Source: Agarivorans sp. Toyoura001 (lineage in GTDB: Bacteria; Pseudomonadota; Gammaproteobacteria; Enterobacterales; Celerinatantimonadaceae). Taken from it: a stretch of DNA of 64,000 bases. Below, in pieces: positions 1 through 64,000 of the stretch; within the stretch, counting starts at the first letter, position 1; each line of letters opens with the position of its first letter. Made by a program: the position numbers and the translations under genes. A model generated the notes under the pieces. It worked only from the letters and a program-made list of their open reading frames with translations. It had not been told where the DNA came from and did not search any database. The DNA is taken from NCBI RefSeq assembly GCF_005405585.1, contig NZ_BJEQ01000005.1, positions 1-64,000 on the forward strand, in the 5' to 3' direction.

Positions 1-169
1 GTTTTCTGAGCCAAACCAGTACGGTTGAACGCCCCTGAATGCCAAATCGGGCTTGTGCTTGTTTGTACGTCATTTCGCCTTTTTCGATGCGCGCTACAAC
101 ACCTAATTTAAAGGCTAAGGTGTAATCGCGTTGTGTGCGCTTACGGCTTGAGTTAATGGGTGTTGTCAT
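1..169 (-). CDS. IS3-family transposase OrfA, N-terminal part (cut by window edge)
   Basis: Reading the minus strand from an ATG at 169 gives an open frame to the window edge. It begins MTTPINSSRKRTQRDYTLAF and continues with the pattern KGEMTYKQAQARFGI...STVLVWLRK. This is the helix-turn-helix start of IS3-family OrfA proteins, which bind the element's terminal repeats. About 56 residues are visible. The rest of OrfA and all of OrfB, the DDE integrase-like part made by frameshifting, would lie before position 1. The start sits about 40 bp inside the element's end at 210. Intactness of the element cannot be judged here. Confidence 0.8.
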   Translation of the reverse strand, partial: MTTPINSSRKRTQRDYTLAFKLGVVARIEKGEMTYKQAQARFGIQGRSTVLVWLRK

Positions 170-210
170 AAAGAAGTCCTCTTTATGTCAACCTATTTCC
201 GGACGGGACA
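1..210 (-). mobile_element. End of an IS3-family insertion sequence
   Basis: Outside orfA the minus strand starts at 210 with TGTCCCGTCCGGAAATAGG, a TG...-type terminus as in IS3 elements. The chromosome resumes at 211 with TAAG and then the terminator hairpin at 220-249. The other terminus, and any target-site duplication, lie outside the window, so the exact boundary is inferred. Confidence 0.65.
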
Positions 211-219
211 TAAGACACT

Positions 220-249
220 AAAAAGGCCAGCTTAATGCTGGCCTTTTTT
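220..249. terminator. Rho-independent terminator downstream of the phosphatase gene
   Basis: The stem GGCCAGC/GCTGGCC with loop TTAAT is flanked by A5 on the left and T6 on the right, so it can act in both directions. It lies 20 bp after the stop of the minus-strand tyrosine phosphatase gene and only 10 bp from the IS end. Confidence 0.85.
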
Positions 250-269
250 ATATTCATTTTTTTGTATTG

Positions 270-743
270 CTAAACTTTTAATCGCTCAATTATAGTGTCA
301 CTGGCCTGCTCTATCATTTCAAGAACCTGTTTGAATCCTTGTACACTGCCATAGTAAGGATCGGGTATTTCTTCTCTTTCTACACCACCAACAGGGAGAA
401 AAAGCGCCAGTTTATGAGCATGCTCTGCAGGGCAATGCTTTTCTAAGTAGGCTAGGTTTTTTTTATCTGACGCCAATATTAAATCACACTTAACAAAATC
501 TTTATCAGCAACCTTACGTGAACGAATACCTTTGAACTTATAGCCTTTCTCTTCGGCTATTCTAATCGCTCTGGGGTCTGGTTTATCCCCCTTGTGATAT
601 CCAGTAGTACCTGCTGAGTCAACTTTAATCTTTAACTTACTTTGCTTTAGTTTTTCCCGTAATACCGCTTCTGCAGTTGTTGAACGACAGATGTTTCCCA
701 TGCAAACAACCAATATAGATTTTACACCCGCAATTTTTTCCAC
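270..743 (-). CDS. Low-molecular-weight protein-tyrosine phosphatase
   Basis: Cytoplasmic phosphatase of the LMW-PTP family, about 157 residues, the usual size. The P-loop C-x5-R is visible as VCMGNICRS (Cys14, Arg20 from the chosen start), and the general-acid loop is the DPYYG motif. The open frame extends upstream to 803, but that stretch crosses the terminator hairpin at 756-781 and overlaps the upstream gene. GTG at 743 is preceded by AGGA at about 7 nt and gives the normal family N-terminus. Relatives such as Wzb act on tyrosine kinases of capsule export, but no kinase or polysaccharide export gene is in view, so its substrate is unknown. Confidence 0.85.
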   Translation of the reverse strand: MEKIAGVKSILVVCMGNICRSTTAEAVLREKLKQSKLKIKVDSAGTTGYHKGDKPDPRAIRIAEEKGYKFKGIRSRKVADKDFVKCDLILASDKKNLAYLEKHCPAEHAHKLALFLPVGGVEREEIPDPYYGSVQGFKQVLEMIEQASDTIIERLKV

Positions 744-755
744 AATCAATCCTAT

Positions 756-781
756 AAAAAAGGGCACGTTAAGTGCCCTTT
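756..781 (-). terminator. Terminator between the asmA-like gene and the phosphatase gene
   Basis: Read on the minus strand, the stem AAAGGGCAC/GTGCCC with loop TTAAC is followed by T6. It begins right after the stop of the asmA-like gene at 787. It separates that gene from the phosphatase gene and argues against the longer phosphatase start at 803. Confidence 0.85.
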
Positions 782-786
782 GTTGC

Positions 787-2658
787 TTAGTTGAAAAAGC
801 CACCTAGACTGTCGAGCAATTGCTTGCTGTCTTCATTATCGCCCAGTGCTTTTTTAAGTTCTTTGTTCACGGCTTCTTTTGCCTGCCCTTCAAACAACTT
901 TTTCATATCAAGGTTAATTTTAGGCTCTGACCAAGAACCTTTAACATTAATCGGTATATCTAGACCAGCCAAATCATTTTTAGAACCTTGCCCTTCTAAG
1001 CTCGCGACAACTTTAGTAACGAAGCTAAAATCTAGACTTTCTTTGATTAAGTGAGTATTACCTTTGCCATCTATTCTCAACAGCGGCGAAGACATTTGCA
1101 TTTTCTTAACCGTAGCTACTGATTTACCTAATTGGGCATTTATTAACAGTTCACTAAAATCTGTTTTCTGCTCTTCCTTAGCTTGTTGTTTATCTCCGCC
1201 CTTTATTGAAGCTTTAGCACTGCGGATCATTTGCGGAATATTCACACCATAAACAGCGCCATCGGTGAATGTAGCATTGACTGGACCAGATATTTTTTGT
1301 TTAACCGCTGCAGGAGTTAAACCGACACCTTTAAGATCCAAATCGACATTTAGTCCGCCAGCGATGTATTCAAAACCTGCGGCATCGGTTAATAAGGGTC
1401 TTGCTTGTACGCCACTTAGCGTAGCTGTCATTGAATAACTTGCTATCGATTTTTGAGCATTTACAACCGCGTTACTCAACAATTTACCACCGTACAAATC
1501 AGCACTTAACTCTTTAAGGCGCAAAATACCTTTATTAATGCTCACATGCTGTTTGATATTCTCAATGTGTAATTTTTCGTGCTGTAACTTAGTGATTCTT
1601 AATACACCATCTAGATTAACCGTTTTAAGCGCGCTGAGATCTGGCTCTTGCTCAGGCTCACTGTTACTTGGTGTAGGTGATTCGCTCTCTTCTTTGGCTG
1701 TATCAATGCTGCTTGAGCCAATAAAGTGGGCGGTATCTAAAAGCGGGATAGTGAAATCAAACTTAACTAAGGGTATCTCGTTTAATACAACGCTACTGCT
1801 ACCATTAATTTTTGTTTTACCATCTATATCCACCACCAAATTGCTTAATGCAGCTGTTTTTGCGTTAACTACATAAGCTAAATCAAAGCCGGTTTGTATA
1901 TTCATCGCACCATTGGGTATAGCGGCACCTTGCAAAGATAAGCCGTTATTTACCCCCTTTAGCGCAACTTCACTAAAGTCATTGGCAATAAACAGTAAGC
2001 CTTCTGCTTGTTGCTCAACACTCATCTCTCCATCAGTAAACATTAAAGAAAGTGCGAATTTGTTGTCTGCACCTAACTCTAGACCTTCTAAAGAAAAGTT
2101 AACCGGTCCAAGTTTCAGCGTTTTGTTTTGTTTTAAATCTATAAGCTCAACGTTGGCATCAACCACGTTTATACCAGACAAGCTTATGTTCCAATCGCTA
2201 GGCGCAGAAGCCCCCGAATCAGACTCATTACTTGGCTCTGGATCAGATTTGTCAGCGCTAGTGTCAGACTGGGTTAAATCATCTAAATTGGTACTGCCGT
2301 CGGCATTAGTTTGATGACGTAAACGTAATCCCTGCAGAGAAATGTCACCTACCTCAACGCTTTTACTGAATAACGGCATTAAGGCAACAGACATCTCTGC
2401 ACCTTCGATACTGAATGTATCACCTTCACCAAAGTCTGGGTGGTCCAATAAACGCACTTTACCCAGTTCAAAACCAATACTGGGGAAAAAGCGCCAGCCC
2501 AAATCACCCTCGATCACTAACTCTCGGCCAGTCGCCTGTTTCGTTTTATCAACCAATAGTTGTTTTATATCGTCGGTATTTACCAATGAAACTGCAATAA
2601 CTACGGCTACAACCAGTGCTGCAACTACAATGACCACACCATATAGCAACTTTTTCAT
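787..2658 (-). CDS. AsmA family protein
   Basis: A 623-residue envelope protein of the AsmA family. These large proteins have one N-terminal membrane helix and a long periplasmic beta-rich part, and are linked to phospholipid or outer-membrane homeostasis. Seen here: an N-terminal hydrophobic helix right after MKKLLYG, a following AsmA-like segment, a low-complexity Ser/Asp/Glu linker around residues 135-155, a second acidic linker near 330, and the typical C-terminal AsmA segment. ATG at 2658 follows AGGGAA at about 5 nt and is preferred over the frame opening at 2676. The gene is transcribed alone, with its own terminator. Confidence 0.8.
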   Translation of the reverse strand: MKKLLYGVVIVVAALVVAVVIAVSLVNTDDIKQLLVDKTKQATGRELVIEGDLGWRFFPSIGFELGKVRLLDHPDFGEGDTFSIEGAEMSVALMPLFSKSVEVGDISLQGLRLRHQTNADGSTNLDDLTQSDTSADKSDPEPSNESDSGASAPSDWNISLSGINVVDANVELIDLKQNKTLKLGPVNFSLEGLELGADNKFALSLMFTDGEMSVEQQAEGLLFIANDFSEVALKGVNNGLSLQGAAIPNGAMNIQTGFDLAYVVNAKTAALSNLVVDIDGKTKINGSSSVVLNEIPLVKFDFTIPLLDTAHFIGSSSIDTAKEESESPTPSNSEPEQEPDLSALKTVNLDGVLRITKLQHEKLHIENIKQHVSINKGILRLKELSADLYGGKLLSNAVVNAQKSIASYSMTATLSGVQARPLLTDAAGFEYIAGGLNVDLDLKGVGLTPAAVKQKISGPVNATFTDGAVYGVNIPQMIRSAKASIKGGDKQQAKEEQKTDFSELLINAQLGKSVATVKKMQMSSPLLRIDGKGNTHLIKESLDFSFVTKVVASLEGQGSKNDLAGLDIPINVKGSWSEPKINLDMKKLFEGQAKEAVNKELKKALGDNEDSKQLLDSLGGFFN

Positions 2659-2790
2659 AATTTTCCCTATTAACAAAGCTGTTGAATAATATGCAATTTA
2701 TCTATAAATGATAATCGAGATCTGCTAGCTTTGCTTCGCTTTTAGCCAGCTTTCATTTTAATTGGTTTAATTCTAGTGAGTTGGTGTTAG

Positions 2791-3435
2791 CTAAGACGCC
2801 AATAAATGGCGAATTTTTGCGTTAATAATATCAATAGCAATCCGATTTTTTCCACCTCTTGGCACAATCACATCGGCGTACTGCTTAGACGGCTCGACAA
2901 ACTGCAAAAACATTGGACGAACAGTGGTGTTGTATTGAGACAACACTGAATCTAGAGTTCGACCGCGCTCTTTAACATCGCGCTGAATACGTCGAGCTAA
3001 ACAAATATCTAAAGGTGTATCTACAAAAATACTAATGTCTAGCTGCTCTCTAATAGCAGGATCTGTAAACAATAGAATCCCTTCTAAAACCACGATTTTT
3101 GTAGGTTCAACCGTTTTGGTTTCGTCCATTCGGTTATTCACTTTATAACTGTATTGTGGCTGCTGAATCGCCTGCCCTTGTTTGAGCTGTTTTAAGTGAT
3201 TAACCAGTAATGCGTGGTCCATAGATTTGGGATGATCATAGTTGGTTAGCTTACGCTCTTCAGGCGTAATGTGGCTCTGATCGTTGTAATAGCTGTCTTC
3301 GTTAATCACAGCAATACAATCATCACCCAACTCATTACGAATGTCGTTTACGATAGTTTGAGAGAAAAGGCTTTTGCCAGAGGCCGATGCCCCAGAAATG
3401 CCAATAACGACAATATTATGATCTTGATTTTTCAT
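2791..3435 (-). CDS. udk: Uridine kinase
   Basis: Phosphorylates uridine and cytidine to UMP and CMP in pyrimidine salvage, in the cytoplasm. The P-loop [11 protein letters not shown] is near the N-terminus, followed by the DSYY and NYDHP signatures and the ARRIQRDV region of the lid. From the ATG at 3435 the product is 214 residues, almost the same as E. coli Udk (213). The frame opening at 3462 adds nine residues without support, while AGGTTAATTCT precedes the chosen ATG. The gene is divergent from metG. Confidence 0.93.
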
Positions 3436-3637
3436 AGAATTAACCTGGTACTTTTGCCGCAATTATAGGTGCTAACAAAGTATTAGTCATTACGGGAATA
3501 GCTTGAAGCAAGATAATTAATCGCAAATTCGTAATAGTTGTTCCATAAGCGCTACGCTACTAGGCATCAACTGCCGCTTAGGGTAATATTGGCACCCTTG
3601 AATCACCTGTTAATTGACTGAGCTTACAGTAGATCAC

Positions 3638-5695
3638 ATGACAAACGAACAACGCAAAATCCTGGTAACCAGTGCCTTACCTTATGCCAATGGTCCTATT
3701 CACTTAGGCCACTTACTGGAATATATTCAAACCGATATTTGGGTTCGTTTCCAAAAACTTCGCGGCAATACTTGTACCTATGTTTGTGCCGACGATGCAC
3801 ACGGTACGCCTATCATGCTAAAAGCTCAGCAAATGGGGATCACGCCGGAAGAGATGATCAATCAAGTTCAGCTTGAGCACACCGCTGACTTTAAAGAATT
3901 CCATATAGAATTTGATAACTACCACTCAACCCATAGCCCAGAAAACCAAACGCTATCGGAAGATATTTACAACAAGTTAAACCAAGCTGGCCATATTAAA
4001 ACACGTACTATTTCTCAGTTATTCGATCCTGAGAAAAACATGTTTTTGCCTGACCGTTTTGTAAAAGGCTCTTGCCCTAAATGTGGTAGCGAAGATCAAA
4101 ACGGCGACAACTGTGATAATTGTGGTGCTACTTATAGCCCAACAGACTTAGTATCGCCTAAATCAGTTATTTCTGGCGCAGAACCTGTTCTTAAAGATTC
4201 AGAGCATTACTTCTTTGACTTACCAGAATTTCAAAACATGCTAAAAGATTGGACCGTCTCTGGCTCACTCCAAGAAGAGATGTCTAACAAACTTAATGAG
4301 TGGTTTGAACAAGGTCTACAGCAGTGGGATATTAGCCGTGATGCGCCCTACTTTGGGTTCAAAATTCCGGGTACTGAAGACAAATACTTTTACGTTTGGT
4401 TAGATGCACCTATCGGTTACATGGGCAGCTTTAAAAATCTATGTGATAAACGTGACGATTTGGATTTTGATAGCTATTGGAACAAAGATTCAGACGCCGA
4501 GGTTTACCACTTCATCGGCAAAGATATTATTTACTTCCACAGCTTATTTTGGCCCGCCATGTTAGAGGGTGCAGGTTACCGAAAACCTACTAGCGTTTAT
4601 GCCCACGGTTATGTCACGGTTAATGGCGCAAAAATGTCTAAATCTCGCGGTACCTTTATTAAAGCGCGAACCTATTTAGATCATTTAAACCCAGAATACC
4701 TGCGTTATTATTACGCCGCTAAGCTCAATAATCGTATTGATGACTTAGATTTAAATCTAGAAGACTTCGCACAACGAGTTAACTCTGATTTGGTAGGCAA
4801 GGTTATTAACATTGCCAGCCGCACTGCCGGCTTTATTAGCAAGCGCTTTAACGCCACCTTATCTACTCATGTAAGCAACCAAGATTTACTTGATGAGTTT
4901 GTAGCAGCAGAACAAAACATCGCAGCCTTATATGAAGGACGTGAATTTGGTAAAGCTATGCGCGAGATTATGGCATTAGCCGACAAAGCCAACCAATATA
5001 TTGCAGAAGAAGCACCTTGGCAGCTTGCAAAAAATGAAGACACTCTAGAGCGTGCTCACCAGGTATGTTCAATGGGGATTCATTTGTTCCGGGTACTGAT
5101 CACTTACTTAAAACCAGTACTACCAGAATTAACCGCAAAGGTTGAACAGTTCTTAAATGTAGAACTTAAATGGGCTGATATCGGTAATACCCTTGTAGGC
5201 CACGAAATTCAAAGCTTTAAAGCCTTAATGCAACGCATCGATATGGCTAAAGTAGAAGCCATGGTTGATGCCTCTAAAGACAATTTGGTTGCTGCTGTAC
5301 CAGCCAAGGACCAGGAACAGAAAAAAGCTGAAGAAGCGACGAGTGAATCAGCGATTGAACCTATTGCCGACACAATCAGCTTCGATGAGTTTGCAAAAAT
5401 CGATTTGCGAATAGCTCGTATCGTTAAAGCCGAGCACGTAGAAAAAGCTGAAAAGCTACTGCGTTTAGAGCTAGATATTGGCACTGAAACTCGCCAAGTA
5501 TTTGCAGGTATTAAGTCTGCTTATGCGCCAGAAGAGTTGGAAGGCAAGTTAACCGTTATGGTGGCAAACCTAGCGCCAAGAAAAATGCGTTTTGGTGAAT
5601 CTCAAGGTATGGTGTTAGCCGCTGGACCTGGTGGAAAAGATATTTGGGTGTTAAGCCCCGATGATGGCGCCCAGCCAGGTATGCGAGTTATGTAA
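3638..5695 (+). CDS. metG: Methionyl-tRNA synthetase
   Basis: Charges tRNA-Met with methionine in the cytoplasm. Visible: the class I signature HLGH after ALPYANGP, the zinc knuckle CPKCG...CDNCG (two CxxC pairs, about residues 146-162), the KMSKSRG loop near 335, and a C-terminal tRNA-binding OB-fold domain ([11 protein letters not shown] onward, about 585-685) typical of the long dimeric form. An Ala/Glu-rich linker precedes that domain. From ATG at 3638 the product has 685 residues (E. coli 677). A TTG at 3614 opens the frame earlier but gives no family-like sequence. The gene ends in a strong terminator. Confidence 0.96.
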
Positions 5696-5699
5696 ATTT

Positions 5700-5724
5700 A
5701 AAGGCGCCAATTGGCGCCTTTTTT
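5700..5724 (+). terminator. metG terminator
   Basis: Perfect stem AAAGGCGCC/GGCGCCTTT with AATT loop and a T-tract to 5724. The T-tract reaches the stop codon of the convergent acylphosphatase gene. Confidence 0.9.
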
Positions 5725-6004
5725 AATAGCTAGAAAAATCGTTATAACTGGGCTTGTCTATTACTGTTATCTCTTGGCTAATAACACGTTCAACCTTTGA
5801 ATAAGGCGACGCGATTAGCAAATGCTCCAATAACTGTAATAAGGCTAACTCACTGCCTTCCGCGACCACTTCAACATCACCATTAGACAAATTTTTTGCA
5901 TAACCACATACTTTTAATTCATTCGCCTTAAGCATTACATGGTATCGATATCCGACACCTTGCACTTTACCCTTGGCCAGTGCTGTTACACGTTTAAGCT
6001 CCAT
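5723..6004 (-). CDS. Acylphosphatase
   Basis: Small cytoplasmic enzyme (93 residues, normal size) that hydrolyses acyl phosphates. The family signature GKVQGVGYRYHV contains the catalytic Arg (where E. coli has GFR). The second signature GYAKNLSNGDVEVVAEG contains the catalytic Asn. It lies one base after the stop of the upstream GNAT gene, so the two are probably co-transcribed. Related to E. coli YccX. Confidence 0.92.
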   Translation of the reverse strand: MELKRVTALAKGKVQGVGYRYHVMLKANELKVCGYAKNLSNGDVEVVAEGSELALLQLLEHLLIASPYSKVERVISQEITVIDKPSYNDFSSY

Positions 6005-6005
6005 A

Positions 6006-6605
6006 TCAACCCATCAATGGTTTTGCTTCACTCATAATGGCAAAATCAAACCCTAGCGCGTCAACAGGAACACTCTCTAGCGGTACATTACAGTGATCTA
6101 AATCTAAACAAAAATAACGTTGTAACTGGTATTGGGCATTCAGCAGCTCGACTTCTTCAAAGCCAAACTGGCTTAAGGTCCACCGCAGACGCTCATCGCG
6201 ACAATTACAAATTAAACTGAGTAAGGTAAAACCTTGCTTAAGCGCGTAGCAGCGCGCCCAGTCCACCATCAATTTTGCTAAACCTTTCCCAGCATAGTCC
6301 CTATTCACGGTAAGTTTATGCATGAACAAACTTTCTCGTCTCACCTCGGGTGCTACATCTATAGCGCCACTGCGATTGTTTAGAATCATCGCTGCAACCG
6401 GTTTGCCGGCTATGTAGCCCATATACATTTCGTCTAAGCGGTGATTAGCTAGCAAAGAATGGGGGGTAATTTGATGGAACTTCCAAAGAGGTTCGCCACG
6501 AGATTCAAACCAGCTTGCTGCTTCCATAAGCAGCTCACAGAACTGATATAACTCTATACTAGAAATTGCACGCACGACCATATTGGTTGCCGTTTCCGAT
6601 GACAT
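6006..6605 (-). CDS. GNAT family N-acetyltransferase
   Basis: A 199-residue protein with a GNAT fold. The core is near residues 100-150: HKLTVNRDYAGKGLAKLMVDWA carries the acetyl-CoA pyrophosphate-binding pattern (R/Q-x-x-G-x-G/A), followed by a beta strand LLSLICNCRDERLRWTLSQFGF, typical of motif B. The substrate cannot be told from sequence. ATG at 6605 has GGGAG at about 6 nt. It reads into the acylphosphatase gene with a one-base gap. Confidence 0.8.
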   Translation of the reverse strand: MSSETATNMVVRAISSIELYQFCELLMEAASWFESRGEPLWKFHQITPHSLLANHRLDEMYMGYIAGKPVAAMILNNRSGAIDVAPEVRRESLFMHKLTVNRDYAGKGLAKLMVDWARCYALKQGFTLLSLICNCRDERLRWTLSQFGFEEVELLNAQYQLQRYFCLDLDHCNVPLESVPVDALGFDFAIMSEAKPLMG

Positions 6606-6964
6606 ATCAACTCCCTTGATAAACGTCTAAACTGTGACAGGTGACCAGTTGTGAACAACATGTTACACATGATAAGCCAAAGTTAAAAGCGCCTTTAGCT
6701 AAAATAAGTCTCTTATTCGCTAAGCCATTCGGCCTCTTGCCAGTATAAAAGCCAGCAAGAACGATAGTTTTCCAAATCAAGTCCTAGAAACTGAGATTGT
6801 GCTGACAAAACTCATCGGTGAATGCTCCAATCTATGGTTAATGGCTCTGTGATAATTATTTACGTTAATCACTGAATAAACACCTTAGAAATGCGATAAT
6901 TTGAGAAAATTTACACAGTGCTTCGCTCGATTATTTGGCGAGCCAAAACCAATTAGGAAACTCG
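6606..6964. other. Intergenic region between divergent GNAT and moeA genes
   Basis: About 360 bp without a convincing gene. It is AT-rich and must hold the promoters of both neighbours. A short hairpin GCTCG...CGAGC lies just before the moeA ribosome-binding site. I see no recognisable operator or riboswitch. Confidence 0.5.
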
Positions 6965-8197
6965 ATGGATTGCTGCAGTCAACCGGGGCTTATGCCGATA
7001 GAGCAAGCTAAAAGAAAGCTTGTAGACGCTGTTTCACTAAAAACGAAAGTCGAGGATGTAACACTAGAAAATGCTTTAGGAAGAGTGTTAGCTGTTGATA
7101 TCAAATCGCCTTTAAACATCCCTCCATTCGACAATAGTGCTATGGATGGTTACGCCATCGCAGCAGATCAACTACCGAGCAATAAAACGCTTCCTTTAAG
7201 TCATAAAGTGTTTGCAGGTGATACCCGAAATCTCGCTTTAGAAGCTGATCATTGCGTGCGGATTATGACTGGCGCTCCTCTCCCACCGGGTTGTGATGCA
7301 GTTGAAATGCAAGAAAATACACGGGTAGAAGGCAATTCAATCATATTCGAACAAGCCATTAACAAAGGCAAAAATGTTCGACTGATGGGTGAAGATGTAA
7401 AACATGGCCAAGTGGTTATCACCGCCCAAACTCGCCTAAACAGCAGCCATATTGGGCTGTTAGCCACACTCGGCATTGATAAAGTTAAAGTACAAAGCAA
7501 ACTGAAAGTAGCTTTGCTATCGAGTGGTGACGAGCTAGTTCAACCAGGTAACCCGCTTCAGCATGGTCAAATATACGATAGCAATCGATTCGCTATTCGT
7601 GCCCTTCTCGAAAAGTTACCCGTTGATATCATCGATTTTGGGGTAATTGCAGATGATAAACAATTAGTCGCCGAAGCGTTTATTAGTGCGGACCAGCAAG
7701 CAGACATCGTTATCTGTAGTGGCGGAGTGTCGGTTGGTGAAGCAGATTACACCAAGTTAGTGCTGGATGAGATCGGCGACATTGGCTTTTGGAAGCTAGC
7801 GATAAAGCCCGGTAAACCATTTGCTTTTGGTAACTTGTCAGATTCTTACTTTATTGGCTTACCCGGCAACCCGGTGTCGGCTTATGTAACGTTTTACAAG
7901 CTGGCAATGTTAGTTATTGCCAAAGCGACTGATTGGCAGTACCGAGGGCCTTTAAGCCTACAGGCTATTTCATTACAAGACTTTAGAAAGTCACCAGGGC
8001 GCACTGATTACCAGAGAGGCTTTGCCAGCATCAATGATAAAGGCGAGCTGCAAGTAACGTCAACTGGCGCCCAAGGCAGTGCCATCTTTACCAGCTTAAC
8101 CCAAGCCAACTGTTTTGTGGTGCTAGAGCAAGATAGAGGTAAAGTAAACGCAGGCGAGATAGTCAATATAGAAATGTTTGCAGAGCCTATTCTATAG
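6965..8197 (+). CDS. moeA: Molybdopterin molybdenumtransferase MoeA
   Basis: Inserts molybdate into adenylylated molybdopterin, the last step of Moco formation. The 410-residue product matches E. coli MoeA (411). Visible: the N-terminal segment with PPFDNSAMDGYA, the MoCF/MogA-like domain with SGDELV and GQIYDSNR, the SGGVSVGEADY loop, GKPFAFG and the LPGNPVSAYV signature, then a C-terminal beta domain. ATG at 6965 follows AGGAAACTCG and is preferred over TTG at 6935. It is convergent with the mod/moa operon, with only 11 bp between stops. Confidence 0.95.
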   Translation: MDCCSQPGLMPIEQAKRKLVDAVSLKTKVEDVTLENALGRVLAVDIKSPLNIPPFDNSAMDGYAIAADQLPSNKTLPLSHKVFAGDTRNLALEADHCVRIMTGAPLPPGCDAVEMQENTRVEGNSIIFEQAINKGKNVRLMGEDVKHGQVVITAQTRLNSSHIGLLATLGIDKVKVQSKLKVALLSSGDELVQPGNPLQHGQIYDSNRFAIRALLEKLPVDIIDFGVIADDKQLVAEAFISADQQADIVICSGGVSVGEADYTKLVLDEIGDIGFWKLAIKPGKPFAFGNLSDSYFIGLPGNPVSAYVTFYKLAMLVIAKATDWQYRGPLSLQAISLQDFRKSPGRTDYQRGFASINDKGELQVTSTGAQGSAIFTSLTQANCFVVLEQDRGKVNAGEIVNIEMFAEPIL

Positions 8198-8208
8198 CCT
8201 CGTCGCAA

Positions 8209-9246
8209 CTAGAATTGGTTATGTAACTTAACAGCCTTATGTAACAAGTAAACGGATTGATTCACTTGTAAAGATAAGGCTTGTTGAGCGCTTGGCGATA
8301 TGGGTACTGAGAAGGTTAAGCCTTCCAATTCAACTTCAATTAAGCAACTCAGTTCAGTAACTGTTATTGCCAATACCTTTGCTAACCATTGGTTTTGCGC
8401 ACTACAGTTTTCTACAAAAGACTTAGCGATAACAATATTGCTCGGCTTAAACCCCACCAAGTGAGTATCTTCTGATAAATCATTAGCGCTTTCTGCTAAT
8501 AGATGTTGTTCGCCAAATTTGAACCAACGCCAGCCAAGATCGGCCTTTCGTTCAGCAAGAGCAACTTTTAGCACCAAGGTTTGCTTATGTTGGTCATTGA
8601 AGCGGTTGATAAGTTGTAAGCTGTCTCCCAATTCACAGGTTTTATTGAGTTCGACAAGCAAGACTTTATCACTAAAAAAGATTAAATCCTCAGGATTATG
8701 AGACACCATCAAGCTAGCGATATTGTGTTTTATCAGCCAAGCTTTTAAGCCTTTTAGTAGTTTCGTAGCGCTGCCTCTATCTATCGCCGAAAGTGGTTCG
8801 TCTAGCAGTAATAGTTTAGGTTTTGTTGCCAGAGCTCTAACTAGAGCCACTCTTTGAGCTTGCCCACCAGAAAGTTGATCAGCCTTTTTATCTAATAAAG
8901 GCTCCAAATCAAATAACTTAAGCAAATAATCTAAATCAGCAGCGTTGATGCGACTTGATAACTGGATGTTTTGTTTAACACTGAGGTGGGGGAAAAGATA
9001 ACTGCCCTGAGTGACAAACGCTAAGGGACGTTGATGTGAACTAAGATTAGTGTTTCGATTAAACCAAGTTTGTGACGCGAAAAAAATGTCTCCGTTTCGA
9101 GGAGGCTCAAGACCGGCCAAAACTCTAAGCAAGGTTGTTTTCCCCACCCCTGATGGACCAAACACTCCACATAATAAAGGTAGCTGAGTTGGCTCTATTG
9201 TTAATGAAAAGTTATCACGTAGGTACTCAAGATTAAAACTTAACAC
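8209..9246 (-). CDS. modC: Molybdate ABC transporter ATP-binding protein ModC
   Basis: Cytoplasmic ATPase of the ModABC molybdate importer, 345 residues. Walker A is GPSGVGKTT near residue 31, the signature LSGGQAQR, and Walker B LLLLDEPLSAID. The C-terminal part (about 275-345) fits the TOBE/Mop molybdate-binding domain typical of ModC. The start is GTG at 9246, preceded by GGGAG. It overlaps the end of modB by 14 bp, indicating translational coupling. It is the last gene of an eight-gene operon that starts at mobA. Confidence 0.94.
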   Translation of the reverse strand: MLSFNLEYLRDNFSLTIEPTQLPLLCGVFGPSGVGKTTLLRVLAGLEPPRNGDIFFASQTWFNRNTNLSSHQRPLAFVTQGSYLFPHLSVKQNIQLSSRINAADLDYLLKLFDLEPLLDKKADQLSGGQAQRVALVRALATKPKLLLLDEPLSAIDRGSATKLLKGLKAWLIKHNIASLMVSHNPEDLIFFSDKVLLVELNKTCELGDSLQLINRFNDQHKQTLVLKVALAERKADLGWRWFKFGEQHLLAESANDLSEDTHLVGFKPSNIVIAKSFVENCSAQNQWLAKVLAITVTELSCLIEVELEGLTFSVPISPSAQQALSLQVNQSVYLLHKAVKLHNQF

Positions 9247-9925
9247 CTATGCTCCCTACTCGCTTCTTTGAAGCAGAGAAAGTATAAGTTAATAACAACG
9301 CGACAAATGAAAAGCCTAACAATACTAAAGCTAAGCGATGGGCAGCGGCAAAATTAAGGCTTTCTACATGGTCAAACAAAGCAATCGCTATTACTTGTGT
9401 TTCACCAGGAATATTGCCTCCAATCATAAGTACCACACCAAACTCACCCAAGGTATGTGCAAAACCCAAGACCATCGCAACGATAAAGCCATTTTTGGCT
9501 AAAGGTAGCTCAACGGCTAATAGTTGTTTCCACCTAGGCATTCGTAAAACCTTGGCCGCGTCGAGCACACCTGGTTCAATTTGTTTAAAAGCACTTTGAA
9601 TGGGTTGAACGACAAAAGGCAAAGAATATAAGCAAGAGGCAAATACCAACCCAGAGAAACTAAAAGCTAACTGACTACCAGTAAGCGTTAGCCACCACTG
9701 GCCCATAATACTGTTCGGCGCAAAGCTAATCAGCAAATAAAAACCCAATACGGTAGGTGGTAGAACAATAGGTAACGCCACAATGGCTTCTATTACATGT
9801 TTAATTTTGCGTTCGCTTCGAGCCAACCACCATGCTAGCGGAGTGCCAACTAGCAACAAGATAAAGCAGCTCAGAGAAGCGAGCTTTATCGATAAAACAA
9901 TGGCTTGTATTTCAGCATCGGTCAT
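9233..9925 (-). CDS. modB: Molybdate ABC transporter permease ModB
   Basis: Inner-membrane permease, 230 residues, with five or six hydrophobic segments. The cytoplasmic EAA loop that contacts ModC is near residues 145-170 (AAKVLRMPRWKQLLAVELPLA...GFAHTLGEFGVVLMIGGN), characteristic of ModB. The start lies 3 bp after the modA stop and the end overlaps modC. Confidence 0.94.
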   Translation of the reverse strand: MTDAEIQAIVLSIKLASLSCFILLLVGTPLAWWLARSERKIKHVIEAIVALPIVLPPTVLGFYLLISFAPNSIMGQWWLTLTGSQLAFSFSGLVFASCLYSLPFVVQPIQSAFKQIEPGVLDAAKVLRMPRWKQLLAVELPLAKNGFIVAMVLGFAHTLGEFGVVLMIGGNIPGETQVIAIALFDHVESLNFAAAHRLALVLLGFSFVALLLTYTFSASKKRVGSIGVKF

Positions 9926-9928
9926 TGA

Positions 9929-10645
9929 TTAAGGTAACAAATATCCATTTTCTTTGATGATAGAGTGTGCGGCTGAACTAGACAAGTAATGGTAAAAATC
10001 AACAGCTTGCGATGTGTTTGTTAGTAAGGCTATATTTTGGGTTACCGCTGGATGCCTATTTTTAGGCACTATCCAGAAAGATCCGTCTAAATCGGTCTTA
10101 ATTGAACGAGCAACAAAACCGGCTTTAACATTACCAGTAACAATAAATTGATACACTTGAGATACATTGTTCGCCAGTATAATTTTTTGTGAAGCGTTTA
10201 TCTCACTAACCAATTGCTGAGCTGCGGCACCGTAAGGTGCTAATTCAGGGTTGGCGTAAGCAAACGGTTCCGACCATTTGTTCCAAAGGGCTTCACCTTT
10301 AACGAACTCACCATTTTGGTCTGTGAACTGTGGCGCCCAAAAAACCAACTGTCCCACAGCATAGGGTTTCTGTTTTATTGCGTGCTGCTCATTAACCAAC
10401 TGTTGTGGTCGAAGATCGTCGGCAGAAAAGAATAAATCAAAAGGAGCACCGTGTTTAATTTGATTGTATAAAATACCTGTTGATGCACTAGAAATACGAT
10501 ACGTAAACTGAGTATTAGTGAGCTGATAATCTTTCGCTAACGCTTCTACAGTGGTTTTAAAATTAGCAGCAACCGCTATCGTTACCGGTTCAGCTTTCAC
10601 AGTGCAGCTCAATAATAGAAAAAAAGAAACTAGCAGTTTTACCAT
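9929..10645 (-). CDS. modA: Molybdate-binding periplasmic protein ModA
   Basis: Periplasmic binding protein for molybdate, 238 residues. It has a Sec signal peptide (about 1-18, cut after VKA), then TIAVAANF, the usual mature ModA start, and later ISSASTGILYNQI and GAPFDLFFSAD, which hold oxyanion-binding residues. The start overlaps the moaE stop by 7 bp, so uptake and cofactor genes share one transcript. Confidence 0.93.
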   Translation of the reverse strand: MVKLLVSFFLLLSCTVKAEPVTIAVAANFKTTVEALAKDYQLTNTQFTYRISSASTGILYNQIKHGAPFDLFFSADDLRPQQLVNEQHAIKQKPYAVGQLVFWAPQFTDQNGEFVKGEALWNKWSEPFAYANPELAPYGAAAQQLVSEINASQKIILANNVSQVYQFIVTGNVKAGFVARSIKTDLDGSFWIVPKNRHPAVTQNIALLTNTSQAVDFYHYLSSSAAHSIIKENGYLLP

Positions 10646-11079
10646 TTACTTTTTGCTTCTAAATCAGATTCTCGAGCATCTAACCAAGTGTCGTTATTAT
10701 TCGTGCGCTCTTTTTTCCAAAAGGTGGCTTGAGTTTTAAGGTAATCCATAATGAAATGGCAAGCTTCAAATGATGCTTCTCGGTGAGCACTGTTAACCCC
10801 AACAAACACAATTTGGTCACTCACATCTAAATCACCAACGCGATGAACCACACTAGCATCTTGAATAGGCCAACGTTGCTTGGCTTGCTCAACAATGGCT
10901 TCTAACTGAGACTCCGTCATTCCCGGATAATGCTCTAAATGTAAACCTTTAACTTGTTCGCCTAAATTCATGTCTCGAACTAAGCCAACAAAAAATACAA
11001 TTGCCCCAGCACTAGCGCGATTACGTAGTGCTTGGTACTCATCACCCACATTAAAGTCGTCAGTTTGAACCCGTATCAT
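10639..11079 (-). CDS. moaE: Molybdopterin synthase catalytic subunit MoaE
   Basis: Large subunit of molybdopterin synthase, which converts cPMP to molybdopterin using sulfur carried on MoaD. It has 146 residues (E. coli 150). Typical features: GAIVFFVGLVRD near residue 27, LEHYPGM, HRVGDL, SAHREASFEACHFIMDYLK, and WKKER with the conserved lysine at the active site. The ATG directly follows the moaD stop (TAA-ATG). Confidence 0.95.
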   Translation of the reverse strand: MIRVQTDDFNVGDEYQALRNRASAGAIVFFVGLVRDMNLGEQVKGLHLEHYPGMTESQLEAIVEQAKQRWPIQDASVVHRVGDLDVSDQIVFVGVNSAHREASFEACHFIMDYLKTQATFWKKERTNNNDTWLDARESDLEAKSKW

Positions 11080-11328
11080 TTAACCGCCCGTAACCGGTGG
11101 GAAAAATGCCACTTCATCACCATTGGCTAAGCTTTTAACATCGCTAATGTGCTGTTGATTAACTGCCATCAATACCGAGGATTCCTCTAAAATCGTCCAC
11201 TGCTCCCCTTTGCTTACTAGCTCGGCTTTCAATTGAGTCGTATTACTGCCCTCTGCTAGCTCAAGACTAAGGCTAGAGCAGCCTAATTGCTCTTTTAATC
11301 GAGCAAAAAATAACACGTTTACCTGCAT
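11080..11328 (-). CDS. moaD: Molybdopterin synthase sulfur carrier subunit MoaD
   Basis: Ubiquitin-like sulfur carrier, 82 residues. It ends in the diglycine tail (FFPPVTGG), whose last Gly becomes a thiocarboxylate. The N-terminal VLFFARLKEQLG is typical of MoaD. It sits between moaC (9 bp gap) and moaE (no gap). Confidence 0.95.
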   Translation of the reverse strand: MQVNVLFFARLKEQLGCSSLSLELAEGSNTTQLKAELVSKGEQWTILEESSVLMAVNQQHISDVKSLANGDEVAFFPPVTGG

Positions 11329-11337
11329 ATATTCACC

Positions 11338-11817
11338 TTATGCCTCAGCACTAAAAGAGCCAGACTTACCACCGTGTTTTTCTAGTAGCTTGAGATCGGT
11401 AATAACAATGTCTTTTTGAATCGCTTTACACATGTCGTAAATCGTTAAGGCTGCAACGCTGGCCGCTGTTAACGCTTCCATCTCAACACCTGTTTGCCCT
11501 TTCACCTTGGCGGTACTTATCACCGTAATCACACCTGCGCTTTCATCCAGATCCAACTCTATAGTCACTTTGCTTAGCATTAAAGGGTGGCATAAAGGTA
11601 TCAGCTCTGAGGTTTTTTTAGCAGCTTGTATCCCGGCAATACGTGCACAAGCAAATACGTCACCTTTGTGTTGCTCACCATTAACCAAGCTAGCGACTGT
11701 TTGCTGATTAATATTAACTCGTGCCTGAGCTTTAGCAATTCGGCTAGTTTCAGTTTTATCGGAAACATCTACCATAATGGCTTCACCAGAAGCATTAATA
11801 TGGGTAAATTTGCTCAT
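11338..11817 (-). CDS. moaC: Cyclic pyranopterin monophosphate synthase MoaC
   Basis: Makes cPMP from the MoaA product. It has 159 residues (E. coli 161). Signatures: [17 protein letters not shown] near the N-terminus, [21 protein letters not shown] with the catalytic Lys, and [27 protein letters not shown]. The ATG shares its A with the last base of the moaB stop. Confidence 0.96.
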
Positions 11818-12335
11818 TACTTTTGACCTATGTGAGGAACAAAGTTACACGGCTTATGAGTACTATTTAGTTGCTCTAGCAGTATTTTTTGCCAAGCAGT
11901 TTTACAAGCATTGGTAGAGCCAGGTACGCAGAAAATAACGGTTTTATTTGCGAAACCACCTAATGCGCGACTCTGCACCGTTGAGGTTCCAATTTCTGTA
12001 TAAGAGATATGGCGAAACAACTCACCAAAACCTTCAATGTCTTTATCAAATAGTACATGAACGGCTTCAGGTGTATTGTCACGAGCAGTAAAACCAGTGC
12101 CGCCAGTAGAAATAACGCAGTCAATGTTTGGATCAGCAATCCAGTTACTTAACACTGCACGTATTTGGTAAATATCATCGATGACTATTTTTTTATCCGC
12201 TAGCTTATGTCCAGCATCTGTTAATGCTTCAGCTAAATAACGGCCCGAGGTATCGGTTTCTTCATTGCGAGTATCGGATACCGTTAGCACTGCAATATTT
12301 AAAAAGGTTTGAGTATCATTAGCCAAATGGCTCAT
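11817..12335 (-). CDS. moaB: Molybdenum cofactor biosynthesis protein MoaB (MogA-like fold)
   Basis: A 172-residue protein of the MoaB/MogA family, which adenylylates molybdopterin before MoeA acts. The family signatures [27 protein letters not shown] and [12 protein letters not shown] are present. No separate mogA is in the window, so this copy may supply that activity; that is an inference. Its ATG overlaps the mobA stop by 4 bp (ATGA). Confidence 0.92.
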
Positions 12336-12919
12336 GGTTGTTCTCCGCTAATATGTTTAATCATTTGCCATTGCTCAGGCGTGTTAGTGTTAACCAAAGT
12401 GTTAGTAAACGCCTCAGAAAATTGAACGGCTTGGGCATTAATAAGTGTTAAAAGGGCTTTAATCGAGCGTTGCTTTGCCTCAGGCCTAGCAAGTACCTCA
12501 TCAATGCATTGAATCGTAGCTTGATTTACTTCAAGAACTAACGGGAATACGCTTGAGCGGCAATAGTAGCTTTGTTTATTTGTCTCATACAAAGAGAGCA
12601 AATGTTCAATAACGCCATCACTTAACAAAGGCATATCCACAGGAATGAACACACATGCCTCACACTCCAACGTTTTTACGGTGCTTTTTATGCCCGCTAA
12701 CGGCCCGAGCGATTTCGATTCATCTGCAATGCATTCAAATCCGCTATAACTGCCACTCACAAATACACTACTTTGTAATACTGTACTTAACTGAGCAACT
12801 TTAGCCGCTAGCAATGTTTTACCTTGCCAATCAAGTAGCGCCTTATCAGTACCCATTCTGCGAGACTGGCCGCCGGCCAATATTACGCCTTGGATAGCTT
12901 CTGGTGATTTACTATGCAT
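12332..12919 (-). CDS. mobA: Molybdenum cofactor guanylyltransferase MobA
   Basis: Attaches GMP to Moco to form the bis-MGD cofactor required by NapA. It has 195 residues (E. coli 194). The nucleotide-binding start GVILAGGQSRRMGTDKALL and the FIPVDMPLL metal-binding motif are both clear. It is the first gene of the operon mobA-moaBCDE-modABC, whose promoter must lie in the short gap 12920-12998 or within the nap hairpin area. Confidence 0.93.
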   Translation of the reverse strand: MHSKSPEAIQGVILAGGQSRRMGTDKALLDWQGKTLLAAKVAQLSTVLQSSVFVSGSYSGFECIADESKSLGPLAGIKSTVKTLECEACVFIPVDMPLLSDGVIEHLLSLYETNKQSYYCRSSVFPLVLEVNQATIQCIDEVLARPEAKQRSIKALLTLINAQAVQFSEAFTNTLVNTNTPEQWQMIKHISGEQP

Positions 12920-12937
12920 TATCTTCGTATAGAAACG

Positions 12938-12967
12938 ACTTAGTAGGCCTAATAATGCCTACTAAGT
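12938..12967 (-). terminator. Hairpin at the end of the nap operon
   Basis: Perfect 11-bp inverted repeat ACTTAGTAGGC/GCCTACTAAGT with an 8-nt loop, 32 bp after the stop of the NapE-like gene. The minus-strand sequence after the stem has only a weak T-rich stretch, so it may terminate incompletely or protect the 3' end. Confidence 0.6.
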
Positions 12968-12998
12968 GTTGTGATGAAAAGTCTTAATACAGACTAAG

Positions 12999-13130
12999 TT
13001 ATTGGTCTTTATCCCATTTGGATAGAATCGCTAGCGAAACAACCGCAACTCCAACAAAGCCCATAACAAAAATGGTAGGCATGGCAGCATAACCTAACAC
13101 ATGCCAAAAAACTGATTCTAAAGTACTCAT
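12999..13130 (-). CDS. 43-residue NapE-like single-pass membrane protein (TIGR02808 type)
   Basis: A minus-strand frame from ATG at 13130 to TAA at 12999 encodes 43 residues. It starts MSTLESVFWHVLGYAAMP, continues with one strongly hydrophobic helix of about 20 residues, and ends in a charged SKWDKDQ tail. This matches my recollection of the very short TIGR02808 family, found beside periplasmic nitrate reductase genes in Vibrio and Photobacterium. It follows napC by 16 bp with AAGGAAGACAC before the ATG. Its role is unknown; it may be a small inner-membrane partner of NapC or NapAB. Confidence 0.8.
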   Translation of the reverse strand: MSTLESVFWHVLGYAAMPTIFVMGFVGVAVVSLAILSKWDKDQ

Positions 13131-13146
13131 GTGTCTTCCTTAATTA

Positions 13147-13719
13147 TTACCAGCCTTCAACGCCGCTCATATCCGGTAAGCGGTGAGCGATACCCTTGTG
13201 ACAATCAACACAAGTTTTTTCGCCACTTGCCAATGCATCTGAGTGTTGAGCGACACTGCGTGGACGCTGCTCTGAGAAATCCATGAAATCAAATTCATGA
13301 CAGTTTCTACACTCTTGAGAGTCATTTTGGCTCATACGATGCCATTCTCGCTCAGCTAAGTGCTTACGACGCGCTTCAAATTTTTCTTGAGTACTAATGG
13401 TACCCATCGCAAAAGCAATAAGCTCTTTACTGGCTTGAACTTTACGTACTATTTTGTCAGTCCAATTATGCGGTACGTGACAATCTGAACAAATTGCTCG
13501 CACCCCGGAACGGTTTGAATAGTGAATCGTCTCCTGGATTTCAGCCACAATTGGCGCATGACATCCGGAACAAAATGCCTCGGTATTGGTGGCTTCCATT
13601 CCGGTGTTAAACGCACCCCAGAATAAGATACCACCAGTAAAGCCTAGCGCTAACACTACACCCACAGCGGCCTTGCTGGGAGTGCTTAGTTTCCGCCAAA
13701 ATGCTTTTAGTAACTTCAT
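13147..13719 (-). CDS. napC: Tetraheme cytochrome c NapC (quinol dehydrogenase)
   Basis: Inner-membrane tetraheme cytochrome of the NapC/NirT family, 190 residues, which passes electrons from quinol to NapAB. It has one N-terminal transmembrane helix (about 17-36) and four CxxCH heme motifs: CSGCH, CSDCH, CRNCH and CVDCH. No napG or napH is present, so NapC is the only visible quinol oxidase for this system. It lies between napB and the NapE-like gene on one transcript. Confidence 0.95.
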   Translation of the reverse strand: MKLLKAFWRKLSTPSKAAVGVVLALGFTGGILFWGAFNTGMEATNTEAFCSGCHAPIVAEIQETIHYSNRSGVRAICSDCHVPHNWTDKIVRKVQASKELIAFAMGTISTQEKFEARRKHLAEREWHRMSQNDSQECRNCHEFDFMDFSEQRPRSVAQHSDALASGEKTCVDCHKGIAHRLPDMSGVEGW

Positions 13720-13746
13720 AATTTAGCCTCTGGTTAAACCTAGTGT

Positions 13747-14202
13747 TTAGCGTAACGATTCAACACGTTCATAATCATTTTCAATCAACGGAGCCGCTTC
13801 GTTTTGAGGCACGTGGCATTGTAAACAGAAGTAACGACGTGGAGACACATCCGCCAGTACTTGGCCATCTCGCGCTTCATAGTGTGTCACGCTGATTTTA
13901 GTTGCGCCACTTTCGCGAGCGTTTTTCCAGCTATGACATGACAAACATTTATTCGCATTTAAACTCATCTCATAATGGCGAATTTGGTGTGGTATCAACG
14001 GTGGTTGAAACACATAATCGCTATCATAGGGTTTATCTTGCTCTACTACAGATTTTAAACCTGCAGCCTGAGTTTGAGTGTTTAGCTCAGTATCGCCGCG
14101 CAATGAATCTACACCACCATTACTAATGTAATCGTTAGCGACAACCGCTCCGCATAGTAAAAGGCTGGTTATAAAGCCTGATAATAAAACTCGCATTTTC
14201 AT
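13747..14202 (-). CDS. napB: Periplasmic nitrate reductase di-heme subunit NapB
   Basis: Periplasmic di-heme cytochrome c, 151 residues, that transfers electrons from NapC to NapA. It has a Sec signal peptide (about 1-22, cut after VVA) and two heme motifs, CLSCH and CLQCH, with PPLIPHQIRHYEM, a typical NapB segment, before the first. It is separated from napA by 78 bp containing a strong hairpin. Confidence 0.94.
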   Translation of the reverse strand: MKMRVLLSGFITSLLLCGAVVANDYISNGGVDSLRGDTELNTQTQAAGLKSVVEQDKPYDSDYVFQPPLIPHQIRHYEMSLNANKCLSCHSWKNARESGATKISVTHYEARDGQVLADVSPRRYFCLQCHVPQNEAAPLIENDYERVESLR

Positions 14203-14240
14203 AATACTCTCTCCGCCACCTTGGCAAATATTGTTAGCGA

Positions 14241-14273
14241 AGCACTGAAAGCGAGGGGCTTTCAGTGCTTTTT
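14241..14273. other. Intercistronic hairpin between napA and napB
   Basis: Perfect 12-bp stem AGCACTGAAAGC/GCTTTCAGTGCT with a GAGGG loop, in the 78-bp gap between napA and napB. The T-tract (five T) is on the plus strand. In the direction of nap transcription the stem is followed by CGCTAAC, so it does not look like a terminator for the operon. An mRNA processing or 3'-end stabilising element for napFDA is more likely. Confidence 0.6.
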
Positions 14274-14280
14274 CATTAAC

Positions 14281-16770
14281 TTAAACCTTAACTAACTTAA
14301 CCGCACACTTCTTAAAGTCGGTCTCTTTTGATAAAGGATCCGTTGCATCAAGGGTGAGCTTGTTGGTTAGCTGCTTGGCGTCGAACCAAGGCATAAATAC
14401 TAAGCCTTTTGGTGGACGGTTACGGCCACGAGTTTCAATTCGCGATTTAACTTCACCACGCCGAGACTGAATCAGCACTTCATCACCACGTTTGAAGCCG
14501 CGCTGTTTGGCATCTTCTGGGTGAATAAATAATACGGCATCGGGGAATGCGCGATACAATTCTGGTACACGACGCGTCATAGAGCCTGAGTGCCAGTGCT
14601 CTAGTACTCGACCGGTGCTTAACCACATGTCGTATTCTTCGTCTGGAGACTCTGCCGCTGGCTCAAAAGGCGTAGCAATAATGAAAGCCTTGCCATCTGG
14701 TTTACCATAGAAGTTAACGCCCTCACCTGCTTTAACATAAGGATCTGACCCTTCACGAAAACGCCAGCGGGTTTCTTCACCATTAACAACCGGCCAACGT
14801 AAACCTCGCACTTCGTGGTAAGTATCAAATGGGGCTAAATCGTGGCCATGGTCGCGGCCAAACTTGGCGTATTCTTCAAATAAGCCTTTTTGCAGATAAA
14901 ATCCAAAATCTTTAGCTTCATCATTTAGTTTCGCATCAACCTGCTCAACCGGAAATTTGTCAACCTCACCGTTTGCATAAAGAATGTCGTATAAAGTTTT
15001 ACCTTTATATTCTGGTTTCTTAGCAATCAACTCAGCTGGCCAAACTTCTTCAACAGCGAAGCGCTTAGAAAACTCAACCATTTGCCATAAATCTGACTTT
15101 GCTTCACCCGGTGGTGAAACCTGTTGGTGCCAAAACTGGGTACGACGCTCGGCGTTACCATAGGCGCCTTCTTTTTCTACCCACATTGCAGTAGGTAAAA
15201 TAAGATCAGCGGCTTGCGCGGTAACGGTTGGATATGGGTCTGACACCACAATAAAGTTTTCTGGATTACGGTATCCCGGTAAGCCTTCTTCATTAATGTT
15301 AGGCGCGGCCTGCATGTTGTTGTTACACATCACCCAGTAGGCATTTAGCTTACCGTCTTTCAACATACGGTTTTGAAGTACTGCGTGGTAACCCGGTTTT
15401 GGCGGAATTGCGCCTTCAGGTAGCTGCCAAATATCTTCAGAAATTTTACGGTGTTTCGGATTAGCAACCACCATATCTGCTGGTAAGCGATGTGAGAACG
15501 TCCCCACTTCACGCGCAGTACCACACGCCGACGGTTGACCAGTTAACGAGAACGGGCTGTTGCCTGGCTCTGAGATTTTACCGGTTAATAAATGAATATT
15601 GTAACAAGAGTTATTCGCCCATACTCCGCGAGTATGTTGGTTAAAGCCCATGGTCCAGAACGAAGTTACTTTAACATTAGGATCAGCGTAATCTTTGGCT
15701 AAAGCTTCAAGTTTTTCTGCAGGAACGCCAGACAATTTCGCCACGGCTTCTAGGTTATAATCTTTTAGGAACTCGCGATATTCATCGAAGCTCATATCGG
15801 TCATTTTGCCAGAGTCTGGATGTGCAGCAGCTTTTTGAAGAGGATGCTCTGGACGTAAGCCATAACCAATATCGGTTTCACCACGTTTAAAGTGGGTATG
15901 CTTATTCACAAAGTCCCAGTTCACTTTATCATTTTCAATAATATAGTGAGCAATGTAGTTAAGAATGGCTAAATCGGTTTGTGGTGTGAATACCATGCCG
16001 TTGTCGGCTAATTCAAAGCTACGGTGTTCAAAGGTAGATAACACATGCACTTTAACGTGTGGTGCAGACAAACGACGGTCGGTTAAGCGCGACCACAAAA
16101 TTGGGTGCATCTCCGCCATGTTTGAGCCCCAAAGCACAAACGAATCAGCGGCTTCTAAATCGTCATAACAGCCCATTGGCTCATCTATGCCAAAGGTACG
16201 CATAAAGCCACCTACCGCAGAAGCCATGCAGTGGCGCGCATTTGGATCGAGGTTATTGGTTAAAAAGCCAGCTTTATGTAACTTAGCAGCCGCGTAACCT
16301 TCCCAAACGGTCCATTGGCCTGAACCAAACATACCTACTGAAGTAGGGCCTTTGTCGGCCAAGGCTTTTTTCCACTTTTCGGCCATAATGTCGAAGGCTT
16401 GATCCCAAGTGATAGGAGCAAACTCGCCATTTTTATCAAATTTTCCGTCGGTCATACGCAGCAATGGCGTGGTTAACCGGTCTTTACCGTACATGATCTT
16501 AGAAAGGAAGTAGCCCTTAATACAGTTTAAACCCTTATTTACCGGTGACTCCGGGTCACCTTGGGTTGCCACTACTTTACCATTTTGAGAGCCTACTAAT
16601 ACGCTACAACCCGTACCACAAAAACGACAAGGGGCTTTATCCCAGGTAACCTTTGTATCTTCTGAAGAAGTAATTAGGTTGGTGGCACTTGCAGGTAAAC
16701 TAATACCGGCAACGGTGGCTGCGGCACTTACTGCATTCGCTTTAACAAACTGTCGGCGAGTCCATTTCAT
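14281..16770 (-). CDS. napA: Periplasmic nitrate reductase catalytic subunit NapA
   Basis: Large catalytic subunit that reduces nitrate to nitrite in the periplasm, 829 residues (E. coli 828). It has a twin-arginine signal peptide (TRRQFVKA, cut after PASA). A [4Fe-4S] site follows as CRFCGTGC...NCIKGYF, with the Mo-coordinating cysteine in ARHCMAS near residue 180. The bis-MGD-binding domains follow to the end. It needs the MobA/MoeA products encoded next door and the NapD chaperone. The ATG overlaps the napD stop by 4 bp. Confidence 0.97.
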
Positions 16771-17033
16771 GATACTTCCTCATTAGCATTAGCTGGTTCA
16801 AATTGGTGGAATACTAAATTGCTGCTTAGCACTGCTTCCAACTTTCCTATATCTTCTAGGGTATTTACGATGTTGTTTCGCATTTCACTTTCAATAGAGA
16901 TCACAATTTTCCCTTCTGGGTTAAAACCGTGAACTTCTAAACCAGAAAGTCCGCTGATTTGGTCAATAACTTCAGTGATACGGTCAGGATTACACATCAC
17001 CACTGCGCTACTAATATGGTACTCTTCGTTCAT
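16767..17033 (-). CDS. napD: NapD, chaperone for NapA maturation
   Basis: Cytoplasmic chaperone that binds the NapA twin-arginine signal, 88 residues. It fits the NapD family: [15 protein letters not shown] at the start, then a ferredoxin-like beta-alpha-beta pattern with LEVHG and GKIVI. Four-base ATGA overlaps link it to napF upstream and napA downstream. Confidence 0.92.
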
Positions 17034-17518
17034 CCAACTTCCTTTATTTCAATAGCTTGGCTTGGACATACTGAGATACAAGCACCGCAACTATTACAAT
17101 GCTCCGAGTCTACGTTGACCTCTGCTTTACCTGCCAATAAAGGTTTAATTGTTATCGCTCGTTGTTCACAAGTATCACTGCAACTACGGCAATAAACGCC
17201 GTTTTGAGCCAAACACTTAGAATCGTTAACGTTAACTGAATTAGACCAAGCAGATTGCTGCTGAGGGTGAAACAAAGATTCTGGGCAAGCTGCAGCACAT
17301 TGGTAACAAAATGTGCATTCACCTTTAGTGAAATCAACCACCGGAAAACCACCACTGCCTTTAACAATAATCTGCTCGGGGCACGCTTTGATGCATTCAC
17401 CACACTGGCTACAACCATCTTCGATTGATTGTTTTAGCCAAGGTAATGAGTGATGTTGCTTACTGCGAATCGTATCGCTGGGACTAAACATACGACGTTT
17501 AGACAGGTCTACAGACAT
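17030..17518 (-). CDS. napF: Ferredoxin-type protein NapF
   Basis: Cytoplasmic iron-sulfur protein, 162 residues, thought to help mature NapA. Three [4Fe-4S] clusters are visible as CSQCGECIKACP, CTFCYQCAAACP and CNSCGACISVCP, plus additional cysteines between the second and third (CLAQ...CRSC...C). ATG at 17518 follows AAGGAAAATTG; a TTG directly before it opens the frame at 17521. It is the first gene of napFDABC plus the NapE-like gene, and has the FNR and NarP-like sites upstream. Confidence 0.94.
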   Translation of the reverse strand: MSVDLSKRRMFSPSDTIRSKQHHSLPWLKQSIEDGCSQCGECIKACPEQIIVKGSGGFPVVDFTKGECTFCYQCAAACPESLFHPQQQSAWSNSVNVNDSKCLAQNGVYCRSCSDTCEQRAITIKPLLAGKAEVNVDSEHCNSCGACISVCPSQAIEIKEVG

Positions 17519-17612
17519 CAATTTTCCTTACGAAATCAGGCTTTAGCCAAACTGGTAAAACCACCCTAGGTTTCTTAGGGTTAAGCGTAATTTCTATTAA
17601 CATTCAAAAACA

Positions 17613-17628
17613 TACCTCGAAAGAGGTG
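17613..17628. promoter_or_regulatory. NarP/NarL-like 7-2-7 inverted repeat upstream of napF
   Basis: TACCTCG-AA-AGAGGTG is an inverted pair of heptamers spaced by 2 bp, close to the NarP consensus TACYYMT-N2-AKKRGTA. Its centre is about 28 bp downstream, in the nap direction, of the FNR box. A TAATAG-like -10 element follows at about 17594-17599. The organisation resembles the E. coli napF promoter, though there the two sites are about 20 bp apart. Confidence 0.55.
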
Positions 17629-17641
17629 TTTGTCCAGATGA

Positions 17642-17655
17642 TTGATTTAGATCAA
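17642..17655. promoter_or_regulatory. FNR box upstream of napF
   Basis: TTGAT-TTAG-ATCAA matches the FNR consensus TTGAT-N4-ATCAA in all ten defined positions. It lies about 125 bp before the napF ATG and 34 bp after the moaA stop. Activation of nap transcription without oxygen is the natural reading. Confidence 0.75.
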
Positions 17656-17660
17656 GTATA

Positions 17661-17682
17661 GTGCGTGATTTGCATCACGCAC
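17661..17682 (-). terminator. Hairpin after moaA
   Basis: Perfect 9-bp stem GTGCGTGAT/ATCACGCAC with a 4-nt loop, 7 bp after the moaA stop. There is no T-tract on the minus strand, so termination may be partial, and moaA transcripts could continue into nap. Confidence 0.5.
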
Positions 17683-17688
17683 TAAAAC

Positions 17689-18663
17689 TTATCCGCCTAT
17701 AGAAGCGAGGTGAGGAGTAGCGCCGGTATTACCGTCGTGAAGGAAATGGCTGACTTTTTTAGTCTGAAGAGCGGTTTCAATTCGTTGGCTAAGTTGAGCT
17801 TGCTGAATAGGGTCTTGCAACAAATCTCGCAAGTCTACGCCCTCTTCTCCAAATAGGCACAAATGTAATTTACCTTGTGAAGAAACACGTAAACGATTGC
17901 AGCTTGCACAAAAGTCTTTTGAATAAGGCATGATTAAACCTATTTTGCCGGCATAATCAGAGTGATGAAAAACCTGAGCGGGGCCTGCATTGTGTGCACT
18001 TATTTGTTGCTCCCAGCCTTCATTTAACAGGAGCTGTTTAAAACCATCGCCTGCAATATGATGTTTATCGAAGTACTCAGGGTGATCACCCATTTGCATC
18101 AACTCGATAAAACGAACTTCAACTGGGCGGTCTTTAATCCAATCAAGATACTTACGAAAATTTTGCTTAGCCATATGCTTGATCAGAACCGCATTTAACT
18201 TCACTGCAGTAAAGTCTTGCGCCAAAGCTTCATCAACTCCGGCCATCACTTTTTCAAATGTTTTGGTGCCGGTTATTAACTCAAACTGGCGTGGGTCTAG
18301 GCTATCTACACTCACATTAACGTGAGTTAAACCTGCCTCTTTCCAACGTTTTGCATGTGTTGCTAACTTAAAGCCGTTGGTGGTCATGGCTAGCTGCTTT
18401 ATGCCCGTGGTGTTCGAGCAAATGTTCATTACGTCTACAAGATCTTTGCGCAGACTGGGTTCGCCACCAGTAAGGCGGATTTTGTTAGTACCTAACCGAG
18501 AGAAACACGTGGCTAACTGCTCTATTTCAGACAAACTAAGGTTGGTATGAGGAGTGTCGCAGTGGTAACCATCGGGCAAGCAATAGTTACACTTAAAATT
18601 ACAGACGTCGGTCAGTGACAGACGCAAATAGAAAAATTTTCGGGAAAATGAATCCGATAACAT
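17689..18663 (-). CDS. moaA: GTP 3',8-cyclase MoaA
   Basis: Radical SAM enzyme for the first step of Moco synthesis, 324 residues. The SAM cluster motif is CNFKCNYC near residue 17, followed by LTGGEPSLRKD. The second cluster is formed by CASCNRLR and a later LCLFGEE cysteine, and the C-terminal pair of glycines (SIGG end) needed for activity is present. ATG at 18663 has GGAAAGG about 7 nt upstream. The gene lies upstream of napF on the same strand and divergent from narQ. Confidence 0.96.
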   Translation of the reverse strand: MLSDSFSRKFFYLRLSLTDVCNFKCNYCLPDGYHCDTPHTNLSLSEIEQLATCFSRLGTNKIRLTGGEPSLRKDLVDVMNICSNTTGIKQLAMTTNGFKLATHAKRWKEAGLTHVNVSVDSLDPRQFELITGTKTFEKVMAGVDEALAQDFTAVKLNAVLIKHMAKQNFRKYLDWIKDRPVEVRFIELMQMGDHPEYFDKHHIAGDGFKQLLLNEGWEQQISAHNAGPAQVFHHSDYAGKIGLIMPYSKDFCASCNRLRVSSQGKLHLCLFGEEGVDLRDLLQDPIQQAQLSQRIETALQTKKVSHFLHDGNTGATPHLASIGG

Positions 18664-18892
18664 AAATCAACCTTTCCAAATGCGGGAGGCAAAGCCATTT
18701 CTGAACTCTACCCTGCTTAGTCTAATGCTAAGGGTCTAAACGCCATATCATTGTGACGTAGGTCGTTTTAGACTTCGGTGATGCTTTTAATGTTATGCAA
18801 CAAAACAACATTTGTTAAGTGCTTTCTTAAAGAGTTACAATTTGATGGCAATTTGATTGTATTAAAACTTTCGTAAATACAAGGATTTCCGC

Positions 18893-20581
18893 TTGAAACG
18901 TTTTTTTGGCAAACGCTCCATTGGCACCGCTGTTATTCGCCTTTTAAGTTTAATGATGTTTTTATTCGCCTTGGTCGCTATTAGCTCCTTGACTACTTTG
19001 GTGAATAGCTTAAATGATGCAGAAGCTATAAATGTTGCTGGTTCTTTACGCATGCAAAGCTACCGAATGGCGCACGCGCTAAATGTTTATGACACTGCAC
19101 TTCCTAGGAAAATCGACCAATTTGAGAAATCCCTGTCTAGCCCTGCCTTGATGAAAGTAGCCCAGCAAGACGACACTATTAATCAGCGTTATCAGAAAGT
19201 AAAACACCGTTGGGAGCAGTTAAAACCATTTGTTAAAAATAAAGATATCGCTAGTTTTGACAAACAAATTGTGGGTTTTGTCGACCTAATCGACGATTTT
19301 GTTGCACATACTCAATATGGTTCTGAAGCAAAAGTATTCCAATTAACCCTGCTTCAACTTATCGCTTTTGCCATCATCACCATGATTGCAGTTTATACTT
19401 TGTGGTATATGCAACGTAATATCTCTCGGCCAATTTACCGTTTGGTTGAGGCCGCAAAACAAGTTCAAAACGGCGATTTCAAAATATCAATTTCCACCAT
19501 TTACGCCAGCATTGAAATGGAAACTTTGGCCAAAGCTATTGTATCTATGTCGCAAGACTTAGAGCGCTCATATCAAAACCTAGAGAACCAAGTAAAAGAT
19601 AAGACCAAGGAATTACGTCGCGCCAACCGCGACCTCAATTTTTTATACAATCTTGAACAAACTCTATTTAATAACAATTTGAATCAACAACACCTCACCC
19701 AATCCTTAGAATTACTGTGCGATACTCTCGGCATAAAAGGCGCAAAACTTTATATCGAGAAGCTGGATATTGCGATAGACATTGAGCCCGAAATAAGTGA
19801 ATTTGCAACCCCCATTCCGCTAGAGCTTAACCAAGAACAATACGGCTCTTTGCTGCTCCCTGCTATTCCTGAAGATAGAGCGGCGATTGTGACCAGCTAT
19901 TGCCGCACCGTAACCAAAGTACTGCGCTTTGAACAAAGCTTATTGCAAAAGCAAAAACTGTTACTCATGGAAGAACGCGCCACCATTGCACGCGAGCTAC
20001 ATGACTCTTTAGCTCAAAGCCTCTCTTACCTGAAAATTCAAAACAGCTTGTTACAACGGCAACTAAAGCAGTCACCCACAGACGTTGCTAAAAGCTTAGA
20101 GATAAGTAACGAGATACAAAGTGTTTTAAGCTCAGCCTATATACAACTGCGTGAGCTGCTATCTACCTTTAGGTTAACCATTAAAAACGCTTTGCTGGTA
20201 GATTCTTTACAAGTATTAATAGAAGAGCTTAATACTCAGCACCAACAAACTATTGAGTTAAATACAGACATTTCCAACGATATGGTGGAAGCCGACAAGC
20301 AAATTCACATTATTCAAATTGTGAGAGAAGCGATCATAAACGCTTTAAAACATGCTGACTGTGATAAAATTTCGGTAACATGTATTGGCGAACCAGAGCA
20401 AATATCGGTTGAGATTGCAGACAATGGATTGCAAGGCAATAAATTAAAACAGGTTAACGATCATTACGGCTTACAGATTATGCAAGAACGTGCGCAACGT
20501 TTAGATGGCGAAATACGTTTCGAGCAGTCTTTAACTGGTGGCGTATCGGTAAAACTAACCTTCCCTACAAAGAGTAATTAA
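18893..20581 (+). CDS. narQ: Nitrate/nitrite sensor histidine kinase, NarQ/NarX type
   Basis: Membrane sensor kinase, 562 residues. It has a first membrane helix (about 13-37) and a periplasmic four-helix sensor with the P-box pattern EAINVAGSLRMQSYRMA that binds nitrate. A second membrane helix (about 147-170), a HAMP domain, a signalling region, a HisKA_3 segment (ERATIARELHDS, phospho-His about 370) and a C-terminal ATPase domain follow. The start is TTG at 18893, preceded by AAGGATTTCCGC; no in-frame ATG gives a complete first helix. The partner narP follows after 14 bp. Position beside nap favours NarQ over NarX. Confidence 0.88.
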   Translation: MKRFFGKRSIGTAVIRLLSLMMFLFALVAISSLTTLVNSLNDAEAINVAGSLRMQSYRMAHALNVYDTALPRKIDQFEKSLSSPALMKVAQQDDTINQRYQKVKHRWEQLKPFVKNKDIASFDKQIVGFVDLIDDFVAHTQYGSEAKVFQLTLLQLIAFAIITMIAVYTLWYMQRNISRPIYRLVEAAKQVQNGDFKISISTIYASIEMETLAKAIVSMSQDLERSYQNLENQVKDKTKELRRANRDLNFLYNLEQTLFNNNLNQQHLTQSLELLCDTLGIKGAKLYIEKLDIAIDIEPEISEFATPIPLELNQEQYGSLLLPAIPEDRAAIVTSYCRTVTKVLRFEQSLLQKQKLLLMEERATIARELHDSLAQSLSYLKIQNSLLQRQLKQSPTDVAKSLEISNEIQSVLSSAYIQLRELLSTFRLTIKNALLVDSLQVLIEELNTQHQQTIELNTDISNDMVEADKQIHIIQIVREAIINALKHADCDKISVTCIGEPEQISVEIADNGLQGNKLKQVNDHYGLQIMQERAQRLDGEIRFEQSLTGGVSVKLTFPTKSN

Positions 20582-20595
20582 GGATTCTTTAAGCT

Positions 20596-21231
20596 ATGAG
20601 CGACCCAATCAACATTATTGTTGTAGACGACCACCCGTTAATGCGAAAAGGTATCGTGCAGTTTTTAAGCATAGAGCCAGATTTTAACGTAGTTGCAGAA
20701 GCAGGCAGTGGCGCACAAGCAGTAGAACTCTGCACCGAATTAGAACCCGATGTTGTATTACTAGATCTTAATATGAAGGGTTTGTCGGGTTTAGATACCT
20801 TAAAACTGTTACGAGAAAAACAGGTCTCTTCAACCATCATTATTCTTACAGTTTCTGACTCTAAACAAGACGTAATCAAGCTCATTAACGCTGGCGCAGA
20901 TGGTTACTTGTTAAAAGATATGGAGCCTGAGCAATTACACGAACAACTCAAACAAGCCGCTGCAGGTAAACAAGTATTAAGCGAAGAGCTATTGCCTTAC
21001 CTAAACTGCCTACACGAAAATGATGAGTTTGCTGAGAAGTTAGCCACGGTAACCAAACGTGAGTTACAAACGCTGAATGAAATCGCTAAAGGTGCTAGTA
21101 ATCGCGAAGTAGCCTCTAGTTTAAAAATCACAGAAGGCACTGTGAAGGTTCATGTTAAAAGCCTATTGCGTAAGTTAAACGCCAAGTCTCGAGTAGAACT
21201 TACGGTCATGTACTTAGAGCATATGGCCTAA
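20596..21231 (+). CDS. narP: NarP/NarL family response regulator
   Basis: A 211-residue response regulator. The receiver domain (1-120) carries the acidic pair Asp11/Asp12, phospho-Asp57 in LLDLNM, and LLKDM. The C-terminal LuxR-type helix-turn-helix is about 148-205 (LTKRE-like TKRELQTLNEIAKG, TEGTVKVHVKSLLRKL). Most likely it is phosphorylated by the kinase just upstream and controls nap through the 17613-17628 repeat. Confidence 0.9.
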   Translation: MSDPINIIVVDDHPLMRKGIVQFLSIEPDFNVVAEAGSGAQAVELCTELEPDVVLLDLNMKGLSGLDTLKLLREKQVSSTIIILTVSDSKQDVIKLINAGADGYLLKDMEPEQLHEQLKQAAAGKQVLSEELLPYLNCLHENDEFAEKLATVTKRELQTLNEIAKGASNREVASSLKITEGTVKVHVKSLLRKLNAKSRVELTVMYLEHMA

Positions 21232-21240
21232 GCTTTAACC

Positions 21241-21471
21241 ATGAATAATCTGGTCTTGGTTGCAGAAGCGCTATGTATACTTTTAGCGCTTAGCTTTGTT
21301 AGCAAAGCGATGTGGGGGCATGCTAGACAACATAACGATTGGTTTAATCCTTTGCGGATTTTCTTTAAACCAGTAAACGATTTAAGCCCTAATGAGTACC
21401 TGCTAATACGTAGGTCAGTTTATTTACTAGTATTAACCGTGTTGTTAGATTTGCTAAGGCATTGGTTATAA
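21241..21471 (+). CDS. Small two-helix membrane protein after narP, unknown function
   Basis: A 76-residue frame starting 9 bp after the narP stop. It has a hydrophobic N-terminal helix (about 4-20), a middle stretch with WFNPLRIFFKPVNDLSPNEY, and a C-terminal hydrophobic helix (about 58-72). I do not recognise the family. The close spacing and the shared terminator at 21481-21509 argue that it is the third gene of the narQP transcript. Confidence 0.65.
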   Translation: MNNLVLVAEALCILLALSFVSKAMWGHARQHNDWFNPLRIFFKPVNDLSPNEYLLIRRSVYLLVLTVLLDLLRHWL

Positions 21472-21480
21472 ACAAGCAAT

Positions 21481-21509
21481 AAAAAAGCGGCTAACAAGCC
21501 GCTTTTTTT
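21481..21509. terminator. Bidirectional terminator between narQP and ygiQ
   Basis: Stem AAAAAAGCGGC/GCCGCTTTTTT with TAACAA loop, A6 on one side and T7 on the other. It serves the converging narQP unit and the YgiQ gene. Confidence 0.92.
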
Positions 21510-21512
21510 ACG

Positions 21513-23648
21513 TTATCGTTTTTGCTTAAACTGTTTGTTGGTAAACCGTGTCGCAGCAAAATTACTGTTTTTGGCACCTTTATAACCACGGTTCGCCGCA
21601 CCGCGACCACCTCTTCGGTTGTCGGCTGGCACCAAATGATGCAAGCCATTACCAATTAATTTCGTTAAGCCCATATTCGTTAAGCCTTCACGAATTAACG
21701 GCCAGTTCTTCTCATCATGATAACGTAGCAAAGCTTTATGCAAGCGACGCTGACGCCCCTTCTTCGCTACCGACACTTTTTCACTAGTATGGCTCACCTT
21801 ATGTAACGGATTACGCTCGGTGTGATACATAGTTGTTGCGTTAGCCAATGGCGATGGATAGAAGTTTTGCACTTGGTCTAAGCGGAATTTATTCTTTTTA
21901 AGCCACAGCGCCAAGGTCACCATATCTTCATCTTTGGTCCCTGGATGCGCAGAGATGAAATAAGGAATCAGATACTGTTTCTTACCCGCTTCTTTAGAGT
22001 ATTTGTCGAATAGTTCTTTAAACTTGTGGTAAGTCCCCATGCCCGGCTTCATCATCTTAGACAATGGACCCTCTTCGGTATGTTCTGGGGCAATCTTTAA
22101 ATACCCGCCGACATGGTGTAGCGCTAGCTCTTTAATATAACGCGGGTCTTCAATGGCTAAATCGTAGCGAACACCAGAAGCAATCAAGATCTTTTTGATG
22201 CCTTCCACCTTTCGCGCTCTGCGATACAAATCAATAGTCGGCGTATGGTCAGTATCCATATGATGACAAATAGTTGGGTAAACACAGGATAAACGGCGGC
22301 AGGTTTCTTCGGCTTTCGGGCTTTTACAATTTAAGCGATACATATTCGCGGTAGGACCACCTAAATCAGAAATAATACCCGTGAATCCAGGCACTTGATC
22401 TCTGATCTGCTCGATCTCATTGATAATAGAATCTTCTGAACGACTTTGAATAATTCGCCCTTCGTGCTCAGTGATAGAACAGAATGTACAGCCCCCGTAA
22501 CAACCACGCATGATATTGATTGAGAACTTAATCATGTCATAAGCCGGGATTTTCGCTTTACCGTAACTAGGATGCGGAATACGTTGATAAGGTAAACCAA
22601 ACACGCCATCCATATCTTCGGTACTTAATGGTAACGCAGGAGGGTTAAGCCATATATAACGATCACCGTGGCGCTGAGCTAATGCTCGCGCACACCCAGG
22701 GTTTGTCTCAAGGTGGAAAATACGAGAAGCATGCGCGTAAAGCACTTGGTTAACTTTTACCTGTTCGTAAGCAGGCAAATTAATATATACATTTTCCCAA
22801 GGACGCTTTTTCTCCATTTGCACAACAATTGGTTTGGCTTGCTGTGGATCTGATTCTACCGGAGCGTCCTCCTTGCTTGAGCAAGTTTCCTCAATTTCGG
22901 CATAAGGGCTAGGAATAGGATCGATTTTTCCTGGTTTATCGAGGTGACTTGAATCTAATCCGCTCCATCCAGGTAGCGCTTCTTTACGAATAATGGCCGT
23001 ACCACGCACATCATAAAGATCAGCAATGTCCTCACCTTGGCTTAAACGATAAGCCACTTCCACTAGCGGACGTTCAGCGTTTCCATAGATAAGTAATTCT
23101 GCTTTTGCATCAAACAATACTGAACGGCGAACTTTGTCTGACCAGTAATCATAGTGGGCAATCCGGCGCAAGCTAGCTTCAATACCACCCAAAACAACGG
23201 GTACATCTTTATACGCTTCTTTACAGCGCTGAGAATACACAATCACTGCGCGATCTGGCCGCTTTCCACCTTCATCATTTGGTGTATATGCATCATCATG
23301 GCGCAATTTGCGATCAGCCGTATAGCGGTTGATCATCGAGTCCATGTTGCCAGCTGTTACGCCAAAAAATAAATTAGGCTTACCAAGCGTCATAAACGCG
23401 TCTTTACTGGTCCACTCGGGCTGAGCAATGATACCCACTCTAAACCCCTTAGCTTCAAGCATTCGGCCAATAACCGCCATACCAAAACTAGGGTGATCCA
23501 CATAGGCATCGCCAGTCACTAAGATAATGTCACAACTGTCCCAACCTAAGGCTTTCATCTCTTTACGAGACATCGGCAAAAACGGCGCAGCGGCTCGCTG
23601 ACGGTTTACACAAGTTTCAGGTTTAAACAGGGTTTCAGCTGTGTGCAT
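21513..23648 (-). CDS. ygiQ: YgiQ family radical SAM protein
   Basis: Large radical SAM protein, about 711 residues, of unknown substrate. It has an N-terminal segment typical of YgiQ ([29 protein letters not shown]), the SAM cluster motif CYGGCTFC near residue 390, and a C-terminal Arg/Gly/Asn-rich tail. A hydrophilic insert near 240-275 contains two cysteines. ATG at 23648 is chosen over TTG at 23654; no strong ribosome-binding site is visible. Confidence 0.88.
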
Positions 23649-23825
23649 ATACAAAGTCTCAAAAAAGTAAGCGCGGCATTATATACGTAATACGAGTGAG
23701 TAGGAAACGGATTAACACAGAGTTAACAAATTGGCCTGTCTTAGCTACGTTACAGCTAGCTAGGTGATTGGATTTAGTCTAAAATTTCTCATAATATTTA
23801 GTTGCTTAGGTAGACAGTTAGTCAA

Positions 23826-25373
23826 ATGGATTTGCTCATTCAGGTTAAACGTATTGTTGTTATTCTATTTGCCTCTCAAGTCTTATTGGCCTGCGCGCAG
23901 CGCCCTAGCAACGAATTGATTGAGCAACATAAGCAAGCGAGTTACACCTTAACGCTCCCACAGGATTCTATTAACCAGTTAAAAATTGATCATATTACGC
24001 AGTATCAGCCTGGTAAAACTGGGATAGCGATACTCGCAGACGGTATTAGCGCCTTTGCTGCTCGTATCGCTCTAATCGAGCAAGCAGAGCAAAGTATTGA
24101 TGCTCAGTACTACATGATTAAAGAAGACATGACCGGTGCTATTTTCTTAGGAAATTTACTGAAGGCAGCTGATCGCGGGGTGCGTGTAAGGCTACTTATC
24201 GACGACATTAATACCTCTAACTACGATGACGTACTTAAAGCTTTATCACTGCATCACAATATAGAAGTCCGGATATTTAATCCATTTTACGACCGTACCT
24301 TTCGAGGCACCAATATGGTCGGCGACTTTAATCGCTTAAACAGCCGAATGCACAATAAGTCACTCACCATAGACGGAGTAATTACGGTGGTTGGTGGCAG
24401 AAACATCGGTGATGAATATTTTAGTGCTAAAGCGGAATTAGAGTTTGCAGATTTAGATGCCATTGCACTGGGCCCAGTGGTAAAAGAAGTAAGCCAAGCA
24501 TTTGATTTTTACTGGAACGGTTTCAGAGCTTACCCGATTGAGGCACTAAATCCACACGATATAGATCAGCAAAAGCAATATCGACGCCTAGAACAACAGA
24601 TATTTAAAAATAGCGTGAAGTCTTTCATCGTTGCCCATCAGCGTTACCAACAATTGCTGGTTAACCAAGATTTTAGAGATCACCTTTATTGGTGTGATGG
24701 ACGCTTACTGGTTGACCATCCGGATAAAGACCCGGCCTACCCTTCAGACGTTTCGAGCAACTTGGGAGTAGCCTTAAGCAAGGCAGAACAAAGCATTATG
24801 CTCAGCTCTCCGTACTTTGTGCCAGGAGAAGAAGGTACCGAAGGTTTATTAGCCCTCGCCAACAAAGGCATAGATGTGAGTGTAATCACCAACTCTTTAG
24901 CCGCTACCGATGTTGCAGCGGTTCATTCGGGTTATAAAAAGTACCGTAAACGTCTGGTCGAAGGAAACGTGTTTCTTTATGAAGTAAAACCCGACGCTAA
25001 ACAAAAAGAACGCCTCGCGTTCTTTGGAAAAGGCGCTTCTCGAGCAAGCCTGCATAGCAAAATGTTTATTATTGATGAAGAGAAACTGTTTATTGGTTCG
25101 TTCAATTGGGATCCACGCTCTATAAACTTAAATACAGAAATGGGCTTACTACTCACCTGTCCTAACTTAGCCGAGTTGATTCATCATTCGGTACATGAAG
25201 AACTGCCCTACAAGAGTTATTTGTTAGCTTTAGATCAACAGCAAGACTTAGAATGGATAGAAAAAAGAAGAGAACAAGAAGAGCTACGCTACAACAAGGA
25301 ACCTAAGGCAAGTGCCTGGAGAAAGTTTCAAGCTTGGATAGTTGGCCTACTACCCTTAGAAGACCAACTATAA
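23826..25373 (+). CDS. Phospholipase D-family lipoprotein, cardiolipin synthase C-like
   Basis: A 515-residue member of the phospholipase D superfamily with two HKD motifs: RMHNKSLTIDG (about residue 175) and SLHSKMFIID (about 409), followed by GSFNWDPRS. The N-terminus has a hydrophobic stretch ending in the lipobox LLAC, so it is probably a membrane-anchored lipoprotein. Length and architecture resemble ClsC (YmdC), which makes cardiolipin from phosphatidylglycerol and phosphatidylethanolamine. No ymdB-like partner is adjacent, so the exact reaction is inferred. Confidence 0.82.
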   Translation: MDLLIQVKRIVVILFASQVLLACAQRPSNELIEQHKQASYTLTLPQDSINQLKIDHITQYQPGKTGIAILADGISAFAARIALIEQAEQSIDAQYYMIKEDMTGAIFLGNLLKAADRGVRVRLLIDDINTSNYDDVLKALSLHHNIEVRIFNPFYDRTFRGTNMVGDFNRLNSRMHNKSLTIDGVITVVGGRNIGDEYFSAKAELEFADLDAIALGPVVKEVSQAFDFYWNGFRAYPIEALNPHDIDQQKQYRRLEQQIFKNSVKSFIVAHQRYQQLLVNQDFRDHLYWCDGRLLVDHPDKDPAYPSDVSSNLGVALSKAEQSIMLSSPYFVPGEEGTEGLLALANKGIDVSVITNSLAATDVAAVHSGYKKYRKRLVEGNVFLYEVKPDAKQKERLAFFGKGASRASLHSKMFIIDEEKLFIGSFNWDPRSINLNTEMGLLLTCPNLAELIHHSVHEELPYKSYLLALDQQQDLEWIEKRREQEELRYNKEPKASAWRKFQAWIVGLLPLEDQL

Positions 25374-25383
25374 GTAGGCGCTA

Positions 25384-25866
25384 TTAGTGCTGGTGACCAC
25401 AGCCGCCAGCCGCATGAACGTGACCGTGAGCTAATTCTTCTTCAGTGGCTTTACGCACTTCTGTTACTTCAATGCTAAAGGCTAAATCAATACCCGCTAG
25501 AGGGTGATTACCATCAACAATCACTTCGTCTTCTTCCATACCAATGATGATAACTGATTGCTCACCTTCATCAGTAGTTGCACGAAACTGCATACCCACT
25601 TCTACTTCAACATCGCCAAACATTGATTGTGGAACAGCCTGAACAAGGTTGTCATTGCGCTCGCCATAGCCATCTGCAGCGGCAATATCAGCGTCAAACT
25701 TATCGCCAGTTTGTTTACCAATTAATGCTTGCTCTAAGCCAGGTACCAATTGGCCGTGACCAACAATAATTGCTAAAGGTTCTTTACCTTCAGACGTATC
25801 TAGTTGTTCACCGTTCGCGGTTACTGTGTATTCGAAAATGGCAACATCGTCTTTTGCGATAATCAT
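25384..25866 (-). CDS. slyD: FKBP-type peptidyl-prolyl isomerase SlyD
   Basis: Cytoplasmic prolyl isomerase and chaperone, 160 residues. The FKBP domain is interrupted by the insert-in-flap domain typical of SlyD (GHGQLVPGLEQALIGKQTGDKF...NHPLAGIDLAFSIEV). The tail is short and His-rich with one Cys (HGHVHAAGGCGHQH), much shorter than the nickel-binding tail of E. coli SlyD, so metal binding is likely reduced. ATG at 25866 has AAAGGAA upstream. It is convergent with the phospholipase gene. Confidence 0.9.
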   Translation of the reverse strand: MIIAKDDVAIFEYTVTANGEQLDTSEGKEPLAIIVGHGQLVPGLEQALIGKQTGDKFDADIAAADGYGERNDNLVQAVPQSMFGDVEVEVGMQFRATTDEGEQSVIIIGMEEDEVIVDGNHPLAGIDLAFSIEVTEVRKATEEELAHGHVHAAGGCGHQH

Positions 25867-26155
25867 TAAAGATTCCTTTAGTTAATATTTGCAGCTATGC
25901 CGCGAAACGGCTAATTCTAAAGCTTCGTTATGGAAATTGCCAACGCTTCAAAAAATTGTCCCGCAACCTTGATACTTACTCGATAAAACTACTCACTAAT
26001 GAGATAGGTAAAAGGGTGTGGCTACAGGTAAATGTTTCTCGAATTATCTTTTACTTAAAGATGTTCTAACGAAATAAACCTCACTGATTTAAATCATGCG
26101 GTAAGCCTATTTAGGGTGTAAAATCGCATTTTTTCTAAGACGGTTATTTATCTTT

Positions 26156-26776
26156 ATGGACTTCTCCATTCTTCTCATTTTCATTCCCACATTTTTCTTT
26201 GTCTCTATTACCCCCGGAATGTGTATGACGCTTGCGATGACCCTAGGCATGACCATTGGGCTGCGCCGCACCTTTTGGATGATGCTAGGTGAAATGATAG
26301 GAGTAGGCATAGTTGCGGTGCTAGCTGTACTTGGTGTTGCTGCAATTATGCTGCGTTACCCAGATGTGTTTACCTTGCTAAAATGGGTTGGCGGCAGCTA
26401 CCTTGGTTACTTAGGGATCCAAATGTGGCGCTCTCGCGGAAAGATGGCCATACCCGAAAAAATTGAACAGCAAGCACAAGTTAGCCCTTGGCAATTAGCC
26501 ACACAGGGGCTGGTAACAGCAATAGCGAATCCTAAAGGTTGGGCCTTTATGATTTCACTGTTACCGCCTTTTATCCAAGCGGACAAAGCCCTTCCCCTGC
26601 AACTTAGTGTATTAGTGGGGATAATTCTAATTTCTGAGTTTGTTTGTATGACTCTTTATGCAACCGGTGGAAAAACCTTACGGTTATTCTTAAACAAAAG
26701 CGGCAACGTGCGATTACTTAATCGAATATCTGGCACATTAATGATTGGAGTGGGCATTTGGTTAGTATCTAGCTAA
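26156..26776 (+). CDS. LysE/RhtB family amino-acid exporter
   Basis: A 206-residue inner-membrane protein with five to six hydrophobic segments. The family signature near the N-terminus is ITPGMCMTLAMTLGMTIG, and NPKGWAFMISLLPPF lies near residue 124. Substrate (amino acid or homoserine lactone) cannot be deduced. It is transcribed alone. Confidence 0.87.
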   Translation: MDFSILLIFIPTFFFVSITPGMCMTLAMTLGMTIGLRRTFWMMLGEMIGVGIVAVLAVLGVAAIMLRYPDVFTLLKWVGGSYLGYLGIQMWRSRGKMAIPEKIEQQAQVSPWQLATQGLVTAIANPKGWAFMISLLPPFIQADKALPLQLSVLVGIILISEFVCMTLYATGGKTLRLFLNKSGNVRLLNRISGTLMIGVGIWLVSS

Positions 26777-26924
26777 AAAAAGGAGCTTCGTTAGTTATTT
26801 TTTGCACCACTATTTAAAGTAACGACCTGCCACCAGACAGCCAAGACATGAATAAAATCACTGGGCGACTATAATCAATAAAGGCATTAAGCCATGCCCA
26901 ATAAATAATTCTGAAGGAAGGTAA

Positions 26925-27398
26925 ATGGATAGTCCGAGCAAAATAACATGGCCAGATTATTATCACCCTCGAAACTCACACATTCATGTAAAAAACCAAA
27001 TTCAGACGGCTGTTACTGCTGAAAACATTTGGGCCTGTTTAGTGCGAGCACCTTGTTGGCCTAACTGGAAGCACACAACAACGTCTTTACAAATTTTGAA
27101 TGGCGACGGCATAGAGCTTCACAAAGGCTCTATATTTAAATGGCAAACCAAAAAACTGTCCTTTGAATGCACCGTTGTAGAATACCAAACACATAAAAAA
27201 CTCGCTTGGAAAGGTAAGTCAGGAAGCATGGACATGTACCATGCTTGGCTGCTGCAAGAGAACGATAATGGCTGCGAAATTTACACTGAAACCACCCAAC
27301 GGAACGGTATGACATGGCTAAGCAAGTACTTTGCCCCTAAGCATATCCATCTATACCACCAGCAATGGTTAGACGAGCTGCAGCAACAAGCCAAGTAA
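26925..27398 (+). CDS. SRPBCC (START-like) domain protein
   Basis: A 157-residue cytoplasmic protein without signal peptide. The pattern IQTAVTAENIWACLVRAPCWPNWK, GSIFKWQTKK, TVVEYQTHKKLAWKG and YTETTQRNG fits the helix-grip SRPBCC fold, related to the polyketide cyclase/dehydrase family. It presumably binds a hydrophobic ligand; the ligand is unknown. AAGGAAGGTAA precedes the ATG. It is followed by the tRNA-Ser gene on the other strand. Confidence 0.75.
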   Translation: MDSPSKITWPDYYHPRNSHIHVKNQIQTAVTAENIWACLVRAPCWPNWKHTTTSLQILNGDGIELHKGSIFKWQTKKLSFECTVVEYQTHKKLAWKGKSGSMDMYHAWLLQENDNGCEIYTETTQRNGMTWLSKYFAPKHIHLYHQQWLDELQQQAK

Positions 27399-27432
27399 AT
27401 TATTTTTGAATGGTAGAGTTTAAAAGAGAAGA

Positions 27433-27520
27433 TGGCGGTGACGGAGAGATTCGAACTCTCGAAGGGTTGCCCCTTACACACTTTCCAGGCGTGCTCCTTC
27501 AGCCACTCGGACACGTCACC
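27433..27520 (-). tRNA. tRNA-Ser (anticodon GGA)
   Basis: On the minus strand an 88-nt sequence begins GGTGACG and ends CGTCACC-G-CCA, so CCA is encoded. The anticodon loop CTGGAAA carries GGA. There is a long class II variable arm with a GGGGCAACCCT stem-loop, and the T-loop is GTTCGAATC. These make it tRNA-Ser reading UCC/UCU. Confidence 0.97.
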
Positions 27521-27649
27521 TTATTTGAATTACTGCGCTTAGCAATAATGAGGCGCTAGATTACGGATCACTTATGTTTGGGTCAATAACTTTTTGGCCA
27601 AATACTGGCAACTGCCGAGTTCTTAAACAATTTTTGCTGACTCAAACAA

Positions 27650-27673
27650 AAAAAGAAGCCGAAGCTTCTTTTT
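27650..27673 (-). terminator. glk terminator
   Basis: Stem AAAAAGAAGC/GCTTCTTTTT with CGAA loop, 20 bp after the glk stop; further A residues on the left give a T-tract on the minus strand. Confidence 0.88.
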
Positions 27674-27692
27674 CGTTAAACAGCTTTTAAGC

Positions 27693-28658
27693 CTAAATAC
27701 GGTAGCCGTTGCTTTGACGTAAGTAAGCAGCTGCCCCCTGCAAGCCGGGCTGTTCTTCCGTAATGATGTAAACAGGCACTTTTGCCACAAAATCTACAAA
27801 ACGGCCCTTATCTTCAAAACGCTTGCGGAATTCGCTGTTATTAAAGAAATCCATAAAACGAGTGATGATGCCACCGGCAATGTAAACGCCGCCGAAGGTT
27901 GACATGTTAAGCGCTAAATTACCGCCAAACGAGCCCAAGGCACGACAGAATACTTCCATTGCTTCAACACACACTGGACAGCTTCCGTCTATACCGCGTG
28001 AGGTAATATCTGACGGTTGAAAGCTTTCGGCTGTTTTACCGCGCATGTCCATTAAGCCTTCGTAAATGTTTACCAAGCCAGGGCCAGATAACAAACGCTC
28101 TGCAGATACGTGGCCATAGCGTTTTTGTAAGAAACTCAATACGTGGGCTTCTTTGTCATCATTTGCGGCAAATTCTACGTGTCCGCCTTCGCCAGGAATA
28201 CATACGTACTCGCTGTCGTGATGAATAAGGTGAGCGACACCTAAGCCAGTACCAGGGCCATAAACGGCAATTGGGTTACCACTTTTAGCTGTCTCGCCGC
28301 CTATTTGAATTTTTTGCTCGTCAGTCAATGTAGGAATAGACATGGCGATACCGGTGTAATCATTGATTACATGAAAGTTTTCAAACCCAAGTTGCTCTTG
28401 AACTTCTCTCTTGGAGAACGCCCAACTATGGTTGGTCATGGCAATCCAGTCTTTATCCGTTGGACAAGCAATTGCCACACAGGCTTGAGTAACCGATTCT
28501 TGCTGCTCTTTTAGGTAGAGAGAAATCACATCTGCAATGCTTGGGTAGTCTGCACACAAATATTTTTGTAGTCGTCCAATTTCGCCCGTTTTTAATTCAA
28601 CTAGCGCTAAACGAATATTTGTACCACCTACATCGGCAATTAAACCAAAACTGGCCAT
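27693..28658 (-). CDS. glk: Glucokinase
   Basis: Cytoplasmic ATP-dependent glucokinase, first step of glucose use. From ATG at 28658 it has 321 residues, the same as E. coli Glk. The phosphate-binding motif is LIADVGGTNIRLAL. The GPGTGLGVAHL and PGEGGHVEFA segments hold sugar-binding residues, and YIAGGI is near the C-terminus. The frame opens at 28709, but AAGGAAAACAAA before 28658 decides the start. It is divergent from hexR, which in relatives controls it. Confidence 0.94.
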   Translation of the reverse strand: MASFGLIADVGGTNIRLALVELKTGEIGRLQKYLCADYPSIADVISLYLKEQQESVTQACVAIACPTDKDWIAMTNHSWAFSKREVQEQLGFENFHVINDYTGIAMSIPTLTDEQKIQIGGETAKSGNPIAVYGPGTGLGVAHLIHHDSEYVCIPGEGGHVEFAANDDKEAHVLSFLQKRYGHVSAERLLSGPGLVNIYEGLMDMRGKTAESFQPSDITSRGIDGSCPVCVEAMEVFCRALGSFGGNLALNMSTFGGVYIAGGIITRFMDFFNNSEFRKRFEDKGRFVDFVAKVPVYIITEEQPGLQGAAAYLRQSNGYRI

Positions 28659-28900
28659 TTTGTTTTCCTTCATACCAAGTTCAAAAAAAAGAAAAATAAC
28701 ATTACTCATCCTAACAAACAGTCATTAAGATGGCTCTAGTATATTTGTGTTGTGGAATTTTACCGCTTTTGTACTAGAATTTCGTTAGTAAATTACCAAT
28801 TGTGTAAGCCTTTTAAAAGATTTTAGACATAGCTCAAACTATAAAATCCCCCTCTGGTCTATGATTGCTCATAATTCGGCTTGTTTTAGCTAATTGTCTA

Positions 28901-28915
28901 TGTAATTGTATGACA
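28901..28915. promoter_or_regulatory. Possible HexR operator
   Basis: TGTAATTGTATGACA matches 12 of 15 positions of the palindromic HexR motif as I remember it (TGTAATTAAATTACA). It lies in the 327-bp region between divergent glk and hexR, 71 bp before the hexR ATG. Placement suits autoregulation and control of glk, but the match is imperfect. Confidence 0.4.
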
Positions 28916-28985
28916 TATATTCTGTTGAAAAATTATTACATTTGACAACGCCGACATAACAAATGCGCTAAAAATAACGGATATT

Positions 28986-29834
28986 ATGAATACTCTTGAA
29001 AAAATAACTAAAAATTTAGAGAACTTCAGTAAATCAGAACGGAAGGTTGCTGAAGTTATTATCGCTTCCCCTCAAACGGCGATCCATTCAAGTATTGCAG
29101 CACTGGCCAAGTTGGCAGATGTAAGCGAACCTACCGTTAATCGCTTTTGTCGTCGTTTAGATACTAAAGGCTTCCCAGACTTTAAACTGCACCTAGCTCA
29201 AAGCTTGGCAAACGGTACTCCCTACGTGAACCGTCATGTTGATGAAGAAGATGGTCCAGAGGCTTACACCTCTAAAATCTTTGAATCGTCAATGGCTAGC
29301 CTTGAAGCAGCAAAAAACAGTTTAGACCCAAATGCGGTTAATCGAGCTGTAGATTTGCTTACTCAAGCTAAGAAGATTTCATTCTTTGGCTTAGGTGCTT
29401 CCGCTTCGGTTGCACAAGACGCGTTAAATAAGTTCTTCCGCTTTAACGTACCCGTTAGTTACTTTGATGATGTAGTAATGATGCGGATGAGTTGCATTGT
29501 GGCTACTGAAGAAGATGTAATCATTTTGATTTCTCACACTGGTCGTACTAAAGCGATGATTGATATTGCAGTGCTTGCCCAGCAAAATGATTCAACCGTT
29601 ATTGGTATTACCAGTAAAGACTCTCCATTAGCCAAAGAATGTAACTTAGTGCTGTCGATGGATGTGCCAGAAGATACAGATGTATATATGCCTATGGCAT
29701 CTCGTATTGCACAAATGGCCTTAATTGATGTACTTGCAACAGGCTTTACTTTACGCCGCGGTGAAAAGTTTCGCGAAAACCTACGTAAAGTGAAACAAAG
29801 CTTAAAAGATTCTCGAACGGATAAGTCGTTATAA
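28986..29834 (+). CDS. hexR: RpiR-family regulator HexR
   Basis: A 282-residue transcription factor with an N-terminal RpiR helix-turn-helix (about 1-77, VSEPTVNRFCRRLDTKGFPDFK) and a C-terminal SIS sugar-phosphate domain (about 125-260, FFGLGASASVAQDA and ISHTGRTKAMIDIA). HexR represses central carbon genes and is released by the Entner-Doudoroff intermediate KDPG in relatives. The divergent position to glk supports the name. Confidence 0.88.
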   Translation: MNTLEKITKNLENFSKSERKVAEVIIASPQTAIHSSIAALAKLADVSEPTVNRFCRRLDTKGFPDFKLHLAQSLANGTPYVNRHVDEEDGPEAYTSKIFESSMASLEAAKNSLDPNAVNRAVDLLTQAKKISFFGLGASASVAQDALNKFFRFNVPVSYFDDVVMMRMSCIVATEEDVIILISHTGRTKAMIDIAVLAQQNDSTVIGITSKDSPLAKECNLVLSMDVPEDTDVYMPMASRIAQMALIDVLATGFTLRRGEKFRENLRKVKQSLKDSRTDKSL

Positions 29835-29852
29835 GCTTAAACGCTATTCTAG

Positions 29853-29876
29853 AAGCCAGCTTGCGCTGGCTTTTTT
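29853..29876 (+). terminator. hexR terminator
   Basis: Stem AAGCCAGC/GCTGGCTT with TTGC loop and T-tract, 19 bp after the hexR stop. Confidence 0.9.
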
Positions 29877-30036
29877 GTAGCTCAAATAACACCTGTTATA
29901 TGCTCTACTACGCTCATCTTTTTTAAAAGCTCTGTTAACTGCAAAGATAAATTTTTGTAGTGCTGCTTAATGCTGTCTCAATGAAATAGACCACACAGCT
30001 TCAATTGATTGACCTAGCCAGCAATGTACCCAATAA

Positions 30037-30065
30037 AAAAAGGATGCTCATTGAGCATCCTTTTT
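30037..30065 (-). terminator. fadE terminator
   Basis: Inverted repeat AAAAAGGATGCTCA/TGAGCATCCTTTTT with a very small loop, 20 bp after the fadE stop; effective in either direction. Confidence 0.88.
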
Positions 30066-30084
30066 CGGAATCTAAGGGTTAGCC

Positions 30085-32409
30085 TTAGGCAACATTAGCC
30101 GACGACTCAATCGGTGCGTTTTTAGCTTCTAATACGCCAGGTTCAAAGTGATCCACTTGAATAGCAGCATAACGTAGCTTATCTGCTTCGAGTAGGTTTG
30201 TAGCTTCTTCTTGAGTCAGCACATCTTGTGCTAATGCTTTTTCTACGATTTCATCTAAGGCCACTTTACGCGGTAATTGACCAGCTTTTTGCGCCTTAGC
30301 AATCTTACGTTCTAGTGGGCGAACTTTGTACATGGACAAAAAGGCTTGTTCGATAATCGCTACCGCGTCCCCTTCTCCACCATTGGTAACACACAAATGA
30401 CTTAGACGCTCACGAGCCGCTCCAGGCGTCATCATCGTTTCGCATATTTGGTGACCCACTTGGTCATCAGCAAGTTTAAAACGGTTACCAAATGGGAACA
30501 CGACTGTTTTAAGCACTCGAGCGACTACGCGGTTTGAGAAGTTTTGGAAGAAGCCTTCAAAGGCAATACCAATTTCGTGCAAGTTACGCTCTACCGCCCA
30601 TTTTACAAATGGCAGGTCTTCTGCTGGTCGCCCTTGATCTTCATAGTGCTTCAACGTAGCTGATGCTAAATACAAATTACTTAACACATCGCCTAAGCGC
30701 GCAGAAATGCGCTCTTTACGTTTAAGATCTCCACCTAAAATCAGCATAGACATGTCAGCACACAAAGCTAATCCCCGGCTCATGCGAGTTAACTGGCGGT
30801 AATAAACAGCGGTATCACCAGAAACAGGGCTTGAGTTAAATGCAGCACCGGTTAAGCCTTGGAATAGGCTACCCGCGAAGTTACCCGCGCCAAAAGCGAT
30901 ATGCTTCAATAACAAACTATCAAATTCAGCTAAACCTGCTTCTTCATCTGGGTTAGCGGCTGCCTGTAGCTCTTTAAGCACATAGGGGTGACAGCGAGTG
31001 GCACCTTGTCCAAAGATCATCAAGTTGCGTGTAAGAATATTCGCCCCTTCAACGGTAATCGCCACCGGCACGCCGTTGTACGCATGGCCAAGATAGTTCA
31101 TTGCGCCAAGTTGAATGGCTCTGCCAGAATGAATGTCCATAGCGTCGTCTAAGACAGTACGCGCCATTTCGGTCATGTGGTATTTAGCAATTGCCGTAAC
31201 AATTGCTGGGCTTTGATCTAAATCAAGCGCGCCAGCAGTTAAGCGGCGAGCGGCCTCAAGTTGGTAGGTCATTCCGCCGATACGAGCGAGAGCTTCTTCT
31301 ACCCCTTCAAAGCGACCAATGGATAAACCAAATTGTTTACGCACATAAGCATAAGCACTGGTGGTACGTGAGCTCATGTGCCCAACCGCGGTGCCAAGTG
31401 CAGGAAGTGAAATCCCGCGACCAGCAGACAAACACTCAACCAGCATACGCCAGCCTTTACCTGCGTAATCTGCACCACCAATAATCCAATCTAGGGGAAT
31501 AAATACTTCTTCCCCAAAAGTAGGACCATTCATAAATGCTAGGCCTAACGGAAAGTGACGATCACCCGTGCGAACACCAGGGTGATCCGTTGGAATTAGA
31601 GCACAAGTAATGCCAAGTTCTTCTTTATCGCCAATTAATCCTTCTGGATCATATAGCTTAAAGGCTAAACCAAGCACACTAGCAACGGGCGCTAGAGTAA
31701 TGTAGCGCTTGTTCCAGTTTAAGCGAATACCTACAACTTCTTCGCCGTTATGTTCACCTTTACAAATAATGCCTTTATCTGGAATGGCACCAGCGTCAGA
31801 TCCCGCTTCCGGACCTGTAAGAGCAAAACACGGTACATGCGTACCATCGGCTAAACCTGGTAGCCAGTGATCTTTTTGTTCTTGAGTGCCATAGTGAAGC
31901 AATAACTCACCGGGGCCTAAAGAGTTAGGCACCATAACGGTTACTGCAGCTGAAAGGCTACGTGTAGCAATGGTGCTTACGATGGTTGAGTTTGCAATAG
32001 CAGAGAATTCTCTACCGCCGTAGCTTTTAGGAATAATTAACGCGAAGAACCCTTCAGTTTTAAGGTAATCCCATACTTGCTTAGGTAAGTCGCGTTGATT
32101 TTGCACGATATCAAAATCATCCAGCATGTCTAGTAAAGTAGCAACCTGAACATCCATAAAGGCCTGTTCATCTTTGCTAAGCGTTGCCTTTGGGTAACTG
32201 TGTAGTTTGTTCCAGTCAGGCTTACCGCCAAACAATTCGCCGTCCCACCATACCGAGCCGGCCTCCATCGCTTCTTTCTCGGTTTGAGAAAGTGGCGGTA
32301 AGATTTTCTTAAATACTTTAAATGCCGGTCTAGTCACCAGTTTTTTGCGCGTATCTGGTATGCACAAAAGCACTACCAGGGCAGTTACTAACATCAACAA
32401 AATAGTCAT
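30085..32409 (-). CDS. fadE: Acyl-CoA dehydrogenase FadE
   Basis: First enzyme of fatty acid beta-oxidation, 774 residues (E. coli FadE 814). It has one N-terminal hydrophobic helix that should anchor it to the membrane, then the acyl-CoA dehydrogenase domains. Visible segments are ALTGPEAGSDAGAIPDKG, LNWNKRYITLAPVASVLGLA and CLSAGRGISLPALG. Further on are YHMTEMARTVLDDAMDIHSG, VEGANILTRNLMIFGQGA, and the long C-terminal extension typical of FadE. GGAAGAGCC precedes the ATG. A TetR regulator of PsrA type lies directly upstream on the same strand. Confidence 0.94.
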   Translation of the reverse strand: MTILLMLVTALVVLLCIPDTRKKLVTRPAFKVFKKILPPLSQTEKEAMEAGSVWWDGELFGGKPDWNKLHSYPKATLSKDEQAFMDVQVATLLDMLDDFDIVQNQRDLPKQVWDYLKTEGFFALIIPKSYGGREFSAIANSTIVSTIATRSLSAAVTVMVPNSLGPGELLLHYGTQEQKDHWLPGLADGTHVPCFALTGPEAGSDAGAIPDKGIICKGEHNGEEVVGIRLNWNKRYITLAPVASVLGLAFKLYDPEGLIGDKEELGITCALIPTDHPGVRTGDRHFPLGLAFMNGPTFGEEVFIPLDWIIGGADYAGKGWRMLVECLSAGRGISLPALGTAVGHMSSRTTSAYAYVRKQFGLSIGRFEGVEEALARIGGMTYQLEAARRLTAGALDLDQSPAIVTAIAKYHMTEMARTVLDDAMDIHSGRAIQLGAMNYLGHAYNGVPVAITVEGANILTRNLMIFGQGATRCHPYVLKELQAAANPDEEAGLAEFDSLLLKHIAFGAGNFAGSLFQGLTGAAFNSSPVSGDTAVYYRQLTRMSRGLALCADMSMLILGGDLKRKERISARLGDVLSNLYLASATLKHYEDQGRPAEDLPFVKWAVERNLHEIGIAFEGFFQNFSNRVVARVLKTVVFPFGNRFKLADDQVGHQICETMMTPGAARERLSHLCVTNGGEGDAVAIIEQAFLSMYKVRPLERKIAKAQKAGQLPRKVALDEIVEKALAQDVLTQEEATNLLEADKLRYAAIQVDHFEPGVLEAKNAPIESSANVA

Positions 32410-32449
32410 GGCTCTTCCTTATTTCACGTACTTTTATAGTTTTTATTGT

Positions 32450-33076
32450 TTAGGTTGGCGCACCGACACCGGCAGCCAGATAGGGGATTACTTTTCGAAT
32501 CAAACCTTCTGTGTTCAATTCTTCGTTAAAATCTGCGCTAGCAATCTCTTTTAATGCTGTACTCGACGCCATGGTGAATACCACCGTGCCTAGGGTAAAG
32601 TGCAAACGCCAAAATATGTCGCTATCAGATAGCTCTGGGTAAGCTAGCCTAACTGCATCTTGAAAACGGCTTAATACTTCGCCGAAATGATGAGTAATAA
32701 ACTTACGCAAGTGCCCTTGGCTGTCTGTATAGCCTCGTCCTAATAATAGTAGGAACATGGCGGTACCGTGTTTCTTTACTTGGTTCATTTCTAGTAACGG
32801 ATCGATGAATGAAGAAAAAACTTGATCGAGATTAGGGGGCGTAGCGCTTTCTATATGTTCTTGCATTGCTTTATCTACTAAAGGCATAAACTGCTCGAGA
32901 TAACGCATCAACACTGCTTGAATAAGTTCTTTTTTCGAACCGAAATGATAATTTACCGAAGCTAGATTCACTTCAGCATGGGAAGTAATTAACCTCAATG
33001 AGGTATCGGCAAAACCCCGCTCAGCGAACAAGCGTTCAGCCGCATCGAGGATCTTACTTTTAGTTCCTTGTCTCAC
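32450..33076 (-). CDS. TetR family regulator, PsrA-like
   Basis: A 208-residue TetR-type regulator. The N-terminal DNA-binding domain ILDAAERLFAERGFADTSLR...VNLASVNYHFGSKKELI closely follows what I recall of Pseudomonas PsrA, a fatty-acid-responsive regulator. The start is GTG at 33076, preceded by AAGGTGTCATA. It lies 40 bp upstream of fadE on the same strand, which fits control of beta-oxidation. The palindrome at 33095-33106 in its own leader is a likely operator. Assignment to PsrA is by similarity and context. Confidence 0.82.
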   Translation of the reverse strand: MRQGTKSKILDAAERLFAERGFADTSLRLITSHAEVNLASVNYHFGSKKELIQAVLMRYLEQFMPLVDKAMQEHIESATPPNLDQVFSSFIDPLLEMNQVKKHGTAMFLLLLGRGYTDSQGHLRKFITHHFGEVLSRFQDAVRLAYPELSDSDIFWRLHFTLGTVVFTMASSTALKEIASADFNEELNTEGLIRKVIPYLAAGVGAPT

Positions 33077-33094
33077 TATGACACCTTAAAAATA

Positions 33095-33106
33095 AAACAC
33101 CTGTTT
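33095..33106. promoter_or_regulatory. Candidate PsrA-type operator
   Basis: AAACA-CC-TGTTT is a perfect 5-2-5 palindrome in an AT-rich setting, 18 bp before the GTG of the TetR gene. It resembles the G/C-AAAC-N2-4-GTTT motif described for PsrA. This suggests autoregulation, possibly carrying fadE with it. Confidence 0.45.
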
Positions 33107-33282
33107 AAAATCTACGTTTAAGGTCTGCAGATGTCAATCATTCACAGTGGATAATTTAAGAGTGAAACTAAAAACGAGAACTGGACTTGTATTTTTTTAA
33201 GAAAAAAATCAAATAATTTGAAACTATATTTAAAACGCCGGGTCTTAATCTATGCCACTGCAATTAAATACTTAAATTGAAC

Positions 33283-33314
33283 GCCCAGCGCCCCCTGTAG
33301 CTGGGCTTTTTTTT
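33283..33314 (+). terminator. Plus-strand terminator with no annotated upstream gene
   Basis: Stem GCCCAGC/GCTGGGC with a 10-nt loop and T8 on the plus strand. Both flanking genes (lipoprotein at 33324, TetR gene at 33076) are on the minus strand. In that direction the stem is followed only by GTTCAATTT, a weak T-tract. It may serve the lipoprotein gene poorly, or end a short plus-strand RNA that starts somewhere in 33110-33260. Confidence 0.7.
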
Positions 33315-33323
33315 GTCTGCGGT

Positions 33324-33926
33324 TTACTCGCTGTCTTTTATCTCTAAATAGGTAAATACGCGATTGATTGCGTAGTCCACGCCTTCAGGCTTTAGCGCAA
33401 TTTGTCGACGCCCCATCTCATCCTCTTCAACTTCAGCAAACGCCTGCAAACTCACTTGCCACATTTGGTAATTAGATTGAGCGGTATACAAACTCATCAT
33501 TAACGTCGCACGCTGAAACTGGTCATTACCGTCATCAGCTAAACCTGGCGATACACCAAACAAGGTCATTAACTGTTCATCACTTAGTTTTTGACTAGTC
33601 GGCAACGCAAAAGCCATCCAATAATCACAGTCTTGATTGGCAGTGGTTTGGTAGTTTATACCTAGGCTGGTAAATTTTTGTTCTAGCGCCACGTGTATTT
33701 TGTCATAGGCTTGAACATCTGATCGCTGAGGGTTACGTAAGGCTTCTTCTAATAAAGGGTGGCTGCAAACAGTTTGTTTTTTGCTTAGGGAAAATCCAGG
33801 CTCAGAGTTAACTATAATGGTATCTCGATATTGCTGCCCACCGCGCTGCGCTTGGCTATCATCAGGAACAGGAACACAACCATTGATCAACACTGCTACC
33901 GCACTAAATAAAAGAACTTTTTTCAT
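33324..33926 (-). CDS. Hypothetical lipoprotein, possibly DUF4136-like
   Basis: A 200-residue exported protein with a signal peptide ending in the lipobox LINGC, so it should be lipid-anchored. The remainder has alternating strands. A DYWMAFALP segment near 105 and LYTAQSNYQMWQVSLQAFAE near 150 recall the DUF4136 family, but I am not certain. No function can be given. It is transcribed alone on the minus strand. Confidence 0.7.
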   Translation of the reverse strand: MKKVLLFSAVAVLINGCVPVPDDSQAQRGGQQYRDTIIVNSEPGFSLSKKQTVCSHPLLEEALRNPQRSDVQAYDKIHVALEQKFTSLGINYQTTANQDCDYWMAFALPTSQKLSDEQLMTLFGVSPGLADDGNDQFQRATLMMSLYTAQSNYQMWQVSLQAFAEVEEDEMGRRQIALKPEGVDYAINRVFTYLEIKDSE

Positions 33927-34455
33927 GAATTAAACCTATAAAGCTTGTATGTTGACATGATTAACTAAATGAAACTAAAAAGCACGATTATTGTTACATT
34001 TTCGGGTGGTTAATCATTTCCTTTCAGCGGCTTAGCATCAATGAGTAGTTCAGCCTTTTTTCACTAAGTTAAGACCGGTTATACCTATAAAGATTCATCT
34101 TTATTTAGAACCACCTCTTTACCCCGGGTGAGCGTTCTTATGGTCTCATCACTAATTACAAATATGTAACGTTGCGCGGCTTGAAAATTGAGTAATTTTC
34201 GGTAGAAACTGCACACCCAACAAAAAGCTGGGTGACAAATTATAAAAAATATTGGCTTCTTATTAATATAGTGAAAGCCCATACTGTTACTGGGCTTAAG
34301 CGATTTTTTACGAATAAATACAGCAACTAAATAAATATTAATTGTCAGTTTTTTATAAATGGTGTGAAATTTTTCCTTTAGTAATACGGTTTCATTAGCT
34401 ACAACTAAGTAAACAAGTTGTAACAAGCGCAACAACTACTGATAAAGGAAATCTT
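33927..34455. other. Long AT-rich intergenic region upstream of the bufferin operon
   Basis: About 530 bp with no gene I trust. A minus-strand frame at 34085-34435 exists only with a TTG start and has no family resemblance. Two hairpins stand out: CACCCA/TGGGTG at 34214-34234, and AAGCCCA/TGGGCTT at 34275-34297. Close to the bufA ribosome-binding site is an AGTTGT...ACAACT inverted repeat. The promoter of the RiPP operon must lie here, but I cannot place it with confidence. Confidence 0.45.
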
Positions 34456-34710
34456 ATGAAAACTTCAAATATCGCAATCGCAACAGCAGTAACTGGTTTA
34501 ATCGCATTGGGTACCCTTACCGCTACACCTGCCGTTGCGGCCGGTAAAGAGAAATGCTACGGAGTAGCCAAAGCAGGTAAAAATGACTGTGCCACTAAAA
34601 CCAGTTCATGTGCCGGTACTGCAACTTCTGACAACCAATCAGATGCATTTGTAGTGTTACCAAAAGGTTTATGTGACAAATTAGCTGGAAGCAGCAAAGA
34701 GTCTAGCTAA
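34456..34710 (+). CDS. Bufferin-type RiPP precursor (DUF2282 family)
   Basis: An 84-residue precursor of the DUF2282/BufA group. It has a Sec signal peptide (about 1-29, cut after AVAA), then a core with four cysteines at 34, 45, 52 and 73 in the family pattern EKCYGVAKAGKNDC, SSCAGT, LPKGLCDKLAG. In this RiPP class the DUF692 enzyme converts cysteines into copper-binding heterocycles and the product buffers metal in the periplasm; that is established for relatives, inferred here. A strong AAAGGAA lies before the ATG. Modifying genes follow after a hairpin. Confidence 0.88.
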   Translation: MKTSNIAIATAVTGLIALGTLTATPAVAAGKEKCYGVAKAGKNDCATKTSSCAGTATSDNQSDAFVVLPKGLCDKLAGSSKESS

Positions 34711-34719
34711 TTTGTTCCC

Positions 34720-34749
34720 CTGCCAAACTAACTTAGGTTAGTTTGGCAG
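34720..34749. other. Intercistronic hairpin between precursor and modifying genes
   Basis: Perfect 13-bp inverted repeat CTGCCAAACTAAC/GTTAGTTTGGCAG with TTAG loop, 10 bp after the precursor stop. It is followed by CACCTCC and not by T residues, so it is probably a stabilising or partial-termination element that keeps precursor mRNA in excess over enzyme mRNA. Confidence 0.7.
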
Positions 34750-34784
34750 CACCTCCCTCCTCTTTCTGTTTTAAACGATACCCT

Positions 34785-35627
34785 ATGATGAAAAAACAAT
34801 ATGGCCTAGGTTTACGCTCGGCGTATGCAGAGCAGCTTTTAAGCAAAAATCAAGATATTGATTGGTTAGAAGTCCATGCTGAAAACTACTTCAACCCGCA
34901 CTCTTACGATTATCATCTGCTCAAACGTATTGCTGAGCATAGCCCGATTAGTGTGCATGGCGTGGGTCTATCGTTAGGCTCTACCGATCCATTGAACCAA
35001 CACCATTTAGAAAAGCTAAAAGCATTAATCGATGATGTTAATCCCTTTATCGTTTCTGAACATTTAAGCTGGAGCAGTGTTAATGGGCGTTATTATAACG
35101 ACCTGTTACCACTCCCCTACACAGAAGAATGCTTAGCGTTGTTTATTAGCCGAGTTAATCAAGCTCAAGACTTTTTGGGTAGGCAGCTATTAATTGAGAA
35201 TCCGTCAGCATATTTGGCTTACCATGAAAGTCATATTCATGAACCTGAGTTTTTGAACCAATTAGTACAAGCTACTGGTTGCGGTTTGTTGTTAGACATC
35301 AACAACGTTTATGTTAGCGGGCACAACCTAGCGTGGGACACTAAGGCTTACTTTGAGCAGTTAAATATTAACGCGGTAAAAGAAATTCATTTAGCCGGAT
35401 TTACGCCAAAAGTTATTGGCGATAGAACCGTACTCATTGATAGTCATAATCAAAAAGTACATCAAGAGGTATGGCAACTTTATCGTTATTTTCAGCTGCA
35501 CTTTACTAACACAATCCCTACTCTCATTGAATGGGACAGCGATTTTCCCGAGCTTAGCGTACTAATAAATGAAGTAAATTCCGCTAAAGGTATCGACCAA
35601 AGCCTTAGCGAGGTGAGCTGTGCTTAA
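34785..35627 (+). CDS. DUF692 multinuclear iron-dependent oxidase (MNIO), BufB-like
   Basis: A 280-residue TIM-barrel enzyme of the DUF692 family, which modifies cysteines of RiPP precursors using a multi-iron site. Visible family motifs with likely metal ligands: WLEVHAENYF, SVHGVGLSLG, SEHLSW, ENPSAYL, LLDINNVYVSGHN, EIHLAGF, DSHNQKVHQEVW and IEWDSD. The frame opens at 34743 inside the hairpin; ATG at 34785 (or the next codon at 34788) gives the usual N-terminus KKQYGLGLR. No clear ribosome-binding site is present. Its end overlaps the next gene by 8 bp. Confidence 0.9.
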   Translation: MMKKQYGLGLRSAYAEQLLSKNQDIDWLEVHAENYFNPHSYDYHLLKRIAEHSPISVHGVGLSLGSTDPLNQHHLEKLKALIDDVNPFIVSEHLSWSSVNGRYYNDLLPLPYTEECLALFISRVNQAQDFLGRQLLIENPSAYLAYHESHIHEPEFLNQLVQATGCGLLLDINNVYVSGHNLAWDTKAYFEQLNINAVKEIHLAGFTPKVIGDRTVLIDSHNQKVHQEVWQLYRYFQLHFTNTIPTLIEWDSDFPELSVLINEVNSAKGIDQSLSEVSCA

Positions 35628-36399
35628 ACAATTACAATTACGCTTCGCCGAGTCATTAAACCGCGAAAACAATCTGATAGGTAACGATCTGGCGGCCAAT
35701 GCCTTAAGTGCCGAAGAATCTATTCAAATTTATCAAAACAACTATGTATTAAGTTTGAGCGAGGCTTTAAGCGCCACCTACCCAACCGTTGAAAAACTGG
35801 TAGGTGAGGATTACTTTAAACACTGCGCTAAAGCCTTTGTTTTGCAATACGGTCATAACCAAGGTGATCTAAACTTGTTTGGAGAAGGTTTTAACACGTT
35901 TTTGCAAGCTCAAGAAGCACTAAACGCATTGCCCTACTTACCTGATATTGCCTTGTTAGATTGGCATATCGAACAAACCGCTGGGCAAGCAATACCCACA
36001 TCAACATTCTCAATAGCCGATTTGCAAAGCATTACGGCTGAGCAATTGGGCAACACAGTATTACACCTAGCGCCTCATCAATCTTTACTCGCTAGCGAAA
36101 TCCCCCTCTTTACCATCTACCAAATGGTGCAACATGACCAAGTTGAACAGGTAGAGCTAGAACAACACGATCATATTTTACTCACGAAACAAGCCAATTT
36201 TGAAGTGCAAATAGAACAGGTTTCAGCAACTGCTTTTGCGTTTCTCAAACATAGCCAACAAGGCCTGCCTCTTGGACAGCTACCGGCTGATTGCCTAGCA
36301 GAGTTAGAACCTTTGCTTGGCGACGCAATTCAACATCAGCGTATATCCCATTTTAGTTTTGCATCGCCGATAGGAGAGTCCCATGATGCCAATTTATAA
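35620..36399 (+). CDS. DUF2063 protein, BufC/HvfC-like partner of the MNIO enzyme
   Basis: A 259-residue protein with an N-terminal DUF2063 helical domain (about 1-110, IYQNNYVLSLSEALSATYPTV, VGEDYFKHCAKAFVLQY). The C-terminal part of relatives holds a peptide-recognition domain. It partners the DUF692 enzyme in precursor recognition. The start is GTG at 35620, inside the end of the MNIO gene, with GAGGTGAGCT upstream. It overlaps the DoxX gene by 17 bp. Confidence 0.88.
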   Translation: MLKQLQLRFAESLNRENNLIGNDLAANALSAEESIQIYQNNYVLSLSEALSATYPTVEKLVGEDYFKHCAKAFVLQYGHNQGDLNLFGEGFNTFLQAQEALNALPYLPDIALLDWHIEQTAGQAIPTSTFSIADLQSITAEQLGNTVLHLAPHQSLLASEIPLFTIYQMVQHDQVEQVELEQHDHILLTKQANFEVQIEQVSATAFAFLKHSQQGLPLGQLPADCLAELEPLLGDAIQHQRISHFSFASPIGESHDANL

Positions 36400-36838
36400 C
36401 CTTTATTTAAAAGCCGTAGCATTAATGCAAGCGGTACTTATTCCCTTGTTACTCACTTTTACTCGAATATGGGTTGCTATCGTATTCTTTCGCTCAGGCT
36501 ACTTAAAATTTAGCAGCTGGGATTCCACCCTCTATTTGTTTGAAGAAGAATACCAAGTGCCTATTTTGCCTTGGGAGCTAGCGGCTTATTTGGGCACTGC
36601 GGCAGAACTAATACTGCCCATATTTTTGGTGCTGGGCTTATTTACTCGTATTTTCGCCCTAAAATTATTCTTCTTTAACATCATTGCGGTGGTCTCTTAC
36701 CCAGTATTGTGGCCAGGCGGTTTTTACGACCACCAACTTTGGGGTTTAATGATTCTTATCAACGTAATCTGGGGAGCGGGACCTTTCTCTGCCGATTACC
36801 TATTAAACAAAAAAATGGCACAAAAAAAAGCAGCCTAA
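36383..36838 (+). CDS. DoxX family membrane protein of the RiPP operon
   Basis: A 151-residue protein with four hydrophobic segments. The DoxX pattern is RIWVAIVFFRSGYLKFSSW, then LGTAAELILPIFLVLGLFTR and YDHQLWGLMILINVIWGAG. It is the usual fourth member (HvfX-like) of bufferin/oxazolin operons, with a presumed membrane redox or export role not established here. GGAGAG precedes the tandem ATGs. Its last codons form part of the hairpin that serves as terminator for the convergent fumarase gene. Confidence 0.87.
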   Translation: MMPIYNLYLKAVALMQAVLIPLLLTFTRIWVAIVFFRSGYLKFSSWDSTLYLFEEEYQVPILPWELAAYLGTAAELILPIFLVLGLFTRIFALKLFFFNIIAVVSYPVLWPGGFYDHQLWGLMILINVIWGAGPFSADYLLNKKMAQKKAA

Positions 36839-36846
36839 GCTGCTTT
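36822..36846 (-). terminator. Fumarase terminator inside the end of the DoxX gene
   Basis: On the minus strand AAAGCAGC/GCTGCTTT with a TTAG loop is followed by T8. It sits 22 bp past the fumarase stop and includes the stop codon of the DoxX gene. Confidence 0.8.
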
Positions 36847-36851
36847 ACCTT

Positions 36852-36885
36852 GCAAAACTAAGCGGGTTTATTGGCTTAGTTTTGC
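36852..36885. repeat. 12-bp inverted repeat around the fumarase stop codon
   Basis: GCAAAACTAAGC and GCTTAGTTTTGC are perfect inverse copies separated by 10 nt, with the fumarase stop in the loop. It may act on plus-strand transcripts of the RiPP operon, although no T-tract follows. Confidence 0.5.
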
Positions 36886-38394
36886 ATCTAACTCTTCTAT
36901 CTTAGCTTTCCAAATGGCCGGACCTTGTTGGTGAGCAGAGTTTCCATCTGAATCAACTGCCACAGTCACTGGCATATCTTCAACTTCAAACTCGTAAATA
37001 GCTTCCATACCTAGGTCTTCAAAGGCGACTACTTTCGCTTTTTTAATGGCCTTAGACACTAAGTAAGCTGCGCCACCTACCGCCATTAAATACACCGATT
37101 GATGTTTAGCAATCGCGTCTACAGTAGCAGGGCCACGTTCGGCTTTACCAATCATGCCTAACAAGCCCGCTTCTTCTAGCATCATGTCGGTAAACTTATC
37201 CATACGAGTGGAAGTTGTAGGGCCGGCTGGACCTACCGCTTCGTCGCCCACCGCGTCGACTGGACCAACGTAGTAAATAAAGCGACCGTTGAAATCAACG
37301 CCGTTAGGGAATGGTTTACCCTGCTCCAAATATTCTTTAATGCGTTTATGGGCGGCATCGCGGCCAGTTAAGATTTTGCCGTTTAGCAATACCGTTTCAC
37401 CCATCTTCCAACTAGCGATATCTTCTTTAGTAACTTTGTTTACGTCTACCCGACGTACGTTGTCGCCAACATCCCAAGTAATTTCTGGCCAGTCTTCTAA
37501 CCTAGGAGGTGTAAGCACTGCTGGGCCACTGCCATCTAAGTGGAAATGTGCATGGCGAGTTGCCGCACAATTTGGGATCATCACCACAGGCTTAGATGCA
37601 GCATGTGTTGGACAAGATTTAACTTTAACGTCTAATACTGTGGTTAGGCCGCCTAAACCTTGAGCACCAATGCCCAGTTTATTAATGCCGTCCATTAATT
37701 CTAAACGCAGTTCTTCGTCTGCATTCTCTGCGCCTTTTGCGATTAAATCTTGAATGTCTACCGGAGCCATTAGCGATTCTTTCGCCATCACAGCGGCTTT
37801 CTCAGCCGTACCGCCAATACCGATACCAACCATGCCAGGCGGACACCAGCCTGCGCCCATAGTAGGTAGTGTTTTAAGCACCCATTCAGCCACCGAATCT
37901 GAAGGATTTAACATCACCATCTTCGATTTGTTTTCGCTACCACCGCCCTTCGCAGCCACCATAATCTCGACTTTATCGCCAGCTACCAAATCAATGTGAA
38001 CCACTGCGGGAGTATTATCTTTGGTGTTTTTACGCGCGCCATTAGGGTCGGCAACAATCGACGCTCGTAAAGGATTGTCTGGGTTGGTATACGCTCGACG
38101 AACGCCTTCATCCACCATTTCTTGAACCGTTAAATCGCTTTTCCACTGTACATTCATACCTACCTTTACAAACGCGGTAATAATACCGGTATCTTGGCAG
38201 ATCGGTCGTAAGCCTTGAGCACACATACGAGAGTTAATAAGAATTTGAGCAATGGCGTCTTTAGCAGCAACGCTTTGCTCTTTTTCATAAGCTTCGGCCA
38301 TGGCTGTAACAAAATCGATGGGATGGTAGTACGAAATGAACTGCAGTGATTCAGCAACACTGTCAATGAAGTCCTGTTTACGGATGATGGTCAT
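36868..38394 (-). CDS. Class I fumarate hydratase
   Basis: Iron-sulfur fumarase of the TCA cycle, converting fumarate to malate. It has 508 residues from ATG at 38394, with GGAGACTTT before it; the frame opens at 38433. Alpha and beta parts are fused, as in FumA/FumB. Cluster cysteines are likely in PICQDTG, PNCAATRH and the CPTHA region, with VGIGIGGTAEKAA and VGPAGPTTSTRMDKFTD as further family signatures. The A/B subtype cannot be decided, so no symbol is given. Confidence 0.92.
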   Translation of the reverse strand: MTIIRKQDFIDSVAESLQFISYYHPIDFVTAMAEAYEKEQSVAAKDAIAQILINSRMCAQGLRPICQDTGIITAFVKVGMNVQWKSDLTVQEMVDEGVRRAYTNPDNPLRASIVADPNGARKNTKDNTPAVVHIDLVAGDKVEIMVAAKGGGSENKSKMVMLNPSDSVAEWVLKTLPTMGAGWCPPGMVGIGIGGTAEKAAVMAKESLMAPVDIQDLIAKGAENADEELRLELMDGINKLGIGAQGLGGLTTVLDVKVKSCPTHAASKPVVMIPNCAATRHAHFHLDGSGPAVLTPPRLEDWPEITWDVGDNVRRVDVNKVTKEDIASWKMGETVLLNGKILTGRDAAHKRIKEYLEQGKPFPNGVDFNGRFIYYVGPVDAVGDEAVGPAGPTTSTRMDKFTDMMLEEAGLLGMIGKAERGPATVDAIAKHQSVYLMAVGGAAYLVSKAIKKAKVVAFEDLGMEAIYEFEVEDMPVTVAVDSDGNSAHQQGPAIWKAKIEELDAKLSQ

Positions 38395-38598
38395 AAAGTC
38401 TCCACGTTTCCTTATTATTGCCTTTATTTTCAACAGCTTTTATTTAATCTGTTTATAAGGCTGTTAGGGTTATAGTCGTTATCCTTCATTGCCTATGATA
38501 CCCTTGCGCCATTAAGCCTGCTATAACCTTAAGCTAAGTTTTTACATTTTCTCTACATCAACAAACCCTTTAGTGAACGGTCAACTTAAACTGCCTAT

Positions 38599-39969
38599 AT
38601 GATTGTTAGTAAAACTTTTCCTATTCAGCCAAAAATCGTGTTTGAGCAACTCACCCAACAACACTGGTGCTGCTTTTTACAATCGGCTGCCGATTCTCAT
38701 GAGAATAACCATTTCGATATTCTAGTGGCCGATCCTATCGCCACTATTGCTTATCAAGCAGGCGTTTCACAGGTAAGCCTCGGCGAGCAACACTATCAAA
38801 GTACAAAAGCCCCCTTTGAATTATTAGAAGAGCTGCGAGAACAACTGTTTCCCAATGCTCAAACAAACGACACAGACTTTCCTTTTGTTGGTGGCGCGAT
38901 GGGCTTGTGGTCTTACGATTTAGGCCGCAGTTTGGAAACGCTTCCTGAACAAATCGCTCAAGATCTTAATACCCCAGATATGGCCGTTGGTTTTTATGAC
39001 TGGGCTCTTATCTTTGACCATGAAAAACAACAGACTACACTCATTCAATGGCATGATCTTGGCGATCAAATACAAGCAGAAACACGGTTGGAAGAACGTG
39101 CTTTGTGGTTAAACATTCAAACCTGCCAAGAAACACCACCTTTTAACTTAAGCAGTTCATGGCGCTGTAATACAAGCCAAGCTGAATACCAAACTAAGTT
39201 TGCGCAAGTGCAGCACTATTTACTCAGTGGCGATTGTTATCAAATCAATTTAACTCAACGTTTTGAAGCTAGTTATCAAGGTAGCGAATTAGATGCTTAT
39301 CAACGTCTCATTGCGGCTAATCAAGCCCCTTTCTCAGCTTTTATGCGACTTCCACAAAGTTGTGTATTAAGTGTTTCCCCGGAGCGTTTTATTAGCCTTA
39401 AGCAAGGTCAAATAGAAACCAAGCCAATTAAAGGAACACGGCCTCGAAGTAGCGATCTCATTCTAGATAAGCAACTTGCCGATGAGTTAAAGGCCGCAGA
39501 GAAAGACCAAGCAGAAAACCTAATGATTGTGGATTTGTTGCGCAACGACATAGGTCGCGTAGCAAAACCCGGTAGCGTATCTGTTCCCAAGCTATTCGAC
39601 ATAGAGTCTTTTCCTGCGGTTCATCACTTGGTTAGTACTATTCGCGCAGAGTTAGCGGAGCAATATTCGGCAGAGCAGCTGTTAGCAGCTTGCTTCCCGG
39701 GTGGCTCCATCACTGGCGCGCCAAAAATACGAGCAATGCAAATCATTGAAGAGCTGGAAGCCAATAGACGAAATGCCTATTGTGGGGCAATTGGTTATAT
39801 ATCAGCCAACGGCGATATGGATACCAACATCACTATTCGCACCCTCGTTTGCGAAAATCAAAAGATATACTGCTGGGCCGGTGGCGGAGTGGTGGTAGAC
39901 TCAAATGTAGACAGTGAATACCAAGAGATTTTTGACAAACTCAGTCGTATCTTGCCGGTATTGGAGTAA
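38599..39969 (+). CDS. pabB: Aminodeoxychorismate synthase component I
   Basis: Converts chorismate to aminodeoxychorismate for folate synthesis, 456 residues (E. coli 453). Chorismate-binding domain signatures are IKGTRPR, DLLRNDIGRVAKPGSV, FPGGSITGAPKIRAMQIIEELE and YCGAIGYIS. The pabB-nudL-sdaA order is as in E. coli, which supports the assignment over TrpE. It is divergent from the fumarase gene. Confidence 0.92.
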   Translation: MIVSKTFPIQPKIVFEQLTQQHWCCFLQSAADSHENNHFDILVADPIATIAYQAGVSQVSLGEQHYQSTKAPFELLEELREQLFPNAQTNDTDFPFVGGAMGLWSYDLGRSLETLPEQIAQDLNTPDMAVGFYDWALIFDHEKQQTTLIQWHDLGDQIQAETRLEERALWLNIQTCQETPPFNLSSSWRCNTSQAEYQTKFAQVQHYLLSGDCYQINLTQRFEASYQGSELDAYQRLIAANQAPFSAFMRLPQSCVLSVSPERFISLKQGQIETKPIKGTRPRSSDLILDKQLADELKAAEKDQAENLMIVDLLRNDIGRVAKPGSVSVPKLFDIESFPAVHHLVSTIRAELAEQYSAEQLLAACFPGGSITGAPKIRAMQIIEELEANRRNAYCGAIGYISANGDMDTNITIRTLVCENQKIYCWAGGGVVVDSNVDSEYQEIFDKLSRILPVLE

Positions 39970-40003
39970 CACTGTTCTAAGCCAATAGGAGAAGTTATCA
40001 CCA

Positions 40004-40570
40004 ATGCCTGTTATGCAACATTATTTACAGCGGTTTCTACTTCAACTTGCCAATACCGATAGTCAACGAAGCGCAAAACATGCTGCCGCCGTGTTGTTAC
40101 CAATTATCTCCCAACAAGGAAAAGAAGATAGGATTGTGCTTACTGAGCGCAGCGCACATTTACGCCACCACCCCTCTCAAATAAGTTTACCTGGCGGCAA
40201 ACAAGATCCCGAAGACATAAACCTCGCTCACACAGCATTAAGGGAAACCGAAGAAGAAATAGGTATTCCAGCACACGTATTCACCTTGCATGGTCAATTG
40301 CCACGGCAAACCACCGTGAGCAATTTTGCAGTACGCCCGTTTATAGCCACCACATCCGAACAGTTATTGTTTAAGCTGAACCAAGATGAAGTAGCCCAAG
40401 TAATGGTACTACCGCTACGCCCATTTCTGCAGTTAACTAACTACCACAGCTACCGTTTTACGCGAAATGGCCATAAAGAGCAGGTTTATTTTATAAAAGT
40501 AGATAAACATGTAATTTGGGGAGCTACCGCTAAAATATTGCGTGATTTTGCCATTCAATGTTGCAGATAA
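40004..40570 (+). CDS. nudL: Nudix CoA pyrophosphatase NudL-like
   Basis: A 188-residue Nudix hydrolase expected to cleave coenzyme A and its esters. The Nudix box region is SLPGGKQDPED...ALRETEEEIGI (about 63-90), in the variant form of the NudL family, preceded by LTERSAHLRHHPSQISLPGG, a CoA-pyrophosphatase hallmark. AGGAG lies upstream. It sits between pabB (34 bp) and sdaA. Confidence 0.88.
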   Translation: MPVMQHYLQRFLLQLANTDSQRSAKHAAAVLLPIISQQGKEDRIVLTERSAHLRHHPSQISLPGGKQDPEDINLAHTALRETEEEIGIPAHVFTLHGQLPRQTTVSNFAVRPFIATTSEQLLFKLNQDEVAQVMVLPLRPFLQLTNYHSYRFTRNGHKEQVYFIKVDKHVIWGATAKILRDFAIQCCR

Positions 40571-40637
40571 CTGAATATACTTATAATCTCAGAATTAACA
40601 TCTTAATCACATTCATGCCTTAGCAGTAGGATTAGAA

Positions 40638-41996
40638 ATGGTAAGTTTATTTGACCTTTTTTCCATTGGGATTGGTCCTTCTAGTTCACACACCGTTGGC
40701 CCAATGAAAGCCGCAAAGCTGTTTGCTGAGCGTTTAGAAACTCAACAAGAGCTTGCCCGCGTAGATTATCTTAAAGTAGAACTGTTTGGATCCTTAGGTG
40801 CAACTGGCAAAGGTCACGGTACAGGCAAAGCAGTAATTTTGGGCTTAATGGGTGAATCCCCAGAAGCCATAGACGTTGATAAAGTAGATGCCTTGCTTCA
40901 GCAAGTTGAACAATCTGAAGAGCTTAATTTGCTTGGTAAGAAACTGGTTAATTTTGGTAACAGCGGCGCCATTGTTTTTCACCGCCGTAAACACTTGCCA
41001 GCACACAGTAACGCACTAAGTTTTCATGCGCATTTAGATAACGGAAAAGCCGTAACTGCAACTTACTATTCTATTGGTGGCGGCTACATTATTGAAGAAG
41101 GCGAATCGACTAGCACTGAGCAGCACAATTATCCCTACCCCTTTGATAGCGCCGAGTCACTGCTAGTTCGCTGCAAAGAAAGCGGCAAAAGCATTGCAGC
41201 AGTAGTGTCAGCTAACGAGCAAGTTCACTGCTCTACTCGTACCATTAGCCAATATACCCTGCAAATTTGGAACACTATGCAAGCGTGTGTAGCACGAGGC
41301 ATAAGTGAAGAAGGTATTTTACCTGGCGGTTTAAAACTAGCCCGTCGGGCTCCAAGCTTGAAACGCCAACTGGCCTCTCAACAGAATCTAAGTTCAGACC
41401 CTTTAAACGTAATGGACTGGGTAAACTTGTATGCCCTAGCGGTGAGTGAAGAAAACGCCGCTGGTGGCCGAGTAGTTACCGCCCCCACTAATGGCGCAGC
41501 AGGGATCATTCCCGCAGTGTTGCACTACTATCACAACTTTGTACAAGAACTCGACCAAGACGCGATTAATCAGTTTTTCTTAACTGCTACCGCCATTGGA
41601 TCTCTTTATAAAACCAATGCATCGATCTCTGGAGCCGAAGTAGGCTGCCAAGGTGAAGTGGGAGTTGCTTGTTCAATGGCTGCCGCAGGCTTAGTTGCCA
41701 TGTTTGGCGGTAACCCTGAACAAATAGAAAACGCAGCTGAAATTGGCATAGAACATAACTTAGGTCTAACCTGCGATCCAATCGGCGGTTTAGTACAGGT
41801 TCCCTGTATTGAACGTAATGCCATGGGGGCGCTAAAAGCTATCAATGCTGCTCGTCTTGCTCTACGCGGTAGTGGCGAACACAAGGTCTCACTTGATAAA
41901 GCCATCAAAACTATGTGGGAAACAGGATGTGATATGAAGAGTAAATATAAAGAAACCGCGCGCGGCGGCTTAGCAGTAAACATTATCGAATGTTAA
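40638..41996 (+). CDS. sdaA: L-serine ammonia-lyase
   Basis: Iron-sulfur serine deaminase making pyruvate and ammonia, 452 residues (E. coli SdaA 454). The N-terminal signature is [18 protein letters not shown], followed by [20 protein letters not shown]. Cluster cysteines are likely in [11 protein letters not shown] and [12 protein letters not shown]. It is the last gene of the pabB-nudL-sdaA run. Confidence 0.95.
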
Positions 41997-42100
41997 TGGA
42001 ATTTTTGCTGTAAATATCTAGTTACTCGAGCTATCTCTTTGTTTTAGTAATAGTTAAGTGCAATTGACACTAAAAGACTATAACATTTATACAACATATC

Positions 42101-42120
42101 GGCCTGCATCTTTGCAGGCC
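42101..42120 (+). terminator. Hairpin between sdaA and the di-heme cytochrome gene
   Basis: Stem GGCCTGC/GCAGGCC with a 6-nt loop, 105 bp after sdaA. No real T-tract follows, so termination is uncertain. It lies before the chosen cytochrome start and argues against the GTG at 42058. Confidence 0.5.
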
Positions 42121-42150
42121 GCTTGCATTATTACAAATGGATTTGAAACT

Positions 42151-44262
42151 ATGCTACTACAGCTCCTCTCTGGGCTATTTTTGCTCGTGTTAAAAATTGT
42201 GGCCTTTCCTTTTAAGCTCATCATTAAAGGGATCATGGCGGTAATACATTGGGTATCGGGTTTACTAAAAGCCCTATGGCAAGTTTGGTTAGCACTTGGC
42301 CCGCGATGGTTACGTTATTCTTTTCTGAGCATTGCTATTGTGCTCGCTGGCTATTTCTCATTAAAAGCCTTTCTCAAACCTAACTTAACCTTAGAAACGG
42401 TAAATCAGGTTCATTACCTCAATAAGGGCTGGAGCGACGAACAGCGCGAACGTTACTACTACACCCCCCAAGGCACCGAACTATTAGGTTTAGAATACGA
42501 CTGGTTCGTTAACTTAGAGTTGCCTTTATCTAAAGATTTACTGACAAGCCCAGACAACATGCGTGGCTGGGGCTTTATTGTATCACCAGGACAACAGGCC
42601 ACTACGCTAAACCCAGGTAATTTGCCGGTTGGTTTAGGTCGACATATTGACCCTAAATCGGGTAAAGAGCGCTTAGACCTTAGCTGTGCGATGTGCCATA
42701 CCGGCGAGCTTCATTATAAAGGTAATGCCTTGCGAGTTGATGGCGGACAGGCAGTTCAAAGTATCTCAAATGCCAAACGCGGCGAATTCATTACAACCTT
42801 AGCAGCCTCGGTAGTAGCCACTTATATTAATCCGGTTAAATGGAATCGCTTTGCCGACAGAGTTGTTGGCCAAGACCCAGAACTACGAAAACAACTACGC
42901 AAACAGATTTGGGGCTTCTTAGGCAACATTAAGCAATTTGTTACTGGTGCTGGCGCCTCTAAATATTACCCAACTGAAGAAGGCCGAGGCCGAACTGATG
43001 CAGTTGGACGTATTGCAAACGTTGTGTTTGGTTACGACTTAGATGAGCCGAGTAACTACCGTGTAGCAAACGCCCCGGTAAGTTACCCCTTCCTTTGGGA
43101 CATTTGGCGCTTTGATTGGGTGCAATACACCGGCTTTACTAATCAAGCGATGGCGCGCAACGTAGGCGAGAGCCTCGGTGTGTTAGCGCCAATTAAGCTA
43201 GTGAATGATGAAGGTAAGCTGCTCACAACAGAAGAATTTGGTGAATCGGTCATCGATTTAGCAGGTATGCATTGTATTGAAGGTACGCTGCGTTCATTAG
43301 AACCCCCTCGCTGGCCAGAAGAAATTCTCGGCAATATTGACCTCGATAAAGCGACTCACGGCAAAGAGCTTTTCTTAGATCAATGTCAGTTCTGCCATGG
43401 CCCGCATAAAGTTGAACCTTACCAGTGGAAGGTCGCCAGTAAGGCGGGACAGAACCCAGATAATCAAATAGACGTTAACTGGCAATGGGATATGGATGGC
43501 GATGTTACTTTCGTTGGTCAACAGGCTGTACGAGAAGACTGGCGTAAAGTAATTTGGGCAATGCCTTGGGTGAAAACCACTGTTATAGGCACCGATCCTA
43601 CTGCGGCCGACAATTACATGGATCACCGTTACGATGGCAGTAAAATCATTCCTGGTTCAGAGCCCGTTAATGCGGGCGATGGTTTGCAGATTTTGCTCAA
43701 TCGTCTCGTGCCTAAACTGTATCAAAATAATGGTATAAGCAAAGAACTAGTGGCTGATTACGACGGCTTAAACGTACCTTTCCGTATTGCTAATATGCGC
43801 GCCTACAAACCGCGCCCATTACATGGCGTATGGGCAACTCCGCCATTCTTACATAACGGTTCTGTGCCGACTTTGTATGACCTACTCTCGCCACTTAGAG
43901 AGCGCCCTAAACAGTTTTATGTAGGGGATAGAGAATATAACCCTCAGCGTTTAGGTTTTGTCACAGACAAACGCCCTGGCAGTTTTAAACACGACACCAA
44001 CATTAAGGGCAACAGTAATCGCGGTCACCTATTTACCGACGTAGATATGCCCGGTCGCATCGGTCGCTTACTCAGCGTAGAAGAACGAGCAGCCATTCTT
44101 GAATACTTAAAAGTGATGGGAAATCCAGACTTTACTCAACGCTTAGGCGGCGATCCTTTAGATTGGTCAGCTTATACACAGGCGCCTACTTTTGCGTCAG
44201 AGCAGCAAGCCTGTTTAGACAGTTTCAGTGCTGCTAAAAACAACCCCGTGAAGGTGCATTAA
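42151..44262 (+). CDS. Membrane-anchored di-heme cytochrome c, RoxA-like
   Basis: A 703-residue protein with two or three N-terminal hydrophobic segments (within about 1-75), then a large periplasmic part. Two CxxCH heme motifs are visible: CAMCH (about residue 179) and CQFCH (about 411). YKPRPLHGVWATPPFLHNGSVPTLYDLL near 550 is typical of di-heme peroxidase-like proteins, here most like the rubber-oxygenase RoxA group. The substrate is unknown; polyunsaturated or isoprenoid oxidation is only a guess. ATG at 42151 is preferred because the longer GTG frame runs through the hairpin. A catalase-like gene follows after one base. Confidence 0.72.
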   Translation: MLLQLLSGLFLLVLKIVAFPFKLIIKGIMAVIHWVSGLLKALWQVWLALGPRWLRYSFLSIAIVLAGYFSLKAFLKPNLTLETVNQVHYLNKGWSDEQRERYYYTPQGTELLGLEYDWFVNLELPLSKDLLTSPDNMRGWGFIVSPGQQATTLNPGNLPVGLGRHIDPKSGKERLDLSCAMCHTGELHYKGNALRVDGGQAVQSISNAKRGEFITTLAASVVATYINPVKWNRFADRVVGQDPELRKQLRKQIWGFLGNIKQFVTGAGASKYYPTEEGRGRTDAVGRIANVVFGYDLDEPSNYRVANAPVSYPFLWDIWRFDWVQYTGFTNQAMARNVGESLGVLAPIKLVNDEGKLLTTEEFGESVIDLAGMHCIEGTLRSLEPPRWPEEILGNIDLDKATHGKELFLDQCQFCHGPHKVEPYQWKVASKAGQNPDNQIDVNWQWDMDGDVTFVGQQAVREDWRKVIWAMPWVKTTVIGTDPTAADNYMDHRYDGSKIIPGSEPVNAGDGLQILLNRLVPKLYQNNGISKELVADYDGLNVPFRIANMRAYKPRPLHGVWATPPFLHNGSVPTLYDLLSPLRERPKQFYVGDREYNPQRLGFVTDKRPGSFKHDTNIKGNSNRGHLFTDVDMPGRIGRLLSVEERAAILEYLKVMGNPDFTQRLGGDPLDWSAYTQAPTFASEQQACLDSFSAAKNNPVKVH

Positions 44263-44263
44263 G

Positions 44264-45511
44264 ATGAAAAAGACTCCTATCATTCAGTGCACAATTACAG
44301 CGAGCTTGCTGGCTATTGGATTAAACAGCGCAACGGCGACTGATTTGTACCAGGAAATGGGCATTACCAAGCCCGAGCAAGAAGCAATAATGTCGGCGAT
44401 TAACTCGGCGAGAGAAATCTCTAAACGTGCAGAGCAATATAACGGCTTGCCCTACCGTCGTGATGCTCATGCAAAAGCAACTGGGTGTGCTCGTGCCACT
44501 TTCTCAATCAACCCAGATATACCGGAGCGCTTTAAAGCCGGTATGTTTGCCGACGCTGATAAGCAGTACCTAGCATGGATCCGATTTTCTAACGGAGACA
44601 TGTTAGTGCAAGCCGATAGTAAAGGCGATGCGCGAGGCATGGCAGTTAAGGTGATGGGTGTACCCGGCAAAGCCATTGCTCCAGAGCTAGGCGAAACTCA
44701 CAACCAAGATTTCATCATGACCAATACCCCTGCGTTCTTTAATCGAAACATCTTTGATTATGCTGATGACATGTTGTATTTGGCTAAGTTTGAAAGAACC
44801 AAGTGGTTTATTAGTTTCTTTCCGCCACGCTTACACCCTAAGCAGTTCTATCGCGCCATTCAGACGGTTTCATCAGTGATTGATACCCCTCTGAATGCAC
44901 AATATTTCTCGATGCTGCCCTACCGACTTGGTAAGAGCACTATTAAATTCTCGACTAAACCCTGCTCTGGCATGAGTTTCCCTAACAAAGTAGATAAATC
45001 AAATCCCGATTATTTAAGCAAACAGTTAGAAACTCAACTGGCTAACGGCGGAGCTTGTTTTGAATTTATGCTTCAAGAGAAAGTACCCGGCCATTACATG
45101 CCAGTAGATGATGCCACCGCGATTTGGTCTGAAAAGGCCTCACCGTTTATCACTGTAGCCACCATCAATATTCCGCCGCAGTATTTATACTCGGATCAGC
45201 AGCAACAGTTTTGTGAAAACATTTCGATGAACCCTTGGCGTGCAGTAGAAGGCTGGGAACCTTTAAGCAGTTTAAACAAGGCTCGACGCGTGGTTTATCA
45301 AGCGGTGTCTAAGTATCGTCATTCCCAAAATAAAGTGCCTACACCAGAACCTAGCTCTTGGTGTATAAACGAAAATGGTGAAGCGTGTGACGAGAACCAA
45401 GGCTTAATTGTTAGTAAACCTACCTGGCCATTACCGCGCTGTTTTGACCAAAACGCTAAATCTATCGATGGCGAAACTCTCGCTAGCGATTGCAAACAAC
45501 AAGCTTACTAG
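44264..45511 (+). CDS. Exported catalase-fold heme protein (y4iL-like)
   Basis: A 415-residue protein with a Sec signal peptide (about 1-25). It has a minimal catalase-like fold. DAHAKATGCARATF (about 66-79) matches the catalase distal-His motif, IRFSNGD follows, and FIMTNTPAFF matches the Asn-containing segment. A C-terminal ARRVVYQ could provide the proximal heme Tyr. The tail has several cysteines (CINENGEACDEN). Related proteins include peroxidase-like and fatty-acid hydroperoxide enzymes; the true reaction is not known. One base separates it from the cytochrome gene, so the two probably work together in the periplasm. Confidence 0.75.
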   Translation: MKKTPIIQCTITASLLAIGLNSATATDLYQEMGITKPEQEAIMSAINSAREISKRAEQYNGLPYRRDAHAKATGCARATFSINPDIPERFKAGMFADADKQYLAWIRFSNGDMLVQADSKGDARGMAVKVMGVPGKAIAPELGETHNQDFIMTNTPAFFNRNIFDYADDMLYLAKFERTKWFISFFPPRLHPKQFYRAIQTVSSVIDTPLNAQYFSMLPYRLGKSTIKFSTKPCSGMSFPNKVDKSNPDYLSKQLETQLANGGACFEFMLQEKVPGHYMPVDDATAIWSEKASPFITVATINIPPQYLYSDQQQQFCENISMNPWRAVEGWEPLSSLNKARRVVYQAVSKYRHSQNKVPTPEPSSWCINENGEACDENQGLIVSKPTWPLPRCFDQNAKSIDGETLASDCKQQAY

Positions 45512-45523
45512 ACCCATGAAAAC

Positions 45524-45546
45524 GCCTGATGTTAATCAGGCTTTTT
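45524..45546 (+). terminator. Terminator after the catalase-like gene
   Basis: Stem GCCTGAT/ATCAGGC with GTTA loop and T5, 12 bp after the stop. Confidence 0.87.
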
Positions 45547-45549
45547 CAT

Positions 45550-46695
45550 TCAGAGTATTTGAATCTTCTCAAAACAATTTTTATGGTCATTCCAGCGCCA
45601 ATTATTAGCCGGGTTTATCGCAACCCCTCCCCGCCAAATCTCGCCTATTTGCTCCGCAGGCACAGTTCGCTTACCCGCTAAAGCTTGTTTACCTGCATCG
45701 GTAATTTTATAACTTGAATGATTATCCCATCGAGACGAATTAGCGTTAACGATAGTAAGGTATGCAGGTTGCAAGTTAGCGAGATACAAAATGTCTTTGC
45801 ACAACCAAGTATCCCCTAAGAACGTAGCCTTTTCTAAGGTTTGAACATTAACAAACAAACGTCCTAAGCCAATATCAGGGTTAGCCATAACTTGTTGGTA
45901 TCGCTCAGCAGCACTCGGCGTGGTGGTTTCTACCTGCCTAGCTTTTAGTTTTTCGCTTTCACTGCTTTCACTACTTTCAAAGCTAGCTAGTAATATTGGT
46001 AACTCAGCGAATGGCGAGGCCAAAGACTGTAAAATATAGTGTTGAGTCAAAGTTAACCCGGTTGAGCTAGAAGGATACTCTTGGCCAAAACGCAGCAATG
46101 CTTCTTCCATAAACGGCAAACATTTTAGATCTTCATTCAATAGATTTGTAATACCATGAGGGGATTGCTCGGCGATTGTTAGCCAAACCCGTTTACCTAA
46201 ATTTAATTGCGCGTTGGTTAATGCGCTGCGCTGAGGATATAGCGCTTCCAACTGGGCAATATTGAGATTACCCAAACCATGGAAGTAGCTTGTATCTGGG
46301 TGTTTCCCAATACAGATCAACTGCGTTTTATCTATAAGTGACGGTAACTTAGCCAGGTGATACAGGCATTCAGCCAACTGCAACTGATCGTAGAGATCAT
46401 GCTCAAACCACAGCACTATCTCGCTAAAGCTATCGAGTTTATCTAATACTTGCTGGCGCTGTTGGAAGCTTTCCAAGATCTGATTTTTAGTCATCTCTGT
46501 TTGAGGAAATGGACTGTCTAACAACATAGTTTGATAAATGAAATCAGCTCGAGCCTGAAGGTGAGTTTCACCTTCAGCAGCGATGATAGGGCCATCGTGA
46601 AGCACATCTCGCCAGCAAAGCACTTGGCCATCGAGAAGTATTGACTCAGCAAGCATGTCGCCAACAGAGTCGCCATTGGTAATATGTAATTGCAC
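45550..46695 (-). CDS. DUF1835 domain protein
   Basis: A 381-residue cytoplasmic protein. The N-terminal DUF1835 signature is LHITNGDSVGDMLAES...VLCWRDVLHDGPI (about 2-36), followed by a domain with VLWFEHDLYDQLQL near 90. The C-terminal part has helices and a Trp-rich end (RWNDHKNCFEKIQIL). Function is unknown. It is transcribed alone. Confidence 0.8.
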   Translation of the reverse strand: MQLHITNGDSVGDMLAESILLDGQVLCWRDVLHDGPIIAAEGETHLQARADFIYQTMLLDSPFPQTEMTKNQILESFQQRQQVLDKLDSFSEIVLWFEHDLYDQLQLAECLYHLAKLPSLIDKTQLICIGKHPDTSYFHGLGNLNIAQLEALYPQRSALTNAQLNLGKRVWLTIAEQSPHGITNLLNEDLKCLPFMEEALLRFGQEYPSSSTGLTLTQHYILQSLASPFAELPILLASFESSESSESEKLKARQVETTTPSAAERYQQVMANPDIGLGRLFVNVQTLEKATFLGDTWLCKDILYLANLQPAYLTIVNANSSRWDNHSSYKITDAGKQALAGKRTVPAEQIGEIWRGGVAINPANNWRWNDHKNCFEKIQIL

Positions 46696-46759
46696 GACGA
46701 AATTCCTAATTAAACAGGCCAGTTACCTTAGCAAGCTCGCCTGTTTAAGTACAATCAGC

Positions 46760-49603
46760 TTAGCCTTGTTCAACTGTTTGATTATCGATAAGCGGTGAGT
46801 TGCCACTTAACTCTTTCTTTAGCTCACTGTCTAAACGCCAAATTGCTTGCCACACTAAGTCGGTCGTTTGGGCGGTGTCGTCTACCCAATGTACCAATTT
46901 CATTTGGTAATCAACCGTGTCAAAGCCAATATTAGATACATCAGTATAGACGCGCTTTACCGCATCAATGGCGATTAAAGCGGCTTCGATCTTAGGGATG
47001 ACGTTAAGAGGTTCAATCTCTTTACTCACCGACATAGAAAAACCGCCAGTAACAATCTGACCACTACTACTCACATTGTTTAAATTTGCATTTGCCAAGG
47101 TATTATTTGGAATAGAATACAAAGTATTGTCGGCTGTTTTCACTTTGGTGGTTCGCCAATTCATGTCAATTACTTCGCCCACTATTGGCCCGCCAGAGCT
47201 ACCAAGACTAATCCAATCTCCTAACTTAAACGGCTTCTCTAAACTAATCGCAATCCCTGAAAATATATTCACCAGGTTTGACTGCAATGCCAAACCGAGA
47301 ATCATTGCCACCAAACCAGAGGTCGCCAACAAGCTGGTGAGCTCTCGTTGATATACAAAGGACAAAATCGCAAATACAGCACCTATATAGGTAATGCCTC
47401 GCGTAAAGTGGCGCATAATTTTTGGCACTTGGCGGCCACTGCGTCGCTCGATGGGATCCCACAACAATACATCCACCAACAACGCTAAAGTTGAGGCGAA
47501 CAATAGCCACCACAGCACATCAAAACAGTTGCTAGCAAATGATTGATTAGTATTTGGATAAGCCTGTGCCAACCAATCTAAAAATAGCGGTTCTGCCGAG
47601 GCGATAAATAAGGCGTAAAGCAGCTTATTGCCTAAGCCGTAAGCTCTCGACAACTGACCAAGTATCTTAAAATCAAGTACTAGAGCGTATAACAACCATG
47701 CTAGTACACTGGTATAAAAGATGATTTGTTGCCATTGGGCAGGAATACGCCCGCGCAGGCTAAGGGCGTTTTCAAAAACTGGCGTTACCGAGTTAAATCG
47801 AGAAAACTCCACTGCTTGTCTGTCTGAGTGAAGATACTTTGGATCTCCCAAGCTTCGCTTACGCAGAGTATCTTGAAATGACAGTGATGCTTTTTGACGC
47901 CATTGGCTATTATCGAATTGAACCTTATGCTGGTTTTTCACGTTTTTGTGAAGGCTTGTTTGGCCTAAGCCAACAATATCTGACACATAAATGAGTTCGC
48001 TTCTAGGCAGCGTTTTGTGGCGAAAACTCACTCCCAATTGATACTCACCAAAAGCTGCTCTGCCGGGTTTTGCATCAGCAATAAACGTTCCTTCAACTTG
48101 ATAGAGTTGGTAAGTACTTAAACTAGTGTACGAAGATTCTATAGGTGTAGACAGCACCAGTTCACCGACAGAATTTAGAAATACGATATCTTCAGCGTTA
48201 ACACCAGGAGTATTTCTAAACCAGATCTTAAATTTGGCCTGAAAAGTCATGTCTAGCGTAGAGAACTGATTAATGCTCTGCATCTCTACCCCGGTATACA
48301 CCACATCAGTTCGGCGAGTGCTGAGCTGACTTTCGGGAGAAATTTGCAACTGCAGTGGCGCTGATACAAACGCCCCACCACTAAATAGTCCTACTTGCAT
48401 GGGGCGCTGAACATTTCCTTGATGGTCAAAATACAAGGAATGAGTAAGCCCCCTCACCGACGCGCTTTGAGAGTTAAAACTTGCCAGTTTATTTTTTACC
48501 GCTGCTCGTTGGCTTGATATGCTTTTTTGGCTAAATAGCTCTGTTCCGCCAACATCAACAATGGCAGCGCTTAAGGCCTCCGAGGCGATAGTAGTCGCGT
48601 CAAAATACGCTGCAGACACACCGCTGGGTTCATAACCAAAATCTTGATTAAAATTACGATAAAACAACTGAGTAGACTCACTGGCCACATCAAACAACAT
48701 GGGGCTAACCGCTAACATGCCATTAGTGAAGTAACCAGACACTTCTTGCTCTTGGCTACGCTGTTTAAACCGCTCTGGAAAACTCTGTTTACCGATTGAT
48801 GAGCTACCAATAAACGTCCAGTTAGGATGCTGATGTTTTAGTTGGCTAACTAATACTTCACCTTGAACATCGCCTACCGCTAAAAACACCGCGCCGGTAT
48901 GGCCAAATTGACTAATTTCTCGACTTATTTTGTGGGCCTGTTTCTCAATGTTACTGCTTGGTTCAACCATAAAGGGTTTAGTTTCTATACCAAACAGATC
49001 GGTGCGAGCTATAAATGCATCGGCCAGGGATACGCCAAATTTATCGTTGCTAAAGATCATTACAACTTTATCTTTGGCCAGACTGGCAATGTAATCGGCT
49101 ACGAAACGCCCCTGTAACTTGTTATCTGGTATAACACGAAACGCCCAATCATTGTTCTGAGTAATTTCAGGTGCAGTGGCGGAAGCGCCAATCATTGGCA
49201 TACCGATACGTTGATAGATTTTGGCTGCTTCAACTGAGGTATCAGAATCGCGGTGACCAAGAACCGCTATAACATTTGAGCTATTAACAAATTGATTGGC
49301 TATTTGCTCTGCTTTGGCGATGTTATTAGCATCATCGTACTGCTGAACAGACAGTGCTATTTGGCTGTCTAAACGTTGTTGATTGTATTGTTTAACAAAT
49401 AGTTCAGCGCCTCTCACCATAGCCAGGCCTTTGTCTGCTTCAGGCCCAGTCATTGGCCCAACAACAGCTAATACCAGAGTGTTGGTATTGCTGTTGCTCA
49501 GCCAATGCTGTAAGTTTTCGTAACTGGTCACAACAGCACTGATTAACACCGCTATGCAGCCCAGTACTAACATGCGTCTGCGTAAGGTCCATCTCATCGT
49601 CAA
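46760..49603 (-). CDS. Fusion of periplasmic binding domain, beta-rich domain and MscS-type channel
   Basis: A 947-residue membrane protein with an unusual domain order. It has an N-terminal membrane anchor (about 10-28). A type-1 periplasmic binding domain of the branched-chain amino-acid receptor class (about 42-410; VVGPMTGPEADKGL, VLGHRDSDTS, FSNDKFG) follows. A beta-rich domain (about 433-545) comes next, with the pattern VYTGVEMQSI...TFQAKFKIWFRN...YQVEGTF...FGEYQLGVSF, then a linker. Three to four membrane helices (about 625-755) precede the MscS pore helix and beta domain (LVAMILGLALQSNLVNIFSG at 764-783, then LEKPFKLGDWI) and a C-terminal alpha/beta part. The start is TTG at 49603 (AAGGA at about 8 nt) or ATG at 49597. 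It is the last gene of the operon. Confidence 0.85.
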   Translation of the reverse strand: MTMRWTLRRRMLVLGCIAVLISAVVTSYENLQHWLSNSNTNTLVLAVVGPMTGPEADKGLAMVRGAELFVKQYNQQRLDSQIALSVQQYDDANNIAKAEQIANQFVNSSNVIAVLGHRDSDTSVEAAKIYQRIGMPMIGASATAPEITQNNDWAFRVIPDNKLQGRFVADYIASLAKDKVVMIFSNDKFGVSLADAFIARTDLFGIETKPFMVEPSSNIEKQAHKISREISQFGHTGAVFLAVGDVQGEVLVSQLKHQHPNWTFIGSSSIGKQSFPERFKQRSQEQEVSGYFTNGMLAVSPMLFDVASESTQLFYRNFNQDFGYEPSGVSAAYFDATTIASEALSAAIVDVGGTELFSQKSISSQRAAVKNKLASFNSQSASVRGLTHSLYFDHQGNVQRPMQVGLFSGGAFVSAPLQLQISPESQLSTRRTDVVYTGVEMQSINQFSTLDMTFQAKFKIWFRNTPGVNAEDIVFLNSVGELVLSTPIESSYTSLSTYQLYQVEGTFIADAKPGRAAFGEYQLGVSFRHKTLPRSELIYVSDIVGLGQTSLHKNVKNQHKVQFDNSQWRQKASLSFQDTLRKRSLGDPKYLHSDRQAVEFSRFNSVTPVFENALSLRGRIPAQWQQIIFYTSVLAWLLYALVLDFKILGQLSRAYGLGNKLLYALFIASAEPLFLDWLAQAYPNTNQSFASNCFDVLWWLLFASTLALLVDVLLWDPIERRSGRQVPKIMRHFTRGITYIGAVFAILSFVYQRELTSLLATSGLVAMILGLALQSNLVNIFSGIAISLEKPFKLGDWISLGSSGGPIVGEVIDMNWRTTKVKTADNTLYSIPNNTLANANLNNVSSSGQIVTGGFSMSVSKEIEPLNVIPKIEAALIAIDAVKRVYTDVSNIGFDTVDYQMKLVHWVDDTAQTTDLVWQAIWRLDSELKKELSGNSPLIDNQTVEQG

Positions 49604-49624
49604 AATAGTCTTCCTTTGCTATTT

Positions 49625-50662
49625 TTATTCAAAATAATTATCGGTAGCACGAGCAAATGCCTCTAATACTTTAGGCACTTGGATTTCACGTTTAAGCAAT
49701 GCCTCGCGGCGCAGCGCGACAATGTATTGCTTAGACACTGTTACTGGCATTTGCGCCAAATTAGAGGGTTTATCCACCAACTGCATCGCGCGAGTAAACG
49801 CGACTTCTCCTTGCTCAAAAGGAGAAGCGCCAATAGACAGCATCATGCCGTCTTCTGAATTAAAGGCATTAATGCCAATTATTGGTAAAGGCGAATGTTG
49901 TTCGGTCCATTGTGCGACATCTTTGGCAGATACAAACTCTCCACCCTCGCCGCCTACCAATTTACGGTAGCCACCAACCAGTAAAAACTGGTAACGCCCA
50001 GCCAAAGACAGCACGGTTTGCTTCCATTCCTCAAAGCTACTCACCGCTAAATGGCCTTGGTAAAGAATGGGATCCCATTGTTGTTTGGCAAGGTAATCCG
50101 CGTCATGTTTCGCAGAAGAAGACTTATCAGATAAATAGATGACCTTTCCATCTAACTTTCCGGGTGTAGGCTGAGCTTCCACCAACAAGCGCAATACTTC
50201 TTTAATCGCCAACACTGATTTTCGTTCCAAAATCCCCGTTACATTATTGGCATTTTGGTAACCGTAAGTTTCTAGTTCGGCATTTACACCGGCAAATACA
50301 ATCTGTAACTCAGGGCGGTCTAAATAATCGACCGCCACTAAACGCTGGGCGTCATCGTCAATAACAATCAATACATCGGGAAGATAAGAATCTACAACTC
50401 TATGGGCTACCACTGCAGCTCGGCGTTTAGCCGCTTCACTAGATTGATTTTTAGTGTTCATGTAGTGGTAACGAATATCCACATTTAGATGCGCGGTTTT
50501 CACCCGTTTAATGCCTTGATTAACCGTGCGAGTCCACGAGTAGTCGGTATCGTAGCTATGTAAAATTAAAATCCGAGGGCGAGATGCCCCCTCAACTAAT
50601 GTGATGGTAATGGTGGCCACCAAAAAGCTTAACATCACTATACTTAATAAGATTTTTTTCAT
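49625..50662 (-). CDS. Periplasmic binding protein of the ABC-substrate-binding type
   Basis: A 345-residue exported protein. It has a Sec signal (about 1-24), then RILILHSYDTDYSWTRTVNQ and YHYMNTKNQ, the pattern of the periplasmic binding family often used as a sensory input domain. VLIVIDDDAQRL and IVFAGVNAE follow. The ligand is unknown. ATG at 50662 shares its A with the last base of the upstream stop (TAATG). No ABC permease or ATPase is nearby, so it probably serves the neighbouring permease or channel and not an ABC importer. Confidence 0.8.
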   Translation of the reverse strand: MKKILLSIVMLSFLVATITITLVEGASRPRILILHSYDTDYSWTRTVNQGIKRVKTAHLNVDIRYHYMNTKNQSSEAAKRRAAVVAHRVVDSYLPDVLIVIDDDAQRLVAVDYLDRPELQIVFAGVNAELETYGYQNANNVTGILERKSVLAIKEVLRLLVEAQPTPGKLDGKVIYLSDKSSSAKHDADYLAKQQWDPILYQGHLAVSSFEEWKQTVLSLAGRYQFLLVGGYRKLVGGEGGEFVSAKDVAQWTEQHSPLPIIGINAFNSEDGMMLSIGASPFEQGEVAFTRAMQLVDKPSNLAQMPVTVSKQYIVALRREALLKREIQVPKVLEAFARATDNYFE

Positions 50663-52509
50663 TAAATAAGGCCCATGCTTTGCCAATAAGGAATACTGGC
50701 GTACACCGCAATTAACTTAAATAAGTAGATCGCAATATTCATCTTCATGAGTTTGGCTTCGTCGTTGCTAACCACCCCAGTGGTTAAACTGAGGAACTGC
50801 ATGTAATAAGACGCTTGAAACGGCCAAAAAAAGCTTTCTGAAAGAAACAGCACTAAGAACCCTATCACCCAGGGATTTACGCCAACTTCAATCGATGCAG
50901 GGATAAGCAAGGTCGCTAAGATGACCACGGTGGCGTTAATCGGTAATACCAGCCTCACTAAGCTCACGATTAGCGCTAACATGACCACAAATAAGGCCAA
51001 GCTTTCTTGCATATAAGCTGCTAACCAATAAATTTTTCCGGTCAGCCATACGTCTAGTTCAACTTGGTGAATAATATCGACCATACCGATTAAAGAACCG
51101 AGAAAAACTAGAAAGCTCCAATCAATCTTTTGCCTAAATTGATTAGGATTTAGAAAGCCAAACATCATCAAGTAAAACAAGATCGCCAACGCAACCCATG
51201 CCACCTCTATACGGTGAGTATTGGCAAACAATAAACTGGCAATAAGCACAATTAGGCCAAGAATAGATGACCATTCAGCGGGATTTAACGGGCCTAGAGT
51301 TTTTAGCTGCTGATCACTTATCGATTTAGGGATTGTTAAGTTTTGATTATTGCGATAAATCCAACACAGCGCGATGACATAAAGTAACAACAAAACTAAA
51401 CCACAAACCACAGCGGCAATTAACCAGTCTAACCATTGAAAGTATTGCTGAACTTGCTGAGGCAGCATACCTAGCACAATAAAGTTAACCGATTTGCTGC
51501 TCACGAAAATAGGCGACAGTAAGCTCGCGCCAAACAGCAAGCTGGCTTTTAAACGCGGCCCTTCTTGTTCGCGAGCTTCTTTTGAAGCGCCACTGAGCAA
51601 GTCTTTTAAGAAAGGCGCAACAATAGTCACTCGGCCATTAACCGTTGGTACAACTGGGGTAAGTAACGCTCCGACACTAAAAAAGCTAAGGTTATACCAA
51701 ATCTTTGAGGCTGGCCCAATTAACAGTAAATGCAATAACATGCGATAACTTAAGCCTGAAGAACGTATCACCGCACTTAATCCCAAAATACTTAAAGCCA
51801 TAAAAAAGCTATTGCTAGAGAATCCTGAAAATGCCGATTCGCTACTGGTAATCCCCAACAACACTGCGCTTAACACCGCAAATAAACCCGGCACATAATC
51901 GGGGAGTAAACGAAAAATCCACATGATCGAACATATGCCCAGAATGGAAGCAAAATAGATGGCATCTTGATGCAGGCCTTCGTCGCTATATTGCAGGCCC
52001 ATGTAAATCATAACTGGGGTAATTAAAGCAAACAGCCAACCAATCAGTAATCGGTATCCAATCTCTACTTCTGGCTGTTTAGATAAATCTACTTCTACAT
52101 GGGTTTGCCCAGCTAAACGTGCGTGAAAACTATCCAGCAAACTTTGCTTGAAGCTTGAATACCTAACCAGAGTTTTTATTGTTTCTAGTGGGAGCACAAC
52201 TACCTCGGCGCAATCTACAACTTCAATATCGTAAATGTAGCTGCGCATACCGAGTGCTGACTCCTCACCGAAAAAACCACTAATGGGCCCTTTAACTTGG
52301 TCTTTATTAGTAGTTTCTAGCTCCCCCTCTAGTAAATAATAAAGCTTATCTGCAGTATCACCGGTATGACAAAGACGCTCGCCAGCAGCTAGTTTCTCGA
52401 TACTTATATTTGCTAATAACCGTGCTAGATCTTCTTTATCACACCCAGCAAAGGCCGGCGTTGCCTTAAGAAAATCCCCCAATGCTTGTAACTGCGCTGA
52501 ATCACTCAT
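50662..52509 (-). CDS. SLC13-type anion permease with N-terminal cyclic-nucleotide-binding domain
   Basis: A 615-residue inner-membrane protein. The N-terminal part (about 10-135) has the cNMP-binding fold (LCHTGDTADKLYYLLEGELE, FFGEESALG). The rest (about 165-615) has about eleven or twelve hydrophobic segments in the SLC13/DASS anion-symporter arrangement, with SPIFVSSKSVNFI and LPINATVVILATLLIPASIE in the places of the family's substrate motifs. In the phosphate-binding cassette the usual PR-x-A stretch reads MRSYIYDIE, so nucleotide binding is uncertain. ATG at 52509 overlaps the previous stop (ATGAGTGA). The frame opens at 52614. Confidence 0.83.
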   Translation of the reverse strand: MSDSAQLQALGDFLKATPAFAGCDKEDLARLLANISIEKLAAGERLCHTGDTADKLYYLLEGELETTNKDQVKGPISGFFGEESALGMRSYIYDIEVVDCAEVVVLPLETIKTLVRYSSFKQSLLDSFHARLAGQTHVEVDLSKQPEVEIGYRLLIGWLFALITPVMIYMGLQYSDEGLHQDAIYFASILGICSIMWIFRLLPDYVPGLFAVLSAVLLGITSSESAFSGFSSNSFFMALSILGLSAVIRSSGLSYRMLLHLLLIGPASKIWYNLSFFSVGALLTPVVPTVNGRVTIVAPFLKDLLSGASKEAREQEGPRLKASLLFGASLLSPIFVSSKSVNFIVLGMLPQQVQQYFQWLDWLIAAVVCGLVLLLLYVIALCWIYRNNQNLTIPKSISDQQLKTLGPLNPAEWSSILGLIVLIASLLFANTHRIEVAWVALAILFYLMMFGFLNPNQFRQKIDWSFLVFLGSLIGMVDIIHQVELDVWLTGKIYWLAAYMQESLALFVVMLALIVSLVRLVLPINATVVILATLLIPASIEVGVNPWVIGFLVLFLSESFFWPFQASYYMQFLSLTTGVVSNDEAKLMKMNIAIYLFKLIAVYASIPYWQSMGLI

Positions 52510-53251
52510 GGCAATATTGCTTCGTAGAGGTGACGGCATGTACTTGATACTCTGCACCGGGAACCAAAATGTATTCACTTGCGCCTTGTCTAGACGCAGG
52601 GTTCCCCCAATCAAAGGTGTAACCTAAGCCAGTCCAAGGAACGCCTGCCGTAGCTCGAAAACTTTTGAAATATAACTGCTGGTAATAATTGGCGTAGTTA
52701 TCTATCCCCTTTACCGAGCCAGTAATGTTGCTTGCCTCTAATTGGCAACTGCTATCGTTAGTTTCTGGGTCAACACAAGGGCGAAATAGATCGTCAGGCT
52801 TAACATACAGGCTCACTATAGCGTCGTAATGCCAATTGGGGTCAAGGCCTAGATATTGCTTTAAGCGCAAGGCTAATTGTTCCTGCTCTAAACCAGGATG
52901 TTGTTTAACGTAGTATTGGCAAAACTGACGTAACTGCGGCGCCAAGCTTACCCAAATTGGATAGTCTGGGTTTTCTGAACTGTGGGTGTTAGGTAAGATG
53001 AACTGGTCAATCGCTTGTTGGTTTTTCCAAGTCACTACCAACACTTTGTCGCCTTGTTCGTTCCATTGCAGCGACTCATTTTGTTGGTTGAGAGCGAACA
53101 AGTTGTGACTCACATCTTGGTTACTTGGAAATGCAGCTTGAACAACTGCGTCTTGGTAGTTGCTGTCTAGGTTCGTTAAATGTTGGCTACAGCCAACTAA
53201 CGCACAGAGGCTTAATAGCAAGCTCATTGCGGAGGTTGTTAATGGTTTCAC
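52502..53251 (-). CDS. Lipoprotein, first gene of the binding-protein/permease/channel operon
   Basis: A 249-residue exported protein with signal peptide and lipobox ALVGC at about residue 21. I do not recognise the family. Four cysteines in the second half (QFCQYY, RPCVDP, SSCQLE and KQYCHE at the end) could form disulfides. The start is GTG at 53251 with AGGGAC upstream. Its stop overlaps the permease start by 8 bp, so it belongs to the operon, perhaps as an envelope partner. Confidence 0.65.
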   Translation of the reverse strand: MKPLTTSAMSLLLSLCALVGCSQHLTNLDSNYQDAVVQAAFPSNQDVSHNLFALNQQNESLQWNEQGDKVLVVTWKNQQAIDQFILPNTHSSENPDYPIWVSLAPQLRQFCQYYVKQHPGLEQEQLALRLKQYLGLDPNWHYDAIVSLYVKPDDLFRPCVDPETNDSSCQLEASNITGSVKGIDNYANYYQQLYFKSFRATAGVPWTGLGYTFDWGNPASRQGASEYILVPGAEYQVHAVTSTKQYCHE

Positions 53252-53609
53252 GATTTGTCCCTAAATCTATCTTGGCAGTTCCATTGCCACTGCGTGCATA
53301 TAACCAAAATGCACTAGCTAATTGTTACCATAAATGGAATTTTGTATTTGTTATTAATATGTAACGAAAGGCGAGTTACTTAATTGCAATCGCTATTACT
53401 AATAGAATTACCATAAAGACGAGTAAATTTCTGCTTTAACGCAATTTAAATGTTAAATGCGTGTATCAAGATATGGACGAATTTAATGTAAAAAGACCTC
53501 TGTAAGATATTTTTATCATTTATTAATATTTTTGATATACCATCAAGGCATAAGAGATTGAACGGCATTTAGTACAATTCATCACGAAATACTTACGGAG
53601 ATAAACCAA
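53252..53609. other. Intergenic region between the divergent lipoprotein and GFA genes
   Basis: About 360 bp, strongly AT-rich, holding the promoters of the minus-strand four-gene operon and of the plus-strand GFA gene. No operator, RNA or hairpin with T-tract that I can name. Confidence 0.5.
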
Positions 53610-54014
53610 ATGAAGGTATTAAGAGGCACTTGTTTGTGTGAAGCGGTAAGATTTGAAGCAGAGGATAACTTCGAGCAGTTTCATCTTTGCCATTGTGACC
53701 AATGCAAAAAGATCTCCGGTGGTGCCCACGTATCCAACTTGTTTTTAACACCGAGCCGCTTTACGTGGTTAAGTGGAAAGCAGCAAATAAACCAATATGA
53801 TGTTCCTGGTAGGAATATTTCCAATGCTTTTTGTAAACACTGCGGCAGCCCTGTTCCCTATCTGTCGTCGAGTAAACGCTGGGTAATTGTTCCGGCTGGA
53901 TCATTAGATAGCAGCCCAAGCTTAGCGCCTCAAGACCATATTTTTGTAAAAGAAAAAGCGACCTGGTACAAAAACATAAGGGGCATTAAACAGTATTCTG
54001 GATTTCCTGAATAA
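53610..54014 (+). CDS. GFA family zinc protein (Mss4-like fold)
   Basis: A 134-residue cytoplasmic protein. The family's zinc ligands are visible as CLCEAVRFE (about 9-17), CHCDQCKKISGG (about 28-39) and CKHCGSPVPY (about 75-84). Relatives are named after a glutathione-dependent formaldehyde-activating enzyme, but most have no proven activity. ACGGAG precedes the ATG. It is convergent with the diguanylate cyclase gene. Confidence 0.85.
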   Translation: MKVLRGTCLCEAVRFEAEDNFEQFHLCHCDQCKKISGGAHVSNLFLTPSRFTWLSGKQQINQYDVPGRNISNAFCKHCGSPVPYLSSSKRWVIVPAGSLDSSPSLAPQDHIFVKEKATWYKNIRGIKQYSGFPE

Positions 54015-54020
54015 ACCGCT

Positions 54021-55850
54021 TTAGGCGGCCGATACTACAGCTTTGTTTCGGCCACTTTCTTTTGCTTTATACAGAGCTTGGTCAGCATGACTCATCAATT
54101 GCTCTATGCTTTCTTCGGCTTCCATCAAGGCAACACCAATACTGGTAGTAAATCGTACCTGTACGACGCCAGTGTTTAGGTAAATCCTTTCTACCGCGCT
54201 ACGTAAACGTTCGGCGGTGTGAATAGCCGTATCTTTATCAGAGTACAAGGCAAGTCCAAACTCTTCCCCACCCAAGCGACCCAACACGTCACCGTCTCGA
54301 ATTTCACTTTCAATAGTGGTCGCAAACAGCTTGAGCGCTTGATCACCAACAGCATGCCCATGATTATCATTAATCTTTTTAAAATGATCGATATCGAACA
54401 TCAGCATAGACATGGGGTGCGAGCGATTTCGGCAACTGTCGAACATAGCTTCTGATTTAGCCATAAAGCTGCGTCGGTTATTGATTCCAGTAAGCGGATC
54501 GGTACGCGCTTCTTTCTCGGCTTCTGATTTAGCCACTTCTAAAGCGTGAGTGCGCTCAGACACCAATATTTCTAACTCTTGCTTAGCGCGCTCTAATTGG
54601 CTGCGGTAACGTAACTCCGCTTGTTCTTTTAAGCGTCGTAATCTGAACAAGTGGATCCCCATGGCAACCATGATCACCATCATTTCACTGTAAGACGCCA
54701 CTACGGGCCAATAATAAGTAACAAAAGTATGTTCAACTAAGCCTAGGTCACGCAAGGCTTGGCTAAATAGACCAATAATCAACACTGTCCAGCCTAAGGT
54801 GTATACAGCGGACTCTTTAGACCCTTGATACCAACGAATAAGACTGGCAATGGCTAACACAGGGTAAAGCAGTAAGGCGATAGTAATAAGCACTACCGAG
54901 AACACGGTTTCTCTGGTTAACGCGGCTAATGCCAATAAACCTGCATTTAGAATCATAAACTTGAGAACGTAGTCTAAACGCGGCGTATTAACTTTAGTCT
55001 GGAGAAAAATTCGAGCAAAGATAACCCCTGTCATAATAGACATAGCTCCCGTGAGAGACATGTAACTCCAGTGAAAATCTTCTCGTACAAAGAACATATG
55101 ACTAAAGCCAAGAATGGTTGGCCAGGTGGCTAACTTAGTCCCAGCATAAACGAAATAGGCATAATAAGTTTTGTCGTTTGTGGCTACACCAGTAACTAAA
55201 GAAATAATTGCCATCAGTGCTAATCCACCGACTAAAAAGGCGATACTTCCCAGTTCAATGCTTTGCACATAGTGCATTTTGTCTGGCTGCCAGAGCCTTA
55301 GGTCTGGGAATACAAAGCCCTTCTCGTCTGAGCCAAATCGAAAATAGAATTGATAAGTCTCTCCTGCTCCTAGCTCTACCGGCACAACAAAACGTTGGTG
55401 ACTGACTAAGCGCTCTGAAAAGGGATTGCTAAGGGCGAGATCTGCTATCTCAAGAAAGCTTGGTGCGCTTGTATTACGCTGATAAGCACTTAAATAAATC
55501 AGCTGATGGTCTACATACTCTAGATTGAGAGTAATAGGTTTATCACTATCATTATGTAGGTAGAAAACGCTCCAAAACGCGCCGGCCTGTAAACCCGTAG
55601 AACCTTTGCTTTTTAGCGGGGAGAATTTATGTAAACGAAAAGCGGCAATGGCATCGGCTAAATCAGCGCTACCACTTTCATCATGCCACACATGAAAGTA
55701 CTGCCCTAAACGGCTGCCATCTTCTAAGCCATTTACATGTAAGGCCGTTAAAGACTCAGCATATGTTTTAGTTGCAACTAACCCGCAAAATAGTAGAACG
55801 AAAACGGTCAGCACCTGCTGACTTAAGCTGCGTAAAGAGTTAATTGTCAT
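54021..55850 (-). CDS. Diguanylate cyclase with 7TMR-DISM sensor
   Basis: A 609-residue membrane protein making cyclic di-GMP. It has a signal peptide (cut after TYA), a periplasmic 7TMR-DISMED2-like domain (about 30-165) and seven membrane helices (about 175-385). A short coiled coil precedes a GGDEF domain (about 440-605). The active site is GGEEF at 527-531, with the inhibitory RxxD site (RDGD) nine residues before it, so it is probably active and product-inhibited. ATG at 55850 is chosen because the frame opening at 55940 adds an unrelated leader before the signal peptide. Confidence 0.9.
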   Translation of the reverse strand: MTINSLRSLSQQVLTVFVLLFCGLVATKTYAESLTALHVNGLEDGSRLGQYFHVWHDESGSADLADAIAAFRLHKFSPLKSKGSTGLQAGAFWSVFYLHNDSDKPITLNLEYVDHQLIYLSAYQRNTSAPSFLEIADLALSNPFSERLVSHQRFVVPVELGAGETYQFYFRFGSDEKGFVFPDLRLWQPDKMHYVQSIELGSIAFLVGGLALMAIISLVTGVATNDKTYYAYFVYAGTKLATWPTILGFSHMFFVREDFHWSYMSLTGAMSIMTGVIFARIFLQTKVNTPRLDYVLKFMILNAGLLALAALTRETVFSVVLITIALLLYPVLAIASLIRWYQGSKESAVYTLGWTVLIIGLFSQALRDLGLVEHTFVTYYWPVVASYSEMMVIMVAMGIHLFRLRRLKEQAELRYRSQLERAKQELEILVSERTHALEVAKSEAEKEARTDPLTGINNRRSFMAKSEAMFDSCRNRSHPMSMLMFDIDHFKKINDNHGHAVGDQALKLFATTIESEIRDGDVLGRLGGEEFGLALYSDKDTAIHTAERLRSAVERIYLNTGVVQVRFTTSIGVALMEAEESIEQLMSHADQALYKAKESGRNKAVVSAA

Positions 55851-56083
55851 GATGATGTTGCGTAAATACGCTTTCCCTGCGTTGAGTGAAGTAGCTCTAT
55901 TTCTAATGTTCGTACAGCCCTGTAACAAAACATTAACCACTATCCAAGAAGCTTAAAGACAAACGTTAAAGAAGTCTACGGGGCGGGCTCTAATTAGCGA
56001 TTTGTCATCACGAAAATTAAGGCCTCGGCAACGATGCCTAAACTACATTTTATTGACTGCTCCCGTAGTATAGACAAGCCAAT

Positions 56084-56111
56084 AAAAAAGCAGCCATTAG
56101 GCTGCTTTTTT
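56084..56111. terminator. cysB terminator
   Basis: Stem AAAAAAGCAGCC/GGCTGCTTTTTT with ATTA loop, 16 bp after the cysB stop; symmetric, so active in either direction. Confidence 0.9.
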
Positions 56112-56127
56112 ATTTTAAGCGGTAGAT

Positions 56128-57144
<1,017 letters not shown>

Positions 57145-57247
57145 CTAACTGCCCGTTAGTGGGTTTCTTATTACATTTTTTTATAAGTATATAATCAAAC
57201 AACCAGAGAATGAAATGTCTTTCCACTACATATTTGTCAGTCGTTAA

Positions 57248-59746
57248 TTAGTTCAAATTTCTCACTAATTGTGCCGAATTCTGTTTTAGTAAACGTAAGG
57301 TGGCCCCTGCTCCCATCACCGAGACTAACAAGGTGCCAATCACTGGGCCTAATAACCATAATCCCCAGTTAATCGACGCACCAATATCAAATACCATCAC
57401 TTGCAATAGTAGTAAGATAGTCTGTGCTGCGCTCGCGGCAATAAAACCCGCTAAGAACCCTAGAATAACAAATTCATAAATAACAGCATTGCGCAGTAAC
57501 TTAGCGCTGGCCCCCAAGGTACGCAATATCACAGTCTGTTGCCTGCGCTCTTCTAATGAACTTTGCACCTGCGCATACAGCACTAAACTACTAGCTAGCA
57601 ACACCACCACTAATACCAAACGCAGTGCCAATGCCACTTGATCGACAACTTGCGACAACTGTGTAATCAGCGCTTTTACATTAATAAGAACCAAGGTAGG
57701 AAAACTGGCCATGGTTTCAGCCATCCAGGCACTTTTGTTTTCAGGTAAATTAAAGGAGGTTAAATAGCCAGTGGGAAAATCTTTTAAAATGTCTTGGCTA
57801 AGCAGCACATAAAAGTTGGGTTGCATTGTATTCCAATCAACGCTGCGGACACTGGTCACATTTACCACTATCTCGCTCGCACCCACCATAAAGCCAAGTT
57901 TATCGCCAACAGTAATATTGAGGCGCTGAGCAAAATCTTGTTCTACCGAGGCTTCATTTACACTGCTCGCGTTTAGCCATTCTCCTTCTAATAGCGCATT
58001 CCGGTAAGGCAAGTTAGCCACGCTACTCAAATTAAGCTCTCGCCCAGCACCACGCCTACGTGATGAATTTTTTTCCGAGTATTCACCCTCGCGCTGTTGG
58101 CTTACCACTTCGTCGTTAATAGAGACTAATCGGCCACGTAGCATAGGGAACATTTCAGTAAGTTCTACATTCTCGTTTTCAAAGCGCGCGTTGATTAACG
58201 GTTTCTGAGGCTCGCTAATATTGTACATAAAGTGATTGGGCGCACCCTCAGGCAACTGTTGTTGCCATTCACTAATCAAATCTTGTTGAATAACCCAAAC
58301 CACCAAGGCCAATTTAATCGCCACCGTAAAACCAATCAGTTGCACTCGATTTTGTTTGGCACGTTTGTACAATGATGAAACTGCAATTTTAAGGCTCAAA
58401 TTACGCAGGCTAGCGGCGCGTTTTTTACCAAACCACAACAGTAACTGGCTAATAACCAGCAACAAAGCCACTGCTGCAATACCAACACCTAGCAGTATTA
58501 AGCTCAACATTAGCGAACCGCTGTAAAGCAGCAGCAATACAAATACACTTAACAGCATCCAAATTCCAACCCACAGTGGGTTTACCACTCCATCATCGCT
58601 GTCGCGACGAATCACTCGCATAGGTGCGATGTCGAAGAGTTGAATAAGTGTAGGAAGAGTAAAGGTAATCCCGCAGATAAGTCCGCTGCCTATCGCCATT
58701 AAGTAAGGCGAGGCGCCGGCACTAGGAAGTGTTATATTCAGCAAGCTTTCTACGTAATTTGCCACAGGCCATTGAACGATAAACGCCACCCCAACGCCAA
58801 TCACAATAGAGGCCACGATAACCGCAAAAAAATGCCCTAAATAAATGGCCCTAATTTGCGGCTTGCTAGCGCCTAATACTTTAAACATTGCGACCGTGTC
58901 GTAATGTCGCTGGCAATATAAACGGCTAGCAACAGCAATAGCTGCACTGGCCAATAAAATGCCAATAAGGCCAGCCAATAATAAAAATTGCTGCGCCTTC
59001 TGCAAAGCGCCAGCCAAGGGCGAATCACCACTGCTTACATTAACTAAACGTTGATTGTCGGCTAACAGCGGTTTCACCCAGTTTTCAAATTCAGCTAAAT
59101 TAGTCTTTTCTCCAGCAAACATGTAGCGATACGCCAAACGGCTACCAGGTTGTACTACTTCCGTTTTGGCTACATCATTAATATTAATAATGACTCGGGG
59201 GGCCGTCATAAACACACTAAACGGCGCATCAGGTTCATTAACAATTCGCCCGCTAATAATAAACTCAGCTTCACCTATTTCTATGGCATCACCTACATCA
59301 ACCTTAAGTTGATAAAATAATCGTTCAGCCAACCAAGCCTCTCCAACCGCAATGCCCTGTTTTTGCGCGGCATCACTGCCAGCCACATCTGAGCTAATCC
59401 GTAAGCTACCTTTTAAGGGATATTGCTCTGACACCGCTTTGACGCTGGCAAGCACTAGGTTTTCGTTACCATAAACCATTGATGGAAAAAGCAGTTGCTC
59501 AGCGTAATCGAGCTCGAGGTCATCCGCTTGTTCAGCTAAGGGTAAATCTACCGGATGAGCACTACGCACCACCCTATCTGCGGCAATAAAGTCACCACTT
59601 TTATTAAAAATAGCCTGTTCCATGCGGTCGGTAATACTGGTAAACAGCCATACAGAACTCACAGCCAATACAATGGCTGCGGCAACAATGGTTAACTCGC
59701 CTCGGCGTAATTCAGCTCGAAACAAACGCCATATCAAACTTTTCAT
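57248..59746 (-). CDS. ybbP: ABC transporter permease, YbbP-like (FtsX domains)
   Basis: An 832-residue inner-membrane permease with two FtsX-type repeats. There is one helix near the N-terminus, a periplasmic domain, three or four helices around 245-375, a cluster near 400-450, and a second half ending in three helices. A hydrophilic Arg-rich patch (SSRRRGAGR) lies near 560. Partner of the ATPase just upstream. YbbAP has been connected with lipid or hydrophobic compound handling next to TesA; the substrate here is inferred. AAGGAACAAACC precedes ATG at 59746, 10 bp after the ATPase stop. Confidence 0.88.
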   Translation of the reverse strand: MKSLIWRLFRAELRRGELTIVAAAIVLAVSSVWLFTSITDRMEQAIFNKSGDFIAADRVVRSAHPVDLPLAEQADDLELDYAEQLLFPSMVYGNENLVLASVKAVSEQYPLKGSLRISSDVAGSDAAQKQGIAVGEAWLAERLFYQLKVDVGDAIEIGEAEFIISGRIVNEPDAPFSVFMTAPRVIININDVAKTEVVQPGSRLAYRYMFAGEKTNLAEFENWVKPLLADNQRLVNVSSGDSPLAGALQKAQQFLLLAGLIGILLASAAIAVASRLYCQRHYDTVAMFKVLGASKPQIRAIYLGHFFAVIVASIVIGVGVAFIVQWPVANYVESLLNITLPSAGASPYLMAIGSGLICGITFTLPTLIQLFDIAPMRVIRRDSDDGVVNPLWVGIWMLLSVFVLLLLYSGSLMLSLILLGVGIAAVALLLVISQLLLWFGKKRAASLRNLSLKIAVSSLYKRAKQNRVQLIGFTVAIKLALVVWVIQQDLISEWQQQLPEGAPNHFMYNISEPQKPLINARFENENVELTEMFPMLRGRLVSINDEVVSQQREGEYSEKNSSRRRGAGRELNLSSVANLPYRNALLEGEWLNASSVNEASVEQDFAQRLNITVGDKLGFMVGASEIVVNVTSVRSVDWNTMQPNFYVLLSQDILKDFPTGYLTSFNLPENKSAWMAETMASFPTLVLINVKALITQLSQVVDQVALALRLVLVVVLLASSLVLYAQVQSSLEERRQQTVILRTLGASAKLLRNAVIYEFVILGFLAGFIAASAAQTILLLLQVMVFDIGASINWGLWLLGPVIGTLLVSVMGAGATLRLLKQNSAQLVRNLN

Positions 59747-59756
59747 GGTTTGTTCC

Positions 59757-60455
59757 TTATTGCTTGATAATTCTGCCAGCTTGCAAAGTAATTTGCCTTG
59801 CACAACGTTCTGCTAACTTAAGCTCGTGAGTCACTAGTACAAGCGTTGTGCCTGACTGCTGATTTAGTTCAAACAATAAATCTTCAATAATTTGACCATT
59901 ACTGTTATCGAGATTTGCCGAGGGTTCATCGGCAAACAACACTTTTGGTTGGCTGATAAATGCGCGAGCAATTGCTACCCTTTGCTGCTCACCACCAGAG
60001 AGTTGGTTTGGATAATGGTCGTGTCTTTCTGCCAAACCTACTTTTTCTAACCACTGTTCTGCCAATTGCCTAGCGTTAGCTACCCCCTTAAGCTCAGCAG
60101 GTAACATAACGTTCTCAAGCGCCGATAAAGCAGGGACCAATAAAAACTGTTGGAAAATAAAGCCTACGTTTTCACGTCTTAAACTGGCTCTTTGCTCTTC
60201 GTCCAAAGATTCCAAGTTTTGCCCACACAAGTTAACATTGCCTTGGCTAGCGCTATCTAAGCCTGCCAGAATACTTAACAAGGTGGTTTTCCCCGAACCA
60301 GATGCGCCTACTATGGCCAAAGACTCACCTTGCTTTATTTGCAGGTTTATATCGTTCAATAAACTCAGGTTTCCGGCATGAGTTGCAACATGATGATTGA
60401 GTCCGCTGGCGTTTATGATTATGTTAGGCGCTAAAGTTGATTCGGTTGTTGGCAT
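59757..60455 (-). CDS. ybbA: ABC transporter ATP-binding protein, YbbA-like
   Basis: A 232-residue ATPase of the LolD/MacB class. Walker A is GASGSGKTT, the signature LSGGEQQRVAIARAF, and Walker B KVLFADEPSANLD. It pairs with the FtsX-type permease downstream. Its ATG is only 18 bp from the divergent tesA start, the same arrangement as in E. coli. Confidence 0.92.
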   Translation of the reverse strand: MPTTESTLAPNIIINASGLNHHVATHAGNLSLLNDINLQIKQGESLAIVGASGSGKTTLLSILAGLDSASQGNVNLCGQNLESLDEEQRASLRRENVGFIFQQFLLVPALSALENVMLPAELKGVANARQLAEQWLEKVGLAERHDHYPNQLSGGEQQRVAIARAFISQPKVLFADEPSANLDNSNGQIIEDLLFELNQQSGTTLVLVTHELKLAERCARQITLQAGRIIKQ

Positions 60456-60473
60456 AAAAGTAGGTGCTCAAGA

Positions 60474-61115
60474 ATGATGGTTAGACACAAAAGTAAAAGT
60501 TTTTCGCTGTTCGCACTATTTGTTTTACTCTTTTTTACATTGAATACAAAAGCTTTCTCTAATTCAAAATCTATTTTGATATTAGGCGACAGTTTAAGCG
60601 CAGGTTATGGCATGACAATCGACCAAGGTTGGGTTGCGCTCAGTCAACAATACTACAACGTGAATAATCAGCCAGTAGATCTTATCAACGCCAGTATTAG
60701 TGGCGAAACTACAGCTGGCGGGTTACGACGCCTTCCTAGCTTACTGGAACAACATAACATTGATTGGTTACTGATTGAATTAGGTGGGAACGACGGTTTA
60801 CAAGGTCACCCAACCAGTAATATTGAAAACAACTTAAACGCAATAATCGACTTGGCAAAGCAACACGATGTGCAGGTGGCATTAATGCAGATCCGTATTC
60901 CCCCTAACTATGGAAAGCGATACCGCCAAGCCTTTGAAGGACTTTACCCAAAAATTGCTGAACAGAAGCAAGTTAGCTACCTGCCCTTTTTTATTGAAGA
61001 TATAGCGACTCAAACACATTTGATGCAAAACGATGGGATTCACCCTAATCAACAGGCACAGCCAATGATTAGCGAGCAAATGCAGCAGCAATTACTCGAT
61101 TTGCTTTACAACTAG
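60474..61115 (+). CDS. tesA: Arylesterase/thioesterase I TesA
   Basis: Periplasmic SGNH hydrolase with thioesterase, lysophospholipase and esterase activity in E. coli, here 213 residues. It has a signal peptide (about 1-29), then ILGDSLSAGYGM with the catalytic Ser, the oxyanion residues in GGLRRLP and LGGNDG, and DGIHPN with catalytic Asp and His. Two ATGs stand in tandem at 60474. Its stop abuts the stop of zapC. Confidence 0.94.
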   Translation: MMVRHKSKSFSLFALFVLLFFTLNTKAFSNSKSILILGDSLSAGYGMTIDQGWVALSQQYYNVNNQPVDLINASISGETTAGGLRRLPSLLEQHNIDWLLIELGGNDGLQGHPTSNIENNLNAIIDLAKQHDVQVALMQIRIPPNYGKRYRQAFEGLYPKIAEQKQVSYLPFFIEDIATQTHLMQNDGIHPNQQAQPMISEQMQQQLLDLLYN

Positions 61116-61667
61116 TTAGCCCGTTTGAGCAAAGCCATTTTGGTCTTGTAGTAGTTGTGACAAAGACGCTACGCGATCTTGCATCACCTTAATGGCCTCA
61201 AACTGATTCAGTGTTTTACGTTCATCTAACACCATGCCCGCTTCTATCGTCATTAACGTATACGTTTGCTCGCTAACCTCAACCACTACACAACGCGTTT
61301 GCGAATGCTCGGTTTGTAAAACAGCCAAGCTACCCAGTTCCAGCAGATTTTGCGAAGAAGTCGCGATACTTTTGAAAAACCAACTTTGCGGCATTAAAGG
61401 TTTTAGAAATTGCGCTGAGGCAACAGCATTAAGGCAAATTTGAACTTTGATGGGATCTGACCAATTAAAGGATTCTAATTGCTCTAGAAATTGATAATAA
61501 AGCTGAGTGTGCTCGGCAGTAAATGGGCTGTCTTCTTGGGCATGTTGAACACAACGCTTTTTACACAACTTAGACACAAACAACATATTCGGCCCTAACT
61601 CAAGAGTCATTACTCCCTTATTAGAATCAAATACCCAGTGCCATTGTTTATTAGGTTGAATTAACAT
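61116..61667 (-). CDS. zapC: Cell division protein ZapC
   Basis: Cytoplasmic FtsZ-associated protein that promotes Z-ring assembly, 183 residues (E. coli 180). Conserved stretches: MLIQPNKQWHWVFD at the start, LGPNMLFVSKL, ICLNAVASAQFLKPLMPQSWFF, and EAIKVMQDR near the C-terminus. It lies next to pyrD as in E. coli, 89 bp downstream of it on the same strand. Confidence 0.9.
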   Translation of the reverse strand: MLIQPNKQWHWVFDSNKGVMTLELGPNMLFVSKLCKKRCVQHAQEDSPFTAEHTQLYYQFLEQLESFNWSDPIKVQICLNAVASAQFLKPLMPQSWFFKSIATSSQNLLELGSLAVLQTEHSQTRCVVVEVSEQTYTLMTIEAGMVLDERKTLNQFEAIKVMQDRVASLSQLLQDQNGFAQTG

Positions 61668-61756
61668 TATTTAAAAACAGAACTATCCGTGTTGAGCTCA
61701 CTTAATAAACAAATGTACTACGTGAGCCCAACAAAAACAAATATATTTACTATTTT

Positions 61757-62767
61757 TTATACCGCATTCGATATTTGTTTAATCAATTCCGGGCCTTTGT
61801 AAATAAATCCACTATAAACCTGAACTAATTTAGCGCCTGCATCCATTTTTTCTTTTGCAGCCATGGCTGAATCTATTCCACCTACCCCGATAATTGGGAT
61901 CTCAGATTTCAAATAATGATCTAATTTTCGAATCACTTCGGTAGACTTTAATTGCAAAGGACGACCACTCAAGCCACCGGCTTCAGCGGCGTGCGGCATA
62001 CCCTCAATCATAGAACGCTCAAGGGTGGTATTGGTGGCGATAACGCCATCAAGTTTATATTTGAGTAAAGAGTCACTTATCTGTTCAATTTCATCTTCAG
62101 ATAAATCTGGTGCAATTTTGATCAATAAAGGAACGTGTTTATTATATTGCTGAGTTAATTGATCTTTACGTTCAGTCAGATCCTTTAATAGATCTTCTAA
62201 TGCTTCACCATATTGTAAAGATCGTAAACCAGGGGTATTTGGACTAGATATATTAACAGCAATGTATGAAGCATGTGGAAACGCTTTATTCATGCCTATT
62301 AAATAATCATCTTTTCCTTTCTCAACAGGAGTATCAAAGTTTTTCCCAATATTGATCCCAAGGATCCCTTTAAACTGACTTTGTTCTACATTATTTATTA
62401 AATTATCGATCCCTAAGTTATTAAAGCCCATACGATTAATTAAACCGTCGGCTTCTAATACCCTAAAGATACGTGGTTTGTCATTACCCGACTGTGCACG
62501 TGGTGTAACCGTACCTACTTCAACAAAACCAAAGCCCATTGCGTCAAATGCTTGAATACACTCACCGTTTTTATCTAAACCAGCGGCTAAGCCCACCGGA
62601 TTAGGGAATGTAAGCCCCATTAGATCTACCGGGTTAGAAGGTACATGTTGGCGATAAACACGATCTAACAGTGTTCCACCAGTGCGTTTAAACATCTCGA
62701 TAGTAAGATCGTGAGCGCGTTCTGGATCAAGTTGGAAAATTAGTTTTCGAGCAAGTGGGTAATACAT
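61757..62767 (-). CDS. pyrD: Dihydroorotate dehydrogenase (quinone), class 2
   Basis: Membrane-associated flavoenzyme of pyrimidine synthesis, 336 residues, same length as E. coli PyrD. The N-terminal amphipathic segment that contacts quinone is [20 protein letters not shown]. The FMN barrel shows [31 protein letters not shown] with the catalytic Ser, and [13 protein letters not shown] lies about 6 nt before the ATG. A GC-rich hairpin stands in its leader. Confidence 0.96.
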
Positions 62768-62786
62768 TTAAACTCCTAGTATAAGA

Positions 62787-62812
62787 CCCCCGAAGATGCA
62801 GGGCTTCGGGGG
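62787..62812 (-). terminator. GC-rich hairpin between glutamate dehydrogenase gene and pyrD
   Basis: Perfect 9-bp stem CCCCCGAAG/CTTCGGGGG with an 8-nt loop, 12 bp after the dehydrogenase stop and 20 bp before the pyrD ATG. The minus-strand sequence after it is TCTTAT, a short T-rich tract. It probably ends the dehydrogenase transcript; its closeness to the pyrD ribosome-binding site could also affect pyrD expression. Confidence 0.7.
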
Positions 62813-62824
62813 CAGTATTTTATA

Positions 62825-64000
62825 CTAATTTACGGAGCAGTTTAAATTTAAAAGGTTCAATTCCCTCAATAAAACTGAAAATTTAGCAAACTCATGAGTA
62901 TTACCAGTCTTAAAGTCCGCTAACATGTGATTCCAACGGTCTAACAGGCCTTCATGGGCAGCTAACCAATCATCTAGCGCGTCGCTACTTTCCATTTTAG
63001 CGGCCCACTTAAGTGCACTCACGGTAAGTTGACGTTGTTGCCAATCCAGATCTTCTCTAAACGAGGATCTTGCTAATGCCTGCCAATGATTATCAACGCT
63101 TTGCAGATTTATTTGCACTAAGAACCAGTGCAAACCAATGTTTGCGCCCAAGTTAAAGTAAAGCTTAGCTACCGCTACAATATCTTGCTCAGCCTGCTCA
63201 GCGACTTCAGTAAGATCTAGTACCGAATAAATCGAATTCATTTTAGCCATTGCACAAGCGATATCCGCAGGTACATGTTGGTCTTGCAATTCTTTCGATT
63301 CGGCGTTTACTAGTTTTACTTCTTCTGGAGCAAGAACTTCCATTAAGCTTCGCTGTAACTGTAAGTAACTAGGTCGGTAACGATCTATTTGTTGGGCAAT
63401 ACTTAACGAACGATCGCGTAGCGTTAAGAAACGACGTGTAGCGCGACGAATAATTCGACGCATGTTATCCATCATCTTAAGCTGCAACTGTGCGTTAACT
63501 TTATTATCGAGGCTCTCAATCTTGTCAAACAACTCCCACACACCAAATACTTGGCAGGCAATCACATAACAAGTACAAATTTCTGCTGGATGAGCACCAG
63601 TTTCTTCGACTAAGCGCGTTACAAAGTTAAAACCAACGTCGTCTACCACTTTGTTTGCCAATCGAGTCGCCACAATTTCGTGACGTAAAGGATGGCTATG
63701 CATTTGCTCTACATAGCGCTCTTGTAGCAATACTGGAAAAGATTTAACTAGGGTTTGACTCAAATATGGATCTTCAGTGACTTCTTCAACATTGAACCAC
63801 TCTTTGAGTACCATTTTCCCGTAAGCCACCAACACAGATAATTCTGGGCGGGTTAACCCTAAACCATTAGATTGGCGCTCTATTAATTCTTCGTCTGTAG
63901 GTAAAAACTCCAGGCTTCTGTTGAGTAAACCATCCCGCTCTAGCGCGTGCATAAAGCGAATGATTTCTTTAACCGTGCTGGCCCCTAATTGCTCAGTAAT
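62825..64000 (-). CDS. NAD-specific glutamate dehydrogenase, C-terminal part (cut by window edge)
   Basis: The frame stays open from the stop at 62825 to the window edge, about 391 residues. It is the C-terminal region of the very large (about 1600 residues) bacterial NAD-dependent glutamate dehydrogenase, which turns glutamate into 2-oxoglutarate and ammonia. Recognisable: LGLTRPELSVLVAYGKMVLK, DPYLSQTLVKSFP, LRHEIVATRLANKVVDDVG and the helical tail with RRATRRFLTLRDRSL. An internal Met near 63952 is not a start because the reading continues upstream in the same family sequence. Confidence 0.92.
   Translation of the reverse strand: MTEQLGASTVKEIIRFMHALERDGLLNRSLEFLPTDEELIERQSNGLGLTRPELSVLVAYGKMVLKEWFNVEEVTEDPYLSQTLVKSFPVLLQERYVEQMHSHPLRHEIVATRLANKVVDDVGFNFVTRLVEETGAHPAEICTCYVIACQVFGVWELFDKIESLDNKVNAQLQLKMMDNMRRIIRRATRRFLTLRDRSLSIAQQIDRYRPSYLQLQRSLMEVLAPEEVKLVNAESKELQDQHVPADIACAMAKMNSIYSVLDLTEVAEQAEQDIVAVAKLYFNLGANIGLHWFLVQINLQSVDNHWQALARSSFREDLDWQQRQLTVSALKWAAKMESSDALDDWLAAHEGLLDRWNHMLADFKTGNTHEFAKFSVLLRELNLLNLNCSVN

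Follow-up and report, generated by a model that had tools for sequence, protein, structure and literature searches.

The window analysed here, a stretch of 64,000 nt from Agarivorans sp. Toyoura001 (contig NZ_BJEQ01000005.1, positions 1-64,000), encodes a protein of 947 aa in which a type-I periplasmic binding protein (PBP) domain is followed by a beta domain and a pore of the MscS type. The beta domain is homologous to the extracellular domain (ECD) of pentameric ligand-gated ion channels (pLGICs), as shown by sequence via intermediate bacterial proteins. The whole protein is likely to be a naturally pore-swapped receptor channel; its ligand, gating and stoichiometry are inferred, and there are no data on function. 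No description of a PBP-ECD-MscS fusion was found in the literature searched.

The gene is a single uninterrupted reading frame with a TTG start, an ATG at codon 3 and 5 further open codons upstream of the TTG (Table 1). A frameshift or an assembly join of two genes is excluded by full-length, intact copies in 4 of 6 congeners (74-78% identity) and by 40 more MscS-type ORFs in other genera, of which some are truncated by contig or locus ends. The hydropathy profile is compatible with a front in the periplasm and an end in the cytoplasm, and the protein probably sits in the inner membrane.

Table 1. Features of the fusion gene and its upstream neighbours (positions in the window; residues of the 947-aa protein).
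Feature	Position	Strand	Basis
Whole gene: type-I PBP domain, pLGIC-type extracellular domain, MscS pore; 947 aa	46760..49603	-	Intact ORF; full-length orthologues in 4/6 congeners
N-terminal hydrophobic segment (signal peptide or anchor), residues ~7-32, RRR just before	49508..49585	-	Hydropathy
Type-I periplasmic binding (Venus flytrap) domain, residues ~42-410	48374..49480	-	Pfam Peripla_BP_6 / ANF_receptor; PDB LIVBP-type matches
pLGIC-type extracellular beta domain, residues ~431-614	47762..48313	-	Profile HMM and hhalign to PBP-pLGICs and plain pLGICs; Foldseek on low-confidence model
Degenerate Pro-loop, R515-Y521; A517/G519 replace pLGIC P and D/E	48041..48061	-	Alignment of 101 domains
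Four transmembrane segments ahead of the pore helix, residues ~624-751	47351..47734	-	Hydropathy; second segment weak
Pore-lining helix (MscS TM3), residues ~755-790	47234..47341	-	Hydropathy; position inside YnaI match 693-844
MscS cytoplasmic beta domain, residues 779-845	47069..47269	-	PF00924 (MS_channel_2nd), E ~5e-18 (4.7e-18)
Cytoplasmic C-terminal region, MscS type, residues 846-947	46763..47068	-	Partial alignments: NCBIfam 755-911, 4hw9 728-902
Upstream neighbour: TrpX-like solute-binding protein, 353 aa	49625..50686	-	NCBIfam TrpX E 2e-4, far below cut-off; no Pfam or PDB match; order kept in 4 congeners
Upstream neighbour: cNMP-binding domain fused to DASS/Na_sulph_symp transporter, 650 aa	50662..52614	-	Pfam, NCBIfam; order kept in 4 congeners
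Upstream neighbour: 249-aa protein, lipobox-like N-terminus	52502..53251	-	No Pfam or NCBIfam match; order kept in 4 congeners

Homology of the middle domain to pLGIC extracellular domains

Residues ~410-690 of the window protein have no match in Pfam. The possibility that the middle domain is a simple linker was rejected, since the window copy is 77-84% identical to the copies of four congeners and purifying selection on the domain is strong (NG86 dN/dS 0.018 for L011 vs L012; both comparisons involving the window copy are saturated at silent sites).

When the MscS-type middle domains were aligned profile to profile with hhalign, they matched both the ECDs of PBP-pLGICs (E 9.5e-41, 195 columns) and plain pLGICs (E 4.8e-19, 161 columns). 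An HMM built from the MscS-type middle domains alone matches plain bacterial pLGICs (best E 6e-13), none of 440 reversed decoys reaching E <10, and the plain bacterial pLGICs so found match GLIC almost end to end (profile positions 53-338 of 342, E ~1e-30). Searched against PDB sequences, the MscS-type profile reached no solved pLGIC, its sole match being PH0099 (E 0.67), and Pfam Neur_chan_LBD (PF02931) has no match to the window protein or in the window's genome; the homology is therefore transitive, through bacterial intermediates. In a scan of 60 relatives Neur_chan_LBD gave nothing over the cut-off, with sub-threshold matches in 2 genomes (E 0.11 and 0.27), and thus Pfam alone misses this domain.

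A Foldseek search with an AF2 model of the domain listed 50 PDB matches, all of them pLGIC or AChBP chains (best E 5e-4). Only one of 1550 matches has E <0.001, the query-normalised TM-scores of the listed matches are 0.23-0.35, and the model was made from a single sequence, without alignment and with low confidence (pLDDT 43). The same procedure applied to the neighbouring 249-aa protein gave a best E of 1.3, which is a weak control, its model being poorer still (pLDDT 33).

It could be argued that the likeness of the middle domain to the pLGIC ECD is due to convergence or chance, the domain being an unrelated beta-sandwich. The lack of a Pfam match, the failure of the profile (A3) to reach a solved pLGIC and the low-confidence model speak for this explanation; against it stand the significant profile links to proteins in which a pLGIC pore follows the domain and the uniform identity of the listed Foldseek matches, and it can be regarded as practically ruled out. 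The initial annotation, made from sequence alone, had proposed a likeness to the pLGIC ligand-binding domain, and this held in the profile-profile, HMM and fold searches (the last with its one match at E <0.001). The strand motifs which it listed (VYTGVEMQSI, TFQAKFKIWF, YQVEGTF and FGEYQLGVSF) are all present, and the extent that it gave, 433-545, has been corrected to ~431-614. It had also named in advance what would refute it, namely a linker, an unrelated module or a frameshift/assembly join; linker and join are ruled out and an unrelated fold is disfavoured.

The binding domain, the pore and the Pro-loop

The N-terminal part of the protein is matched by Peripla_BP_6 (45-402, E 7e-21) and ANF_receptor (72-400, E 4e-21) in Pfam and by LivJ-type binding proteins in a PDB sequence search (4mlc over 60-346), which supports a two-lobe Peripla_BP_6/ANF domain at sequence level. 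In LIVBP, S79 and T102 take part in the binding of the amino-acid ligand. These residues align with S120 and T143 of the window protein, both invariant across five congeneric copies. Further aligned LIVBP positions are changed (L77 to R118, D121 to N161, Y150 to F189), and therefore the ligand specificity is not fixed by S120 and T143.

At the other end, a PDB sequence search gives a YnaI/MscS match at residues 693-844 (E 2e-13). Neur_chan_memb, the 4-TM pore with M2, has no match in the window protein, which has the MscS module instead. PF21082 (MscS C-terminal alpha/beta domain) finds no match in the window protein, where a partial NCBIfam alignment runs to residue 911, and is matched in the relative L033. 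The MscS domain is intact, and its pore helix and beta domain are the best conserved stretch of the protein: in two pairs, identity is 97-98% over TM3 and the beta domain vs 64-68% over the PBP domain.

In pLGICs, coupling between the ECD and the 4-TM pore runs through the Pro-loop. The P-x-[D/E] signature of this beta6-beta7 loop is absent from the window protein, which has A517-F518-G519 in its place. The signature is found in 49/49 4-TM forms (a count that takes in plain pLGICs as well as PBP-pLGICs) vs 0/42 MscS forms with these columns filled. The family offers a handle on the role of the Pro-loop because the signature is absent in forms without the pLGIC pore. Regarding the remaining claims of the initial annotation, a type-1 periplasmic binding domain at ~42-410 held (Pfam and PDB matches), as did a clear C-terminal MscS pore (PF00924 and the YnaI match). 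The short loop that it placed before FGEYQLGVSF, at the Cys-loop/Pro-loop position, is correct in position, the signature itself being absent. A ligand-gated module on a mechanosensitive-type pore held as a domain order, and gating stays an inference.

Relatives, and the inferred pore replacement and gating

In other bacteria the same front of PBP and ECD, in the same order, is carried by a 4-TM pLGIC pore. Pore types were assigned mostly by local HMMs built from family members, and Pfam confirmed only a sample: 10 of the 12 4-TM forms scanned give Neur_chan_memb (E 6e-6 to 0.45, all below cut-off), and the 4-TM form L039 gives NCBIfam LIC (E 1.3e-6, also below cut-off). A C-terminal cNMP-binding domain is present in 10/45 MscS-type ORFs; the window protein has none, and one is fused to the neighbouring transporter instead. 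Within the taxonomic order to which the window's genome belongs, 7 of 295 genomes gave a match, five in the window's genus, one with a 4-TM form (G714) and one with a fragment containing 2 stops (G957); among 246 genomes of a different phylum, the one that includes an Atopobium genome, the only match was a 386-aa frame. A whole-protein scan of genome contigs returned only two Atopobium MscS proteins, because the short peptide patterns used are narrow, and none of 103 pattern matches in viral contigs was a relative.

In the ECD tree (52/60 ORFs, omitting the near-copies L011-L013 and the cut or short L063, L074, L075, L093 and L096) the MscS forms and two incomplete ORFs form a clade (100/98), whose sister group is weakly supported (83/37). 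In the MscS-domain tree (omitting L011-L013, L066 and L073) the 30 fused pores form one clade vs 12 free MscS (99/100). Both trees carry long-branch warnings. The PBP tree (40 receptor rows and 10 LivK, omitting L011-L013, L063, L064, L066, L078 and L092) separates every receptor PBP from LivK (100/100), and within it MscS and 4-TM forms are intermingled and their relationships unresolved. The window PBP groups with the 4-TM forms L039 and L041 (94/89 at the node with L041, 96/72 with L039), and a single clade of MscS-type PBPs is neither rejected nor shown (p-AU 0.094). The trees were built before 41 later ORFs were added, which are in none of them. The ECD and MscS-domain trees are compatible with a single pore replacement, the PBP tree being unresolved. 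Unfused PBP and MscS genes elsewhere in the same genome, a LivK operon and a YnaI-like gene ~490 bp apart, were rejected as the source of the fusion, the fused pores being a separate clade.

According to the pore-swap reading, the ancestor would be a PBP-pLGIC in which a 5-TM MscS module took the place of the 4-TM domain, and the loss of the 4-TM pore may have freed the Pro-loop from constraint. A small, probably amino-acid-like solute would close the Venus-flytrap domain in the periplasm, and the ECD ring would serve as a transmission collar that moves to open, close or retune the MscS pore. The MscS superfamily would gain a plausible extracellular chemical input and, in the relatives with a C-terminal cNMP-binding domain, a second, cytosolic one, the nucleotide level. 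The mixing in the PBP tree, the weak ECD sister group, the long branches, the poor model and the indirect homology count against this reading.

A rival explanation, considered unlikely, is that of an ordinary tension-gated MscS channel in which PBP and ECD are an accessory that tunes tension sensitivity, anchors the protein or senses crowding, without opening by ligand. It is favoured by the intact and best conserved MscS domain and by the loss of the Pro-loop coupling signature; moreover, extra N-terminal domains are common among MscS homologues. However, the ECD is under strong purifying selection, the PBP-ECD order is maintained with two different pores, the LIVBP residues S79 and T102 are retained, and some relatives add a cNMP-binding domain.

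The pore-swap reading raises a question of symmetry: solved structures of GLIC contain 5 chains, those of YnaI/MscS 7. A pLGIC is built from five subunits and an MscS channel from seven, which leaves the packing of the ECD in the fusion unexplained. A bolder reading, which may as easily be wrong as right, is that of a separate class of ligand-gated channels, in which the whole pore would have been exchanged for that of another superfamily and a domain of five-membered rings would gate a seven-fold pore. This reading, with the same balance of doubt, would involve a heptameric pLGIC-type ECD, a pentameric MscS pore or mismatched rings, none of which has a precedent to our knowledge.

Among the known systems, PBP-pLGICs (ART-LGIC/PBP-I fusions, Tasneem et al., PMC549065) resemble the window protein in the order of the two periplasmic domains, with ECDs homologous over ~195 columns, whereas they have a 4-TM pLGIC pore and keep the P-x-[D/E] of the Pro-loop, the window protein having a 5-TM MscS pore and no signature. 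One PBP-ECD front half on two unrelated pores is a natural chimera test of modular ligand gating. GLIC and the bacterial Pro-loop receptors (Jaiteh et al. 2016, PMC4795631) have a homologous ECD, but no PBP domain and another pore; that survey removed the terminal regions beyond the two signature domains, and its main text never uses the word "mechanosensitive". DeCLIC (PMC12664993) carries, as here, an accessory N-terminal periplasmic domain on a pLGIC ECD, although its pore is of the pLGIC type; its N-terminal lobes have been called homologous to other prokaryotic regulatory regions. Residues 77-229 of YnaI align with the window pore and beta domain. The window module has five hydrophobic segments, and free YnaI-type channels lack both PBP and ECD. 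bCNG channels, reportedly described by Caldwell et al. 2010 and Malcolm et al. 2012 (cited in PMC4560390), combine an MscS pore with a cNMP-binding domain, as in 10/45 MscS-type relatives and unlike the window protein; they are not known to carry PBP or pLGIC domains.

Gene neighbourhood

The neighbours of the gene bear on another rival explanation, in which the protein would be a receptor rather than a channel, signalling ligand occupancy to partners (the cNMP-DASS transporter and the TrpX-like protein, or type I secretion elsewhere) with little conduction. In its favour, the neighbours are conserved in 4 congeners, and ABC, HlyD and TolC homologues adjoin 15/32 distinct MscS-type loci, HlyD being found at 0/16 PBP-pLGIC control loci. 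Nevertheless, conservation within the protein is highest over the pore helix and beta domain, HlyD occurs neither at the 4 congener loci nor at the 8 distinct cNMP-type loci that were covered (two of them short), and contact with a partner is without data; this explanation is very improbable. Type I secretion genes adjoin one subgroup of the MscS forms.

Domain layout and homology of the middle domain

The initial annotation had described a protein with a type-I periplasmic binding domain (PBP) and an MscS pore, and this held: the ORF is real and intact, with no internal stops, and both domains are Pfam matches. Pfam gives no match between residues 402 and 779. Full-length copies (74-78% identity) are present in four of six congeners, and no middle-domain match was found in two of the six searched. 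By sequence, the nearest solved structures are LivJ-like proteins for the binding part and YnaI for the pore part. Hydropathy reveals an N-terminal segment preceded by RRR and five segments C-terminal of the middle domain, the second being weak. Since the basic loops fall on the expected side, it is inferred that the PBP and the middle domain are periplasmic and the MscS domain cytosolic.

A profile of five congeneric middle-domain copies (A1) matched 10 of 369 genomes of the class (the window's own counted), in long ORFs. Some of these are PBP-domain-MscS proteins, several with a C-terminal cyclic nucleotide (cNMP)-binding domain. In the ORFs L039, L041 and L044 this PBP and middle domain sit instead on the 4-TM pore of pentameric ligand-gated channels (pLGICs), with the classical YP-F/V/L-D loop. 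The extracellular domains (ECDs) of these three (A4) align with 14 MscS-type middle domains (A3) in hhalign with probability 100 (E 9.5e-41, 195 columns); against PDB sequences A4 gives 120 matches at E up to 1, the best 60 all being pLGIC chains, with GLIC at the top (6e-4). Nine plain bacterial pLGICs (A6), which align with GLIC almost end to end (E ~1e-30) and find 301 PDB chains at E up to 0.001 (the best 60 being GLIC or GLIC chimeras), are matched by A3 with probability 99.1 (E 4.8e-19, 161 columns). Besides, an HMM from MscS-type domains alone directly matches all nine plain pLGICs (6e-13 to 5e-3, Z = 97,000), as well as L096, a 212-aa ORF with no pore detected (2e-11), and none of 440 reversed decoy ORFs at E < 10. 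The homology is nevertheless transitive, because A3 alone finds no solved pLGIC among PDB sequences and Pfam Neur_chan_LBD matches neither the window protein nor its genome. Pfam models are weak on bacterial 4-TM forms as well: Neur_chan_memb matched 10 of the 12 scanned (E 6e-6 to 0.45), every one below the cut-off.

The fold search on the middle domain, which the initial annotation had likened to the ligand-binding domain of pentameric channels, was run with an AF2 model of residues 431-614 (no alignment supplied) of poor quality (pLDDT 43, pTM 0.40). Foldseek returned 1550 PDB matches at E up to 10. The best 50 consist entirely of pLGIC and AChBP chains, only the top one having E < 0.001 (5.1e-4, probability 1.00), and query-normalised TM-scores are low (0.23-0.35). 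As a control, a 249-aa neighbour folded identically gave no Foldseek match of note (best E 1.3), from a worse model (pLDDT 33). This prediction supports a pLGIC fold without proving it.

Relatives and their pores

A combined profile (A5) found matches in 43 of the 398 phylum genomes and 18 of the 369 class genomes searched; at order level there were matches in 7 of 295, five of which belong to the window's genus. Among 72,556 plasmid records, nine from Azospirillum matched, three of which supplied the plasmid ORFs classified. Local HMMs, built from the family's own members, assigned an MscS pore to 45 of 101 ORFs and a 4-TM pore to 50 (at least 29 with PBP, 21 without detected PBP), leaving six undetermined. 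The survey for the domain order first noticed thus found 31 PBP-ECD-MscS proteins and 9 with an added cNMP-binding domain, the remaining MscS forms being four ECD-MscS and one ECD-MscS-cNMP. Some ORFs are cut by contig or locus ends, so the numbers given for PBP and cNMP domains are minimum values. Pfam agreed with the MscS call in all six MscS-type proteins scanned. Counted among the 45 are the window protein and those of four congeners; being related, these proteins are not independent of one another. The ten cNMP-type relatives (L033-L036, L040, L042, L043, L092, L119, L120) would have, judging by domain content, a cytosolic ligand sensor on an MscS pore, nine of them together with a PBP.

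Two longer PBP-pLGIC-like ORFs, L143 (789 aa) and L155 (884 aa), match the PBP less strongly, and in both an unmatched stretch separates the PBP match from that of the ECD. The PBP-ECD ORF L056 (G524:C222) ends about 33 residues past the ECD without a pore domain and has a Pro-loop of MscS type; it is possibly a truncated gene or a frameshift.

The Pro-loop of pLGICs touches the 4-TM pore. Its P-x-[D/E] signature occurs in all 49 4-TM forms that have residues in these columns (gap in one of 50) and in none of 42 such MscS forms (gaps in three of 45); eleven MscS forms keep P alone and four D alone, and three of the six undetermined ORFs have it and three lack it. The window protein reads A517-F518-G519. 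As the loop contacts that pore, the joint absence of signature and 4-TM pore is consistent with pore exchange.

History and proposed mechanism

In the ECD tree (52 rows, with a warning on four long rows; outgroup, plain pLGICs), a single clade (100/98) among PBP-pLGICs holds the 30 MscS forms together with two incomplete ORFs, with L044 and L072 nearest, weakly placed (83/37). In the MscS-domain tree the 30 fused pores also group as one clade, separate from 12 free MscS (99/100); a warning on long branches concerns the free ones. In the PBP tree every receptor PBP is apart from LivK (100/100); here MscS and 4-TM pore types are intermixed, and the window's PBP groups with L039/L041. Uniting the MscS-type PBPs is not rejected (p-AU 0.094); placing the window's ECD with L039/L041, a group chosen after the PBP tree was known, is rejected (p-AU 0.02). 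The simplest reading is a single pore exchange plus some PBP exchange or tree error, and repeated events cannot be ruled out. Since the MscS form is found only in the window's genus among the 295 genomes of its order, its transfer into this genus is inferred to be plausible.

Fusion of PBP-I to pLGICs was described by Tasneem et al. (PMC549065), whose main text does not mention MscS; a 2016 survey (PMC4795631) left terminal regions out, and the term mechanosensitive does not appear in its main text. The literature searched (subscription papers mostly missing, preprints not covered) yielded no account of an MscS pore carrying a pLGIC ECD. The window protein is classed here in the MscS superfamily, as an inferred channel whose presumed sensory half derives from pLGICs, and not as a pLGIC.

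S120 and T143 of the window PBP align at S79 and T102 of LIVBP, which makes an amino-acid-like ligand the first candidate by inference from the alignment; other LIVBP contact positions differ. Closure of the binding domain on its ligand would shift the ECD collar and so determine how often the MscS pore is open, conduction and gating being likewise inferred. GLIC entries have five chains and YnaI entries seven, and symmetry is the outstanding physical question for this fusion.

Gene surroundings

Neighbours of the gene are the same in four congeners, judged on N-termini and sizes.

Features of the window and of locus L111
Feature	Position	Strand	Remark
PBP-ECD-MscS ORF	46760-49603	-	947 aa
Type-I periplasmic binding domain (Pfam)	residues 45-402
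MscS beta domain (Pfam)	residues 779-845
Lipobox-type protein			conserved neighbour
cNMP-binding domain fused to DASS/Na_sulph_symp transporter	50662-52614		conserved neighbour
TrpX-like binding protein			conserved neighbour; E 2e-4 only
DUF1835 protein	downstream		conserved neighbour
RoxA-like cytochrome c protein, then catalase-family protein	42058-45511	+
YnaI-like MscS gene and branched-chain amino acid ABC operon (L111, G000:C19)	5389-8123

Homologues of type I secretion ABC, HlyD and TolC proteins, on the same strand, adjoin 15 of the 32 distinct MscS-type loci (of 33 entries, L113 and L173 denote one place): L050, L051, L052, L117, L157-L164, L166, L168 and L169. These 15 are spread over 13 genomes or records; some of the loci are cut short. 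Pfam confirmed the three families at L159; L165 has ABC and TolC homologues only. HlyD was found in none of 16 PBP-pLGIC control loci, although homologues of ABC and TolC occur at L188 and a weak match to ABC at L191, and it is absent from the four congener loci and eight distinct cNMP-type loci examined. A VCBS-domain giant protein also adjoins one Azospirillum locus.

At L111 about 490 bp separate the MscS gene from the operon downstream of it, which has its own LivK; nearby PBP and MscS matches recur across several genomes of the family. A pair similar to the RoxA-like and catalase-family genes of the window is present in three congeners (L107-L109).
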